A stretch of DNA of 28,327 bases from a virus. Every line of letters starts with the position of its first letter. Positions within the stretch are counted from its first letter, which is position 1. Under the pieces are notes generated by a model, which was not told the origin of the DNA, searched no databases, and worked only from the letters and a program-made list of their open reading frames with translations. This document shows positions 1-28,327 of this stretch, piece after piece. The DNA lies in IMG/VR virus record IMGVR_UViG_3300006315_000024, positions 1-28,327 of that record; one strand, given 5' to 3'. Position numbers and translations under genes: made by a program.

Positions 1-264
1 CCAAGTGGCGCTGGTGGCACATGGAATAACCCTACTTTCGAAGGCGGTAAAGGTGGTTCTGGCGGTGGCGATGGCGGAGATGCTACATATCAAAACACAA
101 CTTCAGGTAAGAATGGCGGTAACTACGGCTCTGGCGGTGGTGGCGGTGGCGCTTGGTATGGTTGGGGCCCATGTTCAGGTGCGGGACAAAATGCACCGTC
201 GGCTATAAGAATTATTTGGGGTTCAGGCAGAGCATATCCTTCAACTAATACAGCAGATGTGTAA
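1..264 (+). CDS. Glycine-rich phage tail (fibre-like) protein, C-terminal end, 5' partial
   Basis: The reading frame is open from the first base and stops with TAA at 262-264, giving the last 87 residues of a longer protein. The visible part is dominated by Gly-rich runs mixed with Ser, Asn and Tyr, and ends in RIIWGSGRAYPSTNTADV. Gly-rich domains closing with this kind of tail (IIWG.GR.FP.T.T) are known at the C-terminus of tail-fibre and other virion surface proteins of marine podoviruses and myoviruses. The small genes that follow immediately fit the usual fibre, assembly-factor and lysis order. The role in host contact is inferred from the family; the N-terminal part that would decide it lies outside the window. 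A 67-residue frame at 5-208 on the same strand is a shadow of this gene. Confidence 0.8.
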   Translation, partial: PSGAGGTWNNPTFEGGKGGSGGGDGGDATYQNTTSGKNGGNYGSGGGGGGAWYGWGPCSGAGQNAPSAIRIIWGSGRAYPSTNTADV

Positions 265-276
265 AGGAGATAAAAA

Positions 277-795
277 ATGACTTTAAAAAACGCAACACCA
301 CCTGAAGATAGAAAATATTATACTAAGATTATAGACGGGCAACCTATTAATAATATAGTCGAAGATGAGTTTGACTTAATGAATTATAGAAATATTGATG
401 TGCATGATCCTTCTCTAAATTATCATTTAGTGGATTGTTCTGCTATGTTTAATAATGATTTTGAAAATTCTCTTTTACCTTATGAAAGACTGGCAGAAAC
501 TACAATAGAGTTAGTTGATGAAACATGGACTCTTGTTGAAAATAAGACTGAATTAACAGGAGAACCATTAGCTGAAAAACAACAATTTGTTGAACAGCAA
601 ATGACTTTTGAAAGAGATGCACAAGTTGAATTAGCAGAAGATTACGAGTCTAAAGAAACAGATCCCACGAAGAAAGCAACTTGGCAACAATTTATAACAG
701 ATTTGGAAGATTGGACTTTTGATCCAGATGACAAGAATCCTGTATTACCCCCAATACCTGAAAGCATTAGACCTGGGCCGCCAGACGCAAATTAA
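277..795 (+). CDS. Acidic hypothetical protein after the tail fibre, possible fibre assembly or chaperone protein
   Basis: A 172-residue acidic protein with a strong Shine-Dalgarno (AAGGAG, 265-270) before the ATG. No catalytic motif is visible. The C-terminal third, with a Trp-rich stretch (TWQQFITDLEDWTFDP, about residues 135-150) followed by proline-rich PVLPPIPE, resembles the general style of small tail-fibre assembly proteins, which bind fibre tips and are encoded directly downstream of the fibre gene. It lies 12 bp after the glycine-rich tail gene, which supports that idea. I do not recognise a specific family, so the assembly role is inference from position and composition only. Confidence 0.6.
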   Translation: MTLKNATPPEDRKYYTKIIDGQPINNIVEDEFDLMNYRNIDVHDPSLNYHLVDCSAMFNNDFENSLLPYERLAETTIELVDETWTLVENKTELTGEPLAEKQQFVEQQMTFERDAQVELAEDYESKETDPTKKATWQQFITDLEDWTFDPDDKNPVLPPIPESIRPGPPDAN

Positions 796-810
796 TTAAA
801 AGGAGTTTTT

Positions 811-972
811 ATGACCATATTATTATTAATTTTAACAAGCATTGTTACATTATCATCTTTAGTATGTAGCTTTGTTCCTACAAGTCTTTTACCAGATGAC
901 GCTAAAAAAGTATTAAAGATTTTAGCTTTAAACTTTAACAATGTTCATTACGACTGCGACCATGACGAGTAA
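811..972 (+). CDS. Small membrane protein (53 aa)
   Basis: A short gene with a good ribosome binding site (AGGAG at 801-805, ATG at 811). Residues 3-20 are almost entirely hydrophobic (TILLLILTSIVTLSSLVC), giving one membrane segment or uncleaved signal anchor. The C-terminal half is charged and ends HYDCDHDE. It sits in a run of small membrane proteins, which in phages often holds holin, antiholin or spanin genes, but nothing in the sequence shows which of these it might be. The high-quality start site and tight fit between neighbours (15 bp from the previous stop, 5 bp to the next start) are the main support for it being real. Confidence 0.6.
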   Translation: MTILLLILTSIVTLSSLVCSFVPTSLLPDDAKKVLKILALNFNNVHYDCDHDE

Positions 973-977
973 TTGTT

Positions 978-1184
978 ATGAGTGGTCTATCTGAACTTGA
1001 ACAAGGCAAATTAATAGAAGCAGTCGAAAGTCTTGAAAAGCAAGTAACAAGATTAAACACAAGACTTGATTCTCTTGAAGGGCAAATGAAGTCAGGTAAA
1101 GGCATTGTTATAGGTATCTTTTTAACGGCTAGTGGTATATCGGCTGCCGCCGCCACAATGTTTGGAAAAATGCTTGGGGAATAA
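978..1184 (+). CDS. Small coiled-coil plus transmembrane protein (XhlA/holin-like architecture)
   Basis: A 68-residue protein. Residues 1-40 form an amphipathic helix with heptad-like spacing (LIEAVESLEKQVTRLNTRLDSLEGQM), and residues 43-65 form one hydrophobic segment (GIVIGIFLTASGISAAAATMFG). This coiled coil plus C-terminal membrane helix is the architecture of XhlA-type lysis accessory proteins and of small tail-associated membrane proteins. It lies in the small-membrane-protein cassette upstream of a 3-TM holin-like gene. A lysis role is plausible but rests on architecture and neighbourhood. Its last 11 bases overlap my preferred start of the following nuclease gene. Confidence 0.6.
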   Translation: MSGLSELEQGKLIEAVESLEKQVTRLNTRLDSLEGQMKSGKGIVIGIFLTASGISAAAATMFGKMLGE

Positions 1185-1590
1185 CAATAGACAAAAAGGA
1201 AGAATAGGAGAATTGTTTGTGTGCTATATTCTTGAAAAATTTGGTTATCAAACAGCTTTTGTTGATACGCAAGGTTATGATGTAATTGTTAATTACAAAA
1301 AAAGACCTATTCGTATTCAAGTAAAATCTGCTCTCTCAAGAGATTACAATAGAAAAAAAGGTGGTAAACCTAGATATAATTTTGCTACTAACATTGGTGG
1401 TGAAAAAAGAAAATACACAAAAGAAGATGCAGATATTATCGCTTTATTTGGTTCAGACCATGAAACAGTAATCTTTAAGCTAGTTGATGAAATAAAAACA
1501 AAAACACATAAATTATCTGAAGCACATTTTTACGATAAGTCTATAATGAAACAAAGTTTTGAGAGGTGTTTAGAATCATGTTCGGTTTAA
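1174..1590 (+). CDS. Small PD-(D/E)XK nuclease-like protein
   Basis: About 138 residues. The N-terminal part reads RQKGRIGELFVCYILEKFG, then a YDVIV segment, then RIQVKSA. This is the order of a PD-(D/E)XK nuclease core: the Glu of GE in the first helix, the Asp of the beta strand and the Q-x-K of the next strand. Similar stand-alone domains occur as Holliday-junction-resolvase-like or restriction-like proteins in phages and hosts. The start is uncertain: the frame is open to a GTG at 1132, but the recognisable domain begins just after TTG 1174, which has a GGAA upstream and overlaps the previous gene by only 11 bases, so I use it. The gene sits unusually within a lysis-like cassette and overlaps the next gene by 13 bases. 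The fold assignment is from motif pattern alone; the DNA substrate is unknown. Confidence 0.65.
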   Translation: MGNNNRQKGRIGELFVCYILEKFGYQTAFVDTQGYDVIVNYKKRPIRIQVKSALSRDYNRKKGGKPRYNFATNIGGEKRKYTKEDADIIALFGSDHETVIFKLVDEIKTKTHKLSEAHFYDKSIMKQSFERCLESCSV

Positions 1591-2015
1591 TCGGCTCTTT
1601 ATTAGGATTCGCTAGTTCAGGTTTACCAGCCGTGCTAGATCATTTTAAACAAAAAAGTTCGCAAAAACATGAGTTAGCTTTAATGGAAATGGCTGCTAAA
1701 CATAAAATAACTGTAGCTAAAGCAAAAGCAGATGAAGCCGAAATATCAGGTGTATATCAACACAGTCAAACAATTCAAAACAATGCTAGTAAATGGATAG
1801 TTAATTTAAGTGGTCTTGTAAGGCCTACAGTTACCTTTGCAATATTAGGTTTATACTTAACTGCAAAAACTTTAGCTGTTGTCCAGGTGTATCAAAATGG
1901 TGGTGATTTACATGAGTTTTTACCAGAAATATATTCAGAAACAGATGTTGGTATTTTAAGTTCAGTTGTATGTTTTTGGTTCTCAAGTAGAGCAATAGAG
2001 AAAATGAGAAAGTAA
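1578..2015 (+). CDS. Holin-like membrane protein, 3-TM phage holin family resemblance
   Basis: I start at ATG 1578 because GAGAGG (1561-1566) is well placed for it; an upstream GTG at 1566 lies inside that site. The 145-residue protein begins with a hydrophobic segment (FGLIGSLLGFASSGLPAVLD), then has a charged Ala- and Lys-rich helix (residues about 25-65), then an RPTVTFAILGLYLTAK membrane segment and a last hydrophobic segment (VGILSSVVCFWFSSRAIEK). This plan (short N-terminal segment, coiled helix with two hydrophobic segments following, the first opening LVRPTVTF) matches holins of the 3-TM type used by phages and gene transfer agents to permeabilise the inner membrane. No endolysin is visible in the window. 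Assignment is by architecture and the RPTVT-like signature. Confidence 0.65.
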   Translation: MFGLIGSLLGFASSGLPAVLDHFKQKSSQKHELALMEMAAKHKITVAKAKADEAEISGVYQHSQTIQNNASKWIVNLSGLVRPTVTFAILGLYLTAKTLAVVQVYQNGGDLHEFLPEIYSETDVGILSSVVCFWFSSRAIEKMRK

Positions 2016-2019
2016 TATA

Positions 2020-2583
2020 ATGGATAAAATTATTGATGCAATAAAAGGAATAATATCGCCAGAACAATCTTGGTCAGCTTTTGTTATGAAGATTACAAGT
2101 CTTATAATTGTAGCTGTAATTGGATATATAGGTTTTCAACAATATCTTAATCTTGGTGTTGAAGAAGATAACGAAATTCCAATAGTAGAAGTGTATGAAA
2201 AAGACCCTGAGAAAAAAGTTAAAGTAGAAGATTTAATTACTAAACTTCTAAGGTCAAATAGAGATATTGAATCAGTATGGTTATATGATTGGATAGATGC
2301 ACGAAATATAGTGCCTTTGTATAATGAACCTAGAAATAGCGAAGATTTATTACCAACAGGATATTTTATGGAAGGTGATGAATATGTGATTGGTCATTTT
2401 GTTTTAAGTCAATGCACCTCTTTAGATAGAGATGTAGTCAATACAGCGTGTCCTATTATGTCCTCAGAAGATGCTTGGGGTGTTTTGTTAGTTACCTATC
2501 AAAACGATACAGCACCAGACTTAAAAACGACTAAAGCAACAGCTATGAAAATATCTGAAATATTATATTTGATTGAGAGATAA
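2020..2583 (+). CDS. Membrane-anchored protein of unknown function, possible GAF-like sensor domain
   Basis: A 187-residue protein beginning MDKIIDAIKGI. It has one membrane segment at about residues 24-42 (ITSLIIVAVIGYIGFQQYL) and a soluble C-terminal domain. In that domain I see a pattern like a small ligand-binding (GAF or PAS-type) fold: IESVWLYDWIDARNIVPLY, then a segment with two Cys (QCTSLDRDVVNTACPI) and a closing strand WGVLLVTY followed by a helix. That fold suggestion is weak and based only on the strand and helix rhythm. Genes before and after also encode N-terminally anchored membrane proteins, so the three could act together at the inner membrane during lysis or superinfection exclusion. 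Function unknown. Confidence 0.6.
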   Translation: MDKIIDAIKGIISPEQSWSAFVMKITSLIIVAVIGYIGFQQYLNLGVEEDNEIPIVEVYEKDPEKKVKVEDLITKLLRSNRDIESVWLYDWIDARNIVPLYNEPRNSEDLLPTGYFMEGDEYVIGHFVLSQCTSLDRDVVNTACPIMSSEDAWGVLLVTYQNDTAPDLKTTKATAMKISEILYLIER

Positions 2584-2585
2584 TA

Positions 2586-2891
2586 ATGGTAGAAAAAAGT
2601 TTAAAAGTTTCAGATAATTCAGTTATAGCGATACCACTAAGAAATTTAATTGCTATAATTGGAACAGTAGCAGTAGCAGTTTGGGGTTATTTTGGTGTTT
2701 CTGAAAGACTAAACTTCATAGAACATGAACTTGATTTACAAATGAAAGACATAGAGTTAAATAGTGAATTTAGAATTAAATGGCCAAGAGGTGAGATGGG
2801 TAGCCTACCAGATGACGCTAGACAAGATATGAAAATAGAAATGTTAGAACAAGAAGTAACTAAATTAAAAGATAACAGAGATGAAGAATAA
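2586..2891 (+). CDS. Small membrane protein with C-terminal coiled coil
   Basis: A 101-residue protein with one membrane segment at about residues 20-40 (LIAIIGTVAVAVWGYFGV). A long charged helix follows, including SERLNFIEHELDLQMKDIE and a final acidic and basic heptad-like stretch. The middle motif (SEFRIKWPRGEMGSLPDD) looks like a conserved signature I associate with small proteins of marine podoviruses placed between lysis and tail genes, but I cannot confirm this without a search. It starts 2 bases after the previous stop, and its stop overlaps the next ATG (TAATG), so it is translationally coupled. A spanin-like or tail-anchoring role is possible. Nothing decides between them. Confidence 0.6.
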   Translation: MVEKSLKVSDNSVIAIPLRNLIAIIGTVAVAVWGYFGVSERLNFIEHELDLQMKDIELNSEFRIKWPRGEMGSLPDDARQDMKIEMLEQEVTKLKDNRDEE

Positions 2892-4387
2892 TGCCTTATG
2901 TTGAATTAAAAATACCAAGTGGAGTTTATAAAAATGGAACTGAATTACAAGCTAAAGGTCGTTGGCACGACTGTAACTTAGTTCGTTGGGATAATAATGC
3001 TATGCAACCAGTAAAAGGTTGGACTCAATTAGGTGCTAATACAACAACAGGCAAAGCAAGAAAAATGGTTAGCTGGACTGACAACAATAGAAACAGAAGA
3101 TTAGCTGTAGGAACACCAAACAAACTTTATTACTATACTATTGAAGGGCAACAATACGACATAACACCAGTTGGTTTTACCACAGGAAATGATGACGCTG
3201 TTGAAAATGTTTCTTATGGTAATTATGTTTACGGAACAGGAAACTATGGCACACAAAGACCTGACCATGGTATATGGACACCTTGCACAACTTGGTCTTT
3301 AGATAATTGGGGACAATATCTAGTTGGTTGTAGCACAACAGACGGAAAAGTTTATGAGTGGCAGTTAGGCAACGGAACTGTTGCTCAACAAATAGCTAAT
3401 TGCCCAACAAGTAATCAAGGTATAATTGTTACGGAAGAAAGAGCGTTAATGCTCTTAGGTGCTGGTGGCGACCCAAAAAAAATACAATGGTCTGATTTAG
3501 AAGATAATACAGATTGGACACCAGGTGGCACGAATCAAGCTGGTAGTTTTAATCTTAATGGTCATGGTAAAGTAATAACAGCAATAAGAACTAAAGGACA
3601 AATACTTATACTTTCAACTATTGATGCCTATACCTCAACTTATGTTGGTTTACCTTTTGTATATTCTTTTGAAAGAGTTGGTTCTAATTGTGGAGTTATT
3701 TCAGCAAACTCAATAGTAGCTACTGATACTTTTGCAGTTTGGATGGGTAATGGTCAGTTCTTTATGTATGACGGACTTGTTAAATCATTACCTAGTGATG
3801 TTAGCGATTATGTCTTTAGCGACATGAATGTTAGTCAAAAAAGTAAAGTATATGCCTTTAACAATTCTCAATTCTCAGAAATATGGTGGTTTTATCCTAG
3901 TTCTGATAGCACAGAAAACAATAGATATGTTGCTTGGAACTATAAAGAAAATCATTGGACAATAGGTAACTTAGCTAGAACTTGTGCAGAAGATGAAGGT
4001 ATATTTTTAAATCCTGTTATGATTGGTGCTGATTATAAACTTTATGAACACGAAACTGGATATTCATATTCAGGTGAATCAACAAGTGTTTTTGCTGAAT
4101 CAGGGCCATATCAAATAGACCAACCTAACGGAAGATTAATGAATGTATTGCAGATAATACCAGACGAAAAAACATTAGGTGATGTTTCTGCTAAATTTAA
4201 AGTTAGAAACTATCCAACAGGAACAGAAACAACATATCCAAGTAGCGGATCTTTTACTTTAGCCAATCCTACAGATGTAAGATTTACTGCAAGAGAAGTT
4301 AAATTTAGAGTTGAAACTGCAAGAAACTCCGATTGGAGAGTTGGTAATATGCAAATCTTTATAAGGTCAGGTGGGGGTAGAGGATAA
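2891..4387 (+). CDS. Virion structural protein, probable tail or head-completion protein (P22 gp10-like length)
   Basis: A 498-residue protein with no charged extremes, rich in Trp, Tyr, Gly and Asn, and with repeated short strand-like blocks (LAVGTPNKLYYYTI, YLVGCSTTDGKVYEW, ALMLLGAGGDPKKIQWSD, FAVWMGNGQFFMYDG). These read as blades of a beta-propeller or beta-barrel. The N-terminus (MPYVELKIPSGVYKNGTELQAKGRWHDCNLVRW) looks like that of tail-tube or DNA-stabilisation proteins, which open with a short peptide stating which residues contact the portal. P22 gp10 has a similar length and lies in a similar virion module; that comparison is by length and composition, not by alignment. It is coupled to both neighbours by TAATG overlaps. 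Confidence 0.65.
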   Translation: MPYVELKIPSGVYKNGTELQAKGRWHDCNLVRWDNNAMQPVKGWTQLGANTTTGKARKMVSWTDNNRNRRLAVGTPNKLYYYTIEGQQYDITPVGFTTGNDDAVENVSYGNYVYGTGNYGTQRPDHGIWTPCTTWSLDNWGQYLVGCSTTDGKVYEWQLGNGTVAQQIANCPTSNQGIIVTEERALMLLGAGGDPKKIQWSDLEDNTDWTPGGTNQAGSFNLNGHGKVITAIRTKGQILILSTIDAYTSTYVGLPFVYSFERVGSNCGVISANSIVATDTFAVWMGNGQFFMYDGLVKSLPSDVSDYVFSDMNVSQKSKVYAFNNSQFSEIWWFYPSSDSTENNRYVAWNYKENHWTIGNLARTCAEDEGIFLNPVMIGADYKLYEHETGYSYSGESTSVFAESGPYQIDQPNGRLMNVLQIIPDEKTLGDVSAKFKVRNYPTGTETTYPSSGSFTLANPTDVRFTAREVKFRVETARNSDWRVGNMQIFIRSGGGRG

Positions 4388-4593
4388 TGAGATTACCACT
4401 ACCAACTCCAGAATATAACTCAGGTATTGCTCAACAAACAAACAATACTTTAGAGCAAGAAGATAAAAAAAATTTTAAAAAAGATACTGATATAAATATT
4501 AATGACGGAAGATTAATTTTAAAATCTCCTAACGGAACACGATATAATATAACAGTTGATAATTCAGGAAACATTAGTGCGAGTGCGATATGA
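4387..4593 (+). CDS. Small hypothetical protein (68 aa) in the virion module
   Basis: The ATG overlaps the preceding stop (TAATG at 4385-4389) and its own stop overlaps the next gene by 4 bases, so it is embedded in a coupled run. The protein is hydrophilic. The N-terminal half is Asn- and Lys-rich (NTLEQEDKKNFKKDTDIN), and the second half forms strand-like segments (GRLILKSPNGTRYNITVDNSGNI) resembling a beta-hairpin repeat often found in phage tail decoration or fibre-connector peptides. No known family is recognised. Its place between two virion-associated genes suggests a minor structural or assembly role, but this is only positional. Confidence 0.55.
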   Translation: MRLPLPTPEYNSGIAQQTNNTLEQEDKKNFKKDTDININDGRLILKSPNGTRYNITVDNSGNISASAI

Positions 4594-4961
4594 ATATAGA
4601 AAATATAGAAAATTTTGAAAAAAATTGCCAAAACATACAAAAGGCATTAGATTATGGAAAGAACAGTCATACTCTTGATGATGTAAGAGAAAGTATAGCC
4701 AAAGGAGATATGTTTTATCATTCTCTTGGAAACTCCTTTATCATTACGGAAGTTCATGTATTTCCACAATATTATAATTTACACGGCTTTTTAGCCGGTG
4801 GTCATACAGAAGAATTAAAAAAAATTATGCCTTATTTAGAACAAAAAGCTAAAGAGGTTGGCTGTAAATATACAACATTAACAGGAAGGAAAGGTTGGGA
4901 AAGAGCTTTTAAAGATGTTGGCTATAAACCAACATTTTACACATTAGACAAGGAATTATAA
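4590..4961 (+). CDS. GNAT-like N-acetyltransferase-related protein (123 aa) in virion module
   Basis: A 123-residue protein whose second half has the late-GNAT pattern: a strand (FIITEVHVFPQYYNLHGFLAGG), a helix with Glu and Lys (TEELKKIMPYLEQKAKEVGC), a strand (KYTTLTG), then GWERAFKDVGYKPTFYTLDKEL. The last part matches the familiar acetyltransferase ending in which a helix is followed by a GY/F segment and a final strand. The classic acetyl-CoA loop (Q/RxxGxG/A) is not clear, so it may be a non-catalytic or divergent member. Such proteins sit beside tail genes in several marine phage genomes, where their substrate is unknown. It has a 4-base overlap with the upstream gene and 2 bp to the next ATG. 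Confidence 0.5.
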   Translation: MNIENIENFEKNCQNIQKALDYGKNSHTLDDVRESIAKGDMFYHSLGNSFIITEVHVFPQYYNLHGFLAGGHTEELKKIMPYLEQKAKEVGCKYTTLTGRKGWERAFKDVGYKPTFYTLDKEL

Positions 4962-4963
4962 AA

Positions 4964-6517
4964 ATGGGAAAATCAAAATCTTCAGGTGGTTCAGAGTTAG
5001 ATCCAGCAATCCGTCAAATGATGCAAGAAACCTTTAACTTAGGTAAGGGTGTTATAACGGAAAGTAGGCCTGTTTTAGATGCAGACGGAAACCAGATTAT
5101 TGATTATGTAACTGGCCCAGGTGGTTCACGAATACCTATACCAAGAACAACAACAGGACTAAAACAATATCAAGAGTATGAAGGAGATAGATTTGTTGAT
5201 CCTGATACTTATACAACTATTGGTGAAAGAGAAGCATTAAAATTTTTAGGTGGTAATGAATTTCAAGAAACAGACCGTTTAAATAATTTATATGGTCAGA
5301 TGACAACAGCTGCGGGTTACACACCTCAAGATGTTACCTCAAGAGATGTTACCTCAAGAGATGTTACTTCAAGAGATGTTACAGCTGGACTAATTGATGC
5401 ACCAGACGCAATAGCAAGAACTATGGTTGCAGAAGAAAGGGTTGCAGATCCAGACGATATAACTGCAAGAGAGGTATTAGAAAGAGGGTTTGATATTGAA
5501 AGAGTAAGTTTACCTGGAACATTTACTCCTACAACATTTGCAGATACAAATTTAGATCCCTATATGAATCCATATAGGCAAAATGTTTTAGATGTTACTT
5601 TAAGTGATATAGAAAGAGGTAGGGACAGACAATTATCTGATTTACAAGCTAGGGCAGCTCAAGCCGGAGCTTTTGGTGGAACAAGACAAGCTGTTGAAGA
5701 ATCATTAATTAATGAAAATGCTTTAAGGGAGCTTGGCAGACAATCAGCTTTATTAAATCAACAAGGTTTTGATGTAGCATCACAATTAGCATCTCAAGAT
5801 ATTGGGATATTAAATACTGCTGCACAACAAAATATTGATAATTTAAGAGAATCACAAAGATTAAATCAAGCAACGGATTTAGCAGCCGAGCAATCAATGT
5901 TAGATGCTGCTATGGAAGCACAAAGATTAAATCAAGCTAGAGATTTATCATTAGGGCAGTTTAATACAGAAGCGGCTCAACAAGCAGCTTTAGCTAATCA
6001 AGCTGCTAACCTTGAAGCGCAAGGCATGAATCAGGAAGATGCTTTTAGAGTGGCTTCAGCTAATGTAGATAATATATTTAGACAACAATCAACAAATGTA
6101 TCTAACACACTTGAAGCAGATCTAGCTAATCAAGCATCATCATTAGAAGCAGACTTAGCTAATCAAGCATCATCATTAGAAGCTTCTTTAGCTAACCAAG
6201 CGGCATCTCTTGAAGCTGCTATGGCAAATCAAGATGCTGGTTTATTAGCCAATCAACAAAATATGGGTGGTTTAATGGACGCTGCAACATTAGCTTCAGG
6301 AGCTACGGCATCTGAGTTAGGTAGGTTTGGTGCTATGACAGATATTGGTGATAGAAGGACAGCAAGAGAGCAACAAGACGCAGATTTTAAATATCAACAA
6401 TTCTTAGAAGCTGAAGAATATCAAAGAATGTTAGCTCAGTTCTTAGGCGGATTATTACAAGGTTTCCCAACACCAATGAGATCCAAAAACAGTCAGCGTG
6501 GATTGACATTATTTTAA
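4964..6517 (+). CDS. Large Ala/Gln-rich virion protein, probable internal or tail-hub (ejection) protein
   Basis: A 517-residue protein. The N-terminal 110 residues are mixed. Residues about 123-142 hold a DVTSR tandem repeat (separate entry). At about residue 198, DPYMNPYRQNV opens a helical domain, with GAFGGTRQA at about 235. This DPYxNPY ... GAFGGSRQA combination is a signature I know from virion proteins of marine podoviruses and other phages, where the Ala- and Gln-rich helices form internal or tail-tube proteins. Residues about 270-440 are long alpha-helix with an 11-residue repeat (LEADLANQASS). The low-complexity helices fit a protein that is threaded through the tail with the DNA. 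Position between tail and portal-type proteins agrees. Exact place in the virion is inference. Confidence 0.7.
   Translation: MGKSKSSGGSELDPAIRQMMQETFNLGKGVITESRPVLDADGNQIIDYVTGPGGSRIPIPRTTTGLKQYQEYEGDRFVDPDTYTTIGEREALKFLGGNEFQETDRLNNLYGQMTTAAGYTPQDVTSRDVTSRDVTSRDVTAGLIDAPDAIARTMVAEERVADPDDITAREVLERGFDIERVSLPGTFTPTTFADTNLDPYMNPYRQNVLDVTLSDIERGRDRQLSDLQARAAQAGAFGGTRQAVEESLINENALRELGRQSALLNQQGFDVASQLASQDIGILNTAAQQNIDNLRESQRLNQATDLAAEQSMLDAAMEAQRLNQARDLSLGQFNTEAAQQAALANQAANLEAQGMNQEDAFRVASANVDNIFRQQSTNVSNTLEADLANQASSLEADLANQASSLEASLANQAASLEAAMANQDAGLLANQQNMGGLMDAATLASGATASELGRFGAMTDIGDRRTAREQQDADFKYQQFLEAEEYQRMLAQFLGGLLQGFPTPMRSKNSQRGLTLF
5330..5389 (+). repeat. 15-bp tandem repeat coding DVTSR
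   Basis: Three full 15-bp units at 5330-5344, 5345-5359 and 5360-5374, plus a decayed fourth at 5375-5389, encode DVTSR, DVTSR, DVTSR, DVTAG. The first two units are identical at DNA level and the third differs by one base (ACC to ACT), which points to recent slippage duplication. The repeat lies in a low-complexity linker of the 517-residue virion protein and keeps the frame. Confidence 0.9.
6110..6241 (+). repeat. 33-bp tandem repeat coding an 11-residue helix unit
   Basis: Four in-frame 33-bp units at 6110-6142, 6143-6175, 6176-6208 and 6209-6241 encode LEADLANQASS, the same again, LEASLANQAAS and LEAAMANQDAG. The units drift progressively towards the 3' side, as expected for tandem duplication within a helical rod. 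An 11-residue period is typical of right-handed or straight coiled coils (3/11 packing), so this part may form a filament or tube lining. Confidence 0.9.
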
Positions 6518-6534
6518 AGTAAAAGGTTATTAAT

Positions 6535-7797
6535 ATGGCAACAGATTATTCAGATTTATTATTAAACCCACAAGATAGATTGTTATATCAAAAGTTTTTA
6601 CGGTTTAGTGAACCACAACCTACCGGTGGCGGTGGCGGTGGTTCTGTAGTCCCACAACCTCAACGACCAACAGAATTTGATAGAAGTGTTTTACCTACAA
6701 GCCCAGATTATGAAAATCCAAGAACAGGCGAAATAGGCCCTATAGCAGATTTAACTAGACCAGCTGTTGTAACACCTACATTAAAGGATTATATAGTAGG
6801 TAGGCCAGATAATCCTAATACTGTATTAACAGATGAAAAAGTAAATCCAATCGGCTCATTTATTCTTGATAGATTTAATGCAAAAATGGGTGTAACAAGA
6901 AAAGATTTAGATGAAGCTGAAAGACAAAGGATAGCTAGGGAATATAGAGAAGATCCTATTTCTATACAATTTTTAGACAATAATGAAGTTGTAGATTTAG
7001 GATCTAGTAGAGCTAATTTACCAAGAGCTATAGAAGAAACAACTAATGTTCAAAGACCTTATAGAATTATTGGTTTGGCGGGAGATTTTGACGGTTTAAA
7101 TAATTATGATGATAGAGTAAAAAGACTTCAAGATAGTCAAGATACGCAAAAAACTTTAAGAGATATTACAGAAAGACAAGAGGGTTTTAATACTATACTA
7201 GCAACAGGATTTGCTCCTGGTGGGCCAACAGCTTCTTCTGATATTGGATTGATTTTTGCTTACATGAAAATACTTGATCCTGGATCAGTTGTTCGTGAAT
7301 CTGAATTTGCTTTAACTGAAGATAAAACACCTTTTTTTGAAAAAACTTTTGGAAGAAATTGGAGAAAAATAGTTACAAAAGAGGGTGAATTTTTAAGCCC
7401 AAAAACAAGAAAGAATCACATAAAAACTGCAATAAACACTTATTACAAACAAATAGAGTTATCTGAACCTAAACTAGATTTTGTTAGGGAAAGTGCCTTG
7501 CGTAGAGGTGTTAGACCTGAAGATGTAGTAGGGCCAGATCAAAAAGAAATTTTAACAAATCAATTAATTATAGATTTAAAAAGAGCAGCTGTTCCTGGAA
7601 ATGGTTATAGTGATTCAGATATATTAGAAATAGTTGATGTGTTAGATGTTGCAACGGATATAAAAAATTCTGATTTAAGAGAAATATTAAAAAATACAGG
7701 GATTACTATGAATAAAGATAATTCAAATTACAATAATACAGATGAATTTTTAAAAGAGTTTTTTCCAGACGAAGATGAGGAAAAATTAGATGAGTAA
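6535..7797 (+). CDS. Virion protein, probable internal/ejection protein with SDIGLIFAYMK signature
   Basis: A 420-residue protein. The first 100 residues are Pro-rich with a Gly run (TGGGGGGSVVPQP at about residue 31) and look disordered. Residues about 233-258 contain SDIGLIFAYMKILDPGSVVRESEF. This signature (SDIALIYAYMKxLDPGSVVREGEF) is widespread in phage proteins annotated as internal virion, structural or lytic-tail proteins, and is the strongest clue to its class. The C-terminus is acidic. It ends overlapping the next gene by 8 bases. No transglycosylase catalytic pattern (such as ES..G..) is clear, so a murein-degrading role cannot be claimed. Confidence 0.65.
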   Translation: MATDYSDLLLNPQDRLLYQKFLRFSEPQPTGGGGGGSVVPQPQRPTEFDRSVLPTSPDYENPRTGEIGPIADLTRPAVVTPTLKDYIVGRPDNPNTVLTDEKVNPIGSFILDRFNAKMGVTRKDLDEAERQRIAREYREDPISIQFLDNNEVVDLGSSRANLPRAIEETTNVQRPYRIIGLAGDFDGLNNYDDRVKRLQDSQDTQKTLRDITERQEGFNTILATGFAPGGPTASSDIGLIFAYMKILDPGSVVRESEFALTEDKTPFFEKTFGRNWRKIVTKEGEFLSPKTRKNHIKTAINTYYKQIELSEPKLDFVRESALRRGVRPEDVVGPDQKEILTNQLIIDLKRAAVPGNGYSDSDILEIVDVLDVATDIKNSDLREILKNTGITMNKDNSNYNNTDEFLKEFFPDEDEEKLDE

Positions 7798-9670
7798 TCA
7801 AAAAAGACAACAAGGTTTTAGTGTATTAAAAAATGTAGTTAATAGACAAGAACAACAAAGACAAAATGAAGAATCTGGCTACTTTGCAAATTTAGCTAGA
7901 ACAGGGTTAGGTCAAGGCGTAGCTTTTGGTTTTGGAGATGAAATAGAAGCCGGAATTGGTGCAGCTTATGATAAGTTTGTAAAAGGAAAAGACTTTACTG
8001 ATAGTTATGCTGATAGAAAGGAAAATATTGATGAAAATATAAGTCAATTTAGAGAATCAAATCCTGTTGCTGCTTATGGATCAGAAGTTGTTGGATCTAT
8101 AGGAACAGGAGCTTTAGCTGTTCCGAAATTACTTGCTAAAGGCGCAACAAAAATTAGCAGTAAATTAGGAAGTAAAAAAGCACAAGATAAATTAAAAGAC
8201 GCAGCAGCAAACACTTATATTCAAGGTGCTGTATCAGGTGGATTGTATGGAGCTGGAACAGGAGAAGGATCTGTAGCTGATAGAGCTAGTAACGCAGCTA
8301 TGTTAGCTGCAGCTAGTCCTGTTTTACAAAAAGGAATAACAGCTGCAACTCCTGTAATTACACAAGCTGGTAAAAATTTATTAGAAAAAGGTATAAAACC
8401 AACTGCATCTCAATTATTTAGTGAAGGCGCTTTAAAAGGAAGTAAATTTATTCCGGCTGTTGCCAACCAATTTGAACAAATGATTAGCTCATATCCTGGT
8501 GTTGGCCTACCTATAGCAAGGCAAAAAATTAACGCATTAAGGAATTTTAATTTTTCTATAGTTGATGATGCTTTAGAACCAATAGGAGAAAAAGTTACAA
8601 GAAATGATACTGTTTTAGGAAAAACCGCACAAGTAATTGATAAAGTTACAGGCGGTAAAACTCAATTAGCAAACAAACCTTTTGCTCAAGGGAAACCGTC
8701 ATTTGGTGATGTTAAAAGAATTGATTCAGAAAAAGCAATAAACTTTGGTGTATCAGATGCTCTTGAAGAAGGTTTTGCAAAAGTTAATGTTTTCTATGAT
8801 GATGCTATAAATAGTTTAGGTAACATTACTACTGATAACGCAAAAGCTATTACTAATATTACAAAAAATATAGCAACAGATTTAAGGAAGGTTGGAGTAA
8901 AAGCAGATGAAGTAAATAAAGTTGTTAAAAAAATTGATAGCATTATGGACGGAACAATATTTAATAAAACAACAACAAAAGCTACTAAGAAAAAACCAAA
9001 AATTACAAAGAGAACACCAAGAGAAGATTTGACGGGACAAAAATTAGTTCAAATTCGTAGAGAAATTTTAGATTTAAAAAAGAATAGAAGGGTTATACAA
9101 GATGAAGATACCATTCAATATTTAGATGATTTATTAGATCAAATTAATAAAACTTTACCTAAAGGTGCTTCTGAAAAGTTAAATCAAGCTAATATGTCAT
9201 ACGCAAGATTAAAAACAATGGAAAGAGCAGTTGATAAAGGTTCGAGAACACAAGGTTTACAATCTGGTGAGAAAATTATGACACCAAGACAGTATAAAAA
9301 ACAAGTTGAATTAGACGCTAAAAAAGCTGGGTTACAAAAACCTAATACACAAACAAAAGCGTATCAACTTTCAAATGATGCTGATTCTGTCATGGGATCA
9401 AGTTTTCCTGATAGCGGAACAGCATCACGATTATTGTTGCAAGGTAATATACCAGGTGTAATTAGAGATGTATTACAAAGATCCGCTGCGGCAGTTGCTG
9501 GGTATAATCCAGTTTCACAAGCGATATTAAGATCTACTCCTGGAGCGGTAAGACAAACAGTAAGTAGTCCGGTAGCAGCAAGTGGCATTTTAAATACTTT
9601 AAAACCACAAGATATTCAATTAGAGCAAGAAGATAATTCGTTACAAGGTTTATTAGAAAGGAGAAGATAA
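7790..9670 (+). CDS. Large virion protein, probable internal or ejection protein
   Basis: A 626-residue protein. Residues about 38-60 (LGQGVAFGFGDEIEAGIGAAYD) form an alternating Gly/Ala and aromatic segment that is a known N-terminal feature of many phage internal virion or tail proteins. Residues about 90-190 contain several Gly/Ala-rich hydrophobic helices (YGSEVVGSIGTGALAVPKLL, YIQGAVSGGLYGAGTGEGS, MLAAASPVLQKG) that could insert in a membrane. Central residues are Lys-rich and helical, and the C-terminus is Pro- and Gln-rich. Helices that can enter a membrane plus long charged helices fit an ejection protein that extends the short tail of a podovirus. No enzymatic motif is visible. The ATG overlaps the end of the previous gene; the stop overlaps the next ATG by one base. 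Confidence 0.65.
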   Translation: MSNQKRQQGFSVLKNVVNRQEQQRQNEESGYFANLARTGLGQGVAFGFGDEIEAGIGAAYDKFVKGKDFTDSYADRKENIDENISQFRESNPVAAYGSEVVGSIGTGALAVPKLLAKGATKISSKLGSKKAQDKLKDAAANTYIQGAVSGGLYGAGTGEGSVADRASNAAMLAAASPVLQKGITAATPVITQAGKNLLEKGIKPTASQLFSEGALKGSKFIPAVANQFEQMISSYPGVGLPIARQKINALRNFNFSIVDDALEPIGEKVTRNDTVLGKTAQVIDKVTGGKTQLANKPFAQGKPSFGDVKRIDSEKAINFGVSDALEEGFAKVNVFYDDAINSLGNITTDNAKAITNITKNIATDLRKVGVKADEVNKVVKKIDSIMDGTIFNKTTTKATKKKPKITKRTPREDLTGQKLVQIRREILDLKKNRRVIQDEDTIQYLDDLLDQINKTLPKGASEKLNQANMSYARLKTMERAVDKGSRTQGLQSGEKIMTPRQYKKQVELDAKKAGLQKPNTQTKAYQLSNDADSVMGSSFPDSGTASRLLLQGNIPGVIRDVLQRSAAAVAGYNPVSQAILRSTPGAVRQTVSSPVAASGILNTLKPQDIQLEQEDNSLQGLLERRR

Positions 9671-9801
9671 TGAAAAAATTATTAGTTATATTACCATTAG
9701 TATTTATTATTGGGTGTGCTGGACACATATCTATACAGACACAAACACCAAAAGATACTGATTTAGAAATAGTAATTAAATCAAAAAAACACGAGAATTA
9801 A
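9670..9801 (+). CDS. Tiny lipoprotein (43 aa), candidate spanin-like or exclusion protein
   Basis: ATG 9670 overlaps the stop of the previous gene (TAATG) and the TAA is at 9799-9801, 1 bp before the next start. The product has a classic lipoprotein signal: MKK, a hydrophobic core LLVILPLVFI, and lipobox IIGC with Cys16 as the lipidated residue. The mature peptide is only 28 residues (CAGHISIQTQTPKDTDLEIV...). The +2 residue after the Cys is Ala, so outer-membrane sorting would be expected. Small phage lipoproteins include Rz1-type outer spanins and superinfection-exclusion proteins; here there is no adjacent Rz-like inner-membrane partner, and it lies among virion genes, so neither can be chosen. 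It is often missed because of its size. Confidence 0.7.
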   Translation: MKKLLVILPLVFIIGCAGHISIQTQTPKDTDLEIVIKSKKHEN

Positions 9802-9802
9802 T

Positions 9803-10366
9803 ATGTCAACATCTTTAATTGCAAAACCAATTAATACTATGATGCAAAAAGCAGTAGCGCAAAAAATGCAAAGCAGATTGGGTGATGATCAGGAAGATGC
9901 TGTCAAGATTGCTGAAATACCAGCTATGTATGCTAGTAAAGTTAGGGACATACCAAGTAATATTGGAACGCAAGTTCGTAATATACCGCAAAATTTTAGC
10001 AAATCTGTTGATGAAAGAGTTAATGCTGTTAGAAATTTAACGCCACAAAATGTCGGCAAATTTGTTATGAACCAAGCTCAAAAAAAAATAACAGATATTG
10101 CTAATCCTGTTCAGACATTTCAAAGAAAATTTGCTGAATCTGTTAGTAGTCCTAATCCAGGTAAATATAATCCTTTAAATCAAATTAAAGCGACAATGCC
10201 TGAAGCTATGGTAAGAGAAGGTATGCCAAAATCAAATGCGGCTATGATGAGAAATTTTACAAATACGGTAAATCCAAGTATGCCTGAAGCGCCTAAAGAT
10301 ATTAACAGAAATAATGATGACGAATTGTTAGAATTTTTAAAAGAATTAGATCTTAAAAGAAGCTAA
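9803..10366 (+). CDS. Hypothetical basic protein at the end of the virion operon
   Basis: A 187-residue protein, starting 1 bp after the lipoprotein stop. It contains short degenerate repeats with Pro and Asn (IPAMYASKVRDIPSNIGTQV, RNIPQNFSKSV, TPQNVGKFV) and many Met residues. The C-terminus switches to an acidic and then basic helix (NNDDELLEFLKELDLKRS). The repeated xxIPxN helix breaks and lack of Cys or Trp suggest a scaffold-like, extended protein, perhaps a minor virion or ejection component like its neighbours. I do not recognise a family. Its stop overlaps the stop of the convergent minus-strand gene by 4 bases. Confidence 0.6.
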   Translation: MSTSLIAKPINTMMQKAVAQKMQSRLGDDQEDAVKIAEIPAMYASKVRDIPSNIGTQVRNIPQNFSKSVDERVNAVRNLTPQNVGKFVMNQAQKKITDIANPVQTFQRKFAESVSSPNPGKYNPLNQIKATMPEAMVREGMPKSNAAMMRNFTNTVNPSMPEAPKDINRNNDDELLEFLKELDLKRS

Positions 10367-10572
10367 TTATATTTATCTAAATTCTGAAAATGATCTAGTT
10401 GAATATTAATATATTTTAAACCTGAACTTATCTGTTCCGTTTCTTTTACTAATTCTTCTGTTTGTGGTGTAGTTACTGATAAATCTTCTAAACGATCTAA
10501 ACCTTGTTGATATAAATGTCTTAGAACTAAGACAGTATTTTTATTAAACATTTCATTTCTAATTTTGCTCAT
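10363..10572 (-). CDS. Small hypothetical protein (69 aa), convergent to the virion operon
   Basis: I start at the ATG at 10572 because AAAGGAAAG lies just upstream on the minus strand; a TTG start 18 bases earlier would begin inside that site. The product (MSKIRNEMFNKNTVLVLRHL...) is helical: LVLRHLYQQGLDRLEDLSV, then a Glu- and Thr-rich turn, then SSGLKYINIQLDHFQNLDKYN. No family is recognised. It is the only minus-strand gene in the first 20 kb and reads out of the control region at 10573-10718, so it may be expressed with early genes and possibly regulate the switch to the convergent late operon. There is no terminator-like hairpin between the two convergent genes. Confidence 0.5.
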   Translation of the reverse strand: MSKIRNEMFNKNTVLVLRHLYQQGLDRLEDLSVTTPQTEELVKETEQISSGLKYINIQLDHFQNLDKYN

Positions 10573-10667
10573 AATATTCTTTCCTTTCAATTCATAATAT
10601 TTTGATTCTAAAAAAAATCTACAGGCATTTTTAAAAAGCTGTTGATATGTTGTGGAAAAAATAAAAT

Positions 10668-10695
10668 TTGATTCAAAAACGAATCATAATAATTT
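10668..10695 (+). promoter_or_regulatory. Candidate promoter for the replication operon
   Basis: TTGATT (10668-10673) and TAATTT (10690-10695) are 16 bp apart, before the exonuclease gene, which has AAGGAGAG as its ribosome binding site. The spacer contains ACGAATCA at 10679-10686, a motif also in the minus-strand promoter at 23864-23892. GATTC and GAATC here form a short inverted pair around AAAAAC (10670-10685). The opposite strand of this 146-bp gene-free region probably holds the promoter of the 69-residue minus-strand gene: an AGAATCAAAATATTAT stretch lies on that strand near 10590-10612. Confidence 0.45.
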
Positions 10696-10718
10696 AATCT
10701 GCGGACAAGGAGAGAATA

Positions 10719-11585
10719 ATGAAAATAAAAATACCTGGAGTATATGAAAATTTACCTATAGAAGTTTACCATGCACAATCACCTTTAGGATCTACGGGTG
10801 TAAAACAAATGCACAATGGAACTATAGCTCATTATAAATATGGTGAATTTAAAAGTAAGCCACATTTTGATATTGGAACTGCAATTCATGTCATTTTGTT
10901 AGAACCTGAAAATTTTGAAAAAAATGTATTAGTCGTAGAAAACAGAAAGACAAAAGAATACAAAGAATTAAAAGATAAAAAAACAGGCAGTCAAGTTATA
11001 GTAACAAGATCTGAATATGATAAAATTATTAGATTAAGAGAAAAAGTATTTAGCAAAACAGAAAACAACAAAATTTTATTAAGTGATTTTGGAGTTTCAG
11101 AAAAATCTGCATTTGTTAGATGTCCTAAAACAAACCTTAAATTAAAGTGCAGACCTGATAGAGTTATAGAGGGAGAGTTTTCTGATATTTTAATAGATAT
11201 AAAAAGTTGTCAAAGTGCATCTTACGATAAAGTTGTTTATGATATTGCTAAATATGGCTACCACATTCAAGAGGCCTTTTACCGTTATGTTTGGCAATTA
11301 GCTACCGGTAAAGAAATTTCAAGATTTCTTTTTTTATTTGTAGAAAAAGAACCCCCATTTGCATCATGTATTTATGAAATAGAAGATTCATTTGTTAATG
11401 AGGGAAGGGCTTGTATGGAACGAGTCTTAGATCTGTATCAAATGGCAGAGTTAGACGGTGTTTATAATGATTTTCCAGATGAAATTGTAAAAGCTACATT
11501 TCCACCATATCAATATAAACTTACTGATCCACCAGAAGAACAGACATTAGTTTTAAATCAACCATTAAATTTAGAGGAGATATAA
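10719..11585 (+). CDS. PD-(D/E)XK exonuclease, RecE / exodeoxyribonuclease VIII-like
   Basis: A 288-residue protein with the layout of the phage PDDEXK_1 / RecE-like nuclease family. Residues 50-62 (FDIGTAIHVILLE) give the conserved GTAxHxxxLEP helix. CRPDRV (144-149) supplies the first acidic residue, LIDIKSC (158-164) is the D-x-K strand, and YHIQEAFYRY (181-190) is the QxxxY helix that packs on the active site. In phage recombination systems this enzyme digests one strand of a double-stranded end and hands the 3' overhang to an annealing protein. The following gene encodes an SSB-like protein, which supports a role in recombination or concatemer repair. No annealase (Beta, Erf or RecT type) is visible in this window. 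It is the first gene after the control region. Confidence 0.85.
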   Translation: MKIKIPGVYENLPIEVYHAQSPLGSTGVKQMHNGTIAHYKYGEFKSKPHFDIGTAIHVILLEPENFEKNVLVVENRKTKEYKELKDKKTGSQVIVTRSEYDKIIRLREKVFSKTENNKILLSDFGVSEKSAFVRCPKTNLKLKCRPDRVIEGEFSDILIDIKSCQSASYDKVVYDIAKYGYHIQEAFYRYVWQLATGKEISRFLFLFVEKEPPFASCIYEIEDSFVNEGRACMERVLDLYQMAELDGVYNDFPDEIVKATFPPYQYKLTDPPEEQTLVLNQPLNLEEI

Positions 11586-11586
11586 T

Positions 11587-12213
11587 ATGGCATTAGGTGT
11601 AATAGATGAAAACGAAGGAAATGGCGATACTTACGATAGATTAAAGTTTAACGCAAAAGAAGGTAAGTATTTTCATTCATACTACGATAGGGAAAACAGC
11701 TCTAAGGAAGAAGAAGAATTTACTGATAATTTTAGAGCTATTGTAGATTTTAACGATATTGATGTTGGTTGGGCTGATTTTTCGGGATCTGAGCCAAGTG
11801 TTATAACAGTAAAATTACCGAATCAATTACCAAATAAACCAAGTGATGATCACAAAAAATATGCAAATGTAAAGCTATACAATTCTAAATTTGGTGTGGT
11901 AAATTTTGGCAGTAGTGCGCAAAGTGTATTGCAAAAGATAGACGAACTACATGACGCTTATACAAAGGCCAACAAAAAGGAGTTATTACCACTTGTTCAT
12001 TTTAACGGTGTAACCGAACCTAAAAGATTTGGTAAAGGAACAGTAAAATTACCTATATTTGAAATAGTAGGTTGGAAATCCCGTAAAGAAATGGAAACTG
12101 TCATTGGTAAGCAGACAGAACCAAAAAAAGAAACAGCACCGGTTAAAGAAGAATCGGCTGCAAAAAAAGATTTAGATGATCTTTCTTCTGCTTTTGGTGA
12201 TGATGATTTTTAA
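11587..12213 (+). CDS. SSB-like ssDNA-binding protein with acidic C-terminal tail
   Basis: A 208-residue protein. The N-terminal 165 residues contain strand-like segments (FRAIVDFNDIDVGWADFS, SVITVKLPNQL, KYANVKLYNSKFGVVNFGSS, KLPIFEIVGWKSR) consistent with an OB-fold. Residues 170-195 are a Lys/Glu/Ala-rich linker. The last ten residues are SSAFGDDDF, an acidic tip with a terminal Phe. That order (OB-like body, charged linker, acidic tip ending in Phe) is the hallmark of SSB and T7 gp2.5-type proteins, in which the tip recruits polymerase and helicase. It starts 1 bp after the nuclease stop, in the same operon. I infer ssDNA binding from this architecture; no residue pattern proves it. Confidence 0.65.
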   Translation: MALGVIDENEGNGDTYDRLKFNAKEGKYFHSYYDRENSSKEEEEFTDNFRAIVDFNDIDVGWADFSGSEPSVITVKLPNQLPNKPSDDHKKYANVKLYNSKFGVVNFGSSAQSVLQKIDELHDAYTKANKKELLPLVHFNGVTEPKRFGKGTVKLPIFEIVGWKSRKEMETVIGKQTEPKKETAPVKEESAAKKDLDDLSSAFGDDDF

Positions 12214-12215
12214 TT

Positions 12216-12310
12216 AATACGCATCACAAGTGGGTGTGTATTGATCGGAAAGAGTAGGGAACTTAACAACAACTAAGTTTAATTCTCCCCTCTTTAGTCC
12301 TACTCTTTCC
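12216..12310 (+). ncRNA. Candidate structured RNA between the SSB-like and methylase genes
   Basis: Within the 226-bp gap 12214-12439 there are two consecutive folded parts. First, AATACGCAT (12216-12224) pairs with GTGTGTATT (12234-12242) including two G-U pairs. Second, GGAAAGAGTAGG (12247-12258) pairs perfectly with CCTACTCTTTCC (12299-12310), a 12-bp stem enclosing a smaller hairpin AACTTA / TAAGTT (12260-12265 with 12274-12279, 8-nt loop) and the pyrimidine-rich ATTCTCCCCTCTTTAGT. There is no U-tract after the long stem, so it is not an ordinary terminator. It may be a small RNA, a leader, or an mRNA processing site. Orientation is assumed to follow the flanking genes. The rest of the gap (12311-12439) is T-rich, with a second short inverted pair TATCTCC / GGAGATA around a spacer. 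Confidence 0.45.
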
Positions 12311-12439
12311 AACCCCCTTGTATGCTGAAACACGAAAAGTCTGAAATAATGATTAATTTGTTTTTTGTTTTTTATATCTCCTTTGGAAACTTTTTGTTTG
12401 AGGGAGATAACGAAATAGTTATGTGTAGAAGGAACTTAA

Positions 12440-13033
12440 ATGCCGAAATTACAATCCAAGTCTAAAACAACATTAAAAACAGGGTTAAGAGCAGATCAAG
12501 ATTTATACCCAACACCGAAGTCTTGCACAGAAGAATTATTAAAAAGAGAAAAGTTTGTAGGAAGAATATGGGAATGTGCTTGTGGTCTAGGCGATATAAG
12601 CGAAGTCCTTTTGGACGAAGGACATACTGTTTTATCAACTGATATTGTAGATCATGGTTACGAAAATCTAAGTGCTATTGCTGATTTTTTACAATGCACC
12701 TACAGCGAAAGCATACCAAGAAACATTGTTACAAACCCACCGTTTAAATATGCAAATGAATTTATTAAACATGGAATAGAATTAACAAAACCTCATAACG
12801 GTAAGTTAGCTTTATTTTTAAGATTTAATATTGCAGAAGGTCAAAAAAGATACCATGAGATATGGAGTAAAAACCCACCAGCTAGAGTTTGGATCTTTTC
12901 AAAAAGACAAACATTATGGAGAGGGAAAGAAAAAAAACCAAAAGGTCGAAGTGGAACAACAGCTTATGCTTGGTATATTTGGGAAGGTGGAACATCTCCT
13001 GGAGATACAAGAATGAAATGGATAGAGCCATGA
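12440..13033 (+). CDS. DNA adenine-type methyltransferase (class I SAM-dependent)
   Basis: A 197-residue protein with the two signature motifs of a DNA amino-methyltransferase in alpha/gamma order: an SAM-binding motif WECACGLGDIS (44-54, the GxG-type loop), an acidic end of strand 2 (STDI, 66-69), then NPPF (99-102), the catalytic D/NPPF/Y motif that positions an adenine amino group. YPTP (23-26) upstream is also seen in phage adenine methylases. It is short compared with stand-alone methylases because the target-recognition part is small. No restriction partner lies beside it, so protection of phage DNA against host restriction is the most natural role. The coupled stop and start (ATGA at 13030) tie it to the next two genes. 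Confidence 0.8.
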   Translation: MPKLQSKSKTTLKTGLRADQDLYPTPKSCTEELLKREKFVGRIWECACGLGDISEVLLDEGHTVLSTDIVDHGYENLSAIADFLQCTYSESIPRNIVTNPPFKYANEFIKHGIELTKPHNGKLALFLRFNIAEGQKRYHEIWSKNPPARVWIFSKRQTLWRGKEKKPKGRSGTTAYAWYIWEGGTSPGDTRMKWIEP

Positions 13034-13110
13034 GTTTTGACAGAATAATTGTTTTAATAATGACAAGCATTTTAGCTATGGCATTTTTTATGGGAGCTTT
13101 CATTGGATAA
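13030..13110 (+). CDS. 26-aa membrane peptide overlapping both neighbours
   Basis: An ATG at 13030 overlaps the methylase stop (ATGA), and the frame ends with TAA at 13108-13110, overlapping the primase-helicase start by 8 bases. The peptide is MSFDRIIVLIMTSILAMAFF plus MGAFIG, one hydrophobic helix with four Met. Its translation would carry ribosomes to the TTG start of the next gene, since GGGAGC (13092-13097), which serves as that gene's Shine-Dalgarno, lies within it. It may be a true membrane peptide or only a leader for coupling; the frame is complete but too short to prove. Confidence 0.4.
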   Translation: MSFDRIIVLIMTSILAMAFFMGAFIG

Positions 13111-14917
13111 GAAATATATAGAGGCCATAAAATTCGTATCTCAAGAATTTTGGGGTGAACCCACTTTAAAAAATGATGATGAATGGCGCTTTGGTAATAA
13201 GTTAAGTAAAGCTGTTAATTTAAAAGACGCTACATATTTTGATTTTGAGGAAAATGAAGGTGGCGGTTTAATTGATTTAATAACGAAACACAAAAAATTA
13301 CAGGGTAAAGATTTATCTGATTATCTATACAACAATTTTAGAATAGGCGAACAACAAAAAGAAACTAAAAAAGAAACTAAGGTTGTTGAGGAATATAACT
13401 ATAAAGATGAAAACAATAATATTGTTTATCAAGTTATAAGATTAGAACCGAAAAGTTTTAGACAAAGAAGAATAGAAAACGGCAAAACTATTTGGGGGTT
13501 AAATGGTATAGATCCTTTACCTTATAATTTACCGGAGATCCTAAAAGATAATGACAAAACAATCTTTATTGTTGAAGGAGAAAAAGACGCAGATAGGTTA
13601 ATGGGATTAGGTTTTCTTGCTACGACTAATAGTGGCGGCAGTAAGAATTGGAAACAAGAACTTAACAAATGGTTTAAAGATAGAAGGGTTATGTTAATAC
13701 CTGATAATGATACTGCTGGATATGAACATATAGATAAAATAGCACAATCATTATTACCTTTTACAAGCTCAATACATCTATTGTCATTAGCTGATAAAGT
13801 TAAAGACAAAGGAGATATTAGTGATTACCTGGATAGTGGTGGTGATATGGAAGAACTAATATTGTCTGCTGTTAATTATGAGAAATCACCAGCCAATGTT
13901 TTTCAAACAATGGCTATTGATGATATTTTATCTCTAGGTAATCAAAACTTTTTAGTAGAAAATCTTATGCCGGAACAGGGAATGGTTGTGCTGTATGGCC
14001 AACCAGCTAGTTATAAATCTTTTGTTGCTATTGATTTATGTCTGTCAATCAGTTCAGGCATGGATTGGCAAGGTTTTGATAGTGGTAGGGGTAAATGTTT
14101 ATATATTGCAAGTGAGGGCGTAGGCGGTCTTAAAAAGCGTATTAAGGCATGGTTAATGAAGAATAAACCTGAACAAACTCCAGACTTTCATGTTCTAGCT
14201 CAAACTATAAACTTTTTAAATCAAGAGGAGTTAGATAAGCTAATTAAAACAATTAGAACTATCGGTGATAATTTTGAGTTAATTGTTGTTGATACTGTTG
14301 CTAGAGCTTTATCTAATGCTGGATCAGATGAAAACAGCGCTAGTGATATGGGTTCTTTTATTAGCGCTTGTGATTATATTAGACAAGAAATTCAATGCAC
14401 ATTGTTAGCTATACACCATAGCGGCAAAAACGAATCATCTGGTTTAAGAGGATCTAGCGCTTTGTTAGGCGGTGTTGATACTTCTATTAATTGTCGATAT
14501 GTAAAACCTCATGTTTATCTTGGAGTAGAAAAACAGAAAGACGCTGAAAGTATTGAGGAGATAGCTCTTAAAGTAGAAATGAAATCTTTAATTAATGATA
14601 CTTCTGTTACACTTGAAAAAGTTAATGATGTCGAAAACACAATAACATCAAGCAAACCAAAATTAGGTGCGAATCAAAAGCTAATTTATGATATTGTGGT
14701 CAAAGCCCTTGATTCTGATGTAGCTAAAACAGAATGGATTAATGCTGATTGTGGCGAACAGACTTATGTAAATATATCTGTATTAGAATTTTATGCTATG
14801 GCTCAATTAACAGAAAAGACAACAAGCCATAAAAACCAAGCATTAAAAAGATCTTTATTAGCATTACAAAACAAAGAAATCATAGGTATATGGAACGATA
14901 AGGTTTGGTTAGTATGA
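13103..14917 (+). CDS. Primase-helicase: TOPRIM domain fused to RepA-like AAA ATPase
   Basis: A 604-residue replication protein. Residues 1-80 include FDFEENEGGGLIDLI, a short segment found in primase N-termini, with no Cys zinc ribbon. TOPRIM motifs follow: IFIVEGEKDAD (154-164, catalytic Glu158) and PDNDTAG (200-206, the DxD pair). Residues 265-460 form a RecA/RepA-type ATPase with Walker A GQPASYKS (299-306), Walker B FELIVVD (391-397) and a following HHSGK (438-442) as in the AAA_25 RepA family. The enzyme would prime and unwind phage DNA; it replaces separate DnaG and DnaB functions. The start is TTG at 13103 with GGGAG six bases upstream; no ATG fits better. Its stop overlaps the next ATG (ATGA). 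No DNA polymerase gene is in the window. Confidence 0.85.
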   Translation: MDKKYIEAIKFVSQEFWGEPTLKNDDEWRFGNKLSKAVNLKDATYFDFEENEGGGLIDLITKHKKLQGKDLSDYLYNNFRIGEQQKETKKETKVVEEYNYKDENNNIVYQVIRLEPKSFRQRRIENGKTIWGLNGIDPLPYNLPEILKDNDKTIFIVEGEKDADRLMGLGFLATTNSGGSKNWKQELNKWFKDRRVMLIPDNDTAGYEHIDKIAQSLLPFTSSIHLLSLADKVKDKGDISDYLDSGGDMEELILSAVNYEKSPANVFQTMAIDDILSLGNQNFLVENLMPEQGMVVLYGQPASYKSFVAIDLCLSISSGMDWQGFDSGRGKCLYIASEGVGGLKKRIKAWLMKNKPEQTPDFHVLAQTINFLNQEELDKLIKTIRTIGDNFELIVVDTVARALSNAGSDENSASDMGSFISACDYIRQEIQCTLLAIHHSGKNESSGLRGSSALLGGVDTSINCRYVKPHVYLGVEKQKDAESIEEIALKVEMKSLINDTSVTLEKVNDVENTITSSKPKLGANQKLIYDIVVKALDSDVAKTEWINADCGEQTYVNISVLEFYAMAQLTEKTTSHKNQALKRSLLALQNKEIIGIWNDKVWLV

Positions 14918-15744
14918 AAATAAGTGAAAATGTAAAAAACCCAACATTAAGGATTTTAAGTTTAGGAGCTGGTGTTCAATCTACCGTTATGGCTTTAATG
15001 ACTATGACAGGAGAAATAAAAGATAAACCAGATTGTGCAATATTTTCTGATACAGGAGCAGAACCTAAAAATGTTTATGAACATTTAGAATGGCTAACTA
15101 AACAATTAGATTTTCCTGTTTATATAGTATCAAAAGGTAATTTAAGAGATGATACAATTAATGGTTTTGTATCTAAAAACGGAAATCACAAATTTGCGAC
15201 TATACCATTTTTTTTAAAAAATAGCGGCATGGGTAAGCGTCAATGCACTAATGATTATAAAATACAACCTATATTACAAAAAACTAGACAACTTTTAGGA
15301 GTTAAAAAACATAAAAGAGTTCCAAAAGATACTATTGTTGAAACTTGGATAGGTATATCGCTTGATGAAATAGTCAGGGCAAAAGAAGCAAGAGAGAAAT
15401 GGAATTATAATAGATTTCCATTGTTAGAGCTTGAATTAAAAAGACATCAATTAATTAAATGGTTTGAAGAACGATACCCTAATAGATCATTGACTAAATC
15501 TTCATGCACATTTTGTCCGTTCCATGATGATAAAACTTGGAGAGAGATGAAAAAACATGATCCTGAAAGTTGGCAAGATGCGGTTAAATTTGATAAAAAA
15601 TTAAGAGATAGAGATAGTAAATTTAAAAACGAACAGTTTGTTCACAGATCATGTGTTCCTCTTGATGAAGTTGATTTAGATAATATTGAAGATAAGGGCC
15701 AATACACATTTCTTGATGAATGTGAGGGAATGTGTGGTGTTTAA
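14914..15744 (+). CDS. PAPS-reductase-family PP-loop protein with Cys cluster
   Basis: I start at ATG 14914 because it overlaps the previous stop as ATGA; a TTG 9 bases upstream is less likely. The 276-residue protein has the nucleotide-binding PP-loop ILSLGAGVQST (14-24), followed by FSDTGAEPKNVYEHL (44-58). These are features of phosphoadenosine phosphosulfate reductase-like and DndC-like sulfurtransferases. Cys111, the pair CTFC (198-201), Cys247 and ECEGMC (269-274) could bind an iron-sulfur cluster. The family activates sulfate-type or nucleotide substrates via an adenylated intermediate. Sulfation, DNA phosphorothioation and tRNA sulfur transfer are all known uses of the fold; no DndD/E or tRNA-thiolation genes are nearby, so the substrate is open. 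DNA-modification genes on both sides make a nucleic-acid target reasonable. Confidence 0.75.
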   Translation: MKISENVKNPTLRILSLGAGVQSTVMALMTMTGEIKDKPDCAIFSDTGAEPKNVYEHLEWLTKQLDFPVYIVSKGNLRDDTINGFVSKNGNHKFATIPFFLKNSGMGKRQCTNDYKIQPILQKTRQLLGVKKHKRVPKDTIVETWIGISLDEIVRAKEAREKWNYNRFPLLELELKRHQLIKWFEERYPNRSLTKSSCTFCPFHDDKTWREMKKHDPESWQDAVKFDKKLRDRDSKFKNEQFVHRSCVPLDEVDLDNIEDKGQYTFLDECEGMCGV

Positions 15745-16317
15745 ATGAGAAAAGAAATTAAGGATAAAAAAGTAAAACAACATTTTATTTCTGAGCTTGA
15801 TGAAATAGCTGTAGAAATGGAAAGGGTGTGGGGATCTGGTGTTCTTGAGCAATTAGCAGATGAAGAAATATTAAAGAAGTTTAACAACGCTAAAGCAAAA
15901 CTAAACAAAGCTATAGATGAAGATGTAAGTCCTGAAATTATGGTTAAAGTGTGTAACAACATGAAGAAAGGTTGGTTAGCAATAGATAAGTCTGTCCGTT
16001 TAGCCGGACATAAACCACCAACAGGAGAATATTTGACAGCAACATCTCAAAATGGAAAAGAGTTTGTAATTGTAAAAAATGACGCTGAAAAAGATAAAGT
16101 CTTTGATGCTATCGGTGGCGGCATTATTTATACAACCGTTGAAGTTGCTGATATTTTAGAAACCTTAAATGATGTTAATGAATGTAAAAAAATATTTCAA
16201 AAAGCTAAAGTAACTAAATTTGATTGTGTAGAAATAGAAGGAAGAAAAGTAAAAGTAACAGGCCACGATAAAGATAAAAAATATTATGAACCTTTTGATG
16301 ATGATGTGCCGTTCTAA
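15745..16317 (+). CDS. Hypothetical protein with SSB-like acidic C-terminal tip
   Basis: A 190-residue protein immediately following the PAPS-reductase-like gene (no gap). The N-terminal 90 residues are helical and charged. Residues 90-180 alternate strand and helix ([54 protein letters not shown]). It ends PFDDDVPF, which is nearly the DDDIPF tip of bacterial SSB that docks onto replication and repair proteins. It has no recognisable OB-fold like the 208-residue SSB-like protein. It could bind the same host partners as SSB, or be a partner of the phage replication complex. No family is recognised. The 3' end overlaps the next gene by 1 base (TAATG). Confidence 0.6.
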
Positions 16318-16604
16318 TGTTGTGTCCTGAATGTCATAATAAAAAGAGTAAGGTTATTGAAAGCCGCAAGACAGATGATACTATAAGAAGAAGAAGGGAA
16401 TGTATTACTTGTGGTCATAGGTTTACTACACATGAAGTTGTGTTTGTAGATACAGAAATAAAAAAACCTATGGTTAAGATAAGAAGAAAGAGCAAGTCGA
16501 AAAGTTACGAACCCGTTAGATCCAGAAAAACAGATAGTTTTGTGGTGCAACATGATGACGATACCCAAGAATTTATAGAAGGATATTTAAAAGGGAAGTT
16601 ATAA
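16317..16604 (+). CDS. NrdR-like zinc ribbon protein lacking the ATP-cone domain
   Basis: A 95-residue protein whose first 40 residues match the NrdR zinc-ribbon: CPEC (3-6), a SKVIESR motif, IRRRREC (23-29) and [12 protein letters not shown] (29-40). In NrdR, this ribbon binds NrdR boxes of ribonucleotide reductase promoters, and a C-terminal ATP-cone senses (d)ATP. Here the ATP-cone is missing: residues 45-95 are basic, then acidic and do not resemble it. Either it is a stand-alone DNA-binding regulator or it has been repurposed to target host nrd or phage promoters without nucleotide control. It is coupled to both neighbours by TAATG overlaps. The ribbon assignment is strong; the role is inferred. 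Confidence 0.75.
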
Positions 16605-16867
16605 TGGTAACAAAACTTATATTAAATTCTAAGATTAACCAGGAACGGAAAAGACGGGTAAGATTAGAGCTACAAGCCGAATCATTATTAAAGCAGCTTA
16701 TGGTTTATGAAAAATTTGTTGCGACAATAACAGAATTAGAAAGTCCAGACGGACACTTTGGCAGATTAAGAGCGCCAATAGTTTTAGAAAATATTATTAA
16801 GGATTCAAAAAAAACAGAAAGGAAAATAAAAGATGTCCGACTCCAAGAAAAAGCCAGACAATTATAA
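16604..16867 (+). CDS. Small helical hypothetical protein (87 aa)
   Basis: An ATG coupled to the NrdR-like stop (TAATG). The product is very basic and helical (NQERKRRVRLELQAESLLKQ), then has a central GHFGRLRAP turn and a basic C-terminal helix (KDSKKTERKIKDVRLQEKAR). No family is recognised. Its charge and helix pattern suggest a nucleic-acid-binding or assembly helper. It overlaps the following acidic gene by 35 bases in another frame. Confidence 0.5.
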   Translation: MVTKLILNSKINQERKRRVRLELQAESLLKQLMVYEKFVATITELESPDGHFGRLRAPIVLENIIKDSKKTERKIKDVRLQEKARQL

Positions 16868-17060
16868 AGTTGATGCAGATGATGTCGCAGATGAAGAATT
16901 TGAAATAGTTGATGTCAATGGTGAAAAAGGTATTTTAACTTTAGAATTTGATGATCTTGTTAAGGAACAGAATAAAAATATATCTGAAGAAGAACTACAA
17001 GAGATAGCAGATAAATTAATTATTAGTATGTTTGGTGCGCCTAAAGATGAACAAAACTAA
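16833..17060 (+). CDS. Small acidic hypothetical protein (75 aa)
   Basis: ATG 16833 has AAAGGA about 9 bases upstream, inside the previous gene. The product is strongly acidic (DADDVADEEFEIVDVNGEKG, then NISEEELQEIADKLII) with two strands and a helix, typical of small phage decoys or nucleic-acid-mimic proteins, though nothing shows this directly. The 35-base overlap with the preceding gene in a different frame is large, but the good Shine-Dalgarno and the neighbouring overlaps support it. Function unknown. Confidence 0.5.
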   Translation: MSDSKKKPDNYKVDADDVADEEFEIVDVNGEKGILTLEFDDLVKEQNKNISEEELQEIADKLIISMFGAPKDEQN

Positions 17061-17250
17061 ATTAGATGATTTTTTCCCAATGGAAGAATATGAATGTGTC
17101 AGCATAAACAAAGAATATTTAATTATAAGTAATAGAAATAGGGAATGTATAAAAATAGCTATGACACAAGATCTTCTTATAAGATTAAACAAAGAAATAG
17201 CTGTTGCTTTAGTGGAAGAAAGTAATGACGATAAATATAATTCAAGGTAA
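17047..17250 (+). CDS. Small hypothetical protein (67 aa)
   Basis: I start at ATG 17047 (a TTG at 17032 is also in frame). The frame overlaps the upstream gene by 14 bases and the methylase start by 26, so translation must be coupled. The protein (MNKTKLDDFFPMEEYECVSI...) has alternating strands and a helix (LLIRLNKEIAVALVEES) and no motif. Such small uncharacterised proteins are common between phage early genes. There is no Shine-Dalgarno of its own, so it is a less certain gene than its neighbours. Confidence 0.45.
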   Translation: MNKTKLDDFFPMEEYECVSINKEYLIISNRNRECIKIAMTQDLLIRLNKEIAVALVEESNDDKYNSR

Positions 17251-18139
17251 TTCTTTTAAGAAATTAAAACAAATTGATGATGAGTCAATAGATTGTTGCA
17301 TAACATCTCCACCTTATTATGGTTTAAGAGATTATGGAGAATCAGATCAAATAGGCCAAGAAGATACATACCAAGAATATATAGAAAACTTAGTTAATAT
17401 ATTTGAAGAAGTAAGAAGGGTTTTAAAATCTAACGGAACTCTTTGGTTAAATCTTGGAGATACTTATTCATCAGGGAAAAGAAGAACAACAACAAACCAA
17501 ACTATTAGAGGTAACACTAATTATGGGGTTAAAAGAGCAAAACCACAATTAAATATAAAACCTAAAGATTTAATGGGAATCCCCTGGCGGGTTGCTTTTG
17601 CTTTACAGGAAAAAGGTTGGTATTTAAGACAAGATATTATATGGCACAAACCTAGCCCTATGCCTGAAAGTGTAAAAGATCGCTGCACAAAATCCCATGA
17701 ATATATTTTTTTGTTTAGTAAAAATGAAAAATATTATTTTGATAATGAATCTATTAAAGAAAAATCTAAATATCCGAATGGGCCAAATTCTCCTGAAAAG
17801 GTTAAAGCTGTTCAAGGTGTTTACTCAGTAAATCTAAAAAAAATAAAAGGAAATGCAAAAAAAAATAAGAGATCTGTTTGGAGTATTAATACTGTTCCAT
17901 TAAAAGATGCTCACTTCGCTACTTTTCCACCTAAGTTAATAGAGCCAATGATATTAGCTGGTTGTCCGGAAACAGGAACAGTTTTAGATCCTTTTGGCGG
18001 AGCTGGAACAACAGCTCTAGTAGCAGATAGATTAAATAGAAATGCAGTATTAATAGAATTAAATGAAGAATATATAGATATTACTAAAAAAAGATTACAA
18101 AAAGATAATTCTCTTTTTTTAGAAATAAATAAGGAATAA
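17225..18139 (+). CDS. Beta-class DNA methyltransferase (N6-adenine or N4-cytosine type)
   Basis: A 304-residue enzyme in beta order: the catalytic motif IV TSPPYYGLRDYG (27-38) comes first, then a variable middle with QDIIWHKPSPMPE (about residues 136-148) and SINTVPLKDAHFATFPPKLIEP. The SAM-binding motif I VLDPFGGAGTTALVA follows near residue 260. This is the N6_N4 methylase family, which includes CcrM-type and orphan phage methylases. The SPPYYGLRDYG pattern also occurs in many phage-borne enzymes. No restriction endonuclease is adjacent, so it is probably an orphan that protects phage DNA or modifies phage promoters. With the other methylase at 12440 and the Mom-like protein at 21741, the phage carries three likely DNA-modification enzymes. 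Specificity cannot be read from sequence. Confidence 0.85.
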   Translation: MTINIIQGNSFKKLKQIDDESIDCCITSPPYYGLRDYGESDQIGQEDTYQEYIENLVNIFEEVRRVLKSNGTLWLNLGDTYSSGKRRTTTNQTIRGNTNYGVKRAKPQLNIKPKDLMGIPWRVAFALQEKGWYLRQDIIWHKPSPMPESVKDRCTKSHEYIFLFSKNEKYYFDNESIKEKSKYPNGPNSPEKVKAVQGVYSVNLKKIKGNAKKNKRSVWSINTVPLKDAHFATFPPKLIEPMILAGCPETGTVLDPFGGAGTTALVADRLNRNAVLIELNEEYIDITKKRLQKDNSLFLEINKE

Positions 18140-18141
18140 TA

Positions 18142-18405
18142 ATGTATAATACAAACACTATGTCTAAGGAATCAAAACCAAAAGTTTTTAAAATTGATGA
18201 ACATGAGTATATTGATTTAATGATAGATAGTTGCGCTAGGGTTATTTGTTTTGAATATGAAACAAAGTTTTGTAGCTGTAAATCGCCTAGTGAATGTCAT
18301 GGCAGCGCATCTTTTCTAGAGTCTGCTATTTCATGTATTGGTATCATTAATGAATTTGGAAAGAATGTTTTGTCTTATGAAATTGATAAAACAAAATTGA
18401 ATTAA
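18142..18405 (+). CDS. Cys-rich hypothetical protein (87 aa)
   Basis: ATG 18142 follows AAGGAATA at good spacing; a later ATG at 18160 lacks a ribosome site. The product carries Cys in an unusual cluster: CARVICFEYETKFCSCKSPSECHGS (about residues 31-55), so it may bind zinc or a metal, followed by a hydrophobic helix (SFLESAISCIGIINEFG). No known family is recognised. The following two genes encode another zinc-type peptide and an Fe(II) oxygenase, so this small stretch is metal-rich, but no functional link is shown. Confidence 0.5.
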   Translation: MYNTNTMSKESKPKVFKIDEHEYIDLMIDSCARVICFEYETKFCSCKSPSECHGSASFLESAISCIGIINEFGKNVLSYEIDKTKLN

Positions 18406-18408
18406 AAA

Positions 18409-18567
18409 ATGTTTGACAAGAAACTTCAAAAAAAAAGATTAAAAATCTGTATGGAATGTGAAGCTAAATCTGAAACGAAATATGGTTATATTTGCAATCA
18501 TTGTAGATGTTTTTTAAAAGGAAAAACCTTATTAAAAGGTAGTTATTGTCCGAGAGATAAGTGGTAA
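18409..18567 (+). CDS. Small Cys-rich zinc-ribbon-like protein (52 aa)
   Basis: ATG 18409 to TAA 18565-18567, directly touching the next ATG. The product has Cys at 14, 17, 29, 32, 34 and 47, in CMEC ... CNHCRCFLKGKT ... CPRDKW. The pattern CxxC - CxxCxCxL - CPxxKW is one I know from many tiny phage and Bacillus-type zinc proteins with a terminal Lys-Trp. It probably binds one zinc. Its role is unknown; such proteins are often encoded near terminase or replication genes. The lack of spacing to the next start suggests coupled translation with the oxygenase. Confidence 0.65.
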   Translation: MFDKKLQKKRLKICMECEAKSETKYGYICNHCRCFLKGKTLLKGSYCPRDKW

Positions 18568-19131
18568 ATGCGACCTGATTATTACATACTTCAAGATATT
18601 TTAGATAAAAATGAAATAGATTTTATAACTAAAGAAGGTATGAAAAATTTAGAAAAAGCTACAACTTTTAAACCTAAAGGTTTATTTAAAAAAGATTTTA
18701 CAAGAAGAAATAAAGTTTCATGGTTTCGTAAAGACGAAAACAAAGATTTAGATAAAATATTAAATAGAATTGTAGATGTGTTATTTAATGTTAGTAAAGA
18801 TTTTTATAATCAAAAATTAAATAATGTTGAGCCAATTCAATTTACTCATTATAAATTTTTAAATTACTATAGTTATCATATAGATTCTAACCCATTACCA
18901 GAAACACCTAATAGAGTAATATCAGCAACTATTGAACTTACTAATCCTAAAGATTATATTGGTGGCGGATTGCAATTTAAAAATCATTCTTTTCCAAGAC
19001 CTAAATTAAAGTCAGGAACTATGATTGCTTTTCCCTCATTAATGCTTCATAAAGCGTTGCCTGTTTATTATGGGACTAGAAATTCTTTAGTATTATGGGC
19101 TGGTTTAGAGGATAAAAATGAATCAACCTAA
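18568..19131 (+). CDS. 2-oxoglutarate/Fe(II)-dependent oxygenase
   Basis: A 187-residue protein with the complete iron-binding set: YHIDS (His104, Asp106), H161 in SLMLHKALPVYYGTRNS, and Arg171, which binds 2-oxoglutarate. Between them is the strand pair VISATIELTNPKDYIGGGLQF. This is the double-stranded beta-helix of 2OG-Fe(II) oxygenases of the prolyl-hydroxylase type. Phages carry these near terminase and virion genes, where possible substrates are virion proteins or modified DNA bases; no substrate is given by the sequence. It overlaps the terminase start by 14 bases, so both genes are made together. The role in modifying phage DNA would be plausible given the other modification enzymes but is only an inference. 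Confidence 0.8.
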   Translation: MRPDYYILQDILDKNEIDFITKEGMKNLEKATTFKPKGLFKKDFTRRNKVSWFRKDENKDLDKILNRIVDVLFNVSKDFYNQKLNNVEPIQFTHYKFLNYYSYHIDSNPLPETPNRVISATIELTNPKDYIGGGLQFKNHSFPRPKLKSGTMIAFPSLMLHKALPVYYGTRNSLVLWAGLEDKNEST

Positions 19132-20530
19132 TCCATTTGTAGATTTTATTAAAACTTATAAGAAAGAGCCAACTCTTTTTTGTGAAAATGTTTTAGGTAT
19201 TTCACCAGATAAATGGCAATCCGAACTAATGGAAGCTATTGTTTCTGGTGAAAGAAAAGTATCTGTTCGTTCTGCTCACGGTGTTGGTAAATCTTCTGTT
19301 GCAAGTTGGATATTAATACATACTTTACTTACACACCTTGATTGTAAACTTATTGTAACTGCTCCAACAAGTGGTCAGTTGTTTGATGCTTTGTTTGCCG
19401 AACTAAAGAAATGGATTGGTGAAATGCCACAACCATTACAAGACTTAGTTGATGTAAAAAGTGATAGAATAGTTTTAAAATCAAGAAGTGCTGAAGCATT
19501 TATATCTGCTAGAACCTCAAGAAAAGAACAACCTGAAGCGTTAGCTGGTGTTCATAGTCAAGGTAAAGTTATCTTGCTTTGTGATGAAGCATCAGGAATT
19601 CCTGAAGAAGTGTTTGAATCAGCGGCCGGTTCTATGTCAGGACATAATGTTCACACAATTTTATTAGGAAACCCAACAAGAAATTCTGGTCTATTTTATG
19701 ATACGCACCATAAATTAAAAGGTGCATGGAAAACTTTTCATATATCTGCTTTTGATAGTGATAGAGTGTCAGAAGAATTTGTTGAAGAAATGGCTATGCG
19801 TTATGGCGAAGAAAGTTCAGCATATAAAGTTAGAGTATTAGGCGAATTTGCAGAAGAAACAGATGACACTATTATACCTTTAGAGTTAGTTGACTCAGCT
19901 ATACAAAGAGAGATACCTAATGACCATGGTATATCTGATACAATATGGGCGTTAGATGTAGCAAGACATGGTGCAGATAGTTCAGTTCTTGTTAAAAAAC
20001 AAGGCAATATTGTAACTGAAATCAAAACATGGAAGCGTTTAGATTTAATGGAGTTAAGCGGTAGAGTTCAAGCTGAATTTGATACTACAGAGCCAGAAAA
20101 TAGACCTATGGAAGTCTATATAGATGTTATAGGAATGGGTTATGGTGTTTTAGATAGTCTTAATGCTATTGGTAGATTAAACGCTGTAGGAATCAATGTG
20201 GCAGAAAGCCCTAGTCAGAAAGAAACATATATGAATTTGCGAAGTGAATTATGGTTTAAATTTAGGTCATTTTTAGAGGGTAAAATGTGCAAATTACCTG
20301 CTAATGAATACATGATTGCTGATTTAATTAGTGTTAAATATAAATTTACTGCTGGTGGTAAAATACAAGTCGAGTCAAAAGACCAAATCAAAAAAAGAAT
20401 TGGTCGCTCACCAGATGTTGCCGATGCTTTAGTTTTATTAATGGCAGGTGATGCTATAGCTTCTCGGTCAGGTTCATACGCAAGAGATTGGAAACAACCT
20501 TTAGTTAGAGATATTAAGGGTGTTGTTTAA
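19118..20530 (+). CDS. Terminase large subunit (packaging ATPase-nuclease)
   Basis: A 470-residue protein with both terminase domains. ATPase: Walker A RSAHGVGKSS (51-60), Walker B VILLCDEAS (151-159) with catalytic Glu157, and a coupling motif LLGNPTRNSG (182-191). RNase H-like nuclease: ALDVARHGADSS (first acidic Asp280), VYIDVIGMGYG (Asp336) and SPDVADALVLL (Asp433/Asp436). It cuts concatemers and drives DNA into the prohead. It overlaps the oxygenase gene and is followed by a plus-strand terminator. Unusually, the small-terminase-like gene and portal are about 6 kb away, with the minus-strand accessory operon between. Confidence 0.95.
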   Translation: MNQPNPFVDFIKTYKKEPTLFCENVLGISPDKWQSELMEAIVSGERKVSVRSAHGVGKSSVASWILIHTLLTHLDCKLIVTAPTSGQLFDALFAELKKWIGEMPQPLQDLVDVKSDRIVLKSRSAEAFISARTSRKEQPEALAGVHSQGKVILLCDEASGIPEEVFESAAGSMSGHNVHTILLGNPTRNSGLFYDTHHKLKGAWKTFHISAFDSDRVSEEFVEEMAMRYGEESSAYKVRVLGEFAEETDDTIIPLELVDSAIQREIPNDHGISDTIWALDVARHGADSSVLVKKQGNIVTEIKTWKRLDLMELSGRVQAEFDTTEPENRPMEVYIDVIGMGYGVLDSLNAIGRLNAVGINVAESPSQKETYMNLRSELWFKFRSFLEGKMCKLPANEYMIADLISVKYKFTAGGKIQVESKDQIKKRIGRSPDVADALVLLMAGDAIASRSGSYARDWKQPLVRDIKGVV

Positions 20531-20581
20531 TTGTTTCTTAGTTTACAATAATCACTACATATAGAAAAAACTTTTATTTTC

Positions 20582-20650
20582 CTTAGCCAAGCAGATAGTT
20601 ATTTCAACTTTCCTTTCCTTCCACTCGTAAGACTTGGCTAAGTTTTTCTT
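20582..20650 (+). terminator. Plus-strand terminator after the large terminase
   Basis: CTTAGCCAAG (20582-20591) and CTTGGCTAAG (20633-20642) are a perfect 10-bp inverted repeat, followed by TTTTTCTT. The loop is long (41 nt, containing a T/C-rich stretch), so the hairpin is less compact than a standard terminator, but the U-tract directly after the stem fits termination of the terminase transcript. Confidence 0.65.
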
Positions 20651-20656
20651 ACCCAT

Positions 20657-20692
20657 AAAAAAAACAAGAGCAGTAATTAAACTGCCCTTGTT
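20657..20692 (-). terminator. Minus-strand terminator of the accessory operon
   Basis: Read on the minus strand: AACAAG-G-GCAGT, loop TTAATT, ACTGC-T-CTTGTT, then eight T. The stem has 11 pairs with one internal mismatch (20663-20674 with 20681-20692), and the U-tract is the complement of the A-run at 20657-20664. It lies 51 bp past the last minus-strand gene, so it should end that operon. Together with the opposing plus terminator it insulates the two transcription units. Confidence 0.8.
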
Positions 20693-20742
20693 CGTCAACA
20701 TTTATTAAAAAGGTGTAAATATTATGAATTTACTCTAACAAT

Positions 20743-20973
20743 CTACTTGTTTGGAACATAAGTGTCAACTAAGTTGGTTAATATATTCTTTAGTATATTA
20801 ACAAAAATAATTAGCGATTGAGAAGCTGGAACATTCTTAATCATACTTACTAAAAATGTTTCAGAAGTGTAAGCCATAAAAAACAATTCTTGTTCATCTC
20901 CCATGGCTCTATACTTAGTTCCTATCTTCGCTAAATCTTTTTCAATTTGCTTTTGTAGTTCTTTTTGTTTCAT
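20743..20973 (-). CDS. Small hypothetical protein (76 aa), last gene of the minus operon
   Basis: Coupled to the recombinase stop by TAATG (20971-20975). The N-terminal 30 residues are charged helix (KQKELQKQIEKDLAKIGTKY), and the rest is hydrophobic with two likely helices (LFFMAYTSETFLVSMIKNV, LIIFVNILKNILTNLVDTYV), which may associate with membrane. No family is recognised. It lies in the accessory operon after the serine recombinase, and reaches to within 51 bp of the terminator. Confidence 0.5.
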   Translation of the reverse strand: MKQKELQKQIEKDLAKIGTKYRAMGDEQELFFMAYTSETFLVSMIKNVPASQSLIIFVNILKNILTNLVDTYVPNK

Positions 20974-21728
20974 TACATTACCTCTTGATTGATTGCTAAA
21001 CTTTTTTCATATTCTGCTGAGTCAGTTAATATTTTATTAACTGTTTGATGCGTAATTTCTGCTTCTTCATACATAGAATAAGCAGCCGTAACTGATTGTG
21101 CTATAACTCTTAAAGATTTACCCTCACTAGCTAATTTTTTTATTAAAGCAACTGCATCATCTAACCATACGCATTTTATAAAATCTGCGTCTTTGCCTTT
21201 GCCCTCTTTTCTATAACCATAAGGAACTTTACCGCCCATACCATTCTTTACTGCTGGAAAGTCGTGATAAGCAAATTGCCTTTTTCTTTTTGTTCCAGTT
21301 CTGCAATTCTCTTTGACTCGTCTAGCATATTCTTTAGCAAAAACGGCGTGTAGTGATGCTTCAAGACCAACTTTGCTTTTAGCTATGTTGCCTGTGTTTG
21401 GCACAATAACATTAACGCCTTTAACCTTGCAGTCATAAATAAAGTTTTCAAAGATTCTATTATCCCTTGCGAGTCTATCAATGTTAGATGCAAAAATATA
21501 ATCCCCTTCTTTTAGCTGTAATAATTCTTTGCCAAACTTTCTATCTTTAAACTCTAATAGACCTGATATACCTGAATCATCAATGACTTCTGGTTGTGTA
21601 TGTGGACTAATATCTTTTGACTCTTTCAACTTGTTAATTTCAAGAGTGTTTACTTCTTTCTGATTGTTTGCTGATTGATTATCTATCTGTGTTTCAGATG
21701 ATAGTCTTATATAACTAATTACTCTCAT
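20973..21728 (-). CDS. Serine recombinase (resolvase/invertase family)
   Basis: A 251-residue protein with the catalytic N-terminal domain of serine site-specific recombinases: YIRLSS (Arg8 and Ser10, the nucleophile) and SNIDRLARDNRIF (81-93, Arg85 and Arg88). A helix (ASLHAVFAKEYARRVKENCR, about residues 125-144) then leads into a C-terminal region with YGYRKEGKGK and a helix-turn-helix-like end (SEGKSLRVIAQSVTAAYSMY). At 251 residues it is longer than a simple resolvase (about 185) and far shorter than a large serine integrase (over 400), so inversion, resolution or transposition are all possible. No att-like or hix-like inverted site is evident nearby. GGAGATA is the Shine-Dalgarno (21731-21737 region on the minus strand). 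Confidence 0.85.
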   Translation of the reverse strand: MRVISYIRLSSETQIDNQSANNQKEVNTLEINKLKESKDISPHTQPEVIDDSGISGLLEFKDRKFGKELLQLKEGDYIFASNIDRLARDNRIFENFIYDCKVKGVNVIVPNTGNIAKSKVGLEASLHAVFAKEYARRVKENCRTGTKRKRQFAYHDFPAVKNGMGGKVPYGYRKEGKGKDADFIKCVWLDDAVALIKKLASEGKSLRVIAQSVTAAYSMYEEAEITHQTVNKILTDSAEYEKSLAINQEVM

Positions 21729-21740
21729 TGTTATCTCCTT

Positions 21741-22388
21741 CTACATTAATAATAATTGCGTTTCTATATCGGTATCATTTTCATAATACTTACTTTCTTC
21801 CTTTGGATAATCTAATGCTTCATATCTCATTTTAGATTTTATTAATTTTTTATCTCTTTTATTTGCTGTTATATATACATAACGGTGTTTTTTACTTACC
21901 TCTACATACTTATATTTTTCAGGTTCTGCATCTACATCGGCTTTAGATATTCCTCTTGAGTGTTTAAAGCCGTCTTTTAAAGCCCATTCTTTTCTTTTTT
22001 TTGATTCACCTGTGTAAATAAAATTAGTTGCTTGATATACATAACCATTATGATTTTGCCCTGTATCAGCATAGCTTACAACAATTTTTGGTTTAGGAAG
22101 TAATCTTAAAGATTGTCCAACTAAAAACGATGCTTCATTTTTTTTGTTATTTATTAAAACTAATCTATTAAGTTCAAGAACTATTAATCTATATTCTTTA
22201 CCAGCAATAGCATCACATAAATCAGGTGTTCCTGGCATACCATAAGTAACAACTCCTACTAATTCGTTATCTTGATATAAGCCATAAGCATATTGAATCA
22301 TTCCAGGAAGTCTTTTGGCATAATGTATGTTAAGTATAAAAGACTTTGTTTCTTCTTTTTTAATTCTCATTACTTTATAATTTTTCAT
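21741..22388 (-). CDS. Mom-like DNA-modification acyltransferase (GNAT fold)
   Basis: A 215-residue protein with the blocks I associate with the phage Mu Mom family: IHYAKRLPG (21-29), AYGLYQDNELVGVVTYG (34-50), LELNRLVL (71-78), SYADTGQNHNGYVYQATNF (105-123) and YTG. Mom enzymes have a GNAT-like fold and convert adenine in DNA to a bulky N6-carbamoylmethyl-type derivative, which blocks many restriction enzymes. No substrate evidence is in the sequence, and Mu's regulator Com is not visible. The Mu gene depends on prior methylation at GATC; here two DNA methylases are encoded elsewhere in the window. It sits in the accessory operon with ArdC, which fits a counter-restriction role. Confidence in the family is good; activity is inferred. 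Confidence 0.75.
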   Translation of the reverse strand: MKNYKVMRIKKEETKSFILNIHYAKRLPGMIQYAYGLYQDNELVGVVTYGMPGTPDLCDAIAGKEYRLIVLELNRLVLINNKKNEASFLVGQSLRLLPKPKIVVSYADTGQNHNGYVYQATNFIYTGESKKRKEWALKDGFKHSRGISKADVDAEPEKYKYVEVSKKHRYVYITANKRDKKLIKSKMRYEALDYPKEESKYYENDTDIETQLLLM

Positions 22389-22390
22389 AT

Positions 22391-22543
22391 TTATTTTCTT
22401 TGCTCTACATTAATACATTCCACTTGCTCATGCTTTGCAAATGGCTTTGGTGCTATTGCATTAAGTAACACTAGCATCAACACTACAAAGACCAACTGCA
22501 ATTTAACTTTCCAATTAAACAGTTTTTCTTTTTTTTCTTTCAT
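22391..22543 (-). CDS. Small membrane protein (50 aa)
   Basis: ATG at 22543 with GGAAGG upstream (in the preceding gene), TAA at 22391-22393. The product starts with a Lys/Glu stretch (MKEKKEKLFNWK), has one membrane segment (LQLVFVVLMLVLLNAIA) and ends in a short polar tail with one Cys. It lies 2 bp before the Mom-like start, so it is translated with it. No family is recognised. A frame on the opposite strand through this region is a shadow. Confidence 0.55.
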   Translation of the reverse strand: MKEKKEKLFNWKVKLQLVFVVLMLVLLNAIAPKPFAKHEQVECINVEQRK

Positions 22544-22643
22544 CTTTTTTTATATCCTTCCTTAATCTCTTTTCAGTTTTACTTCCTTTTATACTTCTAA
22601 AAAATTTATCAATATCTATAGTTGTTGGTCCATAAGCACCCAT
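22515..22643 (-). CDS. Small basic protein (42 aa)
   Basis: ATG at 22643 with GGAG about 9 bases upstream; TAA at 22515-22517. The product begins MGAYGPTTIDIDKFFRSIKG and ends very Lys/Arg-rich, so it may bind RNA or DNA. It overlaps the following membrane-protein gene by 29 bases. No family is recognised, and the ORF is short, so it is a tentative gene. Confidence 0.45.
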   Translation of the reverse strand: MGAYGPTTIDIDKFFRSIKGSKTEKRLRKDIKKDERKKRKTV

Positions 22644-22707
22644 TACTTTTTTCTCCACATAAAACGAAAGCATAAAAAATTGCGTATTGCGTATTTAATT
22701 ATCTTAA

Positions 22708-22935
22708 TCATTTAATAGTTCTTTTAAGTTCTTCGGCTCTAGCTTTAGTTATATTGCCCATTTTAACCATTCTATCCAGTAATTCATTTGGGCTAACAAT
22801 GGCGTCATTAAGTTTAACAAAACTAGGGTTTTCTTTAGCGAACTCCTGTTCCTTATATTCTTCAGCTTCAGCTTTTATTTGTGCTGTAACTTCCGACAAT
22901 TTACCTTTGTATGTTTTAATTAATTTTCTTGTCAT
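22708..22935 (-). CDS. Small helical hypothetical protein (75 aa)
   Basis: ATG overlaps the ART-like stop as ATGA (22932-22935) and has GGAG six bases upstream. The product is a helical, charged protein (SEVTAQIKAEAEEYKEQEFA, then NELLDRMVKMGNITKARAEE). No family is recognised. It is a member of the accessory operon downstream of the ART-like gene; the 64 bp after it contain a duplicated TTGCGTA-type stretch but no gene. Confidence 0.55.
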   Translation of the reverse strand: MTRKLIKTYKGKLSEVTAQIKAEAEEYKEQEFAKENPSFVKLNDAIVSPNELLDRMVKMGNITKARAEELKRTIK

Positions 22936-23531
22936 GCTATCTCCTTTTTGTTTGTTGACATTGTAAATTTAGAATATGGTTTTTGCCATATTTTATGACT
23001 GCAAATATTCTTGTATGAATCACCGCAGTAATATTTATTTTCTAAAGTTATGGTTGGGTCTGAATAGTTAATAATTAATTCAGCATCTAAAATAGTATAG
23101 CGTTTTATGTTCTTTGGTTTTATAACGCCTTTATAACAAGCGTTACCTAAAAACTTTATACTATCTTCAGCAAAGTTTTTATAGTTTAACAATTCATCTC
23201 TAAAAAACTTAGTTCTTTCTTGAATGGTTGTTTTTTCAACAGACGCTTTCCATTCAGGGTCAATTCTTGCCTTTTGTTCAAGATAATCCTCATCAGGATA
23301 TAATCTATCTAACTTTACATTAACCTCAATGACAACTGGGTCAAACTTTCTTTCTGCTACATCATAGGCACATAAAGCAAAGTGAGGTGCATAGCTATCG
23401 GTTAAATAAATCATATCTTTACGGCTTGGAAATTCTTGCCAATTAGATTGATTGTCATGCCTTGGCTTCAACCCATTAGTTAAAATATCATCAAGGTTTT
23501 TAGTTGTTGTTCCGTGATATAATGTTTTCAT
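22932..23531 (-). CDS. ADP-ribosyltransferase-like protein (KptA/ART fold)
   Basis: A 199-residue protein whose first 85 residues read as an ART/KptA-type NAD-binding fold: YHGTTTKNLDDILTNGLKPR (His6 in the H/R-type motif), a following loop, then MIYLTDSYAPHFALCAYDVA (Tyr42 and Thr44, the second motif), and VVIEVNV (Glu69 as possible catalytic Glu). KptA-type enzymes are RNA 2'-phosphotransferases, while relatives ADP-ribosylate proteins or nucleic acids. Phages use ARTs to reprogramme host RNA polymerase and to block defence systems. The C-terminal half (residues 90-199) is not assigned and has several Cys and His. The assignment comes from motif order only. TAATG couples it to the upstream 40-residue gene. 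Confidence 0.65.
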   Translation of the reverse strand: MKTLYHGTTTKNLDDILTNGLKPRHDNQSNWQEFPSRKDMIYLTDSYAPHFALCAYDVAERKFDPVVIEVNVKLDRLYPDEDYLEQKARIDPEWKASVEKTTIQERTKFFRDELLNYKNFAEDSIKFLGNACYKGVIKPKNIKRYTILDAELIINYSDPTITLENKYYCGDSYKNICSHKIWQKPYSKFTMSTNKKEIA

Positions 23532-23653
23532 TATCTCACACCTTTATTGGCTTTTCTTTTTAATTTTTTGGTATTAACTTTTGCCCAAGAGCCACTAAAT
23601 CTTTTACCTAATTTCTTAATGACTCTTGAATTATTTTCTAACTTAAATCTCAT
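23531..23653 (-). CDS. Small basic protein (40 aa)
   Basis: ATG at 23653 with GAGGGG at good spacing; TAA overlaps the next ATG (TAATG at 23529-23533). The product (MRFKLENNSRVIKKLGKRFS...) is highly basic with one Trp, so a nucleic-acid-binding or ribosome-related peptide is possible. It overlaps the upstream gene by 11 bases. The strong Shine-Dalgarno and clean coupling make it a likely real gene despite its size. Confidence 0.55.
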   Translation of the reverse strand: MRFKLENNSRVIKKLGKRFSGSWAKVNTKKLKRKANKGVR

Positions 23654-23840
23654 GGTGTCCCCTCACTATTTTTAATTCAGATAAATTAGGCCTTGCTTCA
23701 CCTCTTGGTGTTACTTTGAGATATAATTTTCTGTGCATAGAATTGTGGTATTTGTTAGCATCATTAATATTGGTAAAATTCTTTACAGTAATATTACCAA
23801 GCCCGTCATTTACTAAGACTTTTAATCGGTTATTTTTCAT
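23643..23840 (-). CDS. Small hypothetical protein (65 aa), first gene after an internal promoter
   Basis: ATG at 23840 with AAAGGAAA upstream. A 65-residue basic protein with strand-like segments (LKVLVNDGLGNITVKNFTNI, RKLYLKVTPRGEARPNLSELK). A consensus-like promoter lies 24-52 bp upstream (23864-23892), so this gene begins a separately controlled part of the minus-strand operon that also includes the ART-like and Mom-like genes and the recombinase. No family is recognised. Confidence 0.55.
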   Translation of the reverse strand: MKNNRLKVLVNDGLGNITVKNFTNINDANKYHNSMHRKLYLKVTPRGEARPNLSELKIVRGHHEI

Positions 23841-23863
23841 AATAATTTTCCTTTCCTGTATGT

Positions 23864-23892
23864 AAATTATTCTTGATTCGTGTAATTGTCAA
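23864..23892 (-). promoter_or_regulatory. Strong minus-strand promoter candidate inside the accessory operon
   Basis: On the minus strand, TTGACA (23892-23887), an exact sigma-70 -35 consensus, and TAATTT (23869-23864) are separated by 17 bp. The spacer carries ACGAATCA, the motif also seen at 10679-10686 before the replication operon; both promoters share the order ACGAATCA, a few bases, AATAATTTA. A transcript from here would begin about 17 bases before the 65-residue gene. Confidence 0.65.
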
Positions 23893-23903
23893 CTTCAGTT
23901 TGG

Positions 23904-24170
23904 TTATCTTGAATAAATAGCCCAAATTTGATTTCCACCATCAATAAACTTTCTTAAATATTCAAGCATATAATCGTTGGGGTAAAGGTTATGATACTCA
24001 AAACCATATTCTTCCGTTACTTTATTAATAAATTTCACAACAGCTTCTTCTGATTTGCTTCTAAAAAAATCAATTTCATTAGAACTGTTGCCTTCCTCGG
24101 TTAATGTAGCTTCAAAATACTTTGAACTTTCATCTCTTTCACCTTTGGTTATTGTTAATATATATTCCAT
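23904..24170 (-). CDS. Acidic hypothetical protein (88 aa) downstream of hammerhead copy 1
   Basis: ATG at 24170, with AAAGGAG as Shine-Dalgarno in a 37-nt leader that begins at the predicted cleavage site of the hammerhead at 24202-24260. The product is acidic (KGERDESSKYFEATLTEEGN, EEAVVKFINKVTEEYGFEYH) with alternating strands and helices, one Trp near the end (GGNQIWAIYSR). No family is recognised. It is the last gene before the internal promoter at 23864-23892. Its expression would be released from the upstream message by ribozyme cleavage. Confidence 0.55.
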   Translation of the reverse strand: MEYILTITKGERDESSKYFEATLTEEGNSSNEIDFFRSKSEEAVVKFINKVTEEYGFEYHNLYPNDYMLEYLRKFIDGGNQIWAIYSR

Positions 24171-24201
24171 AATATTCTCCTTTATGTTGTTAGACTTAAT
24201 T

Positions 24202-24260
24202 GTCTAGGACTAGGGTAAATAATACCCTAGTTTCGGTTACTTAAACCTCATCAGCTAGAC
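24202..24260 (-). ncRNA. Type I hammerhead ribozyme, copy 1
   Basis: Read on the minus strand: stem I 5' strand GTCTAG (24260-24255); core CTGATGA (24254-24248); stem II GGTT-TAAGT-AACC (24247-24235); core GAAA (24234-24231); stem III CTAGGGT, loop ATTATTT, ACCCTAG (24230-24210); then T and C completing GTC; and stem I 3' strand CTAGAC (24207-24202). All three stems are fully paired, and the CUGANGA, GAAA and GUC core of a hammerhead is complete; stem I is open-ended, so it is type I. Predicted cleavage is after C24208. The 5' part overlaps the last codons and stop (24241-24243) of the 145-residue gene. After cleavage the new 5' end can fold as TAGAC-AATTAA-GTCTA (24206-24191), competing with stem I. 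Cleavage leaves a 37-nt leader on the 88-residue gene. Confidence 0.9.
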
Positions 24261-24678
24261 TGTAAATTTTATAATCTCCTTCTCCGTGTGGGTCGTATTC
24301 AAACTTATCTAAAAGTTCATTCCATTCAGAAGCATAGGGACCTGTTTGATAACTATCATCAAGATAATCCCAAAGCATACCATTAACCGATAGCCCTATA
24401 TTTTCTTCTTCGGTATCAAGCCATACTGAAAATAAATTAATAGATTCTTTCCCCGGTTCTCTTTTGTTGATATGCAATAGGTTTCTTCTAAGACCTGGGT
24501 CTCTATTAGCTTCAATCTCTGGTAAAGCATCGGACAAAGGTTTTTCTAATAACTTATTCAGTTCGTTATCTTCCTTAATCTCCCACCTTGTAAAGTCTTC
24601 CAAGCTATTTAGAACCGCTTTAAAAACTGGCGCTAATTGATGATTGGTATTTATATTAAATAATTTTAAATATTCCAT
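24241..24678 (-). CDS. Acidic hypothetical protein (145 aa) whose 3' end encodes part of a hammerhead
   Basis: ATG 24678 is coupled to the previous stop (TAATG). The product is acidic and Leu-rich (HQLAPVFKAVLNSLEDFTRW, then GLSVNGMLWDYLDDSYQTGP), with no recognised motif. Its last five codons and stop (LADEV) are written by CTAGCTGATGAGGTTTAA, which is also the 5' strand of stem I, the CUGAUGA core and half of stem II of hammerhead copy 1. The C-terminal residues are therefore under dual constraint. Function unknown. Confidence 0.55.
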   Translation of the reverse strand: MEYLKLFNINTNHQLAPVFKAVLNSLEDFTRWEIKEDNELNKLLEKPLSDALPEIEANRDPGLRRNLLHINKREPGKESINLFSVWLDTEEENIGLSVNGMLWDYLDDSYQTGPYASEWNELLDKFEYDPHGEGDYKIYSLADEV

Positions 24679-24854
24679 TATTTTTCTCCTAAATTTATAT
24701 AATTACTAAAATCACCAAGTTCATAACTAACCCATTCGCTTTCATGGTCATCATTCTTAGCTTTTTCGATAGCTTCTTCTTTTGATTTAGCTGGTATATC
24801 AATTTCAACATAATCCTTGCGAACGGCTATTATTTTATATGTTTTTTCAATCAT
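24678..24854 (-). CDS. Small protein (58 aa), DpnD/PcfM-like
   Basis: ATG at 24854 and TAA at 24678-24680, both overlapping neighbours as TAATG. The product (MIEKTYKIIAVRKDYVEIDI...) has a strand, then the helix KSKEEAIEKAKNDDH, then ESEWVSYELGDF. The pattern strand, then SxEEAIExAK helix, then acidic strand is that of DpnD/PcfM-like small proteins found on plasmids and phages, whose function is unknown. The similarity is by motif only. Confidence 0.55.
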   Translation of the reverse strand: MIEKTYKIIAVRKDYVEIDIPAKSKEEAIEKAKNDDHESEWVSYELGDFSNYINLGEK

Positions 24855-25030
24855 TAGTCTTCCTCCCCTATTTTAATCATAGCATCAACCCAAGCGTCTA
24901 TTCTGGCTTGGTCTGATTTATCACTTGGTAAGTCAAGGCATGATTGTATGCCTAGAACTATCAAAGCTATAAAACAAGAGGCGAAGAAAACACCCCAAGT
25001 TATTAAAAATGTTGTTATAAAAGTTTCCAT
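24854..25030 (-). CDS. Small membrane protein (58 aa) downstream of hammerhead copy 2
   Basis: ATG at 25030 with AAGGAAAA as ribosome site; TAA overlaps the next ATG (TAATG, 24852-24856). One membrane segment spans about residues 5-28 (ITTFLITWGVFFASCFIALI), followed by a charged helical tail (CLDLPSDKSDQARIDAWVDA, then MIKIGEED). No family is recognised. The 37-nt leader starts exactly at the predicted cleavage site of hammerhead copy 2, as for the 88-residue gene after copy 1. Confidence 0.6.
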   Translation of the reverse strand: METFITTFLITWGVFFASCFIALIVLGIQSCLDLPSDKSDQARIDAWVDAMIKIGEED

Positions 25031-25061
25031 AATATTTTCCTTTTTTGTTGTTGGCTTTATT

Positions 25062-25119
25062 GCCTAAGACTAGGTCAGTTAAGACCTAGTTTCGGATATA
25101 TAATCCTCGTCAGTTAGGC
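25062..25119 (-). ncRNA. Type I hammerhead ribozyme, copy 2
   Basis: Read on the minus strand: stem I 5' strand GCCTAA (25119-25114); core CTGACGA (25113-25107); stem II GGAT-TATAT-ATCC (25106-25094); core GAAA (25093-25090); stem III CTAGGTC, loop TTAACT, GACCTAG (25089-25070); T and C completing GTC; stem I 3' strand TTAGGC (25067-25062). All stems pair perfectly, and each differs from copy 1 by paired changes on both sides. Predicted cleavage is after C25068, giving a 37-nt leader before the 58-residue membrane protein, the same length as copy 1. The stem I 5' strand is the last codon and stop of the ArdC-like gene. The new 5' end can pair GGC (25064-25062) with GCC (25055-25053) around AATAAA, again competing with stem I. 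Confidence 0.9.
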
Positions 25120-26088
25120 TGACTTTGATACCTCCTTTTCCTGTTGTTCTGCTAGGCATGAATTATCAATAATGAACTGACTGGCTTTAGATGCTTTGGA
25201 GATAGCTTTCACAATGTATCGGCTATCTTCTCTGTATCTTCTGTTCCAGCTTTTAAGATAACTAGCATGGTTCATTGGTGGACTTACTGTAAGACCAGTA
25301 TGACCTGACATAAATACCGCTGTAAATTCCGCTATCAGTTCCTCAAAGGCATATTCGTCATCGCCGAACATATTGTTGAAAGGTCTTTTGAGTCTTGATT
25401 CGTGACCTGTGCTATGTCCAATCTCGTGTAATAATGTTGATTTATAACTATGGTCTGCCGTTACGCCATTATCAAAAAAGGATGACCTTTCTGGCATTCC
25501 GATAAAGTCACCGCTAGGACTGTAAAACGCTCGGTTGCCACCTTCTTTTAGTTCGATATTCTGACTAGCTAAGTATGAGTCTATAACCTTTTGGGTTAAG
25601 TCCATATTAACCGTCATATCGGTTGGTCTTTTTCTACAGTAAGGTTCGCAAGTATCACCAAGTTCTCCTGATTTCATATTAACAACCTGACTTGCATTAA
25701 AAACGCTATAAACCTTATAAACAAAGTATTTGACTCTTTGCTTCATAACGCCGTCAACCTCTACATCTTCAATAATTGGTGAAGAAAAGATAATTGCGGT
25801 GGATTTTTCACCCTTCTGAACTTTAAATCCTTTGGATTGCCAGTTCTTGAAAGTCCCCCAATAATCTGACTTAAAATTATTTTGATGCTTAACCCAAGGT
25901 AATACTAAAGCGTTATAACCTTTATACGGCGTGCCGTCTTGGTTCATAGCTTGACCATCTGACCAATTCTTTGACCAGTGATTAGAACCTGGCTGGTTCA
26001 TCATCTCAATAATATTTTCGGACATAAATCGTTCAACCTCTTTTTTAACTGCTGAACCTTTAAGACCTTTGATTTGTAATTTATTCAT
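25114..26088 (-). CDS. ardC: ArdC-like antirestriction protein
   Basis: A 324-residue protein with both ArdC parts. The N-terminal ssDNA-binding domain covers about residues 10-150 (GYNALVLPW, YWGTFKNWQSKGFKVQKGEK, FVYKVYSVFNASQV), including the pattern WxTxxxxxxxGxxVxKGEK. The C-terminal zincin-like peptidase domain has HEIGH (221-225, zinc-binding HExxH) and AFEELIAEF (247-255, third ligand Glu). Plasmid ArdC binds single-stranded DNA and protects incoming DNA from restriction; the peptidase activity is not established. It is the first gene of the minus-strand operon, after a promoter and AGGAGG ribosome site, as expected for an early counter-defence gene. The gene ends inside hammerhead copy 2. 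Confidence 0.85.
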   Translation of the reverse strand: MNKLQIKGLKGSAVKKEVERFMSENIIEMMNQPGSNHWSKNWSDGQAMNQDGTPYKGYNALVLPWVKHQNNFKSDYWGTFKNWQSKGFKVQKGEKSTAIIFSSPIIEDVEVDGVMKQRVKYFVYKVYSVFNASQVVNMKSGELGDTCEPYCRKRPTDMTVNMDLTQKVIDSYLASQNIELKEGGNRAFYSPSGDFIGMPERSSFFDNGVTADHSYKSTLLHEIGHSTGHESRLKRPFNNMFGDDEYAFEELIAEFTAVFMSGHTGLTVSPPMNHASYLKSWNRRYREDSRYIVKAISKASKASQFIIDNSCLAEQQEKEVSKSA

Positions 26089-26130
26089 AATAACCTCCTA
26101 TAAAATGTAAAAATAAATAAATGTTGATTA

Positions 26131-26161
26131 ACTATATCCCACAGCTTGTTTTTAATGTCAA
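26131..26161 (-). promoter_or_regulatory. Minus-strand promoter of the accessory operon
   Basis: On the minus strand TTGACA (26161-26156) is an exact -35 consensus. TATAGT (26136-26131) lies 19 bp downstream, or GATATA (26138-26133) at 17 bp. The transcript would start about 35 bases before the ArdC-like ATG at 26088, which has AGGAGG as Shine-Dalgarno. Confidence 0.6.
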
Positions 26162-26454
26162 CATAAACTGAAAGAAATTTACATAATAATTTTAAATAAA
26201 TAAAAATAACTGTTGATAACTTTGTTGATAACTTTTGAGATTGCATTGGTTTTTAGCGTTTGCAATCTATTATGTATAAACTTTTGACTGATTGCATTAT
26301 TGCAAATGATTGCATTGGTTTCTATTTATTTAATTAAATCAATAGTTTAGAAGATTGCAAGATTGCATTTAATAACTTTTATACTTTTAAACGCTCATAA
26401 AGATTGCATGATTGCATTGTTTCAATAGCGTATATATACGCTATGAAATGCAAT
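26162..26454. other. Iteron-rich control region, candidate replication origin
   Basis: The gap 26089-26536 has no gene. From 26162 to 26210 it is almost pure A/T. Two DnaA-box-like nonamers TGTTGATAA follow at 26211-26219 and 26223-26231 (one mismatch from TGTGGATAA). Then come seven direct copies of GATTGCAT or GATTGCAA starting at 26239, 26290, 26308, 26353, 26361, 26402 and 26410. Inverted copies are TGCAATC (26261-26267) and ATGCAAT (26448-26454). Two pairs are spaced exactly 8 bp apart, head to tail. AT-rich stretch, DnaA-like boxes and iterons together resemble an origin of replication; an array of operator sites for a phage regulator controlling the divergent operons is the main alternative. 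Confidence 0.6.
26425..26444. promoter_or_regulatory. 20-bp perfect palindrome within a larger inverted repeat
   Basis: ATAGCGTATA followed by its exact complement TATACGCTAT. It lies inside an imperfect larger inverted repeat from ATTGCAT (26411-26417) to ATGCAAT (26448-26454), with TTTCA and TGAAA also pairing. It is 30 bp upstream of the promoter for the small-terminase-like gene, so it could be an operator for that or the minus-strand operon, or a cruciform or initiation site within the origin-like region. Confidence 0.6.
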
Positions 26455-26473
26455 TTGCTATTTGAGTCAGTAA

Positions 26474-26502
26474 TTGAATCTTTTATTAAATAAGATTATA
26501 TT
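26474..26502 (+). promoter_or_regulatory. Plus-strand promoter for the small-terminase-like gene
   Basis: TTGAAT (26474-26479) and TATATT (26497-26502) are 17 bp apart. The start would be about 27 bases before the ATG at 26537, which has AAGGA at 26523-26527 and ACGAATCA (26527-26534) between the ribosome site and the start codon. Confidence 0.55.
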
Positions 26503-26536
26503 ATGAATCTAATTAATTATATAAGGACGAATCACA

Positions 26537-27025
26537 ATGGCAGGACAACCGATAACAAAAAAGGCATTAAATCATTTAAAAGAAATAGGTCTTGAGTCTT
26601 TAGACGCTCGGCTATTAGAGGCTTTAGCCGAAGGTTATTCATTTAATCAAATTATAAAAGGTAAATGTCCTTTACTACCTGACTTCACTAGACCAAATAA
26701 GGATAGTTTAACTTGGTCAGTATTTTATAAATATCTGGACTTACCTCGTGATTCTTTTAAAGGGGACTTTAAAGGAGAGGTTATGCGTGTGAGAGAGGTG
26801 GCACAAAAGGAAATGGCACATAAAACAATGGAAGAGGCTATAGAGATAGCCGACGGCGTGGACTTAGATAGCGACTCAATTAATAAAGCGAAATTACAGA
26901 TTGATACTAGGAAATGGAAAGCTGGTTCTTATAATTCTCAGTTCAAAGCTGGTGGCGGAACAGATGTTAAGGTTAATATATCAACTCAGGACTTACATTT
27001 AGAGGCATTAAAGATAGATAAATAA
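26537..27025 (+). CDS. Small-terminase-like packaging protein
   Basis: A 162-residue protein. The N-terminal half reads as a helix-turn-helix-type region (LDARLLEALAEGYSFNQIIKG, then FTRPNKDSLTWSVFYKYLD). The C-terminal half has AHKTMEEAIEIADGVDLDSDSINKAKLQIDTRKWKA: the combination of a helix with EAxxIAD, an acidic loop, then a KxxIDTRKW helix is characteristic of P22- and Sf6-like small terminase subunits that recognise pac or cos DNA. The portal gene is about 400 bp downstream. The large subunit is 6 kb upstream behind the minus-strand operon, an unusual split. No search was possible, so the assignment is by motif. Confidence 0.7.
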   Translation: MAGQPITKKALNHLKEIGLESLDARLLEALAEGYSFNQIIKGKCPLLPDFTRPNKDSLTWSVFYKYLDLPRDSFKGDFKGEVMRVREVAQKEMAHKTMEEAIEIADGVDLDSDSINKAKLQIDTRKWKAGSYNSQFKAGGGTDVKVNISTQDLHLEALKIDK

Positions 27026-27305
27026 ATTGTCTATTTGCTACAGCACATTGACACAAATAATAAAAGTCAATTAATTCAATAACTTAACCATTATTGAAAA
27101 TCAGCGAAAAAGCCCCCCCTTCGTTTAAGTGATAGTGCATGATATAGCTTAGATACCCACACACTAACTTGAATATATCGCTAATATTAGACAGACCCCC
27201 CTCTTACTTTGTTTGTTTCTATAACTACTTTGCGAAAAATTTTTAGAATCATTATAATAGATAGCAGAAACACTAGATATATAGTGTCAAAATAAGGAAT
27301 CCTAT
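27026..27305. other. 280-bp gene-free region between small terminase and portal module
   Basis: No gene is seen. TTCAATAA (27075-27082) and TTATTGAA (27091-27098) form an 8-bp perfect stem with an 8-nt loop and no U-tract. ATTGAC (27047-27052) and GTCAAT (27066-27071) are a second short inverted pair. Two C-runs stand out in this AT-rich DNA: seven C at 27113-27119 and six at 27196-27201, both followed by T/C-rich sequence. A packaging initiation site beside the small terminase gene would fit the position but is not shown. The region ends with the promoter at 27230-27258. Confidence 0.5.
27230..27258 (+). promoter_or_regulatory. Plus-strand promoter for the portal operon
   Basis: TTGCGA (27230-27235) and a perfect TATAAT (27253-27258) are 17 bp apart. 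AGAATCA lies directly before the -10 box, as in other promoters in this window. Transcription would start near 27265, about 40 bases before the small ORF at 27306. Confidence 0.65.
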
Positions 27306-27434
27306 ATGGTTACGAGATATGACGCTCAACATGATGTTCAAGAATTGTTGAATAAAAATAACGCCACCAAAAAAGAAACCAAAAAGACTAATACTAAAGT
27401 TTCAGAAAAAAAGAAGAAAACAAATGCAGTCTGA
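27306..27434 (+). CDS. Small Lys-rich protein (42 aa)
   Basis: ATG at 27306 after AAGGAATCC, TGA at 27432-27434, overlapping the portal start at 27424 by 11 bases. The product is polar, with a helical start (YDAQHDVQELLNKNN) and a Lys/Thr-rich end (KKETKKTNTKVSEKKKK). It may be a disordered nucleic-acid-binding peptide, a head accessory protein or a leader. It is tightly coupled with the portal gene and behind a good promoter. No family is recognised. Confidence 0.5.
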   Translation: MVTRYDAQHDVQELLNKNNATKKETKKTNTKVSEKKKKTNAV

Positions 27435-28327
27435 CGATATATACGAAGCACAAGATGTAGATGATATGTCAGGCGAAGCAACTGGAGAGTTTGATAATGG
27501 AACACCGTCTGAAGAAGAACTACAATCTATTGTGGGTTCTGCTCTTGATGACGCTGTTGATTTTATTGACAACACAATATCGCCCCTCAGGGCTACGAGC
27601 ATTGACTACTATCAGGGTAAGCCATTCGGAAACGAAGAAGATGGGCGAAGCCAAGTTATCTCACTTGATGTTCACGACACTATCGCAGACATACTACCCA
27701 GTCTTATGCGAATATTCTTCTCAAGCGAAAATGTAGTTGAGTTTGTTCCTTTTGGAAAAGAAGATGTTAAACTAGCTGAACAAGCCACAGATTACATAAA
27801 CAGAATAGTGTTGCAACAAGACAACGACGGTTTTCCAATTTTTTACAATGCGTTCAAAGATGCGTTGTTATGTAAGAACGGAATTTTAAAATATTACTGG
27901 GACACAACTTATCATGCTGAGTATTACGAATATTCACGATTAAGTGATAACGAACTTACAGTATTAGAAGCAGATGACGAAGTAGAAATAACAGAAGTTG
28001 TTTCATATCCTGACCCTGCTTTTCCACAACCTGAAGCAGTTGTTGAAACAGAAGAACAAATAGAAGAAGTTGTTCCTGAGTTAATGCAACAAAGCATGAT
28101 GACACCACAACTGCATGATGTGAAAGTTACAAGAAAGAAAGAACATGGTTGCGTAAGAGTTGAATCAGTTCCACCAGAAGAATTTTTGATTGATAGAGAT
28201 GCGACTTCAATGAATGACGCATATTGTATTGCTCATAGACGATATTTAACTGTTTCTGATTTAGTGGAAATGGGCTACGATTATGATGATGTTCAGAAGT
28301 TTGCTTCACCTTATGAAACACAATTAG
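27424..28327 (+). CDS. Portal protein, P22-like, 3' partial
   Basis: The frame from ATG 27424 is open to the last base of the window (301 codons visible). The N-terminus is acidic; from about residue 54 it reads RATSIDYYQGKPFGNEEDG, then RSQVISLDVHDTIADILPS, then LMRIFFSSENVVEFVPFGKED, and AFKDALLCKNGILKYYW. This block (Y.G...G.E..GRS.VVS.DV.D.I....P.L..IF..S...V.F.P) is the core of podoviral P22-type portal proteins, which form the dodecameric DNA gateway in the capsid. A Pro-rich acidic insertion (residues about 190-220) follows. The rest of the gene lies outside the window. It follows a small-terminase-like gene, the classic packaging order. Confidence 0.85.
   Translation, partial: MQSDDIYEAQDVDDMSGEATGEFDNGTPSEEELQSIVGSALDDAVDFIDNTISPLRATSIDYYQGKPFGNEEDGRSQVISLDVHDTIADILPSLMRIFFSSENVVEFVPFGKEDVKLAEQATDYINRIVLQQDNDGFPIFYNAFKDALLCKNGILKYYWDTTYHAEYYEYSRLSDNELTVLEADDEVEITEVVSYPDPAFPQPEAVVETEEQIEEVVPELMQQSMMTPQLHDVKVTRKKEHGCVRVESVPPEEFLIDRDATSMNDAYCIAHRRYLTVSDLVEMGYDYDDVQKFASPYETQL

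Follow-up and report, generated by a model that had tools for sequence, protein, structure and literature searches.

Tandem hammerhead ribozymes in a marine phage operon: candidate natural separators of neighbouring messages

The window analysed here, the whole 28,327-nucleotide stretch that makes up positions 1 to 28,327 of the marine phage record IMGVR_UViG_3300006315_000024, is a tailed-phage contig encoding a terminase, a virion protein, a primase/helicase and a DNA methyltransferase. On its minus strand lies an apparent operon that begins with an ArdC gene and proceeds through small genes, a Mom-like gene and a resolvase gene to a candidate terminator. The first gene (25114..26088) encodes a 324-aa ArdC-type antirestriction protein (Pfam ArdcN and MPTase-PolyVal; PHROG 7245, anti-restriction). 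It is followed by two 58-aa genes (24854..25030 and 24678..24854) and a 145-aa gene (24241..24678), all three without a family match, and then by an 88-aa gene (23904..24170). The N-terminal half of the first 58-aa protein is hydrophobic, so that this is probably a small membrane protein. Further downstream are the Mom-like DNA modification gene (21741-22388), the resolvase gene (20973-21728) and, at the operon end, a candidate intrinsic terminator with a 13-bp stem and a T run (20662..20693, a consensus match only). A 199-aa protein encoded on the same strand (22932-23531) shows weak N-terminal similarity to KptA/PARP-type transferases and, because this protein and the Mom-like protein are encoded along with ArdC, the theme of the operon may be counter-defence; a search for defence families gave no match for ArdC, four of the small genes or the 199-aa protein. 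Promoter-like sites, scored as consensus matches only, occur at the chance level (33 versus 31.4), and therefore neither support nor contradict the presence of separate promoters. Between the ArdC gene and the divergent gene for a terminase-small-subunit-like protein, the region 26180-26480 contains dense TGCAAT/ATTGCA-type repeats that, judged by eye, appear iteron-like.

Two of the intergenic regions of this operon harbour hammerhead ribozymes, both on the minus strand. Ribozyme 1 (25062..25119) follows the ArdC gene, with the predicted cut between positions 25068 and 25067, and ribozyme 2 (24202..24260) follows the 145-aa gene, with the predicted cut between 24208 and 24207. Both copies contain the exact core CUGANGA...GAAA...UH, which is perfect and ends in UC, and around which the folds and the model alignments place three helices, an open stem I and loop-closed stems II and III, of 6, 4 and 7-8 bp, respectively. 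Stem I is formed by GCCUAA/UUAGGC in ribozyme 1 (core CUGACGA...GAAA) and by GUCUAG/CUAGAC in ribozyme 2 (core CUGAUGA...GAAA). By core and helices, both copies are type-I hammerheads, for which self-cleavage is predicted. They score 70.2 and 69.9 bits against R1, a covariance model built here from 63 viral hammerheads that include both window copies, compared with 12 bits for the next-best match within the window; the fold z-scores are -4.6 and -4.2, and the strict scanner finds no match in 200 dinucleotide-shuffled windows. Thus, the two hammerheads that had been proposed on inspection of the letters are confirmed. The search of Rfam reported copy 2 only as a sub-threshold match to the RAGATH-1 hammerhead (RF03152; 28.2 bits versus the cut-off of 56.3) and did not report copy 1; RAGATH-1 is the sole Rfam family to match copy 2, and the extra upstream hairpin of its model is mostly mispaired there. 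In alignment A2, stem I is flanked by conserved unpaired nucleotides, an A ahead of it and AA behind it, which are suggestive of a possible tertiary contact of the stem I region with loop II.

Ribozymes of this kind recur in viral contigs, for which three pattern scans returned at least 120 stretches each, so that all hammerhead counts given here are lower bounds. The first set contains at least 189 hammerheads by the strict scanner and, with some contigs present under two locus numbers, provides 75 representatives of 129 distinct usable sequences; the second set contains at least 231 hammerheads in at least 172 loci and adds 207 new representatives, where representatives taken from the same phage are only partly independent and viral contigs are often fragments. 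Stem I of at least 5 bp is present in 98 of the 100 distinct matches listed, compared with 13.5% when the flanks are permuted, and the first database pattern had left stem I out. Covariation in the stems is strong over the 63 relatives, with the caveat that the scanner itself demanded 3 bp per stem. The longest array encountered comprises seven tandem hammerheads on one strand within ∼4.5 kb (L183, 8688-13236, minus strand), and in most of the copies listed, the stem-I arm recurs in the leader (TGTGG...CCCAC, CGTGG...CCAC, AGTGG...CCAC). Variant hammerheads with a weak stem II (CTGATGA-AGG-TTAAT-CCA-GAAA), scoring 55-57 bits and overlooked by the strict scanner, occur in the window's family (L094, 1060-1121 and 1672-1733, plus strand; L016, 2542-2603, minus strand).

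Two or more hammerheads are found in at least 52 loci of the first set and at least 36 of the second, invariably on one strand (52/52 and 36/36). Given that this tandem cutting arrangement is common among phage hammerheads, one could envisage that the function is excision, with the two cuts freeing an RNA of ∼860 nt that carries a 5′-OH and a 2′,3′-cyclic phosphate and is circularised by the ribozymes or by a host ligase. Two cuts on the same strand indeed yield chemically ligatable ends. The two stem I arms in the window differ, however, which disfavours cross-pairing of the segment ends, and single hammerheads are common (136 of the 172 loci of the second set, among the matches listed); furthermore, the main text of Perreault et al. 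describes a search for spliced or circular products in which none were found (PMC3088659). We therefore regard excision as extremely unlikely.

Viral hammerheads are intergenic and always co-oriented with the genes, and in 67 of 68 representatives, the stop codon of the upstream ORF ends between -5 and +20 nt from the first base of stem I. The window follows this pattern: in ribozyme 1, the ArdC stop codon (TAA, 25116-25114) falls in the 5′ arm of stem I, whereas in ribozyme 2, the frame of the 145-aa gene crosses both stem I and the core to terminate in stem-loop II (24243-24241), and both predicted cuts leave the upstream gene intact, with its stop codon 5′ of the cut. The stem-I zone contains the stop in 75% of the cases, compared with 14% for random positions in the same contigs. 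That the stop falls inside the ribozyme in 44 of the 68 representatives (stem I arm, 32; CUGANGA core, 9; stem-loop II, 3) and in 101 of 183 in the second sample is compatible with a conditional switch, that is, a regulated ribozyme with partial cutting set by upstream translation or by the speed of transcription, where a terminating ribosome would cover the 5′ strand of the ribozyme and a hairpin in the leader would steal stem I; the overlap may, however, reflect simple genome economy.

Each predicted cut is followed by a leader that contains a ribosome site, AAAAAAGGA in leader 1 (25031..25067) and UAAAGGAG in leader 2 (24171..24207), both on the minus strand. The sequence-only reading had described these leaders as identical and 37 nt long. 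The distance from the cut to the ATG is indeed exactly 37 nt in both copies (25067-25031 and 24207-24171), and the layout is shared (AACAACA, then AAAAAAGGA or TAAAGGA, then AATATT-ATG), but the leaders, although equal in length, are not identical, with 26 of 37 ungapped matches (∼70%, counted by eye). Neither does their length hold as a functional constraint: the distance is 38 nt in one close relative (copy 1 of L004) and 36 nt in another (copy 1 of L006), and over 70 viral representatives, the median is 30.5 nt with an interquartile range of 25-42 nt. Such variation rules out 37 nt as a conserved ruler, and the equal spacing is best read as the result of descent of both copies from one ribozyme-plus-leader cassette of ∼93 nt. 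Unmasking of the ribosome site is unlikely to be the main effect of cleavage, with the predicted accessibility approximately equal before and after the cut in both window copies (0.55 and 0.56 for the first, 0.61 and 0.55 for the second), so that any effect, such as the stoichiometry control suggested in the sequence-only reading, is likelier to be mediated by stability or uncoupling.

In the window's family, all ArdC genes that are visible up to their 3′ end are followed by a hammerhead, and the genes behind the hammerheads differ. Measured from immediately ahead of stem I up to the ATG, the cassette spans 91-95 nt in this family. The ribozyme and leader of copy 2 show 97% and 94% identity over ∼100 nt to those of two other contigs (L110 and L066, respectively) in which the downstream genes are unrelated. 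In L006, the homologous stretch takes in the leader and the opening codons, breaks off where an unrelated gene stands in place of the 88-aa gene, and picks up again beyond it. Such boundaries of gene exchange marked by cassettes, along with the recurrence of near-identical cassettes inside one genome (L083 and L062), could be taken to indicate that the ribozyme-plus-leader unit is a passive repeat, either a recombination hotspot or a selfish element that rides with small genes and cuts without benefit. This appears very unlikely, considering that the ribozyme cores and pairing are kept intact while full-length ArdC identity to the window drops to 48%, that stem III of L006 has accumulated compensatory changes, and that the units are always co-oriented with genes and always located between them.

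Both leaders are predicted to form a 5′-terminal hairpin directly 3′ of the cut, ahead of the ribosome site (leader folding p 0.01-0.02): GGC-AAUAAA-GCC in leader 1 (25064-25053) and UAGAC-AAUUAA-GUCUA in leader 2 (24206-24191), on the minus strand. In each case, the 5′ arm of the hairpin is the 3′ arm of stem I, and hence the ribozyme fold and the leader hairpin are mutually exclusive. In the growing RNA, the predicted probability of stem I is 0.95-0.99 up to 12 nt beyond the cut; with 15 nt, the values for the two copies are 0.80 and 0.98, and with 18 nt, they are 0.36 and 0.18. For the complete RNA, the inactive structure has the lowest predicted energy, in a calculation where the folding energies take no account of tertiary contacts.

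The hairpin is not peculiar to the window. A significant leader hairpin was detected in 24 of 61 hammerhead leaders compared with 6 of 128 leaders of other genes from the same contigs (p 5e-9), starting at median nucleotide 2, and in an independent second sample in 30 of 130 compared with 27 of 433 controls (p 3e-7). Reuse of the stem-I arm by the hairpin was observed 13 and 26 times in the two samples, compared with 2.1 and 8.1 in leader-swapping controls. A sizeable minority of phage hammerheads (39% and 23%), but not all of them, carry the leader hairpin. Inside the window's own family, the covariation of this hairpin is weak, with 87.3% of cells paired versus 86.4% when shuffled, so that the case for it is made by the comparison between families. 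A 5′ hairpin over the core was also considered as a general feature and rejected (p 0.14); in the window copies, it occurs only within the alternative fold. Further points in favour of a translation-sensitive switch, the main rival to the separator function discussed below, are that the two folds exclude each other, with stem I giving way once 15 to 18 nt have been made beyond the cut, and that the reuse of stem I exceeds chance. However, cutting by hammerheads with loop contacts is usually rapid and precedes the emergence of the leader hairpin, and the competing hairpin is absent from many phage hammerheads, so that, on balance, regulation of this kind seems unlikely.

We consider it probable that these ribozymes are natural, RiboJ-like intergenic separators that detach neighbouring messages and provide the downstream ones with a hairpin-capped 5′-OH end. 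This reading builds on anatomy, covariation, gene position, hairpin enrichment and cassette conservation between unrelated genes, all of which are apparent in the sequences, whereas we infer that a common transcript exists, that it is cleaved in infected cells, and that stabilisation, insulation and effects on protein ratios ensue. A common transcript, headed by ardC, is assumed to run through both ribozymes, each of which would fold and cut itself during transcription, giving rise to an ArdC segment, a segment with the 58-58-145 aa genes and a third one that starts with the 88-aa gene and continues onward. Each upstream message would retain its stop codon and end in the ribozyme stem-loops, and each downstream message would start with a 5′-OH, immediately followed by the small hairpin into which the 3′ arm of stem I is drawn. 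Hammerhead cutting leaves a 5′-OH, and such ends escape 5′-end-dependent decay; formation of the hairpin should additionally aid product release, hinder re-joining and protect the new 5′ end. The likely benefit is that the stability and expression of neighbouring genes would be uncoupled, and therefore the ∼93-nt cassette could precede exchangeable genes. Counting against the separator function are the ribozyme-free gene junctions that the segments also hold, the inactive lowest-energy fold, the presence of the hairpin in only a minority of hammerheads and its weak covariation in the window's own family. A more elaborate possibility, to which we would attach only tentative credence, is that many phage intergenic hammerheads are self-displacing insulators: a leader that carries a second 5′ arm of stem I would yield a ribozyme before the cut or a hairpin-capped end after it, and the built-in upstream stop would make cutting one-way and translation-sensitive, allowing phages to shuffle genes behind a standard separator.

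Partition of a long transcript by clustered hammerheads that flank genes or short blocks of genes in prophages has been proposed previously (Perreault et al. 2011, PMC3088659). As reported in the main text of that work, three tandem arrays were shown to cut in vitro, and one of them, the triple A. tumefaciens array that flanks the antirestriction gene ardA, also cuts in E. coli (PMC3088659). The sequence-only reading had held the partition of the operon to be the most likely undescribed system in the window. Two intergenic, co-oriented ribozymes would indeed split it into the ArdC, 58-58-145 aa and 88-aa-onward parts, and to that extent the proposal stands, now with a precedent; the claim that the leaders are identical does not survive, and neither does the undescribed status because tandem, transcript-dividing phage hammerheads, including those flanking ardA, were published and shown to cut in 2011, as the main text documents (PMC3088659). 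The arrangement in the window resembles those arrays, as the same text presents them, in that two or more one-strand hammerheads flank phage genes or blocks, but here the antirestriction gene is ardC and lies upstream of the first ribozyme, and the host genome is that of a marine phage. A further parallel described there is the HHphage of haloviruses HF1/HF2, a hammerhead located 13 nt upstream of a phage gene, for which a transcript 5′ end was mapped near the cut site; it differs in being a core variant, found in archaeal viruses as a single copy (PMC3088659).

In RiboJ, a hammerhead is followed by a hairpin, mRNA is increased about twofold and protein two- to tenfold, and the terminal hairpin has been suggested as the reason (PMC6206723). 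The likeness extends to the order of the elements, hammerhead, direct hairpin and ribosome site, which places a hairpin at the start of the cut message, but RiboJ is synthetic, goes back to a plant satellite RNA and is positioned downstream of promoters, whereas the elements described here are natural and intergenic, and their hairpin shares an arm with stem I (PMC6206723). Nature seems to use the engineered layout of RiboJ. What appears to be new here are the statistics on the leader hairpin, stem-I reuse and stop overlap, the tandem arrangement itself having been published, as the main text of the 2011 report makes clear; that main text does not describe a 5′-terminal hairpin, stem-I reuse or stop-codon overlap (PMC3088659). 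The open-licence literature, the only one searched, yielded no report of phage hammerheads with either a 5′ hairpin or an overlapping stop codon, which is therefore weak evidence of the novelty of these features.

The role of hammerheads in bacteria and phages has been left open since 2011, and these statistics, together with the one-strand arrays of up to seven and the conservation of the cassette in front of unrelated genes, turn ‘transcript processing’ into specific, mutable predictions. Hammerheads are absent from eight whole records of named phages with ArdC homologues and from phiM5 and three metagenomic phages with related terminases. A cultured phage that does carry one and so offers a laboratory system is Flavobacterium phage vB_FspP_elemoB_14-3B (MT497068.1; L135, 2493-2577; 56.6 bits). 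Its protein QMP84934.1 has an annotated GTG start within the ribozyme, the likelier start being an in-frame ATG 28 nt past the cut, and an unannotated short ORF terminates at the hammerhead. Back in the window, the junction between the 88-aa gene and a 65-aa gene (23841-23906, minus strand) is without a hammerhead and contains instead the stretch ACTGAA...ACACGAATCAA...TTACATACAGGAAAGGA, which recurs at gene junctions of five relatives (L004, L121, L016, L062 and L083) and is possibly another RNA element or a promoter.
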